Source: Dokdonella sp. | GTDB lineage: Bacteria; Pseudomonadota; Gammaproteobacteria; Xanthomonadales; Rhodanobacteraceae | Length of the DNA stretch: 64,000 nt | Assembly: GCA_016712865.1 (NCBI GenBank) | Contig: JADJQH010000003.1 | Span: 1-64,000, forward strand | Reading direction: 5' to 3' | In this document: piece by piece, positions 1-64,000 of the stretch | Position numbering within the stretch: the first letter of the stretch is position 1 | Layout of the letters: each line of letters starts with the position of its first letter | Translations under genes and position numbers: made by a program | Notes under the pieces: model-generated | The model's input: only the letters and a program-made list of their open reading frames with translations | Told to the model about the DNA's origin: nothing | Databases searched by the model: none

Positions 1-1
1 G

Positions 2-412
2 TTTGCGCGCATGGTGTTCAACATTCTGGTGTCGAACGATGATGATCACCTGCGCAACCACGCATTCCTGTTTGACGTCGATGGTGCAGGTTGGCGCTTG
101 AGCCCGCTGTACGACGTGGTGCCCAAGCCGCAGGTGGGGCAGGAACGCGTGCTGCACCTGTCGGTGGGGCCGCAGGGCCGGTTGGCACGCCTGGACAACG
201 CGCTGGCGGGCGCAGGCCGGTTCGGTTTGCCGCCACCGGATGCGGCACGGATCATTGATCGCGTCGTGCGTGCCGTGCGCGGTTGGCGCGACACCTTCGA
301 AGGCTTGGGCGTGCCGGTGCGCGACTGCGACCGGGTAGCCAGCGCATTCCGCCGCGCAGCCGATATCGGCATGCGGGACGTGGATCGGCGACTCCAGGGA
401 TGCGCCGATTGA
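2..412 (+). CDS. hipA: HipA-family toxin kinase, C-terminal fragment (5' end outside window)
   Basis: The reading frame is open from the window edge, so only the last ~136 residues are present. The fragment begins with RMVFNILVSNDDDHLRNHAF, matching the HipA C-terminal kinase signature (N-x(3)-N-x-DDH-x-KN, here SNDDDHLRN), followed by WRLSPLYDVVP, the conserved stretch behind the metal-binding Asp region. HipA proteins are Ser/Thr kinases of type II toxin-antitoxin systems; the E. coli member phosphorylates glutamyl-tRNA synthetase. The antitoxin HipB and the kinase N-lobe would lie upstream, outside this window, so completeness and activity cannot be judged. The downstream gene is convergent and unrelated. 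Confidence 0.85.
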   Translation, partial: FARMVFNILVSNDDDHLRNHAFLFDVDGAGWRLSPLYDVVPKPQVGQERVLHLSVGPQGRLARLDNALAGAGRFGLPPPDAARIIDRVVRAVRGWRDTFEGLGVPVRDCDRVASAFRRAADIGMRDVDRRLQGCAD

Positions 413-502
413 CTTCCGTATTCGTCGTTCCCGTGAAGGTGGACTGCGCAGGTCATGGCATCGCTTCGCGATTCCGGGATGACGAGCAGAATCAAGGTTT
501 TC

Positions 503-1066
503 TCAGGTCAGAAATTCCAAATCGTAAGTCAGGTTTGAACCGGAGCAGGATGGGCAGAGTACGGGTTGGTCGCTGGCCAATTCGCCGCCACATTCGCAAC
601 GCGTGGTTGCGTCATTCTTGATGGTGACGATGCGGTGACAGGTTTGGCATTGCATGCCTCTGGCGTGCCACGGATCTTCGAGCGAACCATGCACGAATCC
701 AACGACGTTCTGTTTCGTGCCGCAGTCCTTGCATAGCAAGGTCCCGCTGCCGGCCATGTTGCTGAAGCCGAGGCGGCGTTCGGCCCGGTACTTCGCCTGC
801 GCCTGTCGCTCAACCCGGTGTTGATACCAGACGATGGGCCAGGCCAGCACCACGAAGCCACCGACCAATACGGCAAACGTGATCCAGCGCCAGGCAGCCG
901 GCGGCTCTCGATCGGGATTGAAAGCGCGATCCATGATCGTGCCTTCCCTGAAGTTGCGCAAATCGATCCTGATCTTTTCAGCCTGGAAGCCGAGTGTTGC
1001 AGCCCACAATCCGATCAGCGCATACACTCCCGCCAGTGCCACCCATATCGACATCCCGACGCTCAT
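503..1066 (-). CDS. Membrane-anchored double zinc-ribbon protein of unknown function
   Basis: 187 residues. The start at 1066 (MSVGMSIW) is chosen because an AAGGGGGA ribosome-binding site lies just upstream; an in-frame ATG 20 codons earlier lacks one. One hydrophobic segment is near the N-terminus (about residues 4-25) and a second around residues 55-75 (ITFAVLVGGFVVLAWPIVW). The C-terminal half carries four cysteine pairs (CKDC, CQTC, CECG, CPSC), which look like two zinc ribbons, probably on the cytoplasmic side. The family is not recognised beyond that. It is convergent with the HipA fragment and no functional partner is evident. Confidence 0.7.
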   Translation of the reverse strand: MSVGMSIWVALAGVYALIGLWAATLGFQAEKIRIDLRNFREGTIMDRAFNPDREPPAAWRWITFAVLVGGFVVLAWPIVWYQHRVERQAQAKYRAERRLGFSNMAGSGTLLCKDCGTKQNVVGFVHGSLEDPWHARGMQCQTCHRIVTIKNDATTRCECGGELASDQPVLCPSCSGSNLTYDLEFLT

Positions 1067-1332
1067 GGAATCCCCCTTATCCGGCCGATGCACAGGGATG
1101 CGAATGCTTGGATGCCCGTGTCTCACGAGCTGAGATCATCGTCGCGGCGGATTGGCTGTTTGGCCGATCATCTCGCACGATGGATCAACAAGCGATCCGG
1201 CGCCATCGGTCACGGGCACGGCACCACTTGGAATACGGCCCCAGGTTGCAGAAGGCACCGTGGTTCAGCCCGCGTTGGGACGACAGGAAAAGAAGCGAAA
1301 CCTCGCGCGAATGGTTGACCCGGTCTGGCGAG

Positions 1333-2729
1333 TCACACCCAACCCGTCAGATAGAACAGCGCGATCACGAAGAACACCGCCAGGGTCTTGATGAGGGTGA
1401 TGGCGAAGATGTCCTTGTAGGCCTGGCGGTGGGTCAGGCCGGTGACGGCGAGCAGGGTGATGACGGCGCCGTTGTGCGGCAGCGTATCCATGCCGCCAGA
1501 GGCCATCGCGGCAATGCGGTGCAGGACCTCCATCGGGATGCCTGCGGCGTGGGCGTTGGCGATGAAGGTTTCCGACATGGCTGCCAGCGCAATGCTCATG
1601 CCGCCGGAGGCCGAGCCGGTGATGCCGGCCAGTGCGGTAACGGTGACCGCTTCATTGACCAACGGATCGGGAATCGCCAAGAGCGCGCTGGCCACGACGA
1701 GGAATCCCGGCAGGGCAGCGATCACCGCGCCAAAACCATACTCGGATGCCGTATTCATCGAAGCCAGCAAGGCGCCGCCGATGGCGGTCTTGGTGCCTTC
1801 GGCGAAACTCGCAAGCACGGGCTTCCAGGCAAACAGCAGCACGCTGAAGATGCCAAGCAGCAAGGCACCTTCCACTGCCCAGATCGCGGCCACCCTGGAA
1901 ATTTCCTGCACGACTTCGGGGCGCTGCCGATCACCGCCGGATCAAAACGGTGTTCGGTTCCATAGACCTGCGGAATCCACACCGTCAGCAGTTTGTTGGC
2001 GACGCCAACCAGGAGCAGCGGCAACAGCGCGAGCAGCGGATGGGCCAATCGCTCACCGACAAACGGCGCAGGCTCGTTGACCAGATTGTCGCCATAGCCT
2101 TCGCCCGCGGTGCATGCCCGGCGACGACGCCATTCCAGATAGCTCATGCCGAGGATCAGGATGAACACGCCGCCCAGGGTGCCGAGCACGGGAGCGGCCC
2201 AGGCATTGGTGCCGAAGAACGAGGCCGGAATGATGTTCTGGATCTGCGGTGTGCCCGGCAACGCATCCATGGTGAAGGTGAATGCGCCCAGCGCAATGGT
2301 GCCGGGGATCAGGCGCTTGGGAATGTCGCTCTGGCGGAACAGTTCGGCGGCAAACGGGTACACCGCAAACACCACCACGAACAGTGACACTCCGCCATAG
2401 GTGAGCAGGGCGCACACCACGACGATGGACAGCATGGCCCGCTGCGGGCCGAACAGGCGGATGACCGCGGCGACGATGGACTTGGAGAATCCCGAGATCT
2501 CGATCAGCTTGCCGAAGATGGCGCCCAGCAGGAACACCGGGAAATACAGCTTGAGGAAGCCGACCATCTTGTCCATGAACAGGCCGGTGAACATGGGCGC
2601 GACCAGGCTGGGGTCGGTGAGCAGCACGGCACCGAGCGCCGCCACCGGCGCAAACAGGATCACGCTGTAGCCGCGGTAGGCCACCAGCATGAGAAAGCAC
2701 AGCGCGGCAAGGACAATCAGGAACGACAT
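1333..2729 (-). CDS. GntP-family (gluconate/organic acid:H+ symporter) permease, frameshifted
   Basis: Inner-membrane permease of the GntP/citrate-symporter superfamily. The first part (2729 down to about 1920, starting MSFLIVLAALCF) has repeated hydrophobic helices and the family-like stretch TMDALPGTPQIQNIIP. The second part continues in another frame from about 1915 to 1333 (PEVVQEISRVAAIW ... MASGGMDTLPHNGAVITLL). Adding one C to the CCCC run near 1916-1922 restores a single 465-residue protein of normal length. The start is supported by GGAG upstream. The gene is divergent from a TonB receptor across a 136-bp gap with a palindrome at 2788-2802, which suggests shared regulation and uptake of a common substrate, probably a sugar acid or other organic acid. 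The frameshift may be a sequencing error or a real inactivation. Confidence 0.8.
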
Positions 2730-2787
2730 GCCGGCTCCATCGGCAAAAGTTGCACGCAGTGTCCGCAATCGCGGGGTGCCCGGCCCA

Positions 2788-2802
2788 CTGTACAAGGTAC
2801 AG
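2788..2802. promoter_or_regulatory. Perfect inverted repeat, candidate operator between permease and TonB receptor
   Basis: CTGTAC-AAG-GTACAG is a perfect 6-bp inverted repeat with a 3-bp spacer, roughly midway between the start codons of the divergent permease (2729) and TonB-dependent receptor (2865). Position and symmetry fit a dimeric regulator site controlling both genes, but no regulator is encoded nearby and no second copy was noticed. The assignment is an inference. Confidence 0.35.
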
Positions 2803-2864
2803 GTTACAGCCCGTCGCGCGAGCACGAAGATGCGCACCCAGAGGCATAAGCCCGTGGAGACCCG

Positions 2865-5148
2865 ATGAATACCGTACGCAAGAACCGCTTGACCACCGCC
2901 CTGCTCGCCGCCTTGTTGCTGCCGGCGGCCGCCGTTGCGCAGCAGACCGATGCCGCCAGCGAAAAATCCGAAAAACAGGTCGCGGCCGATGAAGCCAGCA
3001 AGACCGAAGTCCAGCAACTGACTGGCATCACCGTCACCGCGCGCAAGCGCGAGGAATCCCCTGCAAACGGTGCCGGTGGCGGTCACCGCCTACTCGGCGG
3101 CATCACTCCACAACCTCGACGTGCAGGACCTTGGCGATCTCGATGCCTTCGTGCCCAACCTCACCGTGTACGCCGCGCGCGGCTCCAACAGCACGGTCAC
3201 TGCCTACATCCGTGGCGTCGGCCAGGCCGATCCGCTGTGGGGCGTGGATCCGGGTGTCGGCATTTATCTGGATGATGTGTCCATTGCGCGTCCGCAAGGT
3301 GCACTGCTCGATGTGTTCGACGTGGAGCGCATCGAAGTTTTGCGCGGCCCGCAAGGCACGCTGTACGGCAAGAACACCATCGGCGGCGCCATCAAGTATG
3401 TGTCGGCGCCGCTGGACGAGGATTTCTACGGCCAGGCCTCGGTGACCGCCGGCAGCTACAGCCAGGCCGACGTGAAGGCCAGCGTGAATGCGCCGCTCGG
3501 CGATTCCGGCTGGGTCATGCGCGTAGCCGCCGCTTCGCTCAACCACGACGGCTTTGGCGAGATCATCGATACCAACCAGCCGGTGTCGGACAAGGAAATC
3601 CTCGCTGCACGCGCCACCCTGGGCTATGTCGGCAACCCGGATTTCTGGGCGCGCATCAGCGTCGACTGGATGGACGACCAATCCGGCGTGCGCGGCGCGA
3701 AGATGCTCGCACCCAACACCAATGCGCTGATCAACGTCGCCAACGTGCCGCCACTGGATGACCGCTACGACATGCGCAACGGCATGCCCAACATCAACGA
3801 CACCTCGATGGATGGTGCATCGCTGAGCATGGGCTGGAACCTGAATGACGCCTGGACCCTGAAGTCGATCACCGCCTTCCGCGAGTCGGATACCGAAACC
3901 AACATCGACTTCGACACCCTGCCGCAGAAGATCGCCGACGTGAAGGCGTTCTACAGCGACGAGCAGACCTCGCAGGAATTCCAGCTCAACTACGATGCCG
4001 GCGGACGCTTCCGCGGTGTCGGCGGCTTGTACTGGTTCACCGGCGAAGCCGGCGGCCAGGTGCTCAACAACTTCTTCAACCTGTCCTTTGGCGATACCCA
4101 GGGCACGGTCGACACCGACAGCATCGCGGTCTATGGCGAAGGCACCTTCGACATCAACGACAAGTGGTCGGTGACCGGCGGCATCCGCTACACCGATGAG
4201 GAAAAGAGCGCCGACGTGCTCAACCGCTGCTACACCGACGCCACCTACACCACGCTGGCGCTGGCCTGTACCGCGGCCAACCTGACTCCGATCGCGGCCG
4301 ACTTCGAGGACTCCGAGCGCTTCAAGAACTTTTCGCCCAAGCTCTCGCTCGACTACCGCATGGACGAGAACACCTTGCTCTATGCGCTGGTCTCGCAGGG
4401 CTTCAAGTCCGGCGGATTCAACATCCGCGCCCAGGCCACGCAGTTCCCGCGCTCGCGCCTGCCATTCGATGACGAGAAGGTGACCAGTTACGAAATCGGT
4501 GCCAAGAATGCGTTTCTCGACGACAAGCTGTTCCTGAACCTTGCCTACTTCTACAACGACTACAAGGACATCCAGCTGTCGGTGTTCACCTCGTTCGATT
4601 CCAACGGCGATGGCGTGAACGATGCCTTCTTCGGCGACTTCACCAACGCCGGCGCCGGTACCGTGCAGGGCATCGAACTGGAATACGCCTGGCAGATGTC
4701 GGAGTTCTTCAGCCTGCAAGGCAACATGGCGTGGCTGGATGCCGAATACGACGAGTTCCTCACCGAATCCGCGAACGGCACCGTCAACAACATCGCCGAC
4801 CAGCAGAAATTCACCAATGCGCCGGAATACTCGGGCTCGATCAGCGCGGTGTATGCACGCCCGCTGGCCAGCGGCGGCAGGATCACCGGGCGCGCCACCT
4901 GGACGCACCAGAGCGAGGTCTATCCGACCACCGATCTTTCCGAAGCCATCAAGCAGGACGGTTACAGCCTGCTCTCGGCCGGCGTGATCTGGCAGACCGC
5001 AGGCCCATGGAGCTTCGCGCTGGAAGGCAAGAACCTCACCGACAAGGAATATCGCACCAGCGGCTACAACATCGCGGCTCTCGGTGTGCTGACCGGCTTC
5101 TACGGCGCCCCGCGTACCTTCAGCCTGAGCGCACGCTACGATTTCTGA
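2865..5148 (+). CDS. TonB-dependent outer-membrane receptor, frameshifted near residue 65
   Basis: Outer-membrane active transporter energised by TonB-ExbBD. The N-terminus has a signal peptide (LTTALLAALLLPAAAVAQQ), then a TonB-box-like ITVTARKREES. The plug domain shows VLRGPQGTLYGKNTIGG, and the beta-barrel ends at the terminal Phe of SARYDF. The frame is broken at 3057-3061: TCC-CCTG reads into another frame, and removing one C gives EES-LQT-VPVAVTAYS, a typical plug start. Repaired length is 760 residues, normal for the family. GGAG precedes the ATG. A terminator follows the gene. The divergent GntP-type permease suggests the substrate is a carbohydrate acid or similar, although ligands cannot be read from the sequence. 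Confidence 0.88.
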
Positions 5149-5199
5149 TGGCGGCGATGGCCTGGCAAACGAATCTCCAATGTGTGCCACACTTGATTA

Positions 5200-5227
5200 C
5201 GGGCCGCGCAAGCGGCCCGCTTTTTAT
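5200..5227 (+). terminator. Rho-independent terminator of the TonB receptor gene
   Basis: An 8-bp perfect stem (CGGGCCGC / GCGGCCCG) with a GCAA tetraloop is followed by CTTTTT. It lies about 50 bases after the TonB receptor stop codon. Confidence 0.8.
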
Positions 5228-5790
5228 GGGATGGCCGGTATGCCTGCAATGCAGGAGCAATTGCAGGCGATGGCTATGGATGACATTCACCACCCTCACC
5301 CCAACCCTCTCCTTTATGCCCTCTAGGTACGCCAGCGGGAGAGGGGGACGAAGTAGGAGCAATTGCAGGCAATGGCCATGGATAGCATGTACAGATTCCG
5401 CCTCTCCCGCCAGCGGGAGAGGCCGACAGCGGCGGGTGAGGTGGCACCTCGTCATGCGGACCACCTTCACCCCCCCCTCTCATTTATGCCCTCTAGGTAC
5501 GCCATGAGGGGGACGAAGTAGGAGCAATTGCAGGCGATGGCCGTGCAATGGGCTGACTGCCTGCAATGCAGGAGCAATTGCAGGCGATGGCCATGGATGG
5601 CCGGTATGCCTGCAATGCAGGAGCAATTGCAGGCGATGGCCATGGATAGCATGTACAGATTCCGCCTCTCCCGCCAGCGGGAGAGGCCGACGCGCAGCGG
5701 CGGGTGAGGGTGGCGCTTCGTCATGCGGACCACCTTCACCCCCACCCTCTCCCTTTATGCCCTCTGGGTACGCCAGCGGGGGGGGAGACA
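5228..5790. repeat. Cluster of short interspersed repeats, non-coding
   Basis: About 560 bases with no credible gene. Five copies of a unit reading AGGAGCAATTGCAGG followed by (CG/CA)ATGGC begin near 5253, 5356, 5521, 5571 and 5620; three are preceded by TGCCTGCAATGC, giving small palindromes. A composite of about 140 bp is present twice, at roughly 5374-5510 and 5640-5780. It runs from CCATGGATAGCATGTACAG through the hairpin CTCTCCCGCCAGCGGGAGAG to TTTATGCCCTCT and GTACGCCA. Spacing is irregular, so this is not a CRISPR array. Confidence 0.75.
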
Positions 5791-5841
5791 ATGCCGGAGC
5801 ATTTGCCGATGATTGACATCGTTCGCAACAAGAAGCAGAAA

Positions 5842-6851
5842 ATGAACAGGTTGCTGGCTGCGTGCATCGCCATGCTGCTTGGCGCATGTGGCGCTGATTC
5901 GAATCCCCCACTACCGAAACTCACGCTTGATCCTGAGCGCGTTGCCGTCGTCGGCATTTCCTCCGGTGCAATCATGGCCCAGCAGATGCATCTGGCGTTT
6001 TCGGATCATCTGCGCGGCGCGGCGCTGCTGTCCGGCCCGCCCTACCAGTGCGCCGAAGGCTCGCTGGAACGTGCGTTGGGCTATTGCCTCAAGGCGGCCG
6101 GTGCAGCACCGGACAAGGAAAAGCTCGCTGCGGAAATCACCGCGCGGGCACAGCGCGGTGATCTTGCCCCGCTGCACGGCTTGCGCGGCGACCATGTGCT
6201 GGTCACCCACGGCAAGAACGACACACTGGTGCCGGAATCCATGTCGCGCGCCTCGCTTGCGCTGTACCAGGCCCTGCCCGAGGCATCCTCGATGACCCTG
6301 CGCTTCGACGGCGACGGTGCATTCGCGCACCTGTGGCCAACCACAAGTGCTGGCGGAGATTGCCAGACCACGGCCACGCCCTACATCGGCAAATGCAATC
6401 GGGATTACGCGGGCGAAGTGATGCAGGCGATGTTCGGTGATGCGCCTGCGGCGCACCGGCGCAGGCCGGTGGCCGCTTGAGCGCGTTTGACCAGGATGCC
6501 TACCGGCCGGACGGCGCGGATGCGTTTCTCGACAGCGCCGGCCTGCTCTACCAACCCGCCCGGTGTGCGCAAGGCGAGCCGTGTGGCTTGGTGATTGCCT
6601 TCCACGGCTGCGAACAGAACAGCGCAGCCATTGGCGAAACCTTCGCCCGCGACAATGGTTTGAACCGGTGGGCAGACGTGTATGACACCGTGGTCCTGTA
6701 TCCTCAAACGCGTTCAAGTTATCTGCCGCTGAATCCAAAAGCATGCTGGGACTGGTGGGGCTATTCCGGGGCCAACTACGACACGCGCAGCGGCGTACAA
6801 CTGCGTGCCGTTGCCAACATGGCTGCTGCCTTGGGCGCGCCGTTGCAATAG
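5842..6851 (+). CDS. PHB-depolymerase-like esterase lipoprotein, frameshifted
   Basis: Related to extracellular poly(3-hydroxybutyrate) depolymerases (serine esterases). The first part starts MNRLLAACIAMLLGACGADS, a lipoprotein signal with lipobox LGAC. The nucleophile motif GISSGAIMAQQMH (GxSxG) follows, then LLSGPPYQCA and HGKNDTLVP. The second part, in another frame from about 6453, gives LYQPARC, VIAFHGCEQNSAAIG, NRWAD, VVLYPQT and NPKACWDWWGY, typical of the C-terminal half of this family. Restoring one missing base near 6451-6456, inside a GC-rich inverted repeat, yields one 336-residue protein of normal length. An alternative start at 5791 follows GGGGAGA. The family can act on PHB or other polyesters, so the substrate is inferred. 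Confidence 0.8.
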
Positions 6852-7031
6852 CAAAGACGGGAAGCGGGAATGGCGGAACGTTCGGAATCGGGAATCGGCC
6901 GGCATCAGGCGACCACGACGCCCGCGCTCGACACTCGTCAGGCATGCACCTCCACCGGTGTTGGTGACGCGATGCTTTTCCCCTCTCCCTCGACGGGAGA
7001 GGGCAGGGAGGGTGAAGAAGCCCGCTGCGCC

Positions 7032-10000
7032 ATGTTGAACGCCACTGTCATCGTGATCGCCGCCCTGCTCTGGCTTGGGCTGCTGTTCGGTGCCGCCTTG
7101 TGGGGCGAGCGCCGACCGCAATTCATGGCGCGGCGCTGGGGTGTCGTCTATGCGCTGTCGCTCGCCGTTTACTGCACCTCATGGACCTTCTACGGAACGG
7201 TCACCCAGGCCGCGCGCTCGGGCTGGCCCCTGCCGCCCACCTTCGTCGGCACCATCGTGCTGTATGTGTTCGGCATCGGCGTGCTGCTGCGCCTGGTGCG
7301 CGTGGCGCGCGAACACAACAGCAGCTCACTGGCCGACCTGATTGCCACGCGCTTGGGCAAAAGCTCCGGACTTGCCGCAGCGGTGACTGCCGTGGCCCTG
7401 CTGGGCATGATTCCGTACCTGGCCCTGCAACTGAAGGCCGTTGCGATGAGCTATGGCCTGCTCGCGCACGGCGGCCAGTCCAGCGCGGCACCGTGGGAAG
7501 ACAGCGCGCTCTACGTGGCGCTGGCGATGGCCGTGTTTGCCATGCTGTTCGGCACGCGCAGCACCACCGCCGCCGAGCACAATCGCGGTCTGGTGCTGGC
7601 GATGGCGGTGGAATCGCTGCTCAAGCTCACCGCCATGCTCGCCCTCGGCGCCTTTGTCTGGTTCGGAATCGATGCCGCTGATCAAGCGCTGCCGATCCGC
7701 GACGATGGAGCCGATGGATTCCCGGCATTGATCATGCTCGGCGTGCTGGCCATGTTCACCCTGCCGCACCAGTTCCATGTCGGCGTGGTGGAATGCCAGG
7801 ACGAAAAGCATCTGCGCACGGCACGCTGGCTGTTTCCGCTGTACATGGTGGTCATCGCCCTGCCGCTGCTGCCGCTGGCACGCGCCGGGCACGCGCAGCT
7901 CGCTTCGCTGGGCGTACCTTCGGATCTGTACGTGCTGGCTCTGCCGCTGGCCAATGATGCACACGGCCTGGCCTTGCTTGCCTTCCTTGGCGGCTTGAGC
8001 GCGGCAACCGGCATGGTGATCCTCGCCACGCTTTCGCTCAGCTTGATGATCGGCAACCACTGGCTTGCGCCCTTGCGCGCGCGCGGCGCCTGGGCGCAAC
8101 CGGGTGGCCCGAACCGGCGCAACGAAGTGCTCCTGCAACGACGCCTCGGCATCCTTGCCGTGGTGCTCCTGGCCTGGGGCTACAGCCGCGCGATTGCCGG
8201 CAGCAATGCACTGGCCGACATCGGCGCGGTGTCGTTCTCGGCGCTGGCAACCCTGGCCCCGGCGCTGGGTTATGCCCTGTGGCGACCGCACGCCGCCGCG
8301 CGCGCGGTACTCGCGGGCTTGATCTGCGCGGTCGCCGTCTGGTTGTGGATCCTGTTGCTGCCGACGCTCGCGCCCCTTTTCGCCGCTGATACGCGCTGGC
8401 TGCAGGAAGGTCCGTTCGGCATCGCCTGGCTTGCACCCGATTCCTTCCTTGGCCTGCGCGACTGGAGCCGCTTGCTGCGCGCCGTGGTCCTCAGCCTTGC
8501 GGCCGGCACGCTGCTGACCTGGCTGCTCGCGCTGCGTTGGCAAAGCACGCCGGCATCGGCTCGACGCGGCGCCATCGAAGTGGCCGCGCTGCGCGAACTT
8601 GCGACACGCTTCCTGCCCGATGCGCGGGTCGACCAGTTGTTCGTCAAGGGCATCAGCGCCAGCGCGCTGGAGAGCGAGGTGGAGTCCGAACTGGCCGCGG
8701 TGTTTGGTGCCGCATCGGCGCGCCTGTTGCTCGACACCGTGCGCAAGGAGCCGGGCTCCGGCCTGCAGACCGTAGCCACCCTGGTCGATGAAGCATCCCA
8801 GGCGCTGCGCTTCAACCAGCGTGTGCTGGAAGCCGCCCTTGAGAACATGAGCCAAGGCATCAGCGTGGTTGATCGCAACCTGCAACTGGTGGCCTGGAAC
8901 AGGCGCTATGCCGAGCTGTTCGGGTTTCCGCCCCATCTGCTGCGGGTCGGCCAGCCGGTGCAGGAACTTGCACACTGGGCGATCGCACGTGGCTATGCCG
9001 GCCATGCCACCGGCAACATCGACGCCGCCGTGGCCAAGCGCCTGGTGCACATGAAATCCGGCAGCGCGCATCTGAGCGAGCGCCGTTTTCCGGATGGCAG
9101 CGTGGTCGAGATTCGCGGCAACCCCATGCCCGGCGGGGGCTTCGTCGCCACCTTCACCGACGTCACCGCTTTCCGTCGCGCCGAGCAGGAACTGATCCTC
9201 GCCAACGAAACCCTGGAGCAGCGTGTCGATGAGCGCACCGCGGAGCTGGCCAATGCCAGTGCCGCGGCAGATCGCGCCAATCGGGCCAAGACACGCTTCC
9301 TCGCCGCGGTCAGCCACGATCTCGCCCAGCCGCTCAACGCGGCGCGCCTTTTTACCTACGCCCTGGGCCAGAAGATCGAGGCCAACCCGCAGCGCGAAGC
9401 GGTTACGCAGATCGAAGGCGCGCTCGGTTCCGCCGAAACCCTGCTCGGCAGCCTGCAGGAAATCTCCCGACTCGATGCCGGCGGCATGCGTCCGCAGCGA
9501 TGCGTGTTCCGCATCGACGATGTGTTGCAGAACCTGGCGGCCGAGTTCCGCGTGCTGGCGCGTGACAAGAACCTCGAATTGCATTGCGTTGGCAGCCGCG
9601 CCTGGGTGCACAGCGATCCGAACCTGCTGCGCCGCATCCTGCAGAATTTCCTTTCCAACGCCGTGCGCTACACCGGCAAGGGTCGCGTCCTCCTGGGTTG
9701 TCGACGCCATGCCGGCCAATTGCGCATCCAGGTGCTGGATACCGGCATCGGAATTGACGAGGCCGATCGTGAACTGATCTTCGAGGAGTTCCGCCGCCTC
9801 GATCGCAGCGGCCAGGGCCTGGGGCTTGGACTCTCGATTGCCGAACGCATGGCGCGATTGCTCGGCCACCGGATCGGATTCCATTCGCGCCCCGGCAAGG
9901 GAACCGCATTCTGGATCGACGTCGAGCGCGCCACGGTTCTGGCCGAGTCCGGCGAGACTCCCGTCCCGCTGGAACCCCAAACCCCGCGCGGTCGCGTGCT

Positions 10001-10364
10001 GGTGGTCGATGATGATGTCGCCGTGCGCGATGCCATGCGCCTGATGCTGGAAACCTGGGGCTGCGAGGTCGAAACCGCTGCCTTCAGCGAATCGGTGCAT
10101 CGCGCGTTCAAACGCATGCAACCGGAGCTGCTGCTGTTCGACTACCACCTCGACGATGGCGTCACCGGCCTGCAGTTGCATGAAGAACTCGGCCTGGAGG
10201 CAGGATTCCGGCCGTGCATCATCATCACGGCCGATCATGATCCGGCGATCCGCGCCACCGTCGAGGCCGCCGGGTGCTTTCTCCTCTACAAGCCGCTCAA
10301 GCCACTGGCACTCAAGGCGATGATGGCGCGGCTGCTCACCCATGCTGATCAAGGGCAACGCTGA
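7032..10364 (+). CDS. crbS: SSF-domain hybrid sensor histidine kinase/response regulator (CrbS/MxtR-like)
   Basis: 1110 residues. The first ~500 form a sodium:solute-symporter-like membrane domain with about 13 hydrophobic segments (starting LNATVIVIAALLWLGLLF). A STAC-like linker, a PAS domain (GISVVDRNLQLVAWNRRY), a coiled coil and a HisKA domain with phospho-acceptor His762 in VSHDLAQPLN come next. The HATPase_c domain (VLDTGIGIDE, GLGLGLSIAERMA) is followed by a C-terminal receiver (VLVVDDDVAVRDAM, acceptor Asp1037 in FDYHLDD). This is the layout of the CrbS/MxtR/ErcS' kinases, which with CrbR/ErdR control acetyl-CoA synthetase and related two-carbon metabolism. A LuxR-type regulator lies convergently downstream. 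The 5' leader contains a CTCTCCC/GGGAGAG hairpin. Confidence 0.85.
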   Translation: MLNATVIVIAALLWLGLLFGAALWGERRPQFMARRWGVVYALSLAVYCTSWTFYGTVTQAARSGWPLPPTFVGTIVLYVFGIGVLLRLVRVAREHNSSSLADLIATRLGKSSGLAAAVTAVALLGMIPYLALQLKAVAMSYGLLAHGGQSSAAPWEDSALYVALAMAVFAMLFGTRSTTAAEHNRGLVLAMAVESLLKLTAMLALGAFVWFGIDAADQALPIRDDGADGFPALIMLGVLAMFTLPHQFHVGVVECQDEKHLRTARWLFPLYMVVIALPLLPLARAGHAQLASLGVPSDLYVLALPLANDAHGLALLAFLGGLSAATGMVILATLSLSLMIGNHWLAPLRARGAWAQPGGPNRRNEVLLQRRLGILAVVLLAWGYSRAIAGSNALADIGAVSFSALATLAPALGYALWRPHAAARAVLAGLICAVAVWLWILLLPTLAPLFAADTRWLQEGPFGIAWLAPDSFLGLRDWSRLLRAVVLSLAAGTLLTWLLALRWQSTPASARRGAIEVAALRELATRFLPDARVDQLFVKGISASALESEVESELAAVFGAASARLLLDTVRKEPGSGLQTVATLVDEASQALRFNQRVLEAALENMSQGISVVDRNLQLVAWNRRYAELFGFPPHLLRVGQPVQELAHWAIARGYAGHATGNIDAAVAKRLVHMKSGSAHLSERRFPDGSVVEIRGNPMPGGGFVATFTDVTAFRRAEQELILANETLEQRVDERTAELANASAAADRANRAKTRFLAAVSHDLAQPLNAARLFTYALGQKIEANPQREAVTQIEGALGSAETLLGSLQEISRLDAGGMRPQRCVFRIDDVLQNLAAEFRVLARDKNLELHCVGSRAWVHSDPNLLRRILQNFLSNAVRYTGKGRVLLGCRRHAGQLRIQVLDTGIGIDEADRELIFEEFRRLDRSGQGLGLGLSIAERMARLLGHRIGFHSRPGKGTAFWIDVERATVLAESGETPVPLEPQTPRGRVLVVDDDVAVRDAMRLMLETWGCEVETAAFSESVHRAFKRMQPELLLFDYHLDDGVTGLQLHEELGLEAGFRPCIIITADHDPAIRATVEAAGCFLLYKPLKPLALKAMMARLLTHADQGQR

Positions 10365-10421
10365 CGTTCCGAGTGGATGCTGCGACTGCGCTTCGCTTCG
10401 CGCAGCATGACAGCCTTGCAT
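10365..10421. other. Short spacer with imperfect hairpin after the kinase gene
   Basis: The sequence GCTGCGACTGCGCTTCGC-TTCGCGCAGC can fold into an imperfect hairpin directly behind the kinase stop codon. No T-run follows, so it is at best a repeat or a weak transcription end. No gene is visible. Confidence 0.3.
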
Positions 10422-10537
10422 TAGGGAAGGTCTGAGCAAGTATTGTCGCGAGCAAGCTCGCTCCCACAAAATCAAGCAATGGTGGGAGCGAGCTTGCTCG
10501 CGACGAATGAGTTCCGTACCTGTTCAGAGTTTCCTTA
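10422..10537 (+). mobile_element. MITE-like palindromic element, copy 1
   Basis: About 116 bp including the end TA dinucleotides. The left end TAGGGAAGGTCTGAGCAAGT and the right end (CCTGTTCAGAGTTTCCTTA) are imperfect inverted repeats. Inside is a perfect palindromic pair, TCGCGAGCAAGCTCGCTCCC and its complement, resembling the REP/BIME sequences of pseudomonads. The distal part carries ATGAGTTCCGTAC as in the other two copies. There is no coding capacity for a transposase, so it must be moved in trans. Copies 2 and 3 lie at 14634-14746 and 15534-15649. Confidence 0.75.
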
Positions 10538-10552
10538 GGGCAACGCTGATTA

Positions 10553-10800
10553 GTTCGCTTCCGTTCGTGGTGAGCCCTTCGACCATGCTCAGGACAGGCC
10601 TGTCGAACCATGAACGGAATTTTCTAGCTCAGCGCCGCCTTGGTTTGGCAAGACCGCTCGCGGCGAGCCTCCTTGATCCATTCGTGGTGCCTTGTCACTA
10701 TCCGTTCGTGGCGTCTTTCCATATTCCGTTCGTGGTGTCTTTCCATATTCCGTTCGTGGTGAGCTTGTCGAGCCATGAACGGAAACACCACACAACCATC
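10553..10800. repeat. Cluster of CCGTTCGTGG-type inverted and tandem repeats
   Basis: Two inverted-repeat units (about 10559-10619 and 10748-10784) have arms TTCCGTTCGTGG ... CCATGAACGGAA. Between them the half-unit CCGTTCGTGG(C/T)GTCTTTCCATATT is repeated in tandem, about 24 bp per repeat. The same unit recurs at 14446-14499. No gene is present from 10538 to 10880. Confidence 0.65.
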
Positions 10801-10880
10801 ATTTGCTTCGAAGTGCGGACAACAAGCGAGCCACTTCAGCATCGCCCCCGATTGAGCCAACAGATCGAAACCGTCGTGCA

Positions 10881-11549
10881 TCAGTCCTGTGCCACGTGAC
10901 GCGCCGGATCAGCCAGTTGCAGCGAGCGCAACAGGCCGCTGGCCTGGGTGCGGTTGCGTACGTCGAGCTTCTCGAACAGGGCGGTCATGTGCGCCTTCAC
11001 GGTGCGCAGGGAGATGCCCAGCGCATCGGCAATCTGCTTGTTGAGCTGACCTTCGGCCACGCGCACCAGCACCTTGAACTGCTGCGGGGTGAGGCTGGCA
11101 AGGCGCGCCGCATTGTTGGCATCCTGCACGCTTGCCGGGCTGGCATTGACCTGCGCCGCGAGATCGGCGGGCAGGTAACTCTCGCCGGCCAGCACGCGAC
11201 GCAAGGCTTTGCGCAATTGTTCCACGTCACTGCGCTTCGGGATGAATGCAATGGCTCCGTAGGCCAGCGCGCGCCGGATGGTGTGCGGATCATCGTGGGC
11301 GGAGATCATCGCCACCATCACGCCCGGATGTTCGGCGCGCAATGCGGCCAGCCCCATCAGACCCTGGCTGTCGGGCATGTGCAAGTCGAGCAGGATCACG
11401 TCGATGTCCGCATCCTGCGCGAGCTGTTCCTGCAACTCCGCCAGCGAACCGGCTTCCAGCACCACGGCTTCGGGCACGACGCCGCGCAGCGTTTGCGCCA
11501 GGGCCAGGCGAAACAGAGGGTGGTCATCGGCGATCAGCAGGCGCGGCAT
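10881..11549 (-). CDS. crbR: LuxR-family two-component response regulator (CrbR/ErdR-like)
   Basis: 222 residues. Receiver domain at residues 1-120 with the acidic pair DD (8-9), phospho-acceptor Asp55 in ILLDLHMPD, Ser in MISAHDD and Lys in FIPKRSD. A LuxR-type helix-turn-helix occupies about 150-215 (LTPQQFKVLVRVAEGQLNKQ, RTVKAHMTALFEKL). The start MPRLLIADDHP is chosen because it begins directly at the receiver fold; the longer in-frame extension has no homology features. It is convergent with the SSF hybrid kinase, its likely partner. In CrbS/CrbR systems this regulator activates acs for acetate use. It is divergent from the oligo-3-hydroxybutyrate hydrolase gene 105 bp away, which it might also regulate; that is an inference. 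Confidence 0.82.
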   Translation of the reverse strand: MPRLLIADDHPLFRLALAQTLRGVVPEAVVLEAGSLAELQEQLAQDADIDVILLDLHMPDSQGLMGLAALRAEHPGVMVAMISAHDDPHTIRRALAYGAIAFIPKRSDVEQLRKALRRVLAGESYLPADLAAQVNASPASVQDANNAARLASLTPQQFKVLVRVAEGQLNKQIADALGISLRTVKAHMTALFEKLDVRNRTQASGLLRSLQLADPARHVAQD

Positions 11550-11654
11550 GCGCACACTGTACACAGGTGTCGTCTCCACGAGGAACAGACGCTTCGGCAT
11601 CGCGTGGTACCAAAGTACGATGCAGGCCGCGGAGGGTTCTGTTAGCGTCGAGGC

Positions 11655-13490
11655 ATGCCTACGAGACGATTCCGACGTGCCGCCATTTTGTGCGCAACGC
11701 TTGCGCTGGCCTCCTGCGCAACCGATGCTGTCCGCCAATCTGAAAAGGACACCGCCATGTCCATTCCCGCCGGCATTCACCATGCCGACCTGCTGAGTGC
11801 CGGCCTGGGCCTTGAAGGGCTGCGCAGCATGACACCACCGGCCATCGCCAATCCGGCGGCACCGACGGCAGAGGAATTGCGCAGGCGTGCGCTGTGGACC
11901 AATTGGCGCGGCATTGCCGACTTGAGTCCGGGCGGCGGATTCACCGAGATCTATGGATCACTTGCCGCAGTCGCCGGGCGCGAGTTCCAGGCACTGCGCC
12001 GCATTCCCGGCGCAAGCCAGCCGCATCGGGTGATGGCGCAGGTTCCCGATGGCTTCGATGCCAGGGCGCGCTGCCTGGTGGTGGCGGTTTCCTCCGGCTC
12101 GCGCGGTGTCTACGGTGCCATCGCCCTGGCCGGTGCCTGGGGCCTGCCGCGCGGTTGTGCGGTGGCCTACACCGACAAGGGCGCTGGCAGCGACTGGATT
12201 GAACTGGGCAGCAGTGAACGCCACGCGATTGATGGTCGCCTCGGCGCAGCGGCGCAGCCCGCGTTCGATCCCGCCGGCAGCGGCACGCAGCCGCGTGTCG
12301 CCTTCAAGCATGCGCACTCGCAGGACAACCCCGAAGCCGACTGGGGACAGCACCTGCAACAGGCCGCGCAATTCGGACTCGATGCACTCAACGAGGCACT
12401 GCCGGAACAGGCACCTTTCACCTTCGACAACACGCGCGTCATTGCCACCGGACTTTCCAACGGCGGCGCCGCGGTGTTGCGCGCTGCCGGCATGCAAGGC
12501 GACTGGCTGGATGGTGCGGTCGCCATCGCCGCCAACACGTTTTCCGCGGAGGATGGCCGCCCGGCATTTGATTACGCCACCGAAGCGGCGATCCTGATGC
12601 CGTGTGCGCTGCTGCATCCGCGCTTTGATGGCGTTGCCCTGGCGCGACCGGGTGGCAACAAGTCGCCCGCCGCAATCGCGCGTTGCGCGCGCCTGCATGC
12701 GCAGGGACTCCTCGCTGGCGCGAGCGTGGAAGCACAGGCGGAGGATGCCTACGCGCGCATGCGTGCATCCGGCTGGAGCGATGGCGCGCTTGAAGCTGGC
12801 ACCATCAGCACGGGCTTTGACCTGTGGCGGGCGATTGCCGCGGCCTATGCATCCGCCTACATGCGCACCACTGCCGATGCCATGCCCTGCGGCTATGCCT
12901 TTGCCGCGCTGAACGACAAGGGCCAACCAACGCGTGCGAGCCTGGAGATGCGCGCATCGTGGTGGGCGGATTCCTCCGGCATTCCACCGGGCACCGGCGT
13001 CAGCCTCATCGACAGCATGGCCGATGGCGAAAGCGGGGATCCGGCATTGCCCGCCCTGCAATGCCTGCGTGCGCTGTGGACGGGAGACGATGCCAAGGCG
13101 CAGTCCTTGCACGCCGGCGTCGAAGCCACGCGCGCCGCGGTTCCACGCGACGGCTTGCCACTGATCGTGATTCACGGCGCCGATGATGGCCTGATACCGG
13201 ATGCCTTCAGCAGCGCGGCCTATGTGCAACGCGCACGCGCGCACGGCCGCGATCCGCGCTACTGGCGCATCGCCAACGCGCAGCATTTCGATGCCTTTCT
13301 CGGCCTGCCCATGCTCGCCTCGCGCTATGTTCCGCTGATGCCTTACGCCTACCGCGCACTGGACGCGATGTGGGCCCACCTGCAGGACGATACGCCCTTG
13401 CCCGCCAGCGCCGAAGTCGATGCCACGCCGCGCAAGGCCGACGCATCCGGCATTGCGCCGCTGCGCCCGGACAACGTGCCGATGCCGTGA
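11655..13490 (+). CDS. D-(-)-3-hydroxybutyrate oligomer hydrolase (lipoprotein signal)
   Basis: 611 residues. The N-terminus MPTRRFRRAAILCATLALASC carries a type II signal peptide with lipobox ASC, so the enzyme is probably a lipoprotein or exported. Family signatures include VSSGSRGVYGAIALAGAWGL, GCAVAYTDKGAG, FKHAHSQDNPEADWG and the nucleophile elbow GLSNGGAAV with Ser268. A late DD-containing motif (VIHGADDGLIP) and AQHFDAFLGL probably supply the Asp and His of the catalytic triad. The family hydrolyses linear 3-hydroxybutyrate oligomers released from PHB. Length is somewhat below the ~690 residues of studied members. With the esterase at 5.8-6.9 kb and BdhA at 37.9-38.6 kb it completes a plausible 3-hydroxybutyrate-use route. 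Confidence 0.85.
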   Translation: MPTRRFRRAAILCATLALASCATDAVRQSEKDTAMSIPAGIHHADLLSAGLGLEGLRSMTPPAIANPAAPTAEELRRRALWTNWRGIADLSPGGGFTEIYGSLAAVAGREFQALRRIPGASQPHRVMAQVPDGFDARARCLVVAVSSGSRGVYGAIALAGAWGLPRGCAVAYTDKGAGSDWIELGSSERHAIDGRLGAAAQPAFDPAGSGTQPRVAFKHAHSQDNPEADWGQHLQQAAQFGLDALNEALPEQAPFTFDNTRVIATGLSNGGAAVLRAAGMQGDWLDGAVAIAANTFSAEDGRPAFDYATEAAILMPCALLHPRFDGVALARPGGNKSPAAIARCARLHAQGLLAGASVEAQAEDAYARMRASGWSDGALEAGTISTGFDLWRAIAAAYASAYMRTTADAMPCGYAFAALNDKGQPTRASLEMRASWWADSSGIPPGTGVSLIDSMADGESGDPALPALQCLRALWTGDDAKAQSLHAGVEATRAAVPRDGLPLIVIHGADDGLIPDAFSSAAYVQRARAHGRDPRYWRIANAQHFDAFLGLPMLASRYVPLMPYAYRALDAMWAHLQDDTPLPASAEVDATPRKADASGIAPLRPDNVPMP

Positions 13491-13563
13491 GACCGGCCGT
13501 GCATCGTGACAGGGTCGTGCCTTCGACGGCATGATCGGCGTTGGTTTCGACAAGGATCCCGCC

Positions 13564-14217
13564 GTGCCCGTCATCAGCGCAGCCACACTCAAGGATCGAC
13601 ATCGCCAGATTCGTGATTCGCAATCGGAGAACGCGCGCACGCGCCTGCATCGTGCAATCAGTTGGCTGGCGCGTTCCGAAGCTGAATCAGCGGATGCCGA
13701 TGCCTGCTTCATCTTCCAGTGGGTGGCCCTGAACGCAGCGTATGCGCGCGAGTTCAGCCGCGACGAAAACGAGCGTGAACGCTTTCGCGCCTTCACGACT
13801 GCGCTGGTGCAACTCGATGCCAGGCGCAGTCTGCATCAAGCGCTTTTCGAACAGTTCACCGGGCCGATCCGCACCCTCATCGACAACAAGTTCGTGTTCG
13901 AGCCGTTCTGGGTTGCCTTGCGCGAGCACGATTCCAGCGAACAGTGGGAACGGCAGTTTGCGGCAAGTCGCAAAAGCGCGCTGGCGGCCGTTCTCGGCGG
14001 CCAAACCGCTGTCGTGCTTGGCATCGTCTTTGATCGGCTGTACGTGCTGCGCAACCAGCTCGTGCACGGCGGCGCCACCTGGAACAGCAGCGTCAACCGC
14101 GAACAATTGAAAGACGCCGTTGCCATCCTTGGCACCCTGTTGCCGCTGATGGTTTCGGTAATGCTCGACCACCCCGACCATGATTTTGGCGAGGTGTTGT
14201 ATCCGGTGGTTTATTGA
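13564..14217 (+). CDS. HEPN-like domain protein, function unknown
   Basis: 217 residues from a GTG preceded by AAGGA; an upstream ATG at 13531 in the same frame has no ribosome-binding site, so the start is uncertain. The protein is all-alpha by appearance and contains RNQLVHGGATWNS near residue 170, matching the R-N-x(3)-H motif of HEPN domains, the catalytic signature of many RNases in toxin-antitoxin and defence systems. The N-terminal region LKDRHRQIRDSQSENARTRL and ACFIFQWVALNAAYAREF is typical of a conserved family of stand-alone HEPN-like proteins. No nucleotidyltransferase or antitoxin partner is adjacent; it sits beside a repeat-rich spacer. Activity cannot be inferred from sequence alone. 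Confidence 0.65.
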   Translation: MPVISAATLKDRHRQIRDSQSENARTRLHRAISWLARSEAESADADACFIFQWVALNAAYAREFSRDENERERFRAFTTALVQLDARRSLHQALFEQFTGPIRTLIDNKFVFEPFWVALREHDSSEQWERQFAASRKSALAAVLGGQTAVVLGIVFDRLYVLRNQLVHGGATWNSSVNREQLKDAVAILGTLLPLMVSVMLDHPDHDFGEVLYPVVY

Positions 14218-14241
14218 TCCGGCACTTAAATTGTCCAACGC

Positions 14242-14325
14242 AGGTCGGTTCAAGCGCCGCAGGCGCGGAACCGACATTTCCCGAAAAACCTGTCGGTTCC
14301 GCCGCTTCGCGGCTTGAACCGACCT
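14242..14325. repeat. Paired palindromic repeat (REP-like), 14-bp arms
   Basis: AGGTCGGTTCAAGC at 14242-14255 is perfectly complementary to GCTTGAACCGACCT at 14312-14325. Inner arms GGAACCGACA and TGTCGGTTCC also pair, so each half is itself a small palindrome. There is no T-run. The rest of 14218-14583 holds no gene. Confidence 0.6.
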
Positions 14326-14445
14326 ACGAAATATCGAGATCATTTTCGGGCCGGATCAATAGGCCAATGCGCAGGCAGTCGGGAGTGCGAAAACGTCTAA
14401 CGCTAGATTTTTTCCGCTTGCGTGCTTGCTCAAGTAGTTTCCGCT

Positions 14446-14499
14446 CGTGGTGAGCCGGAAGTTTCCGTTCGTGGTGAGCCAGTCGAACCATGAACGGAA
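14446..14499. repeat. CCGTTCGTGG-type inverted repeat, further copies
   Basis: One truncated unit (TTTCCGCTCGTGGTGAGCC) is followed by one full unit, TTCCGTTCGTGGTGAGCC to CCATGAACGGAA, the same family as at 10553-10800. Confidence 0.55.
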
Positions 14500-14583
14500 T
14501 CAAGGCGCTGCGCGTTCACCTATCGACATGATCCGCATGATCCGAACCACATGACCGCACAGGCGCAGCGACAAGCGATCCCT

Positions 14584-14997
14584 TAGCCTGCATCATTCAT
14601 GATCGTCGCAGGAAAAAGCCCGAAGCCATGATTTAGGGAAGGTCTGAACAAGTCTTGTCGAGCAAGCTCGCTCCCACCATTGCATGATTTTGTGGGAGCG
14701 AGCTTGCTCGCGACGAATGAGTTCCGTACTTGTTCAGAGTTCCCTTGGCAATGCGCTCCAGCGCTCATCGGTTTCAACATGCAGTCCGCCTGCGTTTCCC
14801 TGCTGGCACGACCACCACGGACGGTGTGAGTGCAGGAAACGCATGGAGCAGTTTCCAGCCGACCCTCGCGGGTCTTTTGCCCCAAGCGCTGCGTTGCTTG
14901 TCGCCCCAATGGAACCACCATTGCGGCTCCTCGCGCCTTGCGATTGGGGCAAAATTCTCCGCGATCATCTGCGCCCACTCATGAATAATGCAGGCTA
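14584..14997. mobile_element. 414-bp non-autonomous element with 19-bp terminal inverted repeats, carrying a nested MITE
   Basis: TAGCCTGCATCATTCATGA at 14584-14602 is the inverted repeat of TCATGAATAATGCAGGCTA at 14979-14997 with one mismatch. The interior has no convincing gene. The palindromic MITE copy 2 lies inside it at 14634-14746, so one element has inserted into the other. The right end stops a few bases before the stop codon of the PAP2 gene. Confidence 0.55.
14634..14746 (+). mobile_element. MITE-like palindromic element, copy 2
   Basis: About 113 bp and the same family as 10422-10537. It differs by loss of one CG in the left inner arm (TTGTCGAGCAAG) and an inverted loop sequence (CCATTGCATGATTTTG). 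Ends TAGGGAAGGTCTGAACAAGT and ACTTGTTCAGAGTTCCCTT are present. It is nested in the 14584-14997 element. Confidence 0.7.
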
Positions 14998-15003
14998 GGC
15001 AGC

Positions 15004-15657
15004 TCAGGCAAACAGGCTCACGCCGGGTACCAGCCACATTGAGACACCGGCCAGGGTGGAACCGATCACGGTGGCGGCCAGCACATCGCTGGGGTAGTGC
15101 AGGCCGAGCACCACGCGCGAGACCGCTACGCTGGCAGTGAATGGCACCAGCAGCCATGCCAGCACCGGGTAATGCGCCATCGCCACCAGGCTGAAGCCAA
15201 CGGCATGCAGGGTGTGCCCGGACGGGAAACTGAATTCATCCAGCGGTGCAACCCAGGCGCGGATGCGCAGGTCGCTGGCAAACGGACGCGGACGCCGAGT
15301 CCAGCGTTTGAGCCCCTTGTACAGAAGCAGTGCAACCAGGCCGGTCAATGCCAGGTGCCCGGATGCCTCAAGCCCGCGCATTCCATCGCAGAGAATCAAC
15401 AGGCCCATCAAGGCGTACCAGAACACACCATCGCCAAGGCGACTGACCAGCGAGAAATAGCGCAACACGCCTTGTCGTGCGCAGAATCGATTGACGCGCA
15501 GGCACCAGCCGTTTTCGGCGAGGGTGATCTGCCTAGGGAAACTCTGAACAAGTACGGAACTCATTCGTCGCGAGCAAGCTCGCTCCCACAAATTCAAGCA
15601 ATGGTGGGAGCGAGCTTGCTCGCGACAAAACTTGTTCAGATCCTCCCTAGCAGCCAT
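15004..15657 (-). CDS. PAP2-superfamily membrane phosphatase with an in-frame 38-codon MITE insertion
   Basis: 217 residues as it stands. The PAP2 core is intact: KRWTRRPRPF, PSGHTLHAVGF and SRVVLGLHYPSDVLA are the three phosphatase motifs, between several transmembrane helices. Such proteins dephosphorylate lipid phosphates such as undecaprenyl or phosphatidylglycerol phosphate. The start at 15657 (MAAR) overlaps the end of the upstream glycosyltransferase gene by 11 bases. Residues 5-42 (EDLNKFC to VQSFPR) are encoded by MITE copy 3; removing 114 bp gives MAARQITLAENGW, a 179-residue protein. The insertion keeps the frame open, so a longer protein may still be made. A second ATG within the element at 15564 is an alternative start. 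Confidence 0.8.
   Translation of the reverse strand: MAAREDLNKFCREQARSHHCLNLWERACSRRMSSVLVQSFPRQITLAENGWCLRVNRFCARQGVLRYFSLVSRLGDGVFWYALMGLLILCDGMRGLEASGHLALTGLVALLLYKGLKRWTRRPRPFASDLRIRAWVAPLDEFSFPSGHTLHAVGFSLVAMAHYPVLAWLLVPFTASVAVSRVVLGLHYPSDVLAATVIGSTLAGVSMWLVPGVSLFA
15534..15649 (-). mobile_element. MITE-like palindromic element, copy 3, inserted in frame at the GT/PAP2 gene overlap
   Basis: 116 bp with a TA at both ends, consistent with a TA target duplication and a net gain of 114 bp (38 codons). On the minus strand it runs from TAGGGAGGATCTGAACAAGT to CAGAGTTTCCCTA with the internal CTCGCTCCCAC/GTGGGAGCGAG palindrome. It is oriented opposite to copies 1 and 2. Its first TAG keeps the stop codon of the upstream glycosyltransferase. 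Confidence 0.8.
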
Positions 15658-16795
15658 GGGCCGGGGCATCGACATGGGCACCTCGGGCCAGGGAATGCAG
15701 GATCAGGTCGAAATCGGCAATCACCTGTGCCGGATGCAGTCCACGCACGGCATGGCGGCAATTGCCGCGCATCGTCCGGCGCATCAGGACATGCGTGCCG
15801 AGTTCAACCACGGCATTGATGAAGCCTTGCTCGTCGCCCATGGCAACCAGCGCACCGTGCATGCCATTGCGCAGATGCTCGCGCGCTGCCGCGTAGTTGA
15901 AAGCCACGGTCGGCACGGCGCTGGCCAAGGCTTCCAGGGTCACGTTGCCGAAGGTTTCGCTCACGCTCGGGAAAACGAATACATCGCCACTGGCAAAATG
16001 ACGGGCGAGGTCAGCGGCGCGACGAATACCGCAGAAGATGAAGTCGGGGTTGTCCTGTTGCAGGCGTTCGCGCTCGGGGCCGTCGCCAACCCACACGAAG
16101 CGGGCGCCGCTGCATTGACGCTTCAGTTCACGAAACGCCCTGACCGCAAGCCCGAGGTTTTTCTCCGAAGCAATGCGCCCGACATGGATCAGCACGACAT
16201 CGTCCTTGCCTGCTCCCCAGGACGCGCGCAAGTCATCGTCTCGCCGCATCGGATCAAACATGCGGGTATCGACCGCGCGCGCCAGGCGCAGCACACTGTC
16301 GAACCTTTCATGTTCGAGAAGCGCTTGCAGCTCGCGCGTCGGCACCAGGGTGGCATTGCCCATGTTGTGGAAATGGCGCATCCAGCGCATGGCTGTCCCT
16401 TGCAGGAAGCCCAAGCCGTAGTCACGCATGTAGTGATCGAAGCGGGTGTGGAACCCGGTTGCCGCTGGAATGCCAAGTTGACGCGCGGCGCGCAATGCCG
16501 ACCAGCCCAAGGGGCCTTCCGTGGCCACATAGATGGCATCCGGCCGCCGTCTCCGCCAATGTTCCCGCAAGCGCCGGGTTGCCGGCAGCCCAAACCTCAA
16601 TCCCGAGTAGAACGGCAGGCTGGCACCACGCACCAGCATGCTGCGCGCAACCGTATCCGCGTCACCCTGCTGGCGTGGGCGAACCACTTCCAGTTCATGC
16701 CCGCGCAGTCGCAGGCCGTGTTCGAGGCCCTGGACGGTAAGGGCCACGCCGTTGACTTCCGGTGGATAGGTCTCGCTGACGATGGTGTAGCGCAT
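15647..16795 (-). CDS. Family 4 glycosyltransferase (MgtA/PimB-like)
   Basis: 382 residues from MRYTIVSETYPPEVNGVA, the usual beginning of GT4 enzymes of this group; upstream in-frame codons are not conserved in character. The N-domain has the glycine-rich acceptor side. The C-domain has VVLIHVGRIASEKNLGLAV, WVGDGPERERL and the E-x(7)-E type nucleotide-sugar motif in SVSETFGNVTLEALAS. Relatives transfer mannose or other hexoses to lipid acceptors. The gene overlaps the PAP2 phosphatase gene by 11 bases, so both were probably co-transcribed and translationally coupled before the MITE entered at its TAG stop codon. It is divergent from an amino acid permease. Confidence 0.85.
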   Translation of the reverse strand: MRYTIVSETYPPEVNGVALTVQGLEHGLRLRGHELEVVRPRQQGDADTVARSMLVRGASLPFYSGLRFGLPATRRLREHWRRRRPDAIYVATEGPLGWSALRAARQLGIPAATGFHTRFDHYMRDYGLGFLQGTAMRWMRHFHNMGNATLVPTRELQALLEHERFDSVLRLARAVDTRMFDPMRRDDDLRASWGAGKDDVVLIHVGRIASEKNLGLAVRAFRELKRQCSGARFVWVGDGPERERLQQDNPDFIFCGIRRAADLARHFASGDVFVFPSVSETFGNVTLEALASAVPTVAFNYAAAREHLRNGMHGALVAMGDEQGFINAVVELGTHVLMRRTMRGNCRHAVRGLHPAQVIADFDLILHSLARGAHVDAPAHGC

Positions 16796-16975
16796 GCGCG
16801 CCTCTGCCGGTATCGAAAGACTCGGCGCGCAGTCTCGGCTTGCTGCATGACGGCATGACGACGCGCACGTGGCGTATCCGTGACGCCCGCGCGCGCGGCA
16901 TGCACGCGGGCACATGCCGGGCGTCTGCGGTAGCATCCGTCGCTTGGGCCTCAGCCCGGCCAGGGGAGCACATGC

Positions 16976-18337
16976 ATGAGCGTGACGATGTCGGGCAGCA
17001 GCAAGGCTGCCGCGCGCGGGAGCCTGCTTCGCGTATTCGGACTGATGTTTGCCCTGGCCATTGCCATCGGCACCACCATCGGCGGCGGCATCCTGCGCAC
17101 ACCCGGCGAAATTGCCGCGCTGCTACCGAGCGTGTACTGGATCTTCGCCATCTGGGTTTTCGGCAGCATCAACGCCTTGCTCGGCGCTGGCGCATTCTCC
17201 GAACTTGGCGCGATGCTTCCGTGCGCTGGCGGGCCGTATGTGTTTGCGCGCCGGGCGCTCGGGGATTTCGCGGGGTTCTTCGTCGGCTATGTGAACTGGT
17301 TCAGCAACAACGCATCGACCGCTGCCATTGCCCTGGTGGTCGGCGAATACTCCGCCACCTTGTTCCCGCAACTCGCGGGGCAGACAACCGCCGTCGCATT
17401 GAGCGTATTCCTCGTTCTGGTCGCGCTCAATTGGGTTCAGGTGCGCGCCGGCGGCTGGGTGCAGAAGCTCACCACCCTGGCGAAGCTGCTGGGGCTTGGC
17501 GTGCTTGTCGTGGCTGCGTTCGTGATGATCGAGCCGCAAGCATCCGCGGTGGCACCGGCACCCATGCCGCAAGGCGTGGCGTTGCTGGCCGCCCTGGCGC
17601 TGGCCATGCAGGCCGTGATCTTCACCTTCGATGGCTATTACTACACGGTTTACTTTGGCGAGGAGCTCAAGGATCCGGGTCGCGAGATTCCACGCGGCAT
17701 GTTCCGCAGCCTGTACCTGATCATCGGCATGTACCTGTTGCTCAATGCGGCCTTCCTGTGGGCCATTCCCCTGGACCAACTGGCGCACGATCCGTTTGCC
17801 GGCGGCACCGTTGCACATCTGCTGTTCGGCTTCCGTGGCGATCAGTTGCTGACCTTGATCGTGGTGATCTCGATGATCGGTGTCATCAACTCCGGCATCC
17901 TGTGCGGGCCGCGCATCCTGCTGGACATGGGACGCGATCGCTTGTGTCCGCCGCAGGTGACGCGGGTCAATCGCGGTGGCACGCCCGACGTCGCCCTGCT
18001 CGCAACCGCCCTGGTCACCCTTGCCTTTCTCGTGTCCGGCGCATTCGACAGCGTGCTCAAGGTCACCGCCTCGTTGATGGCGGTGCTTTCAGCTTCCATG
18101 TTCGTGTGCGTGATCGTGCTGCGCAAACGCGAGCCGGACCTCAACCGCCCGTACCGCAGCTGGGGCTATCCGTGGACAACGTACAGCGGCCTCGCGATTG
18201 CCGTGGCCTTTCTGGTTGGCGTGATGATTGCCGATCCGCTGCATTCATGGATCGCACTGGGTCTGCTGCTCGCCACCTGGCCGGTTTATCGTGCCGTGGT
18301 AATGTTGCGGGATCGCGCAACCTCCACGAAAACATGA
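16976..18337 (+). CDS. APC-superfamily amino acid permease
   Basis: 453 residues with about 12 transmembrane helices. The N-terminal motif AIAIGTTIGGGILRTPGEIA is the substrate-binding helix-1 signature of amino acid-polyamine-organocation transporters, followed by AFSELGAMLPCAGGPYVFAR. The start at 16976 is favoured by GGGGAG nine bases upstream. The protein ends in a charged cytoplasmic tail. Substrate cannot be assigned; the permease stands alone between a divergent glycosyltransferase and a LamG-like secreted protein gene. Confidence 0.85.
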   Translation: MSVTMSGSSKAAARGSLLRVFGLMFALAIAIGTTIGGGILRTPGEIAALLPSVYWIFAIWVFGSINALLGAGAFSELGAMLPCAGGPYVFARRALGDFAGFFVGYVNWFSNNASTAAIALVVGEYSATLFPQLAGQTTAVALSVFLVLVALNWVQVRAGGWVQKLTTLAKLLGLGVLVVAAFVMIEPQASAVAPAPMPQGVALLAALALAMQAVIFTFDGYYYTVYFGEELKDPGREIPRGMFRSLYLIIGMYLLLNAAFLWAIPLDQLAHDPFAGGTVAHLLFGFRGDQLLTLIVVISMIGVINSGILCGPRILLDMGRDRLCPPQVTRVNRGGTPDVALLATALVTLAFLVSGAFDSVLKVTASLMAVLSASMFVCVIVLRKREPDLNRPYRSWGYPWTTYSGLAIAVAFLVGVMIADPLHSWIALGLLLATWPVYRAVVMLRDRATSTKT

Positions 18338-18471
18338 AACCGAAACTGCCGAGCGAACCGCAACGGCTCGTTCTGCACAAGTGCAATGGGAGACAACGCC
18401 CCGAGGCGGAGTGATTCCTGTCGCCTCCGGCATATACTGGATTCCGCTTCAACAACCCAGGGGGAGCTTAC

Positions 18472-19242
18472 ATGTTCAAGCCTGTCTGCAATGCGCGTGC
18501 CCTTGCCATCAGCCTTGCTCTTGGCACCACGCTTGCGCTACCGGCGCAGGGCGCTCAGCTGGCCTCGCACTGGAACCTTGACGAAACATTCGGCACCCAG
18601 GTTGTCGACAGCGGCCCCGCGGGTCACGATGGCACGCTCGCGGGCGGGGCAAGCTTCGTGCCGGGCCAGGGGATTCTCGGTGGCGCCCTGTCCCTGGTTT
18701 CCACCACGGGCTCGCTGGTCAACATGGGCAATGTGCTCAGCCTCGGCGAATTTCCAAGTGGAAGTTTTTCCATTGCCGCCTGGGTCCGCAGCAGCACCCC
18801 GAGTACCGAGACTCAGATGATTGCCTCGAAGACCGATTTCACGATCCAGTCCGGATTCGCTTTCGGCTTCAACCCGACCGGTGGTGGCGGATTCGACGGA
18901 TCGGCCGTGTTCTTCGTCATCAGCGCAACTCCTTCAGGGGTCATCTCGACGACGCCGGTCAACGACGGCCAATGGCATCTGGTGGTGGGCACGTACGCGC
19001 CGCCGCCGGGTGTTTCGCAGATATTCGTGGATTACGGGCCGGCAGAAAGCACGGTCGCAAGTCCGGCCTACACGAGCAACAGTGCAAATTTCCTGCTTGG
19101 CGGCGTCAATATCAACGCGCAGCCGGTTTCGTACCTGACCGGGCTGCTTGATGAGGTCAAGGTTTTCGACGGCGTACTGAGCCAGGCTGAAGTCGAGGCG
19201 CTCTACTCCGTCGAAGGGATATTCCACGACGGCTTCGATTGA
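18472..19242 (+). CDS. Secreted LamG/concanavalin-like protein with IFxxGF(E/D) tail
   Basis: 256 residues. The signal peptide ALAISLALGTTLALPAQGAQ precedes a LamG-type jelly-roll domain filling most of the protein (LASHWNLDETFGTQVVDSG, SIAAWVRSS, DGQWHLVVGTY, GLLDEVKVFDGVLSQAEVEA). Such domains bind glycans or proteins outside the cell. The last residues, GIFHDGFD, match a tail found on three other secreted proteins in this window. A GGGGGAG ribosome-binding site precedes the ATG. No enzymatic domain is visible. Confidence 0.75.
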   Translation: MFKPVCNARALAISLALGTTLALPAQGAQLASHWNLDETFGTQVVDSGPAGHDGTLAGGASFVPGQGILGGALSLVSTTGSLVNMGNVLSLGEFPSGSFSIAAWVRSSTPSTETQMIASKTDFTIQSGFAFGFNPTGGGGFDGSAVFFVISATPSGVISTTPVNDGQWHLVVGTYAPPPGVSQIFVDYGPAESTVASPAYTSNSANFLLGGVNINAQPVSYLTGLLDEVKVFDGVLSQAEVEALYSVEGIFHDGFD

Positions 19243-19270
19243 GTCTTCGATCAACTACCGGGAATCTTTC

Positions 19271-19756
19271 ATGCCGCTGCAACCCGCTCCGGAATTGCTG
19301 GTATCGCGCTGGTTCAATTCGTCCGCCGGATTGAGCCTGGCCGACTTGCGCGGGCGCGTGGTGTTCCTGCATGCCTTCCAGATGTTGTGTCCCGGCTGCG
19401 TGCAGCACGCGGTTCCGCAAAGCCTGAAAGTGGCCAGCGCGTTTTCCGCAACCGACCTCGCCGTGATCGGCATCCACACGGTGTTCGAGCATCATCAGGT
19501 GATGGGCCCTGACGCGCTTTCCGTGTACCTCAAGGAGAACCGCATCGCCTACCCGGTGGCAGTGGATGCGTACGAGGACAACGACTCCGCCCGCCATCCC
19601 TTGCCGTTGACCATGCAGGCCTACGCCATGCAGGGCACGCCCACGTTGATCCTCATCGACCGCCAGGGTCGCCTGCGACGCAAGCATTTCGGACTGCTCG
19701 ATGACCTGCGCCTTGGCGCGGAAATCGCCACCTTGCTGGCGGAAGCGGCGGCCTGA
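19271..19756 (+). CDS. Thioredoxin-fold redoxin (AhpC/TSA-like) with CPGC motif
   Basis: 161 residues, no signal peptide, so probably cytoplasmic. The thioredoxin-fold strand VVFLHAFQMLCPGCVQHAV contains a CPGC pair at the usual active-site position. Later MQGTPTLILIDRQGRLR holds the cis-Pro region, and LRRKHFGLLDD closes the fold. Related redoxins reduce peroxides or exchange disulfides. It follows the LamG gene by 28 bases and may be co-transcribed. Which partner reductase it uses is unknown. Confidence 0.75.
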   Translation: MPLQPAPELLVSRWFNSSAGLSLADLRGRVVFLHAFQMLCPGCVQHAVPQSLKVASAFSATDLAVIGIHTVFEHHQVMGPDALSVYLKENRIAYPVAVDAYEDNDSARHPLPLTMQAYAMQGTPTLILIDRQGRLRRKHFGLLDDLRLGAEIATLLAEAAA

Positions 19757-19807
19757 GCCATCGGCGATCTGTCGGTCCAGGATCGGGCCGCCCGCCGCAC
19801 TCGCGCG

Positions 19808-20869
19808 TCAGAACGCCCGCGACAACTGGACGCCGAACGCATACTGCAGGTTGTATACGGTGTTGCCCCAGATCAGGGTTTGTGCGGTCGTCGAAAGGGT
19901 ATAGCGATCGTTGATCTGGTAATCCATGCCCAAGCCCACGTTGAAGTACTCATGGCGGGAAATCTGGTCGTGGTGATAGAAGATCTCGCTTTGCGCCAGG
20001 CGCGGATCATCGGTGGTGATTCCCTTGCCGCGTTTCCAGGTCGCGAAGGTCTTGACTGAAACATCCTCGTTGATGAACCAGCCCAGCTCGACGTCGAGCT
20101 TGTAGTGATCGACGCTGATGCCGAGGGTCTTCTCGACGAACACGCGATACAGGGCGGTCCGGTAGTACAGGTTGGTGAACTCGAACTGGTGGGCAAGCTC
20201 GGCGCCGACCTCGAGCTTGACCAGATTCTGGCCAACCGCCGACTGCGCAAAGAACGGGTAATTGTGGCTGGGCACCTGCAAGGTCATCGAAGGCGTCAGT
20301 TGATAGTTGCCGATCGCCGTGTGGTAGGCGACACCCAGATGCCAGTCCTGCCACGCGCCATGCGCGCTTCCGTCATCCAGAAAACGGGATTCGGGATGCT
20401 CCGGTGACGGCACCCGGACGCCCGGCACCTGGCACGCCTCCGGAACCCTTGTCGGACAATGCGGAGCCGGGCCGAGATAGCGACTCTGTACGAAGGGAAT
20501 CGCGGCATGCACCGACCAGTGGTCGGAAAAATGGTATTCCCCGCCCAGATTGATGCCATGAATGCGAACGGTGCCAATGTCCCTGGGGTTGCCATCATGC
20601 TTCAGGAAGCCGTTGACCAGGGTGTTCTGGTAGGCAATGGAGATCGCGCCGTGGCCATGCATGGACTCTGCATGCGCGTCACTGCCCAACGCCTCTGATC
20701 CTTGCCCGGCGTGGGATTCTTTCGCCGCGGTTTCTTTCGCGTGTTCCGCAGGAGGATGAGCCCACGCGGAACCCGAAGCAGCCAAACCCAGAATTCCGAC
20801 CAGCGGCAGCAAGCGGCCAGGCCTGCTGCCTCCCGAGGTCCGTCCATGGCTGCGGGACGCGGCCTTCAT
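19808..20869 (-). CDS. Outer-membrane beta-barrel protein with His-rich N-terminus (operon end)
   Basis: 353 residues. The signal peptide ends at GSAWA; mature residues 1-45 are rich in His, Ala, Glu (HPPAEHAKE, SHAGQG, ESMHGHG), a possible metal-binding segment. The rest alternates amphipathic beta strands (LGGEYHFSDHWSVHAAIPF, FNVGLGMDYQINDRYTLST) and ends in a terminal Phe (QLSRAF), typical of outer-membrane barrels of the MetA/transporter-like group. The start overlaps the stop of the upstream exported protein gene as ATGA, so the two are translationally coupled. It is the last gene of the sigma factor-kinase operon, perhaps its sensor or output; that is an inference. Confidence 0.72.
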   Translation of the reverse strand: MKAASRSHGRTSGGSRPGRLLPLVGILGLAASGSAWAHPPAEHAKETAAKESHAGQGSEALGSDAHAESMHGHGAISIAYQNTLVNGFLKHDGNPRDIGTVRIHGINLGGEYHFSDHWSVHAAIPFVQSRYLGPAPHCPTRVPEACQVPGVRVPSPEHPESRFLDDGSAHGAWQDWHLGVAYHTAIGNYQLTPSMTLQVPSHNYPFFAQSAVGQNLVKLEVGAELAHQFEFTNLYYRTALYRVFVEKTLGISVDHYKLDVELGWFINEDVSVKTFATWKRGKGITTDDPRLAQSEIFYHHDQISRHEYFNVGLGMDYQINDRYTLSTTAQTLIWGNTVYNLQYAFGVQLSRAF

Positions 20870-21369
20870 GTACCGCTCGCCTTCATGCTTTGTTCGATGG
20901 ACTTCAGGAACTGGTTAAGACTGCTGTCCGTCCTCACCAGTTGCGGGAAGCGCTCGCGCATGGCGCGTTCATTGCTGGCATTACGGTCAATCACCGGAAT
21001 CAGGATCGATTGTCGCGAAGCCGTTGCCAGCTCCCGGCTCACGGCATCCACGTCCGCGGCCAACGTGATGATCACGTCGAAAGAGCGCTCGCCCAGGGCC
21101 TTGGTGAGTTCGGTCTCGTTGTTGATCATTGTTACCCGGTGTCCGGCCTTCTCCAGGTTGTCGTGAAAGCGCTGGCGCTCCGCTTCCGGTCGCGCCGAAT
21201 CATGGCTGGAGTAGACCAGAACCTCGGCCGGATTCCGGGTCACAAACGCCTGGTAGCGCAGCGCGCCCCCCATCCGGTACATCACCTCGCCACAAGCTTT
21301 GACAGGCTCGGGTACGGCAGCCATCGTCAATACCGCCAGCGCAACAGGCAGAATGCGAAATTCGTTCAT
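20866..21369 (-). CDS. Small exported protein with receiver-like fold, unknown function
   Basis: 167 residues starting MNEFRILPVALAVLTM with AAGGAG ten bases upstream. A signal peptide ends about VPEPVKA. The mature part reads EVLVYSSHD, GHRVTMINNETELTKAL, SFDVIITLAADVDAVSRE and ILIPVIDRNASNE, an alternating beta/alpha pattern resembling a CheY-like receiver. The acidic pocket is only partly kept and the protein is apparently periplasmic, so phosphorylation is unlikely. It lies one base after the kinase stop and overlaps the barrel gene by ATGA. A dedicated periplasmic partner of the kinase or barrel is the simplest guess. Confidence 0.6.
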   Translation of the reverse strand: MNEFRILPVALAVLTMAAVPEPVKACGEVMYRMGGALRYQAFVTRNPAEVLVYSSHDSARPEAERQRFHDNLEKAGHRVTMINNETELTKALGERSFDVIITLAADVDAVSRELATASRQSILIPVIDRNASNERAMRERFPQLVRTDSSLNQFLKSIEQSMKASGT

Positions 21370-21370
21370 G

Positions 21371-24300
21371 TCATGGCTCCTTGGAGGTTGGTTGGGGGGG
21401 CTCATTTCCGGTATTCGGGGATTCCATACCGGAATTCCCGGGGGAAGTTACAGGCTCGGCAGTAACGGCAAAAAACACCGGTGTGGCCCATTGGGTCTTG
21501 GATGCTTCAAGGTCGATGGAATCTATCAGCCGATCAGGGTGCGGGTTGAGCAGGCGCGGATTGTTGATGAGCATCTGCCGCAATCCACCGGTCAACCTCA
21601 AGTGGTCACCGCGTACCCAGGCTACGTTACCCAAGCCAGGATCCGTGGCGGACACATCACGCCCGGTTCGGATCGGCAACAATGTGCTGCTGCCGTCGCG
21701 GTAGTGCACGCGCACATTTGCGTAGGCGTACGGTTCGGCTGTGGGCGCACCCGTGGGTGCAAACATCAGCACATGGAATGCCGCTATCGGCATCAAGGGC
21801 ACCTTGATGCCAACGGATCGAAGGGGAAACATGCCTTGATCGCCACCGCTACCGTCACCCCAGCGCAATTCCAGCGAACCGCGCAGGTCATAGTCGGTTC
21901 CGGCAAGGCGAACCAGACCCCAAGGCATTTGACTGGCGCTTGTGAACACCGAATCCATCATTTCCCGCTGCGTGGTTGGAGCGCCGCCATAGGCCTGGGT
22001 GAGGTCGAGCATCAGCGAACTGGCATGCGGATCACGCCTGGGGATGGGCTCCCCCTCCACCGTGCGGTCGGAGGGCAGCTCTGGACGAGACTCCGCGCCG
22101 CGCCAGGCAAACGGCGCCTGCCTGCGCAGATGATCCCGCTCCGCTTTTTCCGGCAAGGCAAGAACGTGCTGGCTCTGTTGCGTGGGACTCAGCAAAGATG
22201 CGTCCCGATGTATCTCATTCGTGTCGCGCAGATCGGCAGCAATTGGCCACAGCAGCCAATGACCATGCAGGGCTCGACCGAGCAATTGAGTATCGTCCGG
22301 AGAGAACGCCAACTGCGCCGGGAAATCACCCACACCCAGGTTGGAGCGCAGCGGTGGGCCTACCGGAGCCAGGCTTTCGGCATCGTAGAGTTGGACATCC
22401 CGTCCACTGGCGAGGGCAACCAGACGTCCGTCGTGGCTTCGCGCGAACACGGACGTTGCCTGTGATCGTGTCAGGTGCATGAGGGCATGTTCATCGGATG
22501 CGCCCGGATCAAGCACGATCCGATCATTTGCGACCAACAGGGGCTTGCCCTGCAGGTCGAACACTCCGATCGGAAATACACCTGGCAGTCGGCGTCGCTC
22601 CGCCATCACGCTGCGTTCCGGCTCCCAGCGAATCAGGTCGGCTTCTTCGGCCAGCGCTTCGTCGACACTTCTCGCCGTGAACCACAGTTCGCCATCGGCA
22701 GAAAAGCAGGCCCAACTGACGGGCCGTTCCGGGTCATGCGAAAAACGCCCCAGCAGATTCAAACCGTGGCTGCTGATCACATCCGTGCTGCCGTTCGGCG
22801 GGCCGCTGGCGAGCAGGCGCGTCCCATCCGGGGAAAGCTCCAACTGGCGCAGCGGTCCACGCAGGACGATTCCCGTCGGCAAGCGCTGGCCACTGTGCAG
22901 GTCATACTCGATGAGGTGCTCCTCAAAGCCCTGGGGTCCGTTGCCTGCGAAGGCCAGCACCAGATTTGCATTACGCGGATTGGCAACCAATCGCAATGGA
23001 TTGGCCGGTAACTCGATTGCCGGGTAGCGCGCACGCATCGACTTCGCGTCCAGCACATGCAGGGCCGCGCCCGCACTTGCAATGATGACCTTGCCGCCAT
23101 CAACCAGTTCGGCAAAGGCGATCGGTTGCGGCAAACGGACCCAGTCCCCGGAAGATTGGCCGCGCGTACTCACCACGCGCAACTGGTCGTAGGCAACATC
23201 GAGCACCTGCGAACCATCGTAGTACAGGTTTCCCGGAATCTGCATTGCAGCACGGGCTGGCAGATTCACCGCCGATGGCAAGCGCCAAAGGCGAACTTCC
23301 CCATCCATGCTCGCGGTCGCCAGCAAGCCCTTGCTCATGGAAACTCCCATGGAGTTGGTGCCCGCGCGCATGACCCGGGTTGGGCTGGTTGGCAGGCGCG
23401 TGGCTTCCTGAGGTATCGGTCCCGACTCGGCAATTCGCCAGAGCGATGTCGCGCCTGACCCGGCCGCGACAAGCAAGCGCTCCGCATGACTGATTGCAAC
23501 CTGACGTGGTTCGAAGTCATTGAGCATCAGACCTGCGTTCAATGGTTGGCGAGTGGCAACATCGAATGCAAACGCCCCGCCATCCGCGCGCACGATTGCT
23601 ATCCATGCATCGTCTTCACTGAAGGAGATCCATTTCACTGCGGAACCAGCAGGCAATCGAAGCGAATGCACGGCACGTGTCCCTGCGTCGACAAGGCTGA
23701 CCCTGCCGCGACCATCGCCCACCGCAATCACGGCCCCGTTGTTGCTCTCCATCAGCGCGTGTACCGTGGTTCCATCGGGCATGGCGATAGCCGACGCCTT
23801 GTCCAGATCAAGCGGATTGCGCAATTCAATCCCGAATTGTGTTCCAAGCACGGCAACCGCGAAGCGCGCATCGCGTCCAAGTAGCCACGGCAAATCCCAG
23901 TTCGCCGGCTGGGAAACCGTCGCGGACAAGGCTTTCCAGGGCTCAACCTGCCATGTCTGTATCGTACGTTCCTGAGTCCGCACCAGCGCATGCTTGCCGT
24001 CCGCGCTGAAGATGGCATCGGAATAGGCGATCGGAGGCTCGATGACTTCCGCACGCTCCAGGTCAATCAGGTAGGTATCCCCGTTTCCGGGATTGGCCAG
24101 GTAGTCTGGCCAATCCAGCGTGACCCTCAGGCGCTGATTGTCCACGAAGCGCAACAAGCGCGGTGCAAGCATGTTGCCATCGGAGGTTGGCAGCGCCGCG
24201 AGGTCCACTCGACCACGTTCGGTCAGGGTTTCCGTGTCGAACCAGCGCACGCTCATGTCATTGAGCGCAAGCGCCATCACGCGCCCATCCGGACTCAACT

Positions 24301-25717
24301 CGCTGGCCAATGGCATGGCGTCCGGCACGATCATTCGATCAATCAGGATGACGCCCTGGCTCAGGATGGAGCCAATTTCCCGTCGCTCGATTGCCGCCGC
24401 GCCGACGCCCTCGGCATGCTCTTGTTCCTCGACGTTGGCGATGAGACCGGGCAAGGCCTGGAATCCATTGCCGTCCTGCTGCTGGCGCAACGCCGCCTGG
24501 CGGCGGCTTTCCCACAATCGTTGATTGGAGATTGCGGCATTTTTTTCCGCGCGCTGCCACTGCTGGGTGCTTGCCAATAGACCAATGACCAGGGCACCCA
24601 CGGCGAACAACGCAGCGGCGGCAACTTTCGGTTCGCGTCGCATCCAGCGACCAATGCGCTGCCATGAACTCAATGGCCTCGCCTTCACCTCGCGTTGGTC
24701 GATGAAACGGGCTAGATCGTCGGCCAATGCGCCGGCACTCGCATAACGCTCTGCCGGATTGCGGGCGAGGCACTTCTGGATGATCGCATCCAGATCCAGT
24801 GGCAGGTCTGCGCGTAGTCGCCGTGGTTCGGGCAGCCGCGCCTCGCGCAGGAGCACAAGCGTGGCTTGCGCAGAGCCACCGCTAAAAGGCGGCTGTCCGG
24901 TGACCAGCTCGTACAGGATTGCACCCAGTCCCCAGATGTCGGTCGCCGGAGTCAAGGGTTGCGCGCCGGGCTCGCCTTGCTCAGGCGCCATGTAACTGGG
25001 CGTGCCGGAGACCTCGGTGGCTTCCATTGCCAGCACATCATCGAGGCGTCGGGCCAGGCCAAAGTCCGCCACATGCGCAACACCAGCTTCGTCAAGCAAC
25101 ACATTGGCGGGCTTGAGGTCCAGATGCAGGACATTGAGGCGATGTGCGTACTCCACCGCCTCGGCGATCGTGCGCATCAAGGCAGCCGCGGCTCGCGCGC
25201 CCCAGGGGCCATCCACATGCAATGCACCCGCCAGACTGCGCCCGTGCACCAGACGCATGCTGAAGAAGTGCAGATCCTCCGCCGTGCCGACTTCATACAC
25301 GGTGACGATGTTCGGATGCTGCATGCGCGCTGCGTTTTGCGCCTCGCGTTGGAAGCGTGAGATGAACTCACGCGACGCCCAAGGTCCGGCGGCCAGCAAC
25401 TTGACCGCAACCTCGCGATCCAGGCTGATCTGGCGTGCTCGATAGACAACACCCATGCCGCCCTGACCAATAAGTTCAAGCAGCTCGTAGTCACCAAGCT
25501 GGCGCTGCTGAGGGTCATTCAGATCCAGCTCCAACGCGTCCAGCGGCAGGAACGCCAAGTGACGACCAACGCTCAATTGCTCGCTGCCCTGGCGCTGCCG
25601 GGCGGATCCGCTCAGGCTTCCAAACGCCAGATCTGCCAGGGCTGCCTGGTCAGCGGAGGGCAACAGCGAGTCCGCGAGGCTGGACTCCAGCGGCCGCATG
25701 GTCTGCTTGCTGCTCAT
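21371..25717 (-). CDS. Membrane Ser/Thr protein kinase with WD40-like C-terminal region, non-RD type
   Basis: 1448 residues. Kinase domain about 77-340: glycine loop IGQGGMGVVYRA, Lys106 in VAVKLL, Glu125, catalytic loop HLDLKPANVLL (198-208), DFG at 218-220 and APE at 244-246. The catalytic loop has Leu in place of the Arg of HRD. One transmembrane helix lies at about 365-382. The periplasmic ~1060 residues contain WD40/beta-propeller-like repeats (LSPDGRVMALAL, FSPDDTQLLG) and a C-terminal extension. The start overlaps the upstream sigma factor gene as ATGA. The kinase probably senses through the propeller and may act with the adjacent sigma factors. Confidence 0.85.
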   Translation of the reverse strand: MSSKQTMRPLESSLADSLLPSADQAALADLAFGSLSGSARQRQGSEQLSVGRHLAFLPLDALELDLNDPQQRQLGDYELLELIGQGGMGVVYRARQISLDREVAVKLLAAGPWASREFISRFQREAQNAARMQHPNIVTVYEVGTAEDLHFFSMRLVHGRSLAGALHVDGPWGARAAAALMRTIAEAVEYAHRLNVLHLDLKPANVLLDEAGVAHVADFGLARRLDDVLAMEATEVSGTPSYMAPEQGEPGAQPLTPATDIWGLGAILYELVTGQPPFSGGSAQATLVLLREARLPEPRRLRADLPLDLDAIIQKCLARNPAERYASAGALADDLARFIDQREVKARPLSSWQRIGRWMRREPKVAAAALFAVGALVIGLLASTQQWQRAEKNAAISNQRLWESRRQAALRQQQDGNGFQALPGLIANVEEQEHAEGVGAAAIERREIGSILSQGVILIDRMIVPDAMPLASELSPDGRVMALALNDMSVRWFDTETLTERGRVDLAALPTSDGNMLAPRLLRFVDNQRLRVTLDWPDYLANPGNGDTYLIDLERAEVIEPPIAYSDAIFSADGKHALVRTQERTIQTWQVEPWKALSATVSQPANWDLPWLLGRDARFAVAVLGTQFGIELRNPLDLDKASAIAMPDGTTVHALMESNNGAVIAVGDGRGRVSLVDAGTRAVHSLRLPAGSAVKWISFSEDDAWIAIVRADGGAFAFDVATRQPLNAGLMLNDFEPRQVAISHAERLLVAAGSGATSLWRIAESGPIPQEATRLPTSPTRVMRAGTNSMGVSMSKGLLATASMDGEVRLWRLPSAVNLPARAAMQIPGNLYYDGSQVLDVAYDQLRVVSTRGQSSGDWVRLPQPIAFAELVDGGKVIIASAGAALHVLDAKSMRARYPAIELPANPLRLVANPRNANLVLAFAGNGPQGFEEHLIEYDLHSGQRLPTGIVLRGPLRQLELSPDGTRLLASGPPNGSTDVISSHGLNLLGRFSHDPERPVSWACFSADGELWFTARSVDEALAEEADLIRWEPERSVMAERRRLPGVFPIGVFDLQGKPLLVANDRIVLDPGASDEHALMHLTRSQATSVFARSHDGRLVALASGRDVQLYDAESLAPVGPPLRSNLGVGDFPAQLAFSPDDTQLLGRALHGHWLLWPIAADLRDTNEIHRDASLLSPTQQSQHVLALPEKAERDHLRRQAPFAWRGAESRPELPSDRTVEGEPIPRRDPHASSLMLDLTQAYGGAPTTQREMMDSVFTSASQMPWGLVRLAGTDYDLRGSLELRWGDGSGGDQGMFPLRSVGIKVPLMPIAAFHVLMFAPTGAPTAEPYAYANVRVHYRDGSSTLLPIRTGRDVSATDPGLGNVAWVRGDHLRLTGGLRQMLINNPRLLNPHPDRLIDSIDLEASKTQWATPVFFAVTAEPVTSPGNSGMESPNTGNEPPQPTSKEP

Positions 25718-26463
25718 CGCGCCTGTTCGCGCAGGATCGAATGCAGCACCTTCATCTCGGCATCGAGCTCGTCATGCGAGCTGACGGTATCGGCCAGCTC
25801 CTCGCCAATCAGCTCGCGCAGGCGCTGGCGCAGGCGCTTGAGCGCAACCACCAGCGCCAGCGGCCTGCGTCCGAGTTCACGCGCTAGTTCTTCGTATTGA
25901 CCTGCGAGCGGTTCCACGGCGAGGAACTTGTGCAATGCCTCGTACATGGGCAGATGACCGGTCTGTCGCGCCTCGGCGCGAAGGCGATGCGTGGCACGTG
26001 AAAGCATCTCCAGCGCAAAGCTGCGCTGGTAAGCGGCTTCCGGCGATTGTGCCTGGATGTTGTCGCGCTGGTAGCGCAGCTCGAGATTGTTCGGGGCATG
26101 GCGCAATTCCGATGCCATTTCGCCATCCGGCGTGCGCCGCCAGTCATCGGCGAGAAAAGCATTCAGGCAGGCCAACAGGTAGGCACGAAAGCGAGCCTGG
26201 GCAAGCGCCGCCGCGTCATCACGGAAATGCACAAACAGGTTTTGCAGGAAGCCTCGGGCGATGTCCTGTGCAATATCCGGTGCGTGGCCGCAACGCCGCA
26301 CGTAGGCGTACACCGGATACCAGTAGTGCATGCACAACTCGACCAGCGCGCTGCGTGGGTCTTGCGGCGCGGCAATCGTGTGCTGGGTCACCATCGACCA
26401 ACGCGATCTGGAGATGTTTCGATGGCTCGGCTGCGGATTGCCTGTCATGGGCTCGGCTTCCAT
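25714..26463 (-). CDS. ECF-like RNA polymerase sigma factor, second of tandem pair
   Basis: 249 residues from ATG at 26463; an alternative start at 26448 is equally possible, as neither has a clear ribosome-binding site. Region 2 is seen in ALVELCMHYWYPVYAYVRR and AQDIARGFLQNLFVHFRDD, with FRAYLLACLNAFLADDWRR. Region 4 is the helix-turn-helix QYEELARELGRRPLALVVAL. It resembles the long ECF groups that are often encoded beside Ser/Thr kinases in planctomycetes and other phyla. It is 19 bases after the first sigma factor gene and overlaps the kinase gene by ATGA. Confidence 0.8.
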   Translation of the reverse strand: MEAEPMTGNPQPSHRNISRSRWSMVTQHTIAAPQDPRSALVELCMHYWYPVYAYVRRCGHAPDIAQDIARGFLQNLFVHFRDDAAALAQARFRAYLLACLNAFLADDWRRTPDGEMASELRHAPNNLELRYQRDNIQAQSPEAAYQRSFALEMLSRATHRLRAEARQTGHLPMYEALHKFLAVEPLAGQYEELARELGRRPLALVVALKRLRQRLRELIGEELADTVSSHDELDAEMKVLHSILREQAR

Positions 26464-26482
26464 TCGGGACCATGACGGCGAT

Positions 26483-27217
26483 TCATGAACCGACCTGCGC
26501 GATTTCGGTGTCTGCCTGCATGGCCGCGCCCAGCGCACCGCGCAGCTCCCGCAATTCGCATTCAAGATCACCCCGGCTGCTGGTGGATTGCGCCAGCTCG
26601 ATGCGCACGAGTTCGCGCAATCGATGTCGCATGCGATGGACCGCGACCGCCAGCGTATTGCGCCTCAGGTTCAGCGCCGCGGCCACGCGGGTGTAGTCGG
26701 CGTCATCGGGGGCCTCGGTAAGAAACTCGCGCAGATGCTCGAACAATGCCTGCTTGCCGGCCTGCTGGGCTTCGCTGCGCAGACGACGCAACGCGCCTTC
26801 GAGGACGATCATCGCCCAACTCCGCTCGAAGGCCTGGTCGGGTGTTTCCCCTCGACCAAGCAGGCCACCGACGACACTTTCATCGATCGAGTCGAACTGC
26901 ACGCCGCCGCCGCGCTTTGCCGCCTGCGTTTCTGCGTGGGCATTGATCAGGAATCGCTTGACAGCAGTCAGCAGGAACGCGCGGAAACGGCCGCGCTGCG
27001 GATCGGCAACGGAGAAGGTTTCCTTCTCCAGAAAGTGCACGAAGAACGCCTGGGTCAGGTCTTCGGCCGCATCGCCGCCGCGGACGCAGCGCCGAATGTA
27101 CGCCAGTACCGGCGTGCGGTAGGTTCGGCACAAGTCTTCGAGCGCTTCGCGTGCTTCGCCCGCGCCTCCACGAGCACGCAGAATCACGCTCCAATGGGTC
27201 GTGTCGAAGCCGCTCAT
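26483..27217 (-). CDS. ECF-like RNA polymerase sigma factor, first of tandem pair
   Basis: 244 residues from MSGFDTTHWSVILRARGG, the typical beginning of this ECF group; the longer upstream frame lies over the neighbouring gene. Region 2 is ALEDLCRTYRTPVLAYIRRC and AEDLTQAFFVHFLEKETF, then RFRAFLLTAVKRFLINAHAE. Region 4 is YTRVAAALNLRRNTLAVAVH. It is clearly related to the next gene (same domain order and length), so the two probably arose by duplication. No anti-sigma factor is encoded nearby, and the kinase may take that role. Confidence 0.82.
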   Translation of the reverse strand: MSGFDTTHWSVILRARGGAGEAREALEDLCRTYRTPVLAYIRRCVRGGDAAEDLTQAFFVHFLEKETFSVADPQRGRFRAFLLTAVKRFLINAHAETQAAKRGGGVQFDSIDESVVGGLLGRGETPDQAFERSWAMIVLEGALRRLRSEAQQAGKQALFEHLREFLTEAPDDADYTRVAAALNLRRNTLAVAVHRMRHRLRELVRIELAQSTSSRGDLECELRELRGALGAAMQADTEIAQVGS

Positions 27218-27290
27218 TGACGAAACTCTCCGCCAGTGCCGCCGGCGCGGATTATGCGGCGATCCTTGCCAGCGGGGCCAGTGCTCGGCA

Positions 27291-27944
27291 TCAACACACC
27301 CGAAAAATGCGCTCCGCCGCGCTGCTTGCATAGACCGAGCCGCGCACCTGGCGCAAATGCTTTTCCAGGCGCAGCTCATCTTCCCGCGCAATCTGCCACT
27401 CGTCCCGCGAGATGCCGAGGTCGACAACCGGCAGGTGGCGCGCGATGGCCTCTGCTTCGAGGAAACGACGAAACTCCGCATAGCCGTCCAGTTCATCGCG
27501 CAGAACGTCCATGGCGATATCGACCAGCAGCGCGTCATCCAGCAGGCCGATCACCGGCGTCTTGTCGGGGATGAGGCCCAAGGGGTCATCGACATAGCCC
27601 AGCAGATTGCCGATGCGGTGCTGGAAATCCTCCGACAGTCGCCACGCGGTGTCCGCCCGCATCGCGCGCATCTCGGCTGCGCGCCGCAAACGCGAGCGAA
27701 TGAACGGAGAGTCGCCACCCATGGCCGCGGTGCGCAACACGCGGCGTGCGACGCCGGCCAGCTGGTCTGCCGACAGGGAGGGCATTTCGGCATTCAGTGA
27801 CTGCGCCAGGTCGTTGAAGCGCTGCACCTGCACATCCTGGATGTCGATGGTCTCGATGCCCGGGGTGAAGATTCCCGATTGCGCCGCCGACAGATCCAGA
27901 CGGGCAACCGAACGCTCGGGTACGAAATCGAGTCGGTTTGGCAT
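27291..27944 (-). CDS. DUF1232 (YkvA-like) domain protein
   Basis: 217 residues from MPNRLDFVPERSVARLDLSA, with GGAG ten bases upstream; the upstream frame overlaps the next gene region without homology. The DUF1232 signature is VDDPLGLIPDKTPVIGLLDD, followed by ALLVDIAMDVLRDEL. The family is of unknown function and often membrane-associated. It is 73 bases upstream of the sigma factor operon on the same strand and may be its first gene. Confidence 0.7.
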   Translation of the reverse strand: MPNRLDFVPERSVARLDLSAAQSGIFTPGIETIDIQDVQVQRFNDLAQSLNAEMPSLSADQLAGVARRVLRTAAMGGDSPFIRSRLRRAAEMRAMRADTAWRLSEDFQHRIGNLLGYVDDPLGLIPDKTPVIGLLDDALLVDIAMDVLRDELDGYAEFRRFLEAEAIARHLPVVDLGISRDEWQIAREDELRLEKHLRQVRGSVYASSAAERIFRVC

Positions 27945-28059
27945 TGTCGTGCTCCAAGGTTGATGATTGAGGTCGCGGAACTGCCTGCCAGATGCCACAG
28001 GAGCGTCCGTCGTTGCCGAGTCCTTATTCAGCAATCGCGCATGGCGATTACAGAAGCGC

Positions 28060-28362
28060 TCATTCGAAGCCCGATTGGAAGATTCCATCGCCCGACGTGT
28101 CGGCATTGACGGCGGCCCAGAAGCCACCTTCCAGACCCATGTTGCCGCCAGCCAACGTGGCGGCATCCGCTTGACCGGCCGTGCCTTCCAGACTCCAGTT
28201 GCCGCCCTGCAAGCGAGCGTTTCCGGCACCGATGACCTGTGCATCGATGCTGTAACCATTGCCGGCGGGTGCCGCAGGTTCTGCTCCAGTAACCGACAAA
28301 ACAGGCGCAGCAATCAACAGCGCCATCACCCCCCAAGCCCGACCCATTGATGCGTGGTTCAT
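28060..28362 (-). CDS. Small secreted protein with GGFW repeat and IFxxGF(E/D) tail
   Basis: 100 residues from MNHASMGRAWGVMALLIAAP, an N-terminal signal peptide ending near TGAEPAA. The core YSIDAQVIGAGNARLQGGNW then SLEGTAGQADAATLAGGNMG and LEGGFWAAV is a pattern seen on many unrelated secreted proteins; it may form a short beta structure. The C-terminus is SGDGIFQSGFE, the shared tail. The start overlaps the stop of the large repeat protein by ATGA, so the two are co-translated. Function is unknown. Confidence 0.65.
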   Translation of the reverse strand: MNHASMGRAWGVMALLIAAPVLSVTGAEPAAPAGNGYSIDAQVIGAGNARLQGGNWSLEGTAGQADAATLAGGNMGLEGGFWAAVNADTSGDGIFQSGFE

Positions 28363-30428
28363 GGCGAGCCTTCCTTCGCTTGCTCCATCTTCACCGCTTC
28401 CAGCCGCATCCACGGCCGCAAGGCTTCGGCGCTGGACTTGCCGGCTTCCGTTGGATAGAGGTACTTGCCGCGGTCGCTGCCAGTCTTTTCGACCACAACC
28501 TGGATGCGATGGGCTTCCGCATAGGCATCCTTGCGCGTGCCGGTGACCTGCCAGGAAACCTCCTGTCCGGGCACGCCACCGGCCAGCTTGAAGCGCCGGT
28601 CCTGGATGCGCTTTGCCACGTGCAGCGATGGTGCAGGCGCATCCAAAGCGGTCAACTGGTAGCGGAAATCGCGATTGAGCGCTTCGAAGTAGTCCGGCAT
28701 CTCGACCCAGGCTTCGCCATTGGCATCCAGGGTGACAAGGCCGTCATAGATGTTCTTCATGTCCGGCGATTCGACAAACGAGTGATACAGCAGCTTGTTT
28801 GCGGGATCGAGCGGATGGTCGATTTCGAAACTACCGAGCGGCTTCGACAGGGGACCGTTGATGGAGACTCGACCGACAAATGCCCCCGCCCAGCCAGTGC
28901 CGCCGGTCGTCCCAAGAACGCCGGCACCCGATCCGCTGTAGCCATGCACGCCGACACCGGGCGCTGCATCGGCTTGGCCGTAGACGCCTCGGCTCGATCC
29001 GGTAGTGGCTGAGGCATAGCCGACGACGCCGAATCCGTTCGTGGAATATGTGGTCCCGCGAACTCCTGCGGCTCCACCATTTGCATTTCCAGTTACGCCA
29101 TCGCCCGACATTGAGTAACCGGAAACTCCAGGCCCCGTAAACGACTTTCCATAGACCCCGGGTGATGCAGCACCAGTCTCACCATGAACTCCAATCCCTG
29201 TGGAGGATTCCCCCAATATGCCGCGCCCGCCAGTCCCCGTGGCCCTCCCCCAAATTCCCCTGCCCAGCGCTGTCACGCTTTGGCCATAGACTCCGGCCGA
29301 GTAACCATTCGCATCTCCAGCATGGGTGGCGTACCCAGCTACGCCAATTCCGCCATCGGCAGCGGACTGTCCCCAAACACCTGTTGCTGGTCCAGTTGTT
29401 GCGTCGTTTTGCCCCAGAACTCCAACGCCGTTTGCGCTGAAGGACCTTCCCAGCACACCAGTTCCACTGCCCTCGGTTGAAGTTGTTGTGGCATTGCCAA
29501 ATACACCGACTGCGAAATCACCCGACGCCCGCCCCTCAAGGCCAACCCCATTGCTCCCGGAGTTTTCGACCAGCAGCCGGGTTCCTCCCGCATCCGTGGT
29601 AAGCGTGAGTGGATTGGCTATGTCGAGGGCAACGCTGCCACTGCTGCCACCACCCACTAGGCCAGTTCCCGCGACAACTCCGGTAATGGTGCCGCCCGAG
29701 TTGGCATCACTCTGGCAGGCTACCGAGCCGTCTGCGTTTACTTCACGAATGCTTGAACCGCTGGCGCAGGTTCCCGAAATACGTGCCTGGACCACCGAGG
29801 TATCGGCGGCGACATTGACGACTCCCGTGGTGCCGCCGCCGACCAGGCCGAGCCCAGCGGTCACGCCGGTGATGGTGCCGGAATCCGCGTCGGGTTCGCA
29901 CAACACCGATCCATCCTGGTTGATGCTGCGGATACTCGAACCGCTTGCGCAACCGGAGGCAATTCGCCGCTGCACCTGGCTCGCATCGATCTGGTTGAAT
30001 CCGATACTTCCATCCGCTACGTCATAGGCGAACTCGGCCGTGCGCGACTGCAGGGTGTAGGGCGCATTTTCGATGCGCGCCCTGGGCACCAGCACGGTCC
30101 CGCCCACGGTAATGCGCAACCAACGCTGGAAAGTCGTCGGCCCGTTGAACGCAGTGGCTCCGAAATCGAGCGTGACGTTGAATACGCCGTCATCGACATC
30201 GACGGGATTTCCGTTTGCCGCGGTGAACTGCAGGGATGGCCCCACTGCATTTCCGCCTACCGGCGCGTCGAACAGGTCAAACACCATGTCCACATTGCCA
30301 TTCACCGGAGTCCCGGCCTGGCGCAACGCGCCCTGATAGCTGAATTGCGTTCCCTGTGGTGTCTGCGCCATCAACGCAGGTACAAACAGCAACACGCAGA
30401 TTGTCATTGCAAACACGCGCTGGATCAT
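28359..30428 (-). CDS. Large secreted glycine-rich repeat protein
   Basis: 689 residues from MIQRVFAMTICVLLFVPALM, preceded by AGGGGAG. The signal peptide is followed by a conserved N-terminal beta domain (FSYQGALRQAGTPVNGNVDM, VFDLFDA, PRARIENAPYTLQSRTAEFA) seen in many environmental proteins. Two GTITGVxAGxGLVGGG segments follow, then about 15 copies of a G-V-x-G-x-S/A repeat (GVLGRS, GVYGQS, GIHGET-like) resembling tail-fibre or collagen-like shafts. The C-terminal domain (GSFEIDHPLDPANKLLYHSF, GEAWVEMPDYFEAL) resembles a chaperone or anchoring domain. It is coupled by ATGA to the small secreted protein gene. It is likely a surface fibre. Confidence 0.7.
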   Translation of the reverse strand: MIQRVFAMTICVLLFVPALMAQTPQGTQFSYQGALRQAGTPVNGNVDMVFDLFDAPVGGNAVGPSLQFTAANGNPVDVDDGVFNVTLDFGATAFNGPTTFQRWLRITVGGTVLVPRARIENAPYTLQSRTAEFAYDVADGSIGFNQIDASQVQRRIASGCASGSSIRSINQDGSVLCEPDADSGTITGVTAGLGLVGGGTTGVVNVAADTSVVQARISGTCASGSSIREVNADGSVACQSDANSGGTITGVVAGTGLVGGGSSGSVALDIANPLTLTTDAGGTRLLVENSGSNGVGLEGRASGDFAVGVFGNATTTSTEGSGTGVLGRSFSANGVGVLGQNDATTGPATGVWGQSAADGGIGVAGYATHAGDANGYSAGVYGQSVTALGRGIWGRATGTGGRGILGESSTGIGVHGETGAASPGVYGKSFTGPGVSGYSMSGDGVTGNANGGAAGVRGTTYSTNGFGVVGYASATTGSSRGVYGQADAAPGVGVHGYSGSGAGVLGTTGGTGWAGAFVGRVSINGPLSKPLGSFEIDHPLDPANKLLYHSFVESPDMKNIYDGLVTLDANGEAWVEMPDYFEALNRDFRYQLTALDAPAPSLHVAKRIQDRRFKLAGGVPGQEVSWQVTGTRKDAYAEAHRIQVVVEKTGSDRGKYLYPTEAGKSSAEALRPWMRLEAVKMEQAKEGSP

Positions 30429-30682
30429 GTCGCTCCCCTTGATGGCCTGCCGAAACGGCAGGACCTGTTCGCTGCAGGTAAGGGAATTCGTGTCTGGAAT
30501 TACAAGGCTGATCGACGGTGGGCGATTTTCGATGGCGGTTGGTCCAACCAATGGCGAGAGCGCCACGATCACCGTTGTGCCTTCGACTCGGGCTCTTGCC
30601 ATCCATTCCATCGTTCGCACTCTCGTTGTAATCCTGCACCGCGATTCCTTAAACGTTGATCAGATCTCCGAGGAATCGAGTC

Positions 30683-32005
30683 ATGACTGCGATGAATATT
30701 CGGTCCACCTTCTGCTTTTTCCTGCTCGCCCTGGCTGCCTGCATGCTGGTACCTGCCGCTGCGCAGGCCAATTCGCTATCGGTCAGTTTTGCCCTGGCAA
30801 ACCTGCCGCAGACGATCACCTTGTGCCGCGTTCCGACCGCAATCGGGGTATTTGGATTTGACGAACGGTGGCAGGTTGCAATTGATGTCGATGACAACGC
30901 CGCAACCGGCGACCCGAACACAGGAATCGAAGTCCTGCTGGCAGCAAGCACGCTGCCGCAATCCACACCGTGCGCGCCGACATCGGCCAGTACACAGCAG
31001 AGCATCGTGGCCAGCATGTACGTCTGGGACCAAGCTCAGCAGACTTTTGTGCAAAACAGCCAGGTGGTGAATTTGAGCCTGGATTTCACCGCGAAAACCC
31101 TGGGCATGAGCACATCCGTATCCGGGCCGCTGGATGCGTTTTCGGCGCTTTCTCGCATGTATTTTTTCGCGCAGGCAAGTTATCTGCCCTCCAATGGCAA
31201 TCCCAACCTGACCTATGATGTCGCCGAGTCCATTCATGTGGGCGCGTCGGTTGTTGATCCACCCAACGACGTGCAAGTCTGCGAGTCGCCGTGCAGCAGC
31301 GGCGCATCGTGGTATCCGCTGATCGATCTGGTCGGTGTGTCCGCGACCACGACGGATGCCCTGCCGGCGTTTGGCGAAAACACGGTCTATCTCGAATTCC
31401 AGATGGCCAGCCTTTCGGAGATAGTTGGCTTGTGCCTGTATCCGGGACAGTTCGCCAATCCAGCGTCGGAATGGGGGTGGTACGCCTGGTCGAACGTCGA
31501 CAACAATCTGGCAACCGGCGATCCGTCCGCTGGACTTGATCTCGTGGTTTCCGTTTCCACCCAGGCCCCATTGCCGGGCTGCACGCCATACAGCGCGAAC
31601 CTGGAGCAGTCCCTGTCCATCGAACTGTATCGCTATGACAGTACCCTTGGGGATTATGTGGCCGTGCCCATCGGCACATGGCCTGTCACGGTTGATACGT
31701 CCTCAGGCAAGATCATCGTGCAGGCTGATCGCAGCATTGCTCCGCTCTCGAGCCTGTCTGCTGCAAGCGTCTTCTACATGCAGACGTTTCGCCTGTACTG
31801 GCCATATCCCACGCAGCCCGACAATCCGTACGCAACCGACGTTTTGAGCGGCATCAGCCTGGGCAGAACGTTTGTCGATGCGGTCGGCGATGTACAGAAC
31901 TGCTCGCTGGGCTGCTCGACCAGCGCGAGTTGGTATCCGATGATCGACCTGGTCGGCGCTTCCGTGCACTTGCAGGACAAGATCTTCCGCAACGAATTCG
32001 AATAG
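30683..32005 (+). CDS. Secreted protein with two related ~200-residue domains and IFxxxF(E) tail
   Basis: 440 residues from ATG 30683, preceded by GAGGA; the MNIRST start nine bases later is also possible. The signal peptide is FCFFLLALAACMLVPAAAQA. Two similar halves follow (WQVAIDVDDNAATGDPNTGI and SNVDNNLATGDPSAGL; both end in ASWYPLIDLVG or ASWYPMIDLVG). These look like a duplicated beta-rich domain with an Asp-rich, possibly Ca-binding, loop. The last residues KIFRNEFE are a variant of the shared tail. Divergent from the large repeat protein across 255 bp. Function is unknown. Confidence 0.65.
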   Translation: MTAMNIRSTFCFFLLALAACMLVPAAAQANSLSVSFALANLPQTITLCRVPTAIGVFGFDERWQVAIDVDDNAATGDPNTGIEVLLAASTLPQSTPCAPTSASTQQSIVASMYVWDQAQQTFVQNSQVVNLSLDFTAKTLGMSTSVSGPLDAFSALSRMYFFAQASYLPSNGNPNLTYDVAESIHVGASVVDPPNDVQVCESPCSSGASWYPLIDLVGVSATTTDALPAFGENTVYLEFQMASLSEIVGLCLYPGQFANPASEWGWYAWSNVDNNLATGDPSAGLDLVVSVSTQAPLPGCTPYSANLEQSLSIELYRYDSTLGDYVAVPIGTWPVTVDTSSGKIIVQADRSIAPLSSLSAASVFYMQTFRLYWPYPTQPDNPYATDVLSGISLGRTFVDAVGDVQNCSLGCSTSASWYPMIDLVGASVHLQDKIFRNEFE

Positions 32006-32261
32006 CTGTTTCGGAGTTTCGAGGCAACGCAGCGCAGGCGAACCTCGCGCTTGATCGACACTCAGCCGCGCCTGCGGTGTGCGCCGTTTGAACCTGTTCG
32101 ATGACCCTGGCCAGATGTGTGACACCGAGTGGAAAAGAACAGAAAGTAATCCTGCTCATCACTCCCTGAATTGTTCAAGTTGCGGCGTTCGCGGAACGCG
32201 ACCGCGGAAACCCCTGCCGTCCAGCAGCCGCATGCTGGACGGCGCTCGTGGAGGATGTGTC

Positions 32262-33935
32262 ATGCAACGCAACGACGAAGCACCATCCGCGCCTTCTGCG
32301 GTGACGATTGAAGATCCCGGCAAGCGCGAATTTCTCAAGACCTTTGGCACCGTGGGACTCGGCATGGGCGTTGGCCTGGGCTTGCCTGCCGCCGGCATCG
32401 TGAACGCCGCCTCGGCCGCGCTGCCGCCATCCCAAACGCAGAACAGCTGGCAACGGCGCAATCGTGCGTTCCTCAAACGCATGCAGGCCGCGCTGGGTCA
32501 GCAGTCGAGCTTTCAGGGAGGCCAGCAAGCCAACGGTGATGAAAACCTGCCGGGCCATATTGCCTCACACACCAAGGGCCTGCCCCATAACGATCTCGGC
32601 GAAGTGGATCCGGGTGCATACAACCGCTTGCTGATTGCGGTGAACAGCGGCACGTCGCAGGATTTGGCGGCGGTGCCGATGGGAACCCCTGGCGCACGTC
32701 TGGTGCAGCCGCGCATGGGCTTCAACTTCAGCTTGATCGGCCAGGATGCCCAGGGCTGGCGGATTCCGCCGCCACCCAGGTTTGCCAGTGACGAGATCGC
32801 GGCAGAAATGGTGGAGTGTTACTGGGGTGCGTTGACTCGCGATGTTCCGTTTGTCGAGTATCCGAGTCATCCACTGATCGCCCAAGCCGCTTCCGACCTG
32901 TCGATGCAGCCGGGTTATGACGGCCCGCGGCCTGGTGGATCCATCGACGCACAAACCCTGTTCCGCAGCGCGCTGCCCGGCACGCTCGAAGGACCGTGGT
33001 TGTCGCAGTTCTTCTGGATGCCGGTGCAACAGGGCGCCTACAGCACACCCCAGGTTCTCACGCCGCCGCTGGCCGGTGTTGACTACTCCACCAGCTATGC
33101 CGACTGGCTGGCGAACATGCGTGGCGGCGGTGGCGGCCCAACCGCCGCGGCAGGCACACCGCGCTGGATCTGCACTTCCCGCGACCTCACCCGCTCCCTG
33201 CAGCTGGACGTGCCACTGGGCTTCGGCTATCAACATGTCATGCTTGCATTGATCCACTTGTTGCGTTTGGGAATCCCGAGGAATCCCGGACTGCCCATTC
33301 CTCCATCGAACGAAGCGGATGGACTGAACGGGCAACTCTGGGAACTGGTTGCCCGCTGCACGCTTGCCGCCTTGACCCCGGTGTTCTGGCAAAAGTGGCA
33401 GGTGCACAGGCGCCTGCGCCCGGAGGCTTACGCCGGTCGCGTTCACAACCACATCAACGGTGCAGCCACGTATCCGATTCCGACGGCACTGCTGGGGTCG
33501 CAGGCACTTGCGGCCACCTTCAGTCGCTACGGTACCTACCTGATGCCGATGGCATGGAAAGGTGGATGCCCGCCGCATCCTTCCTACCCATCTGCCCATG
33601 CGGTCATTGCTGCTGCCGGCGTCACCGTGCTCAAGGCATTCTTCGACGGCAACGCCGCGCTGCCGAACCCGGTGCTGGCGAATGCGGACGGCACGGCCCT
33701 GGTGCCTTACGCCGGCGCGCCGCTGACCGTCGAAGGCGAGCTCAACAAGTTGGCCGCCAACATCGGCATCAGCCGCGTGCAGACAGGCATTCACTTCCGC
33801 AGTGATTCCATGCAAAGCATTGCACTCGGCGAACGCATGGCCATCAACATGCTCAGCGAACTCAAACCCCTGCGGGGCGGCGCCTTCGACAATTTCACGT
33901 TCCGGCGGTTCGATGGCAGCCTGGTGACGGTCTGA
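32262..33935 (+). CDS. Vanadium-dependent haloperoxidase-like (PAP2-superfamily) exported enzyme
   Basis: 557 residues from ATG at 32262 with GGAGGA upstream. The N-terminus has a Tat-like signal KREFLKTFG then a hydrophobic stretch. Vanadate-site motifs are present: KWQVHRRLRPE (K-x(7)-R-P spacing as in bromoperoxidases), HPSYPSAHAV (Ser-x-His, with Ala where studied enzymes have Gly) and RVQTGIHFRSD (Arg-x(5)-His). The family oxidises halides or, in related bacterial members, acts as a phosphatase. It stands alone behind a secreted protein gene and no partner is evident. Tat use with KR rather than RR is unusual, so export is inferred. Confidence 0.78.
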   Translation: MQRNDEAPSAPSAVTIEDPGKREFLKTFGTVGLGMGVGLGLPAAGIVNAASAALPPSQTQNSWQRRNRAFLKRMQAALGQQSSFQGGQQANGDENLPGHIASHTKGLPHNDLGEVDPGAYNRLLIAVNSGTSQDLAAVPMGTPGARLVQPRMGFNFSLIGQDAQGWRIPPPPRFASDEIAAEMVECYWGALTRDVPFVEYPSHPLIAQAASDLSMQPGYDGPRPGGSIDAQTLFRSALPGTLEGPWLSQFFWMPVQQGAYSTPQVLTPPLAGVDYSTSYADWLANMRGGGGGPTAAAGTPRWICTSRDLTRSLQLDVPLGFGYQHVMLALIHLLRLGIPRNPGLPIPPSNEADGLNGQLWELVARCTLAALTPVFWQKWQVHRRLRPEAYAGRVHNHINGAATYPIPTALLGSQALAATFSRYGTYLMPMAWKGGCPPHPSYPSAHAVIAAAGVTVLKAFFDGNAALPNPVLANADGTALVPYAGAPLTVEGELNKLAANIGISRVQTGIHFRSDSMQSIALGERMAINMLSELKPLRGGAFDNFTFRRFDGSLVTV

Positions 33936-33990
33936 ACCCTGCAACGCAGCCCGGTACCCGATTGCAAGGCGTACTGGGCCACACTGCGCT

Positions 33991-34020
33991 CGGGCCCGCT
34001 GGAGCTTGCCAGCGGGCCCG
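33991..34020. repeat. 12-bp perfect hairpin behind the haloperoxidase gene
   Basis: CGGGCCCGCTGG and CCAGCGGGCCCG pair around the loop AGCTTG. No T-run follows, so it is not a classic terminator. It may nevertheless end transcription or stabilise the mRNA end. Confidence 0.5.
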
Positions 34021-34194
34021 GGCAACGCAGCCCGTGCCGAACAGGCATCGTGAAACCGTGAGCAGGTTGCACCCGTCCGGTTCCGCAATGACTGTTGAAC
34101 AGCAAAGTCGAGCAGGCGCAACTGGGTGTTTTCCCCGATTCCCTGCACCCGGCTGGCGTGCGAAGCTGGCATCCCGTCCTCCCTGTCGTGATTC

Positions 34195-35655
34195 ATGGCC
34201 ATGTGTCTGCGCCTGTTGTCCCCCACCTTGCTGCTCGCGGCCGCCTCGGCGCTGGCTCAACCCACGCAAACCGTGGAAGTCGCGGGACGCCTGTTCACCC
34301 TGCCCTCCGATACTCCGGTCATCATCGACGATGAGCCAGGCGTGCTGGCTGACCTGATCGGACGGCCCGCGGGCATGCAGCTGACCTGGTTGGCCGCAGG
34401 CAACGGGATGCATGGAAACCTCCCGCCGCTGGTGTTCAGCTACAGCGTGATCGGTCCGGTCACCACCCAGGATCCATTGCGCGTGCTGGGCCAGGAAATC
34501 GCGATCACCGGCGACACCGTGCTGGAAGGGTTTTCCGATCCCTCCGAATTGGTTCCGGGAACGCCGCTGGTCGTGGCAGGCCTCGTGGATGCCAATGGCA
34601 GCCTGCTGGCCAGCTTGGTCGAGCGACGCGGCGCGCAGGGCAACAAGTTTCTGCTCGGCGGCGTCGTGCAGGAGACGCTCAGCGCTCCAGTGCGCGCGCG
34701 CGTAGGCGAACAATGGATGCTGATCGATATTGCATTCACCGATTGTGCCGGCGGCGTTCCCGCACTCGGCGACTACATCCAGATTCGCGCCGACAGCATT
34801 GAAAACTTCCAAGCCGGTGATGTGATCGACACCCTCAGCTCGGGCCAGTGCGCCAATCCGGTGCCATTCGGAACCGCCGGTGCGCAAGGATCGCTGGAGG
34901 GCCTGGTCAGCACGGTGGGCCCTGGCGATTCGCTCACCTTCGGTGATCTCGTCATCAGCTGGAATGCGGCAACCGTGTTCGAGTTCGGTGGGCCGGATGA
35001 TGTGGAACCGGGCGCCGCCATCGGAGTGGAAGGCGTGTTCCAGGATGCCGGCCACCTGCTCGCCGACAGTATCGAGTTCGTGCGTCCGGTGGTGCGCTTC
35101 GAGGCACCGATGCAGCCAGCCGACGTCACTCCGGGCGAGGCCATTCGTCCGTTCGGCGTCGGCGTGTTCAACAGCCCGCAACTGCGTGACGAGGACGGCA
35201 TCATGGCCAACGGCCTCACCGCTCCGACCCAGGTCGAGGTGCGTGGCTGGATCGATCGTCTCGGTGATCGCTTCGCCTTTCGCGTACGCGAGCGCGGCGA
35301 TGCGGATGCCAACGACGTTTCCCTGCGCGCGCCGGTGGCTGCCATCAACGCGCCCACGCTCGATATGCTGGGGCTGACCATCAACACCAGCGGCGCACTC
35401 TTTTTTGACGCCGACGAACTGCCGATGACGCCAGGAGAATTCTTCAGCCAGGTGCAACTCAACCATGTGGTCGACATCAGTGGAGCCACATGGAGCGCAC
35501 CCACCAACACCTTGCAAGGCGGCAGCATCATCCTGCTGGGATACGAGCACACCGAACCCCTGCCCGGCACGGCAGGCACGCAGGTCGCCGGCATCGTGCG
35601 CAACTACGGCCTCGGTGATGCAATTTTCTTCGATGGATTCGAAGCTGCTCCCTGA
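34195..35655 (+). CDS. Secreted DUF5666-like repeat protein with IFxxGFE tail
   Basis: 486 residues from MAMCLRLLSPTLLLAAASAL, a signal peptide ending at ALAQ. The mature protein consists of several ~70-residue beta repeats (GSLEGLVSTVGPGDSLTFGD, TQVEVRGWIDRLGDRFAFRV) of the DUF5666 type. The C-terminus is DAIFFDGFEAAP, the shared tail with three extra residues. It is convergent with the following minus-strand gene at a distance of 11 bases. Function is unknown. Confidence 0.7.
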   Translation: MAMCLRLLSPTLLLAAASALAQPTQTVEVAGRLFTLPSDTPVIIDDEPGVLADLIGRPAGMQLTWLAAGNGMHGNLPPLVFSYSVIGPVTTQDPLRVLGQEIAITGDTVLEGFSDPSELVPGTPLVVAGLVDANGSLLASLVERRGAQGNKFLLGGVVQETLSAPVRARVGEQWMLIDIAFTDCAGGVPALGDYIQIRADSIENFQAGDVIDTLSSGQCANPVPFGTAGAQGSLEGLVSTVGPGDSLTFGDLVISWNAATVFEFGGPDDVEPGAAIGVEGVFQDAGHLLADSIEFVRPVVRFEAPMQPADVTPGEAIRPFGVGVFNSPQLRDEDGIMANGLTAPTQVEVRGWIDRLGDRFAFRVRERGDADANDVSLRAPVAAINAPTLDMLGLTINTSGALFFDADELPMTPGEFFSQVQLNHVVDISGATWSAPTNTLQGGSIILLGYEHTEPLPGTAGTQVAGIVRNYGLGDAIFFDGFEAAP

Positions 35656-35666
35656 CGCAAGCTTTC

Positions 35667-36269
35667 CTACAGTCGTTCGATGGATTCGACCAGGATCAAT
35701 TCGCAGGCACCGGCACCGGTGTCCTCGCGGGTCAGCGAACTGCGCCAGTGGAAGCCATCGCTGCGGCGCGCCTCCACCAGCTTTCCTTGCAGGCGAACCA
35801 ATGATCCCTGGCGCACCTTGTCGAGGTCGCGCGCGACCTGTTTGTCGGCTGGAATCACATGCATGTTGGCACTGCTTCGCTCGATCTCCTTGAGTGGAAT
35901 CGGTGGATTCTCGCGCCAGCGGTAGGTGAAGAAGCGCACCGACTGGCTGATGTCGAGCTGGTCGATGACGGCGGTATCGGACATGCGCCCCCAGCCCAGG
36001 GCCAAGTCGGTGGGCGACAGATCGCTGCCGGCATCGATCGAATAGTCCTCGCGCGAAAGCACGCGCGCCTCGATCTCGAAGTTGGCCAGTGGCTGCAGAA
36101 GGTAATCGCCATGCTCGATGGAATTCGTACGGGTGGGTTCACTCTGCACGGGTTCGCTATCGACGAGCACGCCTTCGGCATGGTTGATCGGCCTGTGCAG
36201 GTACCAGTTGCCGGCCCCGAACGCGGCCGCCAGCAGGATCAAGGCCAGCACGCCGCGGTTGCCGATCAT
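35667..36269 (-). CDS. Membrane-anchored conserved protein of unknown function
   Basis: 200 residues. One N-terminal helix (GVLALILLAAAFGAGNWYL) anchors a soluble domain probably facing the periplasm (YLLQPLANFEIEARVLSRED, LALGWGRMSD, FTYRWRENPPI, MHVIPADKQVARDLDKVRQG). The soluble part is well conserved in character and may adopt an OB-like fold. The start overlaps the upstream TPR gene by ATGA. No function is known to me. Confidence 0.65.
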   Translation of the reverse strand: MIGNRGVLALILLAAAFGAGNWYLHRPINHAEGVLVDSEPVQSEPTRTNSIEHGDYLLQPLANFEIEARVLSREDYSIDAGSDLSPTDLALGWGRMSDTAVIDQLDISQSVRFFTYRWRENPPIPLKEIERSSANMHVIPADKQVARDLDKVRQGSLVRLQGKLVEARRSDGFHWRSSLTREDTGAGACELILVESIERL

Positions 36270-36595
36270 GCCGGGTCGCTCTTGCGCAGGCGTCGCAGGA
36301 ATACCTGCATTTCCTTCGCTGCCTGGATGTCGCCGGCTGCGTGGGCAACCTCGATGCCGCGTTCATAGCTGGCTTGCGCTGCGGACGCATCACCTGCCTT
36401 GAGTTGCGCTGCGGCCAGCAATTTCCACGCCGCTGAATAGTCCGGCTTGAACTCGAGCGCGGCACGAAACGCATCGACCGCGCCGCTGGCATCGTCTTCC
36501 GCCAGCAGCGCATTGCCGAGCGAAAAGCGCAGCAAGGCGCCATCGCGTGGACCGCCGAGTTGTTTGCGCAAGCGCTCGCTCAAGGGCGTGTTCAT
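36266..36595 (-). CDS. TPR-repeat protein
   Basis: 109 residues from MNTPLSERLRKQLGGPRDGA; upstream in-frame codons overlap the patatin gene and lack family character. Two to three tetratricopeptide-like helices pairs (ALLRFSLGNALLAEDDASGA, AAWKLLAAAQLKAGDASAAQ, ASYERGIEVAHAAGD). No signal peptide, so cytoplasmic. It overlaps the membrane protein gene by ATGA, suggesting the two proteins work together. Confidence 0.75.
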   Translation of the reverse strand: MNTPLSERLRKQLGGPRDGALLRFSLGNALLAEDDASGAVDAFRAALEFKPDYSAAWKLLAAAQLKAGDASAAQASYERGIEVAHAAGDIQAAKEMQVFLRRLRKSDPA

Positions 36596-36638
36596 CGACA
36601 CATGATGACGCGAGCCATGCTGCGGCGGCAAACGTCGA

Positions 36639-37868
36639 TCAGGCGGAATCCGCTCGCGCCTTGACGAGTGCACGGTGGATGTCATGGGTAACCACGCCGC
36701 TGCCGCGTTCGGGCATGGCGAAATAGCGGCGCTCGGCCAGCGTGCGCTGCATGTCGGCCAGGCCGCTGGCCCAATGTTCGCGCATGGCGTTGGCATCGAA
36801 CGCGTAGTCCTTGTACTGCTCCTCGTGATGCTTGGCCTGGTAGATCAGGTGCACGATGTTGAACACGCGGTCGCAACGCCAGGGCTTGAGCCGTGCCGCC
36901 AGCCCGGCAGGCAAGGCATCCTTCGGCAGCGTCTTGAACAAGTCGTCGAGCGCATTGCGCAACTTCTGCATGCGCGCAACCGAGTCGGTGCCGTAGCGGG
37001 TGCGACTGGAGAAGCGAATGTCCTTTTCGCGCTCCAGCACATCCATGATCGTGGCGGGTCGCTCGCCGCGCGCGCTCCACAGGTCCACTTGCAGGATCAG
37101 GCTGTCGCGCCTTGGTGCCGCGGCCAGCACATGTTCGAGCGGGGTATTGGAAACGATGCCGCCGTCCCACCAGCTCTCGCCGTCGATCTCCACCGCCGGG
37201 AATGCCGGCGGCAAGGCGGCCGACGCCATGATGTGCTCGACCCGCAGTGGTTGCATGACCGAATCAAAGTAGTGCACGTTGCCATTGCGCACATTGGATG
37301 CGCCCACCGACAGGCGCACATCGCCGCCATTGATGCGATCGAAATCAACCAGGCGCAGCAGGGTGTCACGCAAGGGAGCGGTGTCGTAGAAACTGGTTGC
37401 CGCCGCGCTGCCGTCGCAATAGAGAAACGGTGATGCCGTGCGTGGCGTGAAGAACCCCTGCTGCCCGAGTGCGAGGCTGGCCAGGGCACTGCTGGCCGAC
37501 ACCCCGGTGCTGAGGGCGTGGCTGGGCGGCAACCACTGGGCCGATTCGGCCATCCATTGCAGCGGCCATGCGAGGGTGCCGGCAGGCCGGGTGATGCCCG
37601 TCCAGAATTCCTTGAGGCGCGCAATGCGATCCGCTTCGGCGTTGCCAGCAATGATCGCTGCGTTGATGGCACCAATCGACGTGCCGGCAATCCAATGCGG
37701 GCGGACGCCCGCCGCATGCAAGGCTTCGTACACGCCGCATTGGTAGGCACCGAGCGCGCCGCCGCCTTGCAGCACCAGGGCGACTTGCTGGTAGTCATCG
37801 GCAAGCCGGGCAACGCCGGCTTCAACGGATGCCGTACCCGCGCCTGCCTTGCTCCGCGTGCGACTCAC
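36639..37868 (-). CDS. Patatin-like phospholipase
   Basis: 409 residues from a GTG that overlaps the stop of bdhA (GTGA). Patatin fold: oxyanion loop [20 protein letters not shown] (residues 32-50), nucleophile Ser64 in GTSIG, and [12 protein letters not shown] with the catalytic Asp of the Ser-Asp dyad. Such enzymes hydrolyse phospholipids or other acyl esters; no signal peptide is visible, so it is probably cytoplasmic. Pairing with 3-hydroxybutyrate dehydrogenase suggests a link to PHB granules or lipid turnover, but the substrate is unknown. Confidence 0.85.
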
Positions 37869-38647
37869 TGCATGTGCCAGCCGTGGCTGACGGTGATGCT
37901 TTGCCCGGTGAGTGCGTTGCTCTGGAAGCCGGCGAGGAACAAGGCGAGGTTGGCGACATCATCGACCGTGGTGAATTCGGCATCCACGGTTTCCTTGAGC
38001 ATGATGTTCTTGATCACATCCTCTTCGCTGATGCCGAAGGTCTTGGCCTGTTCGGGAATCTGCTTGTCGACCAGGGGCGTGCGCACGAAACCGGGGCAGA
38101 TGACATTGGCGCGAACCTTTTTCGGACCGCCCTCCTTGGCCAGCACGCGGGCCAGGCCAAGCAGTCCATGCTTGGCTGCGCAGTACGGAGCTTTCAACTT
38201 CGAGGCTTCGTGCGAGTGCACCGAACCCATGTAGATGACCACGCCGCCTTCGCCACGCGCATACATGTCCTTGAGGCAGGCGCGCGTGGTCAGAAAGGCG
38301 CCATCCAGGTGAATGGCCAGCATCTTCTTCCACTCGGCCAGCGAGAACTCCTCGATCGGTTTGACGATCTGGATGCCGGCATTGGAAATCAGGATGTCGA
38401 CCTTGCCCAGCGTCTTGATGGTTTGCGCAACGCCGGCGTCCACGTCTGCTTCATCGGTGACATCCATCTTCACGCCGATTGCCTTGCCGCCGGCATCGTT
38501 GATCTCCTTGGCGGCGGCATTGGCGCCATCCAGGTTGAGATCGGCGATGGCAACGGCGGCGCCGTTTTGCGCATACACCTCGGCAATGCGCTTGCCGATT
38601 CCGCTGGCAGCGCCAGTGACGAGTGCGACCTTGTTCTTCAGTTGCAT
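37865..38647 (-). CDS. bdhA: 3-hydroxybutyrate dehydrogenase
   Basis: 260 residues from [10 protein letters not shown], with GGAGGA upstream. Short-chain dehydrogenase: cofactor loop TGAASGIG (11-18), ISNAGIQIV, catalytic Ser in [20 protein letters not shown] and the YxxxK pair in YCAAK. The C-terminal ITVSHGW and the histidine-bearing HSHEAS and QIPEQAK segments match 3-hydroxybutyrate dehydrogenases, which oxidise (R)-3-hydroxybutyrate to acetoacetate with NAD+. It is translationally coupled with the patatin gene. Together with the esterase and oligomer hydrolase at 5.8-13.5 kb it points to PHB or 3HB use. Confidence 0.88.
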
Positions 38648-38790
38648 GACGGTTTCCTCCAACAGGCTGTTGAAAAACGATGGCGGCGCGCGCGTCGATC
38701 AGCGCGGCGCAAGTCGATGGTGAACGTGGTATGGAGCGTCCGTGAGCGCCAATGGTTCCGGATGCAGGCGACGTGCAGGCAAGTCTGTTC

Positions 38791-40170
38791 TCAGTCTTCG
38801 CGCCCTGTCGATTTCGGGTCGATGCCGAGATCCTTCAGCTTTCGGTACAGATGGGTGCGTTCCATGCCGACCATCTTGGCCAGCTTGCCGACGCTGCCAC
38901 CGGCTTCGTTGAGCTGGTGCAGAAGATAGCTGCGCTCGAACTGTTCGCGTGCCTCACGCAGCGGCAATCCGAAATCGATGCCCGCTGCATTGAGCGCAGG
39001 CACAGACCGCTCGGCCGGTGCCGTGCCCAGGGCAAGTTCCACTTCCTCGATGGACACCTCCGGCGAGCTGCCAAGGATCAGCAAGCGCTGCACCAGATTG
39101 CGCAGCTCGCGCAGGTTGCCGGGCCAGGTGTAGTTGCGCAGGCGGTTCTGCACTGAAACCGGAAACAAGCGGAACGGCAGCTTGTCGCGGTTGGCAAAAT
39201 AGTCCGCGTAGTAGCGCAGCAGTTCGGGGATGTCCTCGATGCGTTCGCGCAGGCTCGGCGCCTGCAGAGGCACCACGTTGAGCTGATAGTAGAGATCCTC
39301 GCGGAACTTGCCGGCTTGTACCGCAGCTTCCAGATCCTGTGCGCTTGCGGCAATCACGCGCAAGTCGATGGCCACCGCATCCGGCGCGCCGCAGCGGATC
39401 AGGCTGCGCCGTGCCAACGCACTGGCGAGGCGCATCTGCAACTCTGCATCGAGGTCGATCACTTCGTCGAGGAACAGGGTGCCGCCATTGGCCTGCTCGA
39501 TGAGGCCGTACTGCACGCCGCCGTTCTCGTCGCTGCCGAACAGCGCGCGCGCCGCATGTTCGCGGGCGATGGATCCGGGTGACACAGTCACGAAAGGACC
39601 GCCGCGACGCGCACAGTTCTCGTGCAGCCAGCGTGCCAGTGCTTCCTTGTCGGTGCCGCGTTCGCCCTGGATCAAGATAGCCGCATCGTGGGCAGCCAGC
39701 TTTTCCATTTGCAGCTTGAGCGCCTGCATGGCGCGGCTGGTGACCACCGGATCCAGCGGCATCAGCATCTGGTTGCGCAGGCCTTCGTTCTCGCGACGCA
39801 GGCGGCTGGTTTCCAGCGCGCGCTCCACGGTCAGCAGCAACTTGGCCAGCGACAGCGGCTTCTCGACAAAATCGTAGGCACCCAGGCGCGTGGCCTCGAT
39901 CGCGGTTTCGATGGTGCCGTGGCCGCTCATCATGATGACCGGGCACGGCAGGCCGCCGCGTTCGCTCCATTCGCGCAGCAGGCTGATGCCATCCTGATCG
40001 GGCATCCAGATATCAAGCAACACCACATCCGGGCGCTCGCCGCGGCGCGCTTCGCGGGCGGCGGCAGCGGACTCCGCCGTTGCCACCCGATAGCCCTCGT
40101 CGCTCAGGATCTCCTGAACCGTACTGCGGATATCGGGCTCGTCATCAACCACCAGGATGCGTGCCGGCAT
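38791..40170 (-). CDS. ntrX: NtrX-like response regulator with degenerate AAA+ domain
   Basis: 459 residues. Receiver at 1-120 with Asp53 (LLDIWMPDQD) and Lys104. The AAA+ region follows, with Walker A GERGTDKE (169-176) in place of GESGTGKE and Walker B GGTLFLDE (229-236). The sigma-54 contact loop GAFTGA is absent: the position reads DENGGVQYGL. A Fis-type DNA-binding domain ends the protein (AGGSVGKLAKMVGMERTHLY). Such NtrX forms probably do not activate sigma-54 RNA polymerase and may act as repressors or sigma-70 regulators. Its kinase NtrY lies 4.8 kb upstream with three glycan genes between. Confidence 0.85.
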   Translation of the reverse strand: MPARILVVDDEPDIRSTVQEILSDEGYRVATAESAAAAREARRGERPDVVLLDIWMPDQDGISLLREWSERGGLPCPVIMMSGHGTIETAIEATRLGAYDFVEKPLSLAKLLLTVERALETSRLRRENEGLRNQMLMPLDPVVTSRAMQALKLQMEKLAAHDAAILIQGERGTDKEALARWLHENCARRGGPFVTVSPGSIAREHAARALFGSDENGGVQYGLIEQANGGTLFLDEVIDLDAELQMRLASALARRSLIRCGAPDAVAIDLRVIAASAQDLEAAVQAGKFREDLYYQLNVVPLQAPSLRERIEDIPELLRYYADYFANRDKLPFRLFPVSVQNRLRNYTWPGNLRELRNLVQRLLILGSSPEVSIEEVELALGTAPAERSVPALNAAGIDFGLPLREAREQFERSYLLHQLNEAGGSVGKLAKMVGMERTHLYRKLKDLGIDPKSTGRED

Positions 40171-40239
40171 GGATTGGCTCGTTGCGAAAAAGAGACATCA
40201 GCATAGCGCAGCTTGGAGCCTGCGCGCTTCGGATCTTTT

Positions 40240-41976
40240 TCAGCCCTGTGCAGGCGCCGCGTCGATTGCCGCATACCGCCAGTAATCCGGTGGATAGCGT
40301 CGGGCGGGGTGCGCAGGCGGCAGCGGGGAGCCTCCGTGGCGACGTTGTACCCACACATCGGCGCGTTCGATCAGCAACCACTCGCCTCGATAGGGTTGCA
40401 CCAGATCGGCATGCGCAAGGTCGGCAGGGTCGAGGTTTCGCGTCGTGTAGACCAGTCGACCCTGCACATGCCGGCGGGCCCATTCGCTGACCGTGGCGTC
40501 ATCCAGCACGAGCAACGGTTGCTGCAGGCGGCCAAGGAACTGGAACTGGTTTTCGTAGAGGCGAAAATGGGCGACGGCGATGCCGTGGCGCTGGAACGCG
40601 GACACCTGCACGGCGGCAGGCGTCAGGTCAAAACGCTGCCACAACGTTTGCGCAAACATCATGTAGGCGATGCAGGCGCCGATGATGCTGACCGTGCTGA
40701 CTTGCCTCACCACCTGCGCCAGGTTGCGCATCGGCCACAGCAAGGCAAATCCGAGCAGCGCTGCGGCCACGGCAAACCAGGGGCTGGCACGCGTGAGTTC
40801 GATGAGATCGCTGGCCTGGATGCGCCCATCGGCAACCCAGCCCGGCGCAAGCAGCAAGGCCACGGAAAGGCCGAATGCAACCAGCGCCAGCAGCCAGTTC
40901 CCGCTCCACCACCAGGAACGCGCGCGACGGCGCTCGCTGTCGCCGAGTCCTGCGGCCAGCAGCATGGCCACGCCGGCAAGTTCCGGCAGCAGGTAATAGA
41001 CCTGCTTGCCGCTGACGAGGGAAAAGGCGATCCCGGTCGGCAGCAACCAGCATCCAAGCATGCCGGTGCCGACACCACCGCGCCCCGTCAGCACCCGCGC
41101 CAATGCCTGCCACGCGCGCGGCCACAACAACCACGGCAGCAGCAGCAGCGGGGTCACGCTCGCATACCACCACCACGGTTGCGCATGGTCGAAACTTTCG
41201 ACAACACGACCGGCGGTCTGCATGAACAGCAATTCCTGGCGATATGCCTCGCCACCGGCGAGCGCGGCCGGGATCACCCAGCACAGCAGGATCGCGCAGG
41301 CGCCGAGCAATGCCAGCCCTCCGCGGCCGTACCATTGGCCGGGCAGCTTGCGTGCCCACGGATGCCAGAGCGGGCCCAACAGGAACGGAAAGGCGACATG
41401 CAGCAGCATGACCGGCCCCTTGCTCATCAGTCCGGCAGCCACCGCCAGGGCAAATCCGGCAAACCAGGGGCGTTGACCCACATCGCGACCCACCAGTGCA
41501 TTCAGCGCGGCCAGCACGCACAGCGCGAGCAGCGTTTCGTACATGATCTGCAAACCGAACAGGAACGCGTAGCTGAAAGCGGCAAGCAACCACGGTGTCA
41601 GCCGCGCAACCTGTGGTTCGCGCGGAAACAACACCCGCGCAAGGCGTTGCGCGAGCAGCAGCACGCCCGCACCGATCAGCACCTCAAGCAGGCGCGGCCA
41701 GACATCGCCGACGCCACCGACTGCCCAGCCCGCATGGATCAGCCAGAACAGCAGCGGCACCTTGTGACTGTACGGCACCCCGTTGTTGATCGGCACCAGG
41801 AATTGACCACTGTTCCACATTTCCCAGGCAACCCCGAGCGCGCGCGTGGAATAGGTTGGCATCGGCCCGGTCTGGAATATCGCAATCAGCGCCGCGCCCA
41901 TCCACAGCCACAACCAGGGTTGCAGGATGGGCAGCAACCGGGAGCCCCCGCTCCCGCTGGACAAATGCAGGTTCAA
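40240..41976 (-). CDS. ArnT-like (GT39/GT83) membrane glycosyltransferase
   Basis: 578 residues with about 11-12 transmembrane helices. The first lumenal loop has STRALGVAWEMWNSGQFLVP and NNGVPYSHKVPLLFWLIHAG, matching the acidic and YSHKPPL motifs of ArnT/PMT-type transferases that use polyprenyl-phosphate sugars. The long soluble C-terminal part is periplasmic. Likely role is addition of a sugar to a lipid or glycan outside the inner membrane; the acceptor is unknown. It overlaps the upstream gene by ATGA. Confidence 0.8.
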   Translation of the reverse strand: MNLHLSSGSGGSRLLPILQPWLWLWMGAALIAIFQTGPMPTYSTRALGVAWEMWNSGQFLVPINNGVPYSHKVPLLFWLIHAGWAVGGVGDVWPRLLEVLIGAGVLLLAQRLARVLFPREPQVARLTPWLLAAFSYAFLFGLQIMYETLLALCVLAALNALVGRDVGQRPWFAGFALAVAAGLMSKGPVMLLHVAFPFLLGPLWHPWARKLPGQWYGRGGLALLGACAILLCWVIPAALAGGEAYRQELLFMQTAGRVVESFDHAQPWWWYASVTPLLLLPWLLWPRAWQALARVLTGRGGVGTGMLGCWLLPTGIAFSLVSGKQVYYLLPELAGVAMLLAAGLGDSERRRARSWWWSGNWLLALVAFGLSVALLLAPGWVADGRIQASDLIELTRASPWFAVAAALLGFALLWPMRNLAQVVRQVSTVSIIGACIAYMMFAQTLWQRFDLTPAAVQVSAFQRHGIAVAHFRLYENQFQFLGRLQQPLLVLDDATVSEWARRHVQGRLVYTTRNLDPADLAHADLVQPYRGEWLLIERADVWVQRRHGGSPLPPAHPARRYPPDYWRYAAIDAAPAQG

Positions 41977-43031
41977 TCGGCGTCCGAATTCGTGGTCCAG
42001 CGCCGATAGCGCAGGTGTCCGTGCAGTTTGCGCAGCAGGTTGTTCGGTTTGCGTGCGAGGGCGCGCGATGGATTGCTGGCGATGGCCTCGGCGGCGGCCA
42101 GCACGCGCTCGCTTGAGCGGCCATCCCGGTACGGATGGATGCTGTGCGCGTAGTCGTGGATTGCCTGCATCAATTCGGCCGGCCTGCCCAGTGCATGCGT
42201 GATGGCGGCATCCAGCTCATCCACATTGCAGATGTCGAGCATGTGCGGACGTGGCGCGCGATTGCGGAACGTCACCACCGGCTTGCCCTGTACGATGAAC
42301 TCGGAAACTGCCGATGAGGTGTCGGAAACCAGCACGTCGGCGGCACGCATCATGGAAACCAGATCCACCGCTTCGAGATATCGCGCATTCGGGCCTTCCA
42401 GCGCGCGATAGCGCTGGACCAGGTCCGCATCACACTTGGGGTGCAGGGTCAGCAGCCAGTAGCGGTCGCCGCGCGCGACCTGGGCAGCAAGATGCGGATA
42501 CAGGATTTCCGCCGAACTCAGGCTCTGGGTGAAGGTGGCGGCGTACATGCACACCGCGCGCCCATCGGCGGGTCGCAGGGAGTCCCCGCTGCCGGCGTCT
42601 TCGGCAAACAGCGGATCGAGCTTGGGCCAGCCGGTTTCCACGACTTCGAAATGCCCGTGTTGCCGGGCAAGTTGCTGGAAGGGCCCGGTGGTGGCCGGAC
42701 CCTGGGTGCAATACAGGTCGAACAGGCCACGGATGCGGAAATGTCCGCGCTGCGGCGCGCGTTTTTCCACATTGAAACCATGGAACACCTGCACCTTGAG
42801 CCCGGGAAAGAAGTGCGGAACCCAGTTGCTGGCGGAAAACACCGCCTGCGGAGCGAACTCGCCCGCCTCGCGCCGATTGCGCACGATGCGCTCGTGCGCA
42901 TGCATGTACCCCTCGAGCGGTCCGGCGATGAACCACCTGGCTTCGCCGCCCATGCGGCCAATGGCCTGCGCCAGCGGCCTGAGGATCGGCAGCGCGTAGA
43001 GAGTGGTGGCAAATAGCAGGTAGCGCTGCAT
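41973..43031 (-). CDS. CDP-glycerol glycerophosphotransferase-family protein
   Basis: 352 residues, no signal peptide. The protein shows the pattern of TagB/TagF-type C-terminal domains: VQVFHGFNVEKRAPQRGH, LYCTQGPATTGPFQQLA, VVETGWPKLDPLF, LTLHPKCDAD, and the late ADVLVSDTSSAVSEFIVQGK and PVVTFRNRAPRPHML. Those enzymes transfer glycerol phosphate or ribitol phosphate; Gram-negative relatives modify capsules or LPS. It overlaps the downstream transferase by ATGA. The donor is not known here. Confidence 0.78.
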   Translation of the reverse strand: MQRYLLFATTLYALPILRPLAQAIGRMGGEARWFIAGPLEGYMHAHERIVRNRREAGEFAPQAVFSASNWVPHFFPGLKVQVFHGFNVEKRAPQRGHFRIRGLFDLYCTQGPATTGPFQQLARQHGHFEVVETGWPKLDPLFAEDAGSGDSLRPADGRAVCMYAATFTQSLSSAEILYPHLAAQVARGDRYWLLTLHPKCDADLVQRYRALEGPNARYLEAVDLVSMMRAADVLVSDTSSAVSEFIVQGKPVVTFRNRAPRPHMLDICNVDELDAAITHALGRPAELMQAIHDYAHSIHPYRDGRSSERVLAAAEAIASNPSRALARKPNNLLRKLHGHLRYRRWTTNSDAD

Positions 43032-43137
43032 GCAGGGGACTATCCGGAGCCGCTCGGTACCAATGGCAACGGTCCGCGTGCGGCGATGGGTAAGGGCAAA
43101 TCGTCAGGCAAAGGATAACTGCGCGTCCGACGCCTGC

Positions 43138-44898
43138 CTATTCCGCATCGTCCGCATCCTCCGTCGCACCAGGGTCGGTGGCCTGCTCCGGCACCTTGCC
43201 ACCCTTGCAGGCGGGCATGACCGCATCGCTGCGGAACATCAACCATTCACGGCGGTTGGCGTGCCCCACCAGGGTTGCCTGTGCCCGATCCACGCAGTTC
43301 AACAAGGCGCTGCCGCGGATGAAGATCCAGCGCCGCCCAGGCATTGCCTCCTGCCAGCGGATGGCCTCTGCCAACTGTTGCGGTCGCGGCTTGCGAAAGC
43401 CGAATTCGGTCACGCCTCGATCCGCCTGCAGCAGGTTCTGCTCCTTCCACGCCACCATGCCGATCTCGCCATCGACTCCGGCGATTTCACCGGCGTGGCG
43501 CATGATGCCCGAGGCAGAAGCCGAATCATTGAGCAGCGGATAGGCGAGGAAGCTCCACAGCAGCCACATGCCGGCCAGCGCCACGCCGAGCCCGAGCTGG
43601 CTGCGGCGCAGTCGAAACACCAGGGCGGCGAGCGCGGCCACGGCGCCCACCGCAATCATGAAGGCCCAAAGCGCCCGGCCGCCATCGGCCAGGCCACGTT
43701 CCGTCACGAAGGCATCGGCGCGCGCGATCCAGCCGTTCCAGGCGGCAATTCCTGCGCCGAGGAAAACCAGCGCAAGCAACACGGTCATGGCCAGCAAGGC
43801 GCCACGAAACCAGCGCTTTTCGAGAAGATCATCCACATGCGGCGCGCAGACCAGGGCCACCCAGGGCAGCGCCGGCAGGATGTACATGTCGCGCTTGCCG
43901 CTGGGGATCGAGAAGAACAGCAGCACCAGCGCCACCCAGCCCAGCGGCAGCAGATAGCGTGCGTCGCAAGCCTTGAGCCGCTCGCGCCAGCGTCCCAGCA
44001 CGCCCACCATGACGATGCTCAGCGGCAACCAGCCAAACGCCATCACTTCGAGGAAGTACCACGGTGGCTGCGGGTGATCCCAGGACTCGGCGTAACGCGA
44101 TGCGGTCTGGCGGAACAGGATGTCGTCGAGATAGGCGCGGTACTCGGCCGAGCCGTTGGCCTGCACGGTCAGCAGCATGGGCACGATCCACAGCGCCAGC
44201 GCGGCGAGGAAAGCCAGCAGCCCACCGAGCCAGGCCCACGCGCTGCCGCTGAAGTGGGGCAGTTGGTTCCAATTGCGCCAGCGTGCAAGCAGGAACGGCA
44301 GGAACATGAGCAGGGCAAGCACGCCCACACCCTTGCTGATCACGCCGAGTCCGGCCGCAAAACATCCGAGCCAGTACATGCGCCAATTGGGACCGAGCAG
44401 GAAGTGGCGCAGCAGGCCGTAGTTGGCCAAGGTGATGAAGAACGTCACCAGCGGATCGATTTGCGCACGCTTGGATTGATAGGTGAATTGCACCGTGGCC
44501 AGCACCGCCAGCGCGGCCCACAGTCCAACCCGGTGGTTCCATTGCCTGCGCCCGAAATCGTAGATCAGCCACAAGGTGCCAAGCGCCGCCAACAGCGAAG
44601 GCAGCAGGAAGGCGATGCGCCAATTGCCGGTCAGTTCGAAGGCCGCCGCCTGCATGGCCATGAACATCGGCGGTTTGTCGGAGTAGAGCTCGTGACCGCG
44701 ATGGGTGATCAGCCACTCGCCGCTCTCCACCATGCCCTTGGCCACCAGGGTGAAGCGCGGCTCATCGGCAGGCCAGGGATCGCGCAGGCCAATGCCGGCT
44801 CCCAGCACCAGCAAGGCAATCAACAGGAACAGCCAGAATTGGCGCCGTTCGCGCGATGTGGCGGTGGATGCCGTGGAAAGTGCGGAATTCATGTGCAT
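43138..44898 (-). CDS. ArnT-like (GT39/GT83) membrane glycosyltransferase
   Basis: 586 residues from ATG 44898 (a second ATG is two codons later). About 11-12 transmembrane helices. Motifs GLRDPWPADEPRFTLVAKGM and HELYSDKPPMFMAMQA match the catalytic acidic and YSDKPP motifs of ArnT/GT83 enzymes, which transfer sugars such as aminoarabinose from undecaprenyl phosphate to lipid A or other acceptors. It is a second copy of the type found at 40240-41976, though sequence identity looks low. It lies between ntrY and the CDP-glycerol-type gene in the same direction. Confidence 0.82.
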   Translation of the reverse strand: MHMNSALSTASTATSRERRQFWLFLLIALLVLGAGIGLRDPWPADEPRFTLVAKGMVESGEWLITHRGHELYSDKPPMFMAMQAAAFELTGNWRIAFLLPSLLAALGTLWLIYDFGRRQWNHRVGLWAALAVLATVQFTYQSKRAQIDPLVTFFITLANYGLLRHFLLGPNWRMYWLGCFAAGLGVISKGVGVLALLMFLPFLLARWRNWNQLPHFSGSAWAWLGGLLAFLAALALWIVPMLLTVQANGSAEYRAYLDDILFRQTASRYAESWDHPQPPWYFLEVMAFGWLPLSIVMVGVLGRWRERLKACDARYLLPLGWVALVLLFFSIPSGKRDMYILPALPWVALVCAPHVDDLLEKRWFRGALLAMTVLLALVFLGAGIAAWNGWIARADAFVTERGLADGGRALWAFMIAVGAVAALAALVFRLRRSQLGLGVALAGMWLLWSFLAYPLLNDSASASGIMRHAGEIAGVDGEIGMVAWKEQNLLQADRGVTEFGFRKPRPQQLAEAIRWQEAMPGRRWIFIRGSALLNCVDRAQATLVGHANRREWLMFRSDAVMPACKGGKVPEQATDPGATEDADDAE

Positions 44899-44965
44899 TG
44901 CAAGCCTGGTTGAATGGATGGGCCGCCGGTGACCGCCCCGTGGATGGCCGGATTCCGCCGCATGC

Positions 44966-47143
44966 TCAGCCGGCACCTGTGCCTGCGTTCAGACCGAGCG
45001 GCAGACGCAGGGTGAACTCCGCGCCACCGCCCTCGCGCTGCCTGGCACTCACGCTGCCGCCGTGTTCTTCCGCGATCTTGCGCACCACCGCCAGGCCCAG
45101 GCCGGTTCCACGCGCCTTGCTGCTGATGTAAGGCTCGAACCAGCGATCGCCGAACCCCTCGGGAAGTCCGGGCCCGTTGTCTGCCACGCTGATGTCGACC
45201 CAGGCGGCATCGCCATCATGATGCGGCGCGGTGCGCACCAGGATCTGCGGCTTGCGCGTCTCGCCAATGGCCTCCAGCGCGTTCTTGAGCAGGTTGTGCA
45301 TGGCCTGGCGCAGGCGCACCGCATCGACCTTGATCATCGGCTCGCCATCCATGAACTGCCGGGTCAGGCTGAGTCGCTGGTCACTGGCGTACAGGTCCAG
45401 CACCTCGTCGATCAAGGCGTGCAGGGCGACGGGCCGCGTCGTCAATTGCGGCGGCCTGGCGTAGTCGCCGAATGCATTGACCATGGTCTTCAGGGCTTCC
45501 ACCTGGCTGACGATGGTGTGGGTGGCGCGATCAAGCAACTCGCTGTCATCGGCAGGCAGACGTCCGAGGAAGCGACGGCGCAGGCGCTCGGCAGCAAGCT
45601 GGATCGGTGTCAGCGGATTCTTGACTTCATGCGCCAGGCGGCGCGCGACTTCACCCCATGCCGCATCGCGCTGCGCGCTGTTGAGCACGGTGAGGTCATC
45701 GAACACGGCGACAAATCCACCTTCGCCGGGCAAGGCCGCTCCACGCAGCATCAACACGCGCCGTCCGGACTCGGCGTCGATGACGATCTCCTCGCGCCAC
45801 TCACGCAGGCCTTCGCGCATGTGGCGTGCCAGCGGATCGGCAATCGAAGCCAGCTCGGGATGATCGCGCTTGATTTCGGCAAGGTTGCGCCCGCTGTAGT
45901 TGGAGAGCTGGACACCGAGAATGGCTTCACCTGCGCGATTGGCAACGCGCAGGATTCCCGTATTGTCGAAGCCGAGCACGCCGGCGGACAGTCGCTCCAG
46001 CACAGCGCCGAGCCAAACGCGCTGCGCGTCAATCTCGCGTGCACTGCGCTGCGCGCGCATGCCGGCCAGTTCCACTTCGCGGGTCATCACGCTGAAGGAG
46101 TTGACGAGCTGGCCGAGCTCATCATTGCTGGCAATAGGCAGCGGCGTATCGAAACGCCCGGCACCCACGGCACGGGTCGCGTGGATGAGGCGCCCGAGCG
46201 GGGCCAGCAGGCGGCGCGAAACACCAAATGCCGCGAGCACCGCAAACAGAACCGAAAGCAGCATCACGAAACTCAGGATCAGGCCAAAGGTCAGCTTGAG
46301 CGATCCACGCAGGTACTTGAGGCGCTGGAAATCGAAACTCGCGTTCTCGATGCTGCGCGTCAGCGGTTGCAGGCGATCGGGCAACGGAAACAAGCCTTGC
46401 AGGAGGCGTCGCTTGTTTCCACCGGTGGCCGAACCGATCGGCACCAGCACGCGAATCATCAGCACGTCACCCAGTGGCTCCGCGGCGGCGAAGCGATCCT
46501 CGCCACTGATCCGCATCAGCACGCTCGCGTCCGGAAACAGCGGTTCGAGGTAGCGCGGATCGGAACTGGCCAGGGCCAGCACCTGGCGATTGGGTTCGAA
46601 CACGCTGAGCTGGATTGCTTCGAGGCTGTCGATGCGGCTGTCCAGGGCCTGCTGCAGGGTGCTGTCGAAGCTCGTGTCCAGTTCATCGGCCAGTTCGCTG
46701 ATACCGGACTCGGCCTTGCGCACGCGTTCGTCGATGACGATGCGACCCACTTCCAGCGCATCGTCCAGCGCGCGCTCCGTGTTGACGTCAAACCAGCTGT
46801 CCACCGTGGCATTGATGAAACGCAGGGCGAATCCGTACACCACCACGATCGGCGGCACCGCAAGCAGGATCAGGGTGAGCAAGAGGCGCCGGCTCAGGCG
46901 CGCGCCGGGCGCGTCGCGCTTCATTTCTGCGCGCAGTCGCCACAGGCGTTGGGCGATCAGGATCACCAGTACCAGCAGCGCCAGCACCGCCGCACCCAGC
47001 ACCCACGGGTAAGCGCTGGCGAATTCGTTGCCGCCTCCGGCCGCCTGTTCGGCCAGCTTGAGCGATGCGGCAAGCAAGGCCAGCACCGCCACTGCGGGCA
47101 GCACGCGCCGGCCAATGAAGTTCAACCAGCCGCGACGGTCCAT
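44966..47143 (-). CDS. ntrY: NtrY-like membrane sensor histidine kinase
   Basis: 725 residues from MDRRGWLNFIGRRVLPA; the start overlaps the DUF4390 gene by 22 bases. Four transmembrane helices frame a periplasmic sensor part (AFVGL-type helices near 10-60, then RLLLTLILLAVPPIVVVYGF and FGLILSFVMLLSVLFAVLAA). HAMP, PAS (LSAGVLGFDNTGILRVANRA) and HisKA with RRLAHEVKNPLTPIQLAAER follow; the HATPase domain has NLLKNALEAIG and VADNGPGLPEGFGDRWFEPY. It is the cognate kinase of NtrX, which is 4.8 kb downstream. NtrYX systems respond to nitrogen, redox or envelope conditions. Confidence 0.88.
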   Translation of the reverse strand: MDRRGWLNFIGRRVLPAVAVLALLAASLKLAEQAAGGGNEFASAYPWVLGAAVLALLVLVILIAQRLWRLRAEMKRDAPGARLSRRLLLTLILLAVPPIVVVYGFALRFINATVDSWFDVNTERALDDALEVGRIVIDERVRKAESGISELADELDTSFDSTLQQALDSRIDSLEAIQLSVFEPNRQVLALASSDPRYLEPLFPDASVLMRISGEDRFAAAEPLGDVLMIRVLVPIGSATGGNKRRLLQGLFPLPDRLQPLTRSIENASFDFQRLKYLRGSLKLTFGLILSFVMLLSVLFAVLAAFGVSRRLLAPLGRLIHATRAVGAGRFDTPLPIASNDELGQLVNSFSVMTREVELAGMRAQRSAREIDAQRVWLGAVLERLSAGVLGFDNTGILRVANRAGEAILGVQLSNYSGRNLAEIKRDHPELASIADPLARHMREGLREWREEIVIDAESGRRVLMLRGAALPGEGGFVAVFDDLTVLNSAQRDAAWGEVARRLAHEVKNPLTPIQLAAERLRRRFLGRLPADDSELLDRATHTIVSQVEALKTMVNAFGDYARPPQLTTRPVALHALIDEVLDLYASDQRLSLTRQFMDGEPMIKVDAVRLRQAMHNLLKNALEAIGETRKPQILVRTAPHHDGDAAWVDISVADNGPGLPEGFGDRWFEPYISSKARGTGLGLAVVRKIAEEHGGSVSARQREGGGAEFTLRLPLGLNAGTGAG

Positions 47144-47673
47144 GTGAACTCCGGGGCGGCGAGTCGCCAAGCAGGCTCGATCAGCGCAGGCAGGCGCAGC
47201 GCGCCCGGCAAGGCGGTCTTGTCGAGGGCAACGTCCAGGCTCAGCGCGGAACCCGCCGGCAGCTGCGCAAACGCCTGCGGCAGGCTCAACTTGAGCGAGG
47301 CCAGCGCATCGATCAAGTAAGCCGAGGCAGGAAAGCTCTGCACATCGCCTTCGCGATGGTCACGCAATTGATAGCGACGGGTCAGCGGGAAATAGCGCAA
47401 CTCGATGCGGCGCTGGTCATGCAGCACTGCGGAATCCGATTGCGCGCGCAAATCCACGCGCAAGGTGATCGGGATGCCGTGCTCCAGGGCATCCATCATT
47501 GGTCCATTCAAGCGACAGTCGAGATCGAGCTCGAGGCGTGGACCGGCGCTGGCCGCAACAATGCGCGCAGCACGCACCTGCAATGCGCCCGGCGCCTGCT
47601 GCTCGATTGCTTCGCAACCCGCCAGCAGCGCCATGGCAAGCACGGCGCTAGCGAGTCTTTTCCAGAAGTGCAT
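47122..47673 (-). CDS. DUF4390-domain lipoprotein
   Basis: 183 residues from [20 protein letters not shown], a lipoprotein signal with lipobox LAGC. The DUF4390 domain (LQVRAARIVAASAGPRLELD, GIPITLRVDLRAQ, RRIELRYFPLTRRYQLRDH) follows. The gene lies between rsmB (overlap 26 bases) and ntrY (overlap 22 bases), the usual order in many beta- and gammaproteobacteria. It may be an accessory of the NtrYX signalling pair; the function is unknown. Confidence 0.82.
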   Translation of the reverse strand: MHFWKRLASAVLAMALLAGCEAIEQQAPGALQVRAARIVAASAGPRLELDLDCRLNGPMMDALEHGIPITLRVDLRAQSDSAVLHDQRRIELRYFPLTRRYQLRDHREGDVQSFPASAYLIDALASLKLSLPQAFAQLPAGSALSLDVALDKTALPGALRLPALIEPAWRLAAPEFTWTVAAG

Positions 47674-48967
47674 AAAAGAAACCATCCATCCCCTTGTTGC
47701 CGGGCAGGTTCTGCCTGCCCGCGCCCGCAGCACGCCCGAATCGCTCTGCGATGGGTAGTGCACGCGCTGTTTTCTCGTCAGCAAGGAATTCGCCGACCAC
47801 TGCCTCATTCTCTGCGCGCAATACCGAGCAGGTCGAATACAGCAACCTGCCCCCGGGCGCGAGCATAGGCCAGAGAGCGCGCAACAGTCTCGCCTGGGTT
47901 GCAGCTAGGGCGATCACGTCGGCGCTGCGGCGGTGCAGCTTGATGTCCGGCTGGCGCCGGATCACCCCCGTCGCCGAGCACGGCGCATCCAGCAGGATGC
48001 GCTGGAAGCCTCGCCCGTCCCACCAGGTTTCTGCGTGCATGGCATCGCCCTGGCGCACGGCTGCCGACAAACCAAGCCGTTGCAGGTTGGCGCTGACGCG
48101 CTGCAAGCGCGTGGCATCGACATCGAGCGCGATGAGGTCGATGTCTGCCCGTTCGAGCATGTGCGCGGACTTGCCGCCGGGTGCCGCGCAGGCGTCCAGC
48201 ACGCGTTGACCGGATTCCAGCTCCAGCAGGTCCACCACCTGCTGGGCCGCGCCATCCTGTACCGAGAAGTGGCCTTCCGCGAATCCCGGCAGGCGGCTCA
48301 CATCAGTGCTCTCGCCCAGCAACAGACCATCAGGCAGATGCCCCGGCACCTGTGCGGTGATGCCCTCCAGGGCAAGGCGTTCGCTCAGGGCTTCGCGTCG
48401 GCAACGACGCCGGTTGACGCGCAAGGTGAGCGGCGCCTCGCAATTGTTGGCAGCGAGAATCGAATCCAGATCGCGCGGCCAATCGACACGCAGGCGTTCA
48501 ATCAGCCAGCGTGGATGGGCATGCCGGGATACTTCGTCGGCATCGGCACGCTCGCGCAATGCGGAACGCTCACGCAGGAACCGGCGCAGCACGGCATTGA
48601 CCAGCCCAGCCAGTCGCGGCTGACCGAGCAGGCGCGTCGCATCAACGCACGCGGCCACGACCGCGTATTCGGGCATCTGCATGATGTCAATCTGCACCAT
48701 GCCAAGCAGCAGCAGCGCATGGATGTCGCGCGCCTTGGCCGGCAGCGGTCGTTCAAGCAGGGGCTTCAACATGGCCTCGAAACGCAACCACCAGCGCGAG
48801 GAGGCGTACACGGTGGCGGCCAGCAGGGCGCGATCACGCGCATCGCCGCGCGTGCTGCGTGCATCGAGCACCGCGCGCAAGGAAACACCGTCAAACACCA
48901 CGCGCGCGAGCAGACGTGCAGAATCGGCACGAACCAGCGCGCCCTGGTTGTCGCTGGCTGCGCTCAC
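47648..48967 (-). CDS. rsmB: 16S rRNA (cytosine(967)-C(5))-methyltransferase RsmB
   Basis: 439 residues from a GTG whose GTGA overlaps the fmt stop codon. N-terminal NusB-like domain ([20 protein letters not shown]), then a SAM-dependent methyltransferase domain: [29 protein letters not shown], the PC motif [19 protein letters not shown] and the catalytic Cys of [14 protein letters not shown]. It methylates C967 of 16S rRNA. The def-fmt-rsmB order is standard. Confidence 0.92.
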
Positions 48968-49917
48968 TCGGCGGGTGCCGTCGCCAGCCGCAGCAGCTCG
49001 GGGCGCGCATTGAGCCATGCGGCGACCGGCATGCGGCGACCGCCTTCGCGCTGGATCTGCGTGATGCGCAACACGCCTTCGCCGCAGGCCACGTCGATGC
49101 CATCGGCGCCCATTCCGATCACCTGCCCAGCGGGAAGCAAAACCCCTTGCGAATGCGCGCGTGCTGCCCAGATGCGCAGGCGTTCGCCGAACAGCTGCGT
49201 TTCCGCCACCGGCCAAGGATCGAAGGCGCGTACTTTGCGCTCGAGTTGCGTGGCGGATTGGGTCCAGTCCAGCTTTGCTTCGGCCTTGTCCAGCTTGTGC
49301 GCGTAGGTGATGCCCTCGTCCGCCTGGATTTGCGGCAGCGGCATGGCATCCGCGGCCAGCAGGCGCAATCCTTCGGCCAGCATCTCGGCGCCGAGCGCGG
49401 CGAGGCGATCGTGCAGGCTTCCGCCGGTTTCGTCGCCAGCAATGGAAAGACGCCGCTGCAAAAGAATCGGGCCGCTGTCGAGCCCGGCTTCCATCTGCAT
49501 CAGGCCGACGCCGGTTTCGACATCGCCCGCCAGCAGGGCACGCTGGATCGGTGCCGCGCCACGCCAGCGCGGCAACAGGGAGGCGTGCACGTTCCAGCAT
49601 CCAGAACGTGGAATCGCCAACACGCGTGGCGAAAGAATGAGTCCGTACGCCACCACGACCATCAGGTCCGGTTGCAAGTCGGCGAGGCGCCGGCGCGCAG
49701 CGACGCTGCGCAGGGAGTGCGGCTGTTCAACCGCGATACCCGCCTCAAGCGCCGCCTGCTTGACTGCACTGGCGGTCAGTTTGCGCCCGCGACCGGAAGG
49801 TCGGTCGGGCTGGGTGTAAACCGCCAATACATCGCAAGCCGCATCCAGGCAGGCACGCAGGCACGGCACGGCGAAATCAGGCGTTCCCGCGAACACCACG
49901 CGCAGGCGTCGCGTCAT
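48964..49917 (-). CDS. fmt: Methionyl-tRNA formyltransferase
   Basis: 317 residues. Signatures [32 protein letters not shown], and the catalytic [20 protein letters not shown] with Asn/His for formyl transfer from 10-formyl-tetrahydrofolate to Met-tRNAfMet. The C-terminal tRNA-binding OB domain is present. It starts three bases after the def gene stop and overlaps rsmB by four bases. Confidence 0.95.
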
Positions 49918-49920
49918 GGC

Positions 49921-50445
49921 TCAGGCGCTTGCGGTCAGGGTCGAATCCGCATGTCGGCGCTGCTTTTCCAGCTTCTTGCGCACCATGTCGCGCTTGAGCG
50001 GGGACAGATAATCCACGAAAAGCTTGCCGGCCAGGTGATCCATTTCATGCTGGATGCATACCGCCAGCAGGCCATCGGCATCCAGCTCGAAGGTCTTGCC
50101 GTCGAGATCCTGGGCTTCGATGCGGATGCGCTCGGCGCGCTCGACGTCGGCAAAGATGCCGGGAACGGACAGGCAACCTTCCTGGCAGGTTTCACGACCT
50201 TCGCTGGCCACGATGCGCGGGTTGATGATGACCATGGGTGCGTTCTTTTCCTCGCTCACGTCCAGCACCAGCATCTGGATGTGCTGGTCAACCTGCGAGG
50301 CCGCCAGGCCAATCCCCGGCGCCGCGTACATGGTTTCCAGCATGTCCTTGGCCAGCCGCGCCAGGGCCGCATCGAAGCGGGTTACCGGCACCGCCTTGGT
50401 GCGCAGACGCGGGTCGGGGAATTCAAGGATGGTCAGCAAGGTCAT
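49921..50445 (-). CDS. def: Peptide deformylase
   Basis: 174 residues from [20 protein letters not shown]. The three metal-site motifs are [10 protein letters not shown], the Cys of QEGCLSVPG and HEMDHLAGK. It removes the formyl group from nascent proteins. It is the first gene of the def-fmt-rsmB cluster and is divergent from the LysM protein gene across about 410 bases. The frame upstream of 50445 has no family character and was left out. Confidence 0.95.
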
Positions 50446-50858
50446 GGCTAGGTTCCGAAGATCAACGCGGCCCGCAGGGGGCTTCCAGCAAGGTGGGGAT
50501 GACCGGCCGCAGGGCAAGCCGCAGGGCGAAAAGTCTACGCGTTTCAAGGCCCCGGGGCGATTGCATGCACGGTCCCCGGCAGGGTCCGGCCATGGCGCCG
50601 GTGGCAATTGTTTTGCCCGTGGCGGGTCGCGAATGCCTTTGGCGAGCCGGTCGGCACACGCCATCCGCGCCGAGATCGTGCCGATTCCCCTTCCCCTGAC
50701 CAGCCGAGCGGCCGCTGAGCTGGGTGCCGGCGGGGTTTTCCGACCCTTTCCGCTGCGGATTGCGACGAGGTTCAGGTTTCCGGCAGTCGGTCGTTTTCTC
50801 TGCCTGGACTTTCCTATACACTCCCCAAAGCCATAGGGGAATCAGGTAATTGGCAGCC
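50446..50858. other. Divergent intergenic region between def and the LysM gene
   Basis: About 410 bases with no convincing gene. TATACA at 50815-50820, upstream of the LysM start, is a possible -10 box, but no good -35 partner is evident. A short GC-rich part near 50560-50700 shows no clear hairpin. Confidence 0.4.
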
Positions 50859-52019
50859 ATGCTTAAAAAACTACTTTCGATTTCTGCCGGGCTCCTGCTC
50901 ACGGTTTCGGTGTTCGCCGCGCAGCAATGGGCCGATAACGCTCCGCAACGGTACATCGTCAAGAAGGGCGATACCCTGTGGGACATTTCCGCCAAATTCC
51001 TGATCAAGCCATGGCATTGGCCGGAAATCTGGCATCTGAACCAGAAGGTGCGCAATCCGCACCTGATCTATCCGGGCGATGAGCTGGTCATTTCCGGCAA
51101 TGGCGTCACCCATGGCGAGGGCTCGTTTGGTCCGCACATCCGCGAAACCTCGCTGGAAGATGCGGTCAAGCCGATTCCGCTCTCCCTGATCAAGCAATTC
51201 CTCAAGAATGCCCGTGTGGTCGATGAAGACGCGCTGCGCAATGCGCCGCATGTGGTCGCCATCGAGGAAAGCCGCCTGCGCGGATCCGCCGGCCAGCTCG
51301 TCTACATTCGCGGCCTGGACGCGATGGTTGGCGACAAGTTCGCCATCGTGCGTCCGATGGGGCGCTACCACGACATGCCGCCGGAAGAAGAAGGCCAGGT
51401 GCGCGAAACCTACCGCCAGGAACGCGACGGACGTCAGGGCCGGCAAAGCATCCTCTGGCGCCATGGCCCGCAGGAATGGACCTTCAAGGGTCGCGTGCGT
51501 TTCCTCGGCTATGAAGTGCTGGAATTCGGCACCGTGCAAGTGACGCGCGTCGGCAATCCGTCATCGGCACTGGTGACCTATTCGGATTTCGAAGTGCGTG
51601 AAGGCGACTACATCATGCCGCTGGATGCAACGCCCTACGATGACCAGTTCGTTCCGCACCCGCCGGCTCAGGCGCCGGATGCCAACATGCGCGTGATCGC
51701 GTTCACCGATGCGCTCAACGCGGTCGGCCCGCTGCAGGTGGTGGCGCTTTCGCGCGGCAGTGAAGATGGCGTCGACAACGGCACCACCTATGCCATTTAT
51801 ACGGATGGCGAAACCGTGCACGATGACACCGACTATCCGAAGGGCAAGAGCCGCTCGTTCTTCCATCCGCGCGATTCGAAGGTGCAGCTGCCGCCCGAGT
51901 TCATCGGCCATGTCATGGTTTTCCGCACCTTCAAGCGCGTCAGCTATGGTCTGGTGATGGACAGCGTCCGACCGGTGCATGTGGGCGACTTCATGCACGA
52001 TCCCGACAGCACGCCCTGA
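50859..52019 (+). CDS. LysM-domain protein
   Basis: 386 residues from MLKKLLSISAGLLLTVSVFA, a signal peptide. A LysM domain follows at about 30-78 (RYIVKKGDTLWDISAKF, NQKVRNPHLIYPGDELVI), which binds peptidoglycan. The rest is a conserved beta-rich domain of unknown role. A TTG nine bases earlier (50850) is an alternative start with GGGGA upstream. The order LysM protein-dprA-topA downstream of divergent def-fmt is typical of Lysobacterales and other gammaproteobacteria. Confidence 0.88.
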   Translation: MLKKLLSISAGLLLTVSVFAAQQWADNAPQRYIVKKGDTLWDISAKFLIKPWHWPEIWHLNQKVRNPHLIYPGDELVISGNGVTHGEGSFGPHIRETSLEDAVKPIPLSLIKQFLKNARVVDEDALRNAPHVVAIEESRLRGSAGQLVYIRGLDAMVGDKFAIVRPMGRYHDMPPEEEGQVRETYRQERDGRQGRQSILWRHGPQEWTFKGRVRFLGYEVLEFGTVQVTRVGNPSSALVTYSDFEVREGDYIMPLDATPYDDQFVPHPPAQAPDANMRVIAFTDALNAVGPLQVVALSRGSEDGVDNGTTYAIYTDGETVHDDTDYPKGKSRSFFHPRDSKVQLPPEFIGHVMVFRTFKRVSYGLVMDSVRPVHVGDFMHDPDSTP

Positions 52020-52041
52020 TTCCTGCATTGCGGCAAGTTCG

Positions 52042-52074
52042 CGGCGCGGTGGAGTTCCACCGCGCCGTTTTCAT
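52042..52074 (+). terminator. Rho-independent terminator after the LysM gene
   Basis: The 11-bp stem CGGCGCGGTGG / CCACCGCGCCG with an AGTT loop is followed by TTTTC. It lies about 20 bases behind the LysM stop codon, separating it from dprA. Confidence 0.75.
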
Positions 52075-52184
52075 TTCCGGCGCAATCCCTGCATTTTCGT
52101 CGGTGCGTCTACAGTTTCCGCCATTGCCAAGTCCAATCGGTCGACATTGATTTAGACTCACCGCCTGATCCTGGAAATACGGCA

Positions 52185-53330
52185 ATGGCCATGGAAGCCT
52201 GGTTGACATTGTTGCGTGCGCCAGCGCTGGGACCGTCCCGCTTGCGCAGCCTGCTCGCCCGTTTTGGTGACGCCGGGCGCGTGCTCGGTTTCCTGCGCGC
52301 AAACCCGGCGGCTGCCGAACTGGACGAGGACAGCCGCCGCTGGCTTGACGCACCTGATCGGGCGCTCATTGAGGCGGACCTGGCCTGGCTCGCGCAACCC
52401 GGGCATCACCTCATCGGCCTGGATGACACGGCCTATCCGGCCATGCTGCGCGACATCGCCTCTGCACCGGCGGCCTTGTTTGTCGATGGCGAAGCCAGCT
52501 TGCTGTGGATGCCGCAGGTTGCCGTGGTCGGCAGCCGCAGCGCCAGCAGCAACGGTTTGGCAACGACACGACGCTTCAGCCGAGCACTGGCGCAGGCCGG
52601 CTTCACCATCACCAGCGGCATGGCCGACGGCATCGACGGCGCTGCCCACGCGGCCGCGCTGGATGCGGGCGGGCGCACGATTGCGGTGCTCGGCACTGGA
52701 CCGGATCTGGTCTACCCGCGCAAGCACCGCGAACTCGCCGCCCGCATTGCCGCCGAAGGCGCACTGGTCAGCGAATTTCCGCCCGGGACATCCGCGCGCG
52801 CCGATCATTTCCCGCGGCGCAACCGCATCATCGCGGGGCTTGCCCTCGGCACCCTGGTCGTGGAAGCGGGACTGAAGTCCGGCTCGCTGATCACCGCCCG
52901 CCAGGCCAATGAGCAGGGCCGCGATGTATTCGCCATACCCGGGTCGATCAACAATCCGCTGGCCCGCGGTTGCCATCAACTGATCCGCGACGGTGCCGTG
53001 CTTTGCGAGTCTGCGGACGACATCGTGAGCGTGCTTGCGGCCCAGGCCAGCGCCCTTGGCGACCGCTTGCGCTGTGTGCTGAGACCCTTGCAGCAGGCGG
53101 AAGCCGAATTCCCGGGCCCGGATGAATCACCGGCCCCAGCCGGCCGTGACGCGGTCTACCAGCGCCTTATCGCGGCCATGGGCTTCGACGAAGTCCACCT
53201 GGACATGCTCGTCGCGCAGACCGGGCTGGATGTGGCCACCCTCTCTTCGATGTTGCTGGTGCTGGAACTGGAAGGAGAGGTGGTCGCGGCCGGGGGCGGC
53301 AGTTATCAACGGATTGCGGCGACCGACTGA
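52185..53330 (+). CDS. dprA: DNA-processing protein DprA (Smf)
   Basis: 381 residues. Rossmann-like domain with VAVVGSRSASSNG, ITSGMADGIDGAAH, TIAVLGTGPDLVYPRKHREL, SEFPPGTSARADHFPRRNRI and VEAGLKSGSLITARQANEQG, followed by a C-terminal winged-helix DprA domain (DEVHLDMLVAQTGLDVATLS). DprA loads RecA onto incoming single-stranded DNA in natural transformation. The start at 52185 has an in-frame second ATG two codons later. The usual downstream smg gene is missing and topA follows after 181 bp. Confidence 0.92.
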   Translation: MAMEAWLTLLRAPALGPSRLRSLLARFGDAGRVLGFLRANPAAAELDEDSRRWLDAPDRALIEADLAWLAQPGHHLIGLDDTAYPAMLRDIASAPAALFVDGEASLLWMPQVAVVGSRSASSNGLATTRRFSRALAQAGFTITSGMADGIDGAAHAAALDAGGRTIAVLGTGPDLVYPRKHRELAARIAAEGALVSEFPPGTSARADHFPRRNRIIAGLALGTLVVEAGLKSGSLITARQANEQGRDVFAIPGSINNPLARGCHQLIRDGAVLCESADDIVSVLAAQASALGDRLRCVLRPLQQAEAEFPGPDESPAPAGRDAVYQRLIAAMGFDEVHLDMLVAQTGLDVATLSSMLLVLELEGEVVAAGGGSYQRIAATD

Positions 53331-53511
53331 GGTTTTCGCACGGTTTGCTGGCGCCGAAAACACCCCTGATTGGGTATAGTGCGCCGCGCCCGGGCTTGAC
53401 AGCCCGTGAAATCCTGTGTCTTTCTGAATAGGGATGCAGAAATCCCATCCCCAACTGCCCGGGTTTGCACAACCGGGAATCCGGTCGATTTCCGGCGGCA
53501 AGGACCGCACC

Positions 53512-56049
53512 ATGGCCAAGAACCTGCTCATCGTCGAATCGCCCGCCAAGGCCAAGACGATCAACAAATACCTCGGCAAGGACTTCCAGGTCCTGGCTTC
53601 CTATGGCCATGTCCGCGATCTGGTGCCCAAGGAAGGTGCGGTCGACCCGGACCACGACTTCGCGATGAACTACGACCTCATCGACAAGAACACCAAGCAT
53701 GTCGATGCCATCATCAAGGCCGTCAAGCAGGCTGACGCGCTGTACCTCGCCACCGACCTTGACCGTGAAGGCGAGGCCATTTCCTGGCACATCGCCGAAA
53801 TCCTGCGTGGCAAGAAGCTGCTGAAGGACAAGGCCGTGCACCGCGTGGTGTTCTCGGAAATCACGCCACGCGCGATCAAGGAAGCGGTTGCGCATCCGCG
53901 TGAGCTGTCGATGGATCTGGTCAATGCCCAGCAGGCACGGCGCGCGCTGGATTACCTGGTCGGTTTCAACCTGTCACCCGTACTGTGGCGCAAGGTGCAG
54001 CGCGGACTTTCCGCCGGGCGCGTGCAATCGCCCGCGCTGCGCATGATCGTCGAGCGCGAGGAAGAGATCGAAGCATTCATTCCGCGCGAATACTGGTCGG
54101 TGGAAGCAGATCTCGCGCACCCCGAGCAGCCGTTCAAGGCGCGCCTGCTCAAGCTGAATGGCAAGAAGTTCGAGCAGTTCGACCTGACCAATACCCGCGA
54201 TGCACACGCCGCCCGCGATGCCCTGCTCAGCGCCGCCCACGGCATGTTGCGTGTCGGCGAAGTGCAGTCCAAGGAACGCAAGCGTCGCCCGTCGGCACCA
54301 TTCACCACCTCCACCTTGCAGCAGGAAGCGGCACGCAAGCTCGGCTTCGCCACCAGTCGCACCATGCGCCTGGCCCAGCAGTTGTACGAGGGCATCGCCA
54401 TCGGCGATGAAGGCGTGGTCGGCCTGATCACCTACATGCGAACCGATTCCACCCAGCTTTCCGCGGAAGCCGTCGGCGAACTGCGTGAGGTGATCGTGCG
54501 CGAGTTCGGCCGCCAGGCGCTGCCGCCCGAACCCAATGTGTACAAGTCGAAATCAAAGAATGCCCAGGAAGCCCATGAGGCGATCCGCCCGACCTCGGCT
54601 GCGCTGACGCCTCGACGGGTCGCCGCCTACCTGTCGCCCGACCACCTGAAGCTGTATGAGCTGATCTGGAAGCGCACGGTCGCCTGCCAGATGCAGCATG
54701 CAACCCTGAATACGGTGTCCGTTGATTTTCCCTGCGGCGCGGACGCGGCATTCCGCGCCACCGGAACCACCGTCATTGATCCCGGCTTTCTTGCGGTGTA
54801 CGAAGAAGGTCGCGACCAGAAGAGCGCCGATGATGAAGACGACGCACGCAAACTGCCGACCCTGAAGGTCGGCGAGGCCGTGCCCTTGCGCGACATCCTC
54901 ACCGACCAGCATTTCACCGAACCGCCGCCGCGTTACTCGGAGGCCAGTCTGGTCAAGGCACTGGAGGAATATGGCATCGGCCGTCCTTCGACGTATGCCA
55001 GCATCATCCAGGTCTTGCTCAATCGCGAATACGTCATCCTCGACAGCCGACGCTTCCGGCCCACCGATGTCGGTCGCGCCGTGGGTCGATTCCTTGGCGG
55101 TCATTTTGCGCGCTACGTGGATTACGATTTCACGGCCCGCCTGGAGGACGAACTGGATGCGGTAAGCCGCGGCGAAGAAGACTGGATTCCGCTGCTGAGC
55201 CGCTTCTGGAAACCGTTCAAGGCACAGGTTGACGACAAGCTGGAGACGGTCGACAAGTCCGAAGCCAGCGGCAGTCGCGTGCTCGGCGTCGATCCGGCAT
55301 CCGGCAAGCCCCTGTCCGTGCGCCTGGGTCGCTTTGGGCCGTTCGCCCAGATCGGCACCAAGGACGACGAAGACAAGCCCCGCTTCGCCAGCCTGCGCAG
55401 CGGCCAGAGCATGCACACCATTTCGCTGGAAGAAGCCCTGGAGTTGTTCAAGCTGCCGCGCACGCTCGGCGTGGACGAAAACGATGAGCCCGTGACTGTC
55501 GGCATCGGCCGCTTCGGGCCGTTCGTCAAGATCGGCTCCACCTATGCATCCCTGGCCAAGGAAGACGACCCCTATACCATCGAATTGCCGCGCGCACTGG
55601 AGCTGGTGCGCGCCCGACTGGAACTGCTCGCCAACCGCATCATCAAGGACTTCGGCAACGGCATTCAAATCCTGAACGGTCGCTACGGACCCTACATCAC
55701 CGACGGCGAAAAGAATGCCCGCATTCCGAAGGATCGGGAGCCTGCGCAATTGACCGAAGCCGAATGTGCGGAGTTGCTTGCCGCAGCGCCCAATCGACCC
55801 AAGCGCGGGTTCAAGAAGGGTGCCAACGGCAAGGCTGCCGCTGCCAAGGGAGAATCCGCCAAGGCGAAGAAGGCGCCCGCCAAGAAGGCGGCGGGCAAGA
55901 AAGCTGCGAGCAAGAAGACCGCCACCGCCAAAAAGGCCAGCGGCAAGTCACCGGCGCGAAAAACTCCTGCCCGCAAGAGTGCCGTCGCAGGTGCGACGAA
56001 GAAGACCACTCGCAAGAGCGCCGGCTCCCCGCCCATCGGCGAGGCCTGA
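53512..56049 (+). CDS. topA: DNA topoisomerase I
   Basis: 845 residues from MAKNLLIVESPAKAKTINKY with AAGGA upstream. Toprim domain (Glu in LLIVESPAKA; DLDREGEAIS), the active-site Tyr in GLITYMRTDSTQL, and repeat C-terminal domains (RLGRFGPFAQIG, GIGRFGPFVKIG, LNGRYGPYITDGEKNARIPK). These end in a Lys/Ala-rich tail (KKAAGKKAASKKTATAKK) in place of Cys zinc fingers. The enzyme relaxes negative supercoils. The gene overlaps tsaC by one base (TGATG). Confidence 0.95.
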   Translation: MAKNLLIVESPAKAKTINKYLGKDFQVLASYGHVRDLVPKEGAVDPDHDFAMNYDLIDKNTKHVDAIIKAVKQADALYLATDLDREGEAISWHIAEILRGKKLLKDKAVHRVVFSEITPRAIKEAVAHPRELSMDLVNAQQARRALDYLVGFNLSPVLWRKVQRGLSAGRVQSPALRMIVEREEEIEAFIPREYWSVEADLAHPEQPFKARLLKLNGKKFEQFDLTNTRDAHAARDALLSAAHGMLRVGEVQSKERKRRPSAPFTTSTLQQEAARKLGFATSRTMRLAQQLYEGIAIGDEGVVGLITYMRTDSTQLSAEAVGELREVIVREFGRQALPPEPNVYKSKSKNAQEAHEAIRPTSAALTPRRVAAYLSPDHLKLYELIWKRTVACQMQHATLNTVSVDFPCGADAAFRATGTTVIDPGFLAVYEEGRDQKSADDEDDARKLPTLKVGEAVPLRDILTDQHFTEPPPRYSEASLVKALEEYGIGRPSTYASIIQVLLNREYVILDSRRFRPTDVGRAVGRFLGGHFARYVDYDFTARLEDELDAVSRGEEDWIPLLSRFWKPFKAQVDDKLETVDKSEASGSRVLGVDPASGKPLSVRLGRFGPFAQIGTKDDEDKPRFASLRSGQSMHTISLEEALELFKLPRTLGVDENDEPVTVGIGRFGPFVKIGSTYASLAKEDDPYTIELPRALELVRARLELLANRIIKDFGNGIQILNGRYGPYITDGEKNARIPKDREPAQLTEAECAELLAAAPNRPKRGFKKGANGKAAAAKGESAKAKKAPAKKAAGKKAASKKTATAKKASGKSPARKTPARKSAVAGATKKTTRKSAGSPPIGEA

Positions 56050-56600
56050 TGTCGGCTGACCTTGAAAGCGCACTCGCCGCGCTGCGACGCGGCGGTGTCA
56101 TCGCCTATCCAACCGAAGCAGTCTGGGGATTGGGATGCGATCCGCGCAATGAGGAAGCCGTGCTGAAGCTGCTGGCGCTCAAGCAACGCGACCCGGGCAT
56201 GGGCCTGCTCCTGATCGCCAGCACGTTCGAGCAGCTTTCTCCCTATCTCGGGCCTTGCCCACCTGCGGCACTTGAGCGAGCCCAGGCTTCGTGGCCGGGC
56301 CCACACACCTGGATACTTCCGGCCAGTGCTGCGGCACCGGCCTGGATCACGGGCAGGCACGATGGAATCGGCGTGCGCGTCACCGCACACCCTGTCGCCG
56401 CAGAACTGTGCAGGAGATTTGCCGGCGCTTTGGTTTCCACCAGCGCAAACCGTCACGGCCAAGCGCCTGCGCGCACGCAGGCCGAGGTGCAGGACAGTCT
56501 GGGTACCGAACTGGATGCGATCATGCCGGGAGCCATTGGAGGGCTTGAGCGTCCGACTCCAATACGCGACGCTATCAGCGGGGAAGTCGTGCGTTCGTGA
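56049..56600 (+). CDS. tsaC: Threonylcarbamoyl-AMP synthase TsaC
   Basis: 183 residues. YrdC-fold protein with VIAYPTEAVWGLGCDP, KLLALKQRDPGMGLLLIAS, and the late ALVSTSANRHGQAPARTQAE. It makes threonylcarbamoyl-AMP for the tRNA t6A37 modification. Start overlaps the topA stop by one base. Confidence 0.92.
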   Translation: MSADLESALAALRRGGVIAYPTEAVWGLGCDPRNEEAVLKLLALKQRDPGMGLLLIASTFEQLSPYLGPCPPAALERAQASWPGPHTWILPASAAAPAWITGRHDGIGVRVTAHPVAAELCRRFAGALVSTSANRHGQAPARTQAEVQDSLGTELDAIMPGAIGGLERPTPIRDAISGEVVRS

Positions 56601-56610
56601 GGGAGGCGGA

Positions 56611-57999
56611 ATGTCGGCCATCTTGAATTCCGGCATGGTCGATGTCGGCATGCGCATCTGGCCATTGCTCAGTGGACCCGATGCAGGTGACCGCATCGTT
56701 TCGTGGAGGGACGGCCGCGCCGTCTGCGTGCCCGAATTCCTGGCGGATGTCGAGCGCATTGCCCAGCGCCTGCCGGCCCATGGACGCGCCATCAACCTGT
56801 GCGAAGGGCGCTATGCCTTTCTCGCCGGTTTCTGCGCCGCAGCCAGTCGCGGCCATTGCACCCTGCTTCCCTCTGCACGAACCCTGCAGGCCATTACCGA
56901 CGTACGTGCAAACTGGAGCGACACCTATCTGCTCGGTGATGACGGCTGCCTTGCCGGATTCGCGGACCTGATCCGCATCCCGACATTGGGCGAGCATGTC
57001 GACATGCCGGTGTCAGTCGTGCCTGAACTGGACCGCGACGCGATCGCCGCGATCGGCTTCACCTCGGGCAGTACGGGCCAACCCAAGCCCAACACCAAGT
57101 CCTGGCGCAACTTCGCGGTGGGAAGCGCACTGAACAACACGGCCATTCGCGCAAGCATCGGCGTGACGGAAAACTCCCTGCTGCACATCGTCGCCACAGT
57201 CCCGTCGCAGCACATGTACGGCATGGAGATGGCAGTATTGCTGCCGTTGTTTGGTGCCTATTCCGTGCACTCATCGCGCCCCTTCTTTGCCGCGGATATC
57301 GCCGCTGCATTGGCCGAAGTCCCGGAGCCACGCATTCTGGTGAGCACGCCGGTGCACCTGCGCAATCTGTTGGCCGAGCCCGTCTCGTTGCCGCCACTGG
57401 CTGCCATCATCTGCGCCACGGCTCCACTGGGCGCCGAACTGGCAACGCACATCGAAGCACGTTGTTCCGCGCCACTGATCGAATTGTTCGGCTCCACCGA
57501 AACCTGCGTGATTGCCCATCGACGCACGGCGCGGGAAGCGGATTGGCGACTGCATGCGGGCGTTTGCCTTCAGCCACAACCGGATGGAACCCTGGTACAC
57601 GCCGAGCATCTGGGCCAGGCCGTCGTGCTGCAGGATCTTCTCGAAACCACTGCGCAGGGAGGATTCCGGCTTTGCGGGCGCAATACCGACCTGCTGGAAA
57701 TCGCGGGCAAGCGGGCATCGCTGGCGGATCTGACACGACGACTGCAGGGCCTGGACGGCGTTCTGGATGCCGTCGTGTTTCAGCTGGATGGCTGTGCCAC
57801 GACTGATGTCAAACGCATCGCCGCGCTGGTCGTTGCGCCCGCACGAACCGAAAGGGATTTGCTTGCAGAGCTGCGCCAAGCCGTCGATCCGGTATTCCTG
57901 CCGCGCCCCTTGCGCCTGGTTGGGGCGCTTCCGCGCAATGAGGCCGGCAAGCTGCCGCGCGAAGCCCTGCTAGCCGCTATCGGCAAGGCGAATGCCTGA
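56611..57999 (+). CDS. AMP-dependent ligase (acyl/aryl-adenylating enzyme)
   Basis: 462 residues from MSAILNSGMVDVGMRIW with GGGAGGCGG upstream. ANL-superfamily motifs: P-loop IGFTSGSTGQPKPNTKSW, ATVPSQHMYGMEMAVLLP, IELFGSTETCVIAHR, and a short C-terminal domain ending GALPRNEAGKLPREALL with the catalytic Lys. Relatives of this short type occur in aryl polyene and xanthomonadin pathways, where they activate an aromatic acid. No other gene of such a cluster follows here, but the contig is interrupted by the poly-G tract just behind. The substrate is an inference. Confidence 0.75.
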   Translation: MSAILNSGMVDVGMRIWPLLSGPDAGDRIVSWRDGRAVCVPEFLADVERIAQRLPAHGRAINLCEGRYAFLAGFCAAASRGHCTLLPSARTLQAITDVRANWSDTYLLGDDGCLAGFADLIRIPTLGEHVDMPVSVVPELDRDAIAAIGFTSGSTGQPKPNTKSWRNFAVGSALNNTAIRASIGVTENSLLHIVATVPSQHMYGMEMAVLLPLFGAYSVHSSRPFFAADIAAALAEVPEPRILVSTPVHLRNLLAEPVSLPPLAAIICATAPLGAELATHIEARCSAPLIELFGSTETCVIAHRRTAREADWRLHAGVCLQPQPDGTLVHAEHLGQAVVLQDLLETTAQGGFRLCGRNTDLLEIAGKRASLADLTRRLQGLDGVLDAVVFQLDGCATTDVKRIAALVVAPARTERDLLAELRQAVDPVFLPRPLRLVGALPRNEAGKLPREALLAAIGKANA

Positions 58000-58352
<353 letters not shown>

Positions 58353-58391
58353 AAAATAAAAACCCCGAGGGCTAGGGGGAGCCCTCGGGGC
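58353..58391 (-). terminator. Rho-independent terminator for polA
   Basis: On the minus strand an 11-bp perfect stem (CCCCGAGGGCT with AGCCCTCGGGG, loop of six) is followed by TTTTTATTTT. It lies about 180 bases behind the polA stop codon. Confidence 0.8.
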
Positions 58392-58574
58392 GGGGTAGAA
58401 ACCGGTCTGGGGAGGGACCGGTCCCTGGTGGATCCAGCCAGGGAGGTGGGTGGATCCGGGGATGCCGTTGCGTGCATCCGGATATAAAGACGCGGCTTGG
58501 CAGCGGAAAGTTTCATCGTTCGCGCAAATTTCCGGCGATGTTTACCCGCTATTCACCTTGCGCCGACCGTGCGC

Positions 58575-61334
58575 TCAATGCGCCTGATCCCAGTTGTCGC
58601 CCACGCCAATATCGACCACCAGCTCAACGGCAAGATCGGCCGCCGCCGACATGCGCGCGCGAACCCCGTCGCGAATCAGGTCAACGGCATCCTCGCGAAC
58701 CTCGAACACCAACTCGTCATGCACCTGCATCAGCATGCGGGCGGATGCATTCTCACTTCCCAGCCAGTCATCGATGCTGATCATCGCGCGCTTGATGATG
58801 TCCGCAGCGGTGCCCTGCATGGGTGCGTTGATTGCCGCACGTTCGGCACCCGCGCGTTGGGCCTGGTTGCGCGAATGGATGCTGGTCAGATACAGGCGCC
58901 GACCGAACAGCGTCTCGACATAACCGTCGCGGTGCGCCTGCTCGCGGATGCGGTCCATGAAGTCCCTTACGCCGGGATAGCGCTGGAAATAGCGGGCAAT
59001 GTAATCCTGGGCCTCGCCACGGCCGATGCCGAGTTGCCGCGCGAGACCAAACGCACCCATGCCGTACATGAGGCCGAAGTTGATGGCCTTGGCCGCTCGC
59101 CGCTGGTTGCCATCCACCTCCGCCAGCGCCACGCCGAACACTTCGGCCGCGGTCGATTTGTGGATGTCCTGGCCGGAGCGGAATGCGGCAAGCAGCCCAG
59201 GGTCACCCGAAAGGTGGGCCATGATGCGCAACTCGATCTGTGAATAGTCGGCGGCAAGAATCTTCCAGCCGGCCGGTGCCACAAAGGCCTGGCGGATGCG
59301 CCGGCCTTCCTCGGTGCGCACCGGGATGTTCTGCAGGTTGGGATCCGAAGAGGAAAGCCGCCCGGTGGCCGCGGTGGCCTGGTGGTAGCTGGTGTGTACC
59401 CGTCCCGTGCGCGGATTGACGATCTCGGCCAGTTTCTCGGTATAGGTCGAACGCAGCTTGGCCAAGCCCCGGTATTCGAGGATCAGGCGCGGCAATTCAT
59501 GTTCATCGGCAATCGCCTCCAGCGCCTCTTCGTTGGTCGAGGGCTGGCCCTTGGGTGTTTTCAACACCGCCGTCAACTTGAGCTCTTCGAACAAGAGCGC
59601 CTGCAACTGCTTGGGCGAGTCCAGGCTGAACGGATGCCCGGCCAGCGCGTGGCATTGCTCGGTCAGTTCCTGCATGCGCGTCGCCAGTTGTCGTCCTTGC
59701 TTGCGCAGCGCATCGACATCCACCAGCACGCCGCGCTGCTCCATGCGGGCCAACACCGGCACCAGCGGAATCTCCAGATCGCGATAGACGGAGACGGGGC
59801 CAGGTTCTGCCGCCAGCTTTGGCCAGATCGCCTGATGCAGGCGCAGGGTGATGTCGGCGTCTTCCGCCGCGTAGCGCGTTGCCACGCCAATGTCGACTTG
59901 CGAGAACGGAATCTGCCGGGCGCCCTTCCCGGTGACGTCCTCGTAGTGGATGGTCTGGTAGCCGAGGTGTTGTTGTGCCAGCGTGTCCATGTCGTGCCGC
60001 GATGCGGTGGAGTTCAGCACGTAGGATTCAAGCATGGTGTCGTGGCGGACACCCTGCAGGCGGATGCCGACACCTGCCAGCACGTTCATGTCGTATTTTG
60101 CATGCTGGCCGAGCTTGGCCTTGGCGGCATCCTCGAGCAGGGGCTTCAGCGCCGCGAGCACGCGCGCGGCGTCCAGTTGCGCTGGCGCCCCGGGGTAATC
60201 GTGCGCAAGCGGAACATAGGCCGCTGTTCCGGCCTCCACCGCGAAGGAAACACCCACGATGCGGGCGCTCATGGCATCCAGGGACGTTGTTTCCGTATCG
60301 AATGCAATCAGCTCCGCCTGCTTGAGCCTGTCGACCCAGGCCGCAAACTGCGGCCATTCAGTGAGCGCCTCGTAATTCCCTGCCGACACCGCTTTCCCAC
60401 CTGCGGGCTCGGCTGCCGGCAGATCGCCGACTTGGGCCTCGCCTGCTGGCGCATCGCTGGGCGACAGCGCCGGCTGCACGCCCTTGTCGAGATCACGCAG
60501 CGCGGCGTTGAATTCGTAGCGCGTGTACAACGCGCGCAAGGTTTCCACGTCGGGGGCGCGCAAGGCCAGATCTTCCACGCCCACGTCCAGTTCGACGTCG
60601 GTCTTGATGGTCACCAGGCTACGCGACAGTGGCAGCTGATCCAGCGCCTCACGCAGGTATTCACCGATCTTGCCGCCAACCGCATGGGCGTTGTGCATGA
60701 CGCCATCGAGCGATCCGTACTCGGCGATCCACTTGGCCGCCGTCTTCGGTCCACACTTGGTTACGCCAGGCACGTTGTCCACGGTGTCACCCATCAACGC
60801 CAGGTAGTCGATGATGCGTTCCGGCGGCACGCCGAACTTCGCGATCACGGCTTCGCGGTCCATGGTGGTGTTGGTCATCGTGTTGACCAGGCGGATGCGC
60901 GGCGACACCAGTTGCGCGAAATCCTTGTCCCCGGTCGAGATGGTGACATCCATGCCGAGGGCTTCCGCGGCACGGGCCAGCGTGCCGATCACATCGTCCG
61001 CTTCCACACCCGCAACGCGCAGTATCGGAAACCCGAGCGCACCGACGATGGCCAGCATGGGTTCGATTTGTGCTTTCAGCTCGACCGGTGTTGGTGCGCG
61101 GGTGGCCTTGTAGTCGGCATACATTTCATCTCGAAAGGTCGGGCCCGGGGCATCACTGACGAAGGCGACACGTTCGGGATGCTCCTTCAGGGTCGCGCGC
61201 AGCATGTTGACCACGCCAAACAGCGCGCCGGTCGGTTCGCCCGCCGCGTTGGTCAGCGGCGGCAGGGCATGGAAGGCCCGGAACAGGTACGACGAGCCAT
61301 CGATGAGTACGAGTCGCGGACGATCAGAAGGCAT
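58575..61334 (-). CDS. polA: DNA polymerase I
   Basis: 919 residues, normal for the family. The 5'-3' exonuclease domain (VLIDGSSYLFRAFHALP, GVEADDVIGTLA, STGDKDFAQLV, GDTVDNVPGVTKCGPKTAAK) is at 1-290. The 3'-5' exonuclease domain has IAFDTETTSLDAM and YAAEDADITLRL. The polymerase domain has LSSSDPNLQNIPVRTEEGR, AADYSQIELRIMAHLSGD, RAAKAINFGLMYGMGAFGL and LMQVHDELVFEV. It acts in Okazaki fragment maturation and repair. It is followed by a terminator. Confidence 0.95.
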   Translation of the reverse strand: MPSDRPRLVLIDGSSYLFRAFHALPPLTNAAGEPTGALFGVVNMLRATLKEHPERVAFVSDAPGPTFRDEMYADYKATRAPTPVELKAQIEPMLAIVGALGFPILRVAGVEADDVIGTLARAAEALGMDVTISTGDKDFAQLVSPRIRLVNTMTNTTMDREAVIAKFGVPPERIIDYLALMGDTVDNVPGVTKCGPKTAAKWIAEYGSLDGVMHNAHAVGGKIGEYLREALDQLPLSRSLVTIKTDVELDVGVEDLALRAPDVETLRALYTRYEFNAALRDLDKGVQPALSPSDAPAGEAQVGDLPAAEPAGGKAVSAGNYEALTEWPQFAAWVDRLKQAELIAFDTETTSLDAMSARIVGVSFAVEAGTAAYVPLAHDYPGAPAQLDAARVLAALKPLLEDAAKAKLGQHAKYDMNVLAGVGIRLQGVRHDTMLESYVLNSTASRHDMDTLAQQHLGYQTIHYEDVTGKGARQIPFSQVDIGVATRYAAEDADITLRLHQAIWPKLAAEPGPVSVYRDLEIPLVPVLARMEQRGVLVDVDALRKQGRQLATRMQELTEQCHALAGHPFSLDSPKQLQALLFEELKLTAVLKTPKGQPSTNEEALEAIADEHELPRLILEYRGLAKLRSTYTEKLAEIVNPRTGRVHTSYHQATAATGRLSSSDPNLQNIPVRTEEGRRIRQAFVAPAGWKILAADYSQIELRIMAHLSGDPGLLAAFRSGQDIHKSTAAEVFGVALAEVDGNQRRAAKAINFGLMYGMGAFGLARQLGIGRGEAQDYIARYFQRYPGVRDFMDRIREQAHRDGYVETLFGRRLYLTSIHSRNQAQRAGAERAAINAPMQGTAADIIKRAMISIDDWLGSENASARMLMQVHDELVFEVREDAVDLIRDGVRARMSAAADLAVELVVDIGVGDNWDQAH

Positions 61335-61544
61335 GGGAGTGCGCAGGGGGACGGCTCCGCAGCTTGGCGCGCACCCGGAGTGAATGCAACTTTCCGCGAC
61401 TCCAACGGGAAAAGCCGCAAATCACGTGCGGATGCCGACATCTGCAACAGGACCGCACACGCACAGTGCAAAATCCACAAGCAGTCGTCGCTCCAGAATG
61501 GGTCAGGCGGGTAGACTGGGCCTCTCCGATACCCCAGTCCGCCG

Positions 61545-62108
61545 ATGTCCGAGTCCAGCGAACATGACGTCACCCGGTTGATCGACCGCTGGCGTGCCGG
61601 CGAAGAAGGTGCGCGCGCCACCCTGATGACATTGGTGTACAACCGGGTCCGCGCCATCGCCGGCCACTCACTTCGACAGACACCGGGTGCAACGCTCAGT
61701 GCCACGGACCTTGCCCATGAAGCGCTGATACGCATGCTCGGCAGCAACGCACCCTGGGAGAACCGCAAGCATTTCTTCAACGTGGTGGCCCAGGCCACAC
61801 GACAGGTGCTGGTCGATGCGGCGCGCAGGCGCACGGCGGGAAAGCGCGGGGGAAACGTCGAACACGTGGAAATCGCCGATGCGCTCAATGTGTCCGCAGG
61901 CCAGGGCGACGGAAGCCTGCTCTTGCTTGATTCGGCCCTGAACGAGCTCGGGCAGAGCCACCCTCGACAGGTGCAGATGATCGAACTGACCTATTTTGGC
62001 GGCCTGGACCGTCGCGAGGTAGCCGCCTCGCTGGAGGTCTCCGAGGGCACGGTTGATCGCGACCTGCGTCTGGCCAAGGCATGGTTGCGCAATGTACTGG
62101 AACGGTAG
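61545..62108 (+). CDS. ECF sigma factor (Sigma70_ECF, PF07638 type)
   Basis: 187 residues. Region 2 is TRLIDRWRAGEEGARATLMT then LSATDLAHEALIRMLG and NRKHFFNVVAQATRQVLVD. Region 4 is GGLDRREVAASLEVSEGTVD. The group is frequently followed by a Ser/Thr kinase gene, as here (two bases downstream). It is of a different type and length from the tandem pair at 25.7-27.2 kb. No anti-sigma factor is visible. Confidence 0.85.
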   Translation: MSESSEHDVTRLIDRWRAGEEGARATLMTLVYNRVRAIAGHSLRQTPGATLSATDLAHEALIRMLGSNAPWENRKHFFNVVAQATRQVLVDAARRRTAGKRGGNVEHVEIADALNVSAGQGDGSLLLLDSALNELGQSHPRQVQMIELTYFGGLDRREVAASLEVSEGTVDRDLRLAKAWLRNVLER

Positions 62109-62110
62109 GC

Positions 62111-64000
62111 ATGCCCTCGCTCGATCCCATTGCACGACACTTTGAGCGGCTCTGCGAGTTGTCCGAGCAGGACCAGAAGCGCGAGATCGATTCGCTTGGG
62201 CTGGCCGAGGCGGATCGTGTGATGCTGATGAAGCTGCTCGCCGCCGACCGTCGCGAGGGTGATCCCATCCATGCAGTCATCGTGGATGGCGTCGCCGGCA
62301 TCAATGCCCCGGATTCCATCCATTTCGGTCCCTGGCGCCTTGTGCGCGAGCTGGGGTCGGGAGGGATGGGCACCGTGTTCCTTGCCGAACGCAGCGATGG
62401 CCATTTCGAGCAGAAGGCCGCCATCAAGTTGTTGCGCGGCTTCCCGACCAGTGAAGGCATGCGCCGACTGCGCCAGGAACGCAGGATCCTGGCTGGGCTC
62501 GACCATCCCAACATCGCACGCCTGCTTGATGGCGGGGAAAGCGAAACCGGGCAACCCTGGCTGGCCATGGAGTATGTGGATGGCCTTCCGCTGCTGGAAT
62601 ACGCACGCCGGCATGCACCCTCCCTGCGCGACCGACTCGGCCTTTTGAGTTCAATGCTGGATGCCATCGGACATGCGCACAGCCACCTGATCGTGCATCG
62701 CGACCTGAAGCCGGCCAACGTGCTGGTGACCCGTGCCGGTGAGGTGAAGCTGCTGGATTTCGGCATCGCGCGCCTGCTCGACAGCGCGGACGAACTCGCA
62801 GCCTCGACATCCACGCGAATCTACAGTCGAGGTTATGCGAGTCCCGAACAACGTGATGGGGCGGCCATCACGACGGCCAGCGATATATTCAGCATCGGCG
62901 TCATTCTGCAGGAGCTGCTCACTGGCAGGCGCGAAAATTCCGCCGCTGAAGCTCCGCTCGTTCCCGCCCTGCCACTGGATGCGGACCTGGCCGGAATCAT
63001 CGCCAAGGCGTGCGCGCAAAGGCCACAGGATCGCTATGCGAATGCAGGCGAATTTGGCGCGGATCTGCAGCGATTCCTCGAAGGTCGCCCGGTCAGCGCG
63101 ACACAGCTGACGCGCGGCTATCGCCTGCGGAAATTCGTCTCGCGGCACCGGGTAGGGGTTGGCTTGGCAGCACTGGCGGTGCTGCTCGTGGCCGTCTTCG
63201 TCTGGCGCCTTGAGCGCGAGCGTGATCGCGCGGTGAATGCCGAGCTTTCCGCGCAGGCTGCCCTGGAGGCCTCCGACCGTGATGCCGCCAGGGCGCGCGC
63301 TTCGCTTCAGTTCCTTACCGACGCGATATCGGCCGCGTCGCCGGAAGTGGCCATGAAGCGGCAGGTGGGCGTGCGTGACCTGCTGGATGCGGCGCGCGCC
63401 AAGCTGGAGACATCCGACACCAACGACCCGGCATTCGGGCAGTCGATGAAGCGGCTGCTGGCTCATCTCTATTCGCAATTGGGCGAAGCCCGCATTGGCA
63501 TGGATCTCATGCGTGAGGGTCTTGTCGGCGTGGAACCCGCGAATGGGCAGGAAGCCTTGCGCTTGGCAGACGACTACGAGGAGTACGCGAAACTGCTCGG
63601 CGTCATGGATTCGATTCCCATGGCAATGGATGCGGCACAAAAGGCAAACGCCTGGCGCGAGCGTTTTGCACCTGACAATCCGACCCTGCGCGTTGAATCC
63701 TTGCAGTCCATGGCCATGGTTCACCATCGCGGCGGCGATGACGGGGAAGCCATTCGTCTGCTGAGGGAGGCTTGGGCAGTCCCGGCTGGAAAGTCGAGTG
63801 ATGAAGCACTGGGGCGAATCGAGTCTGCGCAGTTGCTCGCTTCCCTGCTGGCCGTGCGCGGCGAGTGCGAGGAATCGCTGCAGTATTCCGAGAAGGCCAT
63901 GGCGCTGGCCTCGGCCCTGGCACCGGATTCTCCGGATCGGCTGGCTCCGATGCGCTCGAGGGCCACGGCGCTCAATTCCTGCGGCCGCAGCGCCGAGGCC
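62111..64000 (+). CDS. Membrane Ser/Thr protein kinase with TPR-like region (3' end outside window)
   Basis: The first 630 codons are present with no stop up to the window end. A leader of about 70 residues precedes the kinase domain: LGSGGMGTVFLAE (81-93), Lys106 in AAIKLL, HRDLKPANVLV (196-206), LLDFGIARLL with DFG at 216-218, and YASPEQRDGA. A single transmembrane helix (VGLAALAVLLVAVFVW) follows at about 350. The periplasmic part is helical and TPR-like (LAHLYSQLGEARIGMDLMRE, SMAMVHHRGGDDGEAIRLLR, LASLLAVRGECEESLQYSEK). It is two bases downstream of the ECF sigma factor and probably works with it. Confidence 0.88.
   Translation, partial: MPSLDPIARHFERLCELSEQDQKREIDSLGLAEADRVMLMKLLAADRREGDPIHAVIVDGVAGINAPDSIHFGPWRLVRELGSGGMGTVFLAERSDGHFEQKAAIKLLRGFPTSEGMRRLRQERRILAGLDHPNIARLLDGGESETGQPWLAMEYVDGLPLLEYARRHAPSLRDRLGLLSSMLDAIGHAHSHLIVHRDLKPANVLVTRAGEVKLLDFGIARLLDSADELAASTSTRIYSRGYASPEQRDGAAITTASDIFSIGVILQELLTGRRENSAAEAPLVPALPLDADLAGIIAKACAQRPQDRYANAGEFGADLQRFLEGRPVSATQLTRGYRLRKFVSRHRVGVGLAALAVLLVAVFVWRLERERDRAVNAELSAQAALEASDRDAARARASLQFLTDAISAASPEVAMKRQVGVRDLLDAARAKLETSDTNDPAFGQSMKRLLAHLYSQLGEARIGMDLMREGLVGVEPANGQEALRLADDYEEYAKLLGVMDSIPMAMDAAQKANAWRERFAPDNPTLRVESLQSMAMVHHRGGDDGEAIRLLREAWAVPAGKSSDEALGRIESAQLLASLLAVRGECEESLQYSEKAMALASALAPDSPDRLAPMRSRATALNSCGRSAEA

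Follow-up and report, generated by a model that had tools for sequence, protein, structure and literature searches.

A probable IS5-type MITE insertion at the overlapping border of a glycosyltransferase gene and a PAP2 phosphatase gene that keeps both reading frames

How can a transposable element enter the overlap of two genes and leave both of them readable? The question is raised by a glycosyltransferase gene and a PAP2-family phosphatase gene of Dokdonella sp. that overlap within the window, the 64,000-nt stretch of contig JADJQH010000003.1 (GCA_016712865.1) analysed here. At their border lies a palindromic element of 110 bp, flanked on both sides by direct duplications CTAG (Table 1). The original prediction had described a palindromic MITE, and its structure agrees with this: the inner palindrome arms (15564-15589 and 15604-15629) are 96% complementary, the outer arms (15533-15553 and 15630-15650) are 86% complementary, and the RNA of the element forms a single long hairpin at -80.5 kcal/mol (z -12.6 relative to 200 shuffled sequences). 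Moreover, its core pattern was found at least 109 times in the window's own genome (53 + 56, with at most 3 mismatches), against 0 for the reversed-pattern control. The TA reported at both ends is present, but it is the middle of a 4-bp CTAG target duplication of the IS5-type YTAR kind. REP-like cores, an inverted pair of which lies inside the element, gave 263 matches genome-wide (at most 2 mismatches; control 0). An Rfam search of positions 15400-15800 returned zero matches over the gathering score, and one sub-threshold riboswitch match fell outside the element. Elsewhere, the window carries a poly-G tract of about 136 G (98% pure; 58178-58313).

Table 1 Features of the glycosyltransferase/PAP2 border and further element copies in the window
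Feature	Position	Strand	Comment
Glycosyltransferase gene, GT4 type	15647..16936	-	Glyco_trans_1_4, 1.2e-29; 16936 is the most upstream ORF start
PAP2-family phosphatase gene with in-frame insert	15004..15669	-	PAP2, 9.1e-20; putative start
110-bp MITE	15537..15646	-	With one duplication encodes EDLNKFCREQARSHHCLNLWERACSRRMSSVLVQSFPR in PAP2 reading direction
Target duplication CTAG, copy distal to glycosyltransferase	15533..15536		
Target duplication CTAG	15647..15650		Minus-strand TAG (15649-15647) is the glycosyltransferase stop codon
Terminal inverted repeat	15537..15553	+	GGAAACTCTGAACAAGT
Terminal inverted repeat, opposite end	15630..15646	-	GGAGGATCTGAACAAGT
REP-like core	15567..15589	-	GTGGGAGCGAGCTTGCTCGCGAC
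REP-like core, inverted mate	15604..15626	+	GTGGGAGCGAGCTTGCTCGCGAC
Second element copy in the window, 108 bp	14637..14744	-	Flanks TTAG/TTGG (L155)
Third element copy in the window, 110 bp	10425..10534	-	Matching flanks, minus-strand CTAA (L154)

The element and one 4-bp duplication together add 110 + 4 = 114 bp, that is, 38 codons. A scripted deletion of these 114 bp produced ...MAARQITLAENGWCLRVNR / VPMSMPRPMAARQITLAENGWCLRVNR, after which the PAP2 gene reads MAARQITL, as had been foreseen; the PAP2 start expected at a site without the element is MPRPMAARQITL. The C-terminus of the glycosyltransferase, ...DAPAHGC*, is identical with or without the element. The claimed 38-codon in-frame insertion that keeps both overlapping reading frames was supported. 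The stop of the glycosyltransferase gene is the TAG of the right-hand CTAG, and the PAP2 frame runs through the element. This TAG had been thought to be supplied to the upstream gene by the element; it is instead the gene's own stop, copied by the target duplication. The extra residues are indeed rich in Arg, Cys and His (6, 3 and 2 among 38). Both frames survive by arithmetic, not by special design.

The genes do overlap, but the overlap is probably about 23-29 nt instead of the 11 bases originally given, because the PAP2 start probably lies upstream of ATG 15657, at 15669 or 15675. The assignment of the start to ATG 15657 is probably wrong: no GAGGT-like run precedes this ATG, and the in-frame ATGs at 15669 and 15675 sit downstream of GAGGT. 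The PAP2 starts of two relatives (L035 and L079) leave 17 residues before and including a conserved Trp, fitting 15669 as the probable start. Since the closest relative (L033) starts a few residues earlier, 15669 is inferred rather than proven. Translation might alternatively begin at an ATG that the minus strand of the element carries in the PAP2 frame (MSSVLVQSFPRQITL...), which would make the element a mobile start codon, with about 11 residues in place of the native N-terminal ones; most of the 38-residue extension would then be lost. A start there would make the conserved Trp residue 20, close to its position as residue 17 in the relatives, and the same ATG would give another interrupted gene (L192, see below) a short leader ahead of a hydrophobic stretch. 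We consider this unlikely, as the element ATG has no Shine-Dalgarno-like run close upstream (judged by eye) and is buried in the -80.5 kcal/mol hairpin, and the native ATGs with their upstream GAGGT are intact.

Among the 115 PAP2 relatives with a placeable start, none holds any 8-residue piece of the 38-residue block. The orthologue comparison proposed with the original prediction thus came out in its favour, and so did the search for recurrence of the block, which repeats across the genome (the 109 core matches). The closest PAP2 relatives are Thermomonas and Lysobacteraceae records (core identity 84-77%). The glycosyltransferase and PAP2 genes adjoin, with ends abutting or overlapping, at many of the compared loci; both were present at 7 of 8 loci comprising those from same-genus genomes and one other, and the remaining locus (L271) gave a PAP2 match only. 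Over 15004-16936, the PAP2 gene of the window is nearer to the Thermomonas/Lysobacter records (at most 84%) than to same-genus genomes (about 54-66%). Horizontal transfer of the gene pair may have occurred. In G121, the nearest relative with the element, the assembly ends in the region of the PAP2 site.

PAP2 retains its catalytic motifs. Residues K121, R128-P129, P149-S150-G151-H152, S184-R185, H191 and D195, which we take to be the PAP2 catalytic motif, are invariant in a 55-sequence alignment including the window protein. A structure model built from the 55 aligned sequences had a mean pLDDT of 81.6. Values were 86-97 for most of the core and dropped to 59-75 over residues 121-150, and the residues of the insert scored about 51-72, in weak helices. 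In this model, the PAP2 fold is predicted to be undisturbed, and the insert forms a low-confidence N-terminal extension. A model from the single sequence (mean pLDDT 45.6) was discarded. It could be argued that the insert silences PAP2: the extremely stable hairpin, which starts about 19 nt inside the gene, would block translation or transcription, making the open frame irrelevant and setting the gene on course for loss. The invariant catalytic residues are intact and the PAP2 frame is still open after 4 changes from the consensus, and we regard silencing as improbable, even though the insertion may be too young for decay to appear. Most likely, the insert is a near-neutral extension of the N-terminus that the protein would tolerate, and the very stable hairpin in the mRNA may lower PAP2 output.

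The repeat family was characterized from 102 core matches at 99 loci, comprising 95 bounded copies and 7 without borders. Exactly 110 bp was the length of 88 of the 95 bounded copies, and these 88 diverge from their own consensus by 2.6 positions on average. The flanking duplications are identical in 45 of the 95 copies (30 YTAR and 15 other tetranucleotides, 4 of the latter in one tandem array) and unequal in 50. In unequal pairs (L116-L214), YTAG at one end is often paired with YTGG or YCAG at the opposite end. At least two insertion sites are common to G121 (L275 = L120 and L281 = L170, flanks compared by eye); because the sites are shared, the family is older than the split from G121, and because the same mismatch occurs at the two sites, the mismatch in duplications is also old. 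An assembly error or a chance inverted repeat, for which the repeat nature of the sequence alone would speak, has a negligible probability, considering the 109 copies with distinct flanks, the z score of the hairpin and the two sites common to G121.

Matches were obtained in 18 of 233 family genomes, and with the best candidates scored (at most 3 per genome) a whole-length match occurred only in G000 and G121; the remaining matches among these 18 genomes covered inner cores or one end only. A spread of the family through the genus was rejected, the element being present in 2 of the 10 genomes of the genus. A plasmid collection gave one match (52%), on a Pseudomonas plasmid and confined to the inner palindromes. 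Two local arrangements were also observed: four element copies in tandem with a period of 218 bp, made up of the element and about 108 bp of flanking sequence, at L182 (G000:C8:283500-285500), and, at G000:C2:636051-638408, a cluster of REP-like cores in a single orientation outside full elements, with several spacings near multiples of 42 bp.

The ends of the element point to its class. Its terminal inverted repeats, GG-N4-TCTGAACAAGT, are of IS5 type, and the target duplications agree with the YTAR motif reported for IS5 (PMC10359306) in the 30 of 45 identical pairs mentioned above. Three DDE_Tnp_1 genes were found in the genome. One of them (L113) encodes an IS5-type transposase in a 1175-bp element with ends GCTGAATAAGT/GCTGAACAAGT (GGCAACGCTGAATAAGT and GGATATGCTGAACAAGT) and flanks TTCG/TTAG; these ends are similar, not identical, to those of the MITE, and L113 is a plausible candidate for the mobilising partner. 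The genome also has four Y1_Tnp genes (RAYT tyrosine transposase profile), but the target duplications favour the IS5 route over RAYT mobilisation. The element resembles IS5-family MITEs in its IS5-type terminal inverted repeats, its 4-bp YTAR duplication, its lack of transposase coding capacity and the presence, in the same genome, of an IS5-family transposase gene (L113) with similar ends. It differs from them in its interior, which is an inverted pair of REP-like palindromes and not a transposase remnant, and in that stop-codon sites are common for the family.

The frame properties of the consensus explain what such a target means for a gene. With one duplication included and TAR read as a codon, the codon is a stop, and the left copy terminates the gene at once on either strand. 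When the target is read xYT ARx, the unit is stop-free on both strands and adds 38 codons, and the third phase meets TGA after four codons. At the PAP2 site, the glycosyltransferase gene is in the first of these phases and the PAP2 gene in the second.

Across the family, 32 gene ends at 31 loci have their stop codon exactly at the duplicated TAR; at L149, two convergent genes each retain a stop. Genes were called with a 3-periodic Markov model trained on the window. The use of two codon-usage contexts for gene direction was dropped, as it did not distinguish sense from antisense frames in this GC-rich genome. Partial proteins were scanned for 17 of the 32 ends; 16 had a Pfam match, and in 10 of these the match extended into the final 3 profile positions no more than 14 residues from the stop. 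Examples are YidC, MTHFR, isocitrate/isopropylmalate dehydrogenase and PHB depolymerase. Protein tails resembling IF.DGFD or FADGFD were seen at L173, L190, L196, L207 and window 18472-19242.

Stops were found at 31 of 91 distinct occupied sites (the 95 copies minus 3 tandem copies minus one repeated flank); among noncoding YTAR sites without the element the count was 28 of 187, giving an odds ratio of 2.9 (p 5e-4). The unoccupied sites were taken from 464 kb (20 stretches plus the window) and treated by the same method as the copies. Enrichment persisted without three weak cases (p 0.004), and with a stricter gene caller the null fell to 15 of 167 unoccupied sites, giving a larger effect; the stop-codon excess is real, and its size is uncertain because it depends on the gene caller. 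The excess may reflect survival downstream of genes instead of target choice.

Insertions into coding sequence are few. A search for open-through frames with coding signal identified a second in-frame insertion in a GT4 glycosyltransferase (L204), where the insert lies in the linker between domains at 18-183 and 242-395. A regex search for the junction of this protein gave zero matches, and split BLAST was used instead, which gave 24 loci with relatives, 22 of them with both halves in one frame. At the insert point, 18 of these 22 have -3 to 7 extra residues, three have 14-15, and one (L241, another genus) has 27. In the last, the same inter-domain linker holds an in-frame palindromic repeat of another kind (L241:2018-2187), which looks like an independent insertion. 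A third in-frame insertion probably lies near a protein start at L192, where ATG CTT AAG of a 7TMR-DISM protein (7TMR-DISMED2, Pfam 5.1e-31) precedes the element and the insert lies 4 nt past the likely start codon. An empty-site test for genes running across the element (95 copies, 500-bp flanks) revealed one mid-gene case, L204, which is open through. At L132, L140 and L213, a coding-like frame enters the element from one side only.

These cases bear on the proposal that selection has given the family its open frame and its length of 114 bp as an ORF-compatible design, as has been suggested for intragenic palindromic elements. The length of 110 bp is kept in 88 of the 95 copies, one phase is open on both strands, and 2-3 in-frame coding insertions stand beside zero detected disruptions. 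Nevertheless, one founder length explains the uniformity, a multiple of three arises by chance in about 1 of 3 cases, and only those 2-3 of 95 copies are in coding sequence. Additionally, the copy at the PAP2 site departs from the 88-copy consensus at 4 positions (3 nonsynonymous changes, 1 synonymous), with no sign of constraint, and a 99-bp relative with the same ends (L292) points against such a design, which we judge very unlikely.

In other genera, elements with the same ends and different inner palindromes were found. Among 7 ends in 5 loci, two follow long ORFs that stop at the duplication TAG (L292, 619 codons; L293, 498 codons). The inner palindrome of L292 is likewise different, and the L292 frame ends with MDDIGDDDIPF, which presumably resembles the tip of single-strand binding protein.

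Taken together, the locus is very probably the site of a non-autonomous IS5-type MITE that inserted at the stop/start overlap, gave PAP2 38 additional codons as a tolerated extension and had the upstream stop restored by its target duplication. The target would have been the CTAG to which the stop codon of the glycosyltransferase and an early codon of PAP2 both contribute where the genes overlap, with mobilisation in trans by an IS5-family transposase. As can be read from the sequence, the 4-bp duplication rebuilds a full TAG at the glycosyltransferase end, and the 114 bp, stop-free in the PAP2 frame, keep that frame while adding 38 codons near its start. Gene-breaking insertions would be purged, with survivors at stop codons, between genes, and at places that tolerate them, such as termini and linkers.

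Several components of this picture have precedents. Rickettsia palindromic elements (RPE) are palindromes of 105-146 bp found in frame within genes (PMC2229807). The element resembles RPE, by description, in its in-frame palindromic insertion into conserved genes, here PAP2 and the GT4 gene of L204; it differs in host, in having 2-3 of 95 copies in coding sequence, and in a target duplication that restores the stop of an overlapping upstream gene. In-frame fusions of MITEs to ORFs are reviewed for several bacteria (ERIC, YPAL and Correia), some forming signal-peptide regions (PMC2229807). The fusion of MITE open frames to genes is shared with these, whereas the sequences and hosts are others, and the available passages of PMC2229807 describe no overlapping gene pair. 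REPs have been reported within ORFs in species including X. oryzae, X. campestris and S. maltophilia, are concentrated near gene 3' ends and, in the GTAG class, often supply a TAG stop to flanking ORFs (PMC3733652). The inner cores of our element look like REP palindromes in high copy and inverted pairs, as in REP/BIME. In the GTAG REPs, the stop comes from the end of the repeat; here, by contrast, it is the target's own stop, duplicated, and the ends are of IS5 type and not a GTAG foot. The earlier statement that no comparable case was known in this group does not hold in view of the reported REPs inside Xanthomonas and Stenotrophomonas ORFs (PMC3733652) and the reviewed in-frame MITE fusions (PMC2229807).

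Hence, in-frame palindromic insertions (RPE, ERIC, and REPs including those of Xanthomonas) and REPs supplying stop codons are already known. In the titles, abstracts and passages covered by our literature search, no description was found of a target duplication that restores a stop codon at overlapping genes. The novelty lies in an IS5-type MITE that leaves the upstream gene unharmed through its own target duplication, here where two genes overlap.

A more general and rather doubtful idea is that the element has a self-sparing architecture, in which the YTAR preference leads to TAG/TAA stops, the duplication rebuilds the stop, and the 114-bp unit has one coding phase that is free of stops in either orientation. 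If this were true, such a MITE could lodge at the ends of genes and where genes overlap in a compact GC-rich genome, adding 3' hairpins and small protein extensions, and the architecture may be common to MITEs with the same ends in other genera. The PAP2 locus illustrates simply how a transposon can get into an overlapping stop/start, among the most densely packed spots of a genome, with both frames intact. Any genome that has IS5-type elements allows a check of the rule that the target motif contains stops which the duplication brings back, and this rule would account for the survival sites of IS5-type repeats.
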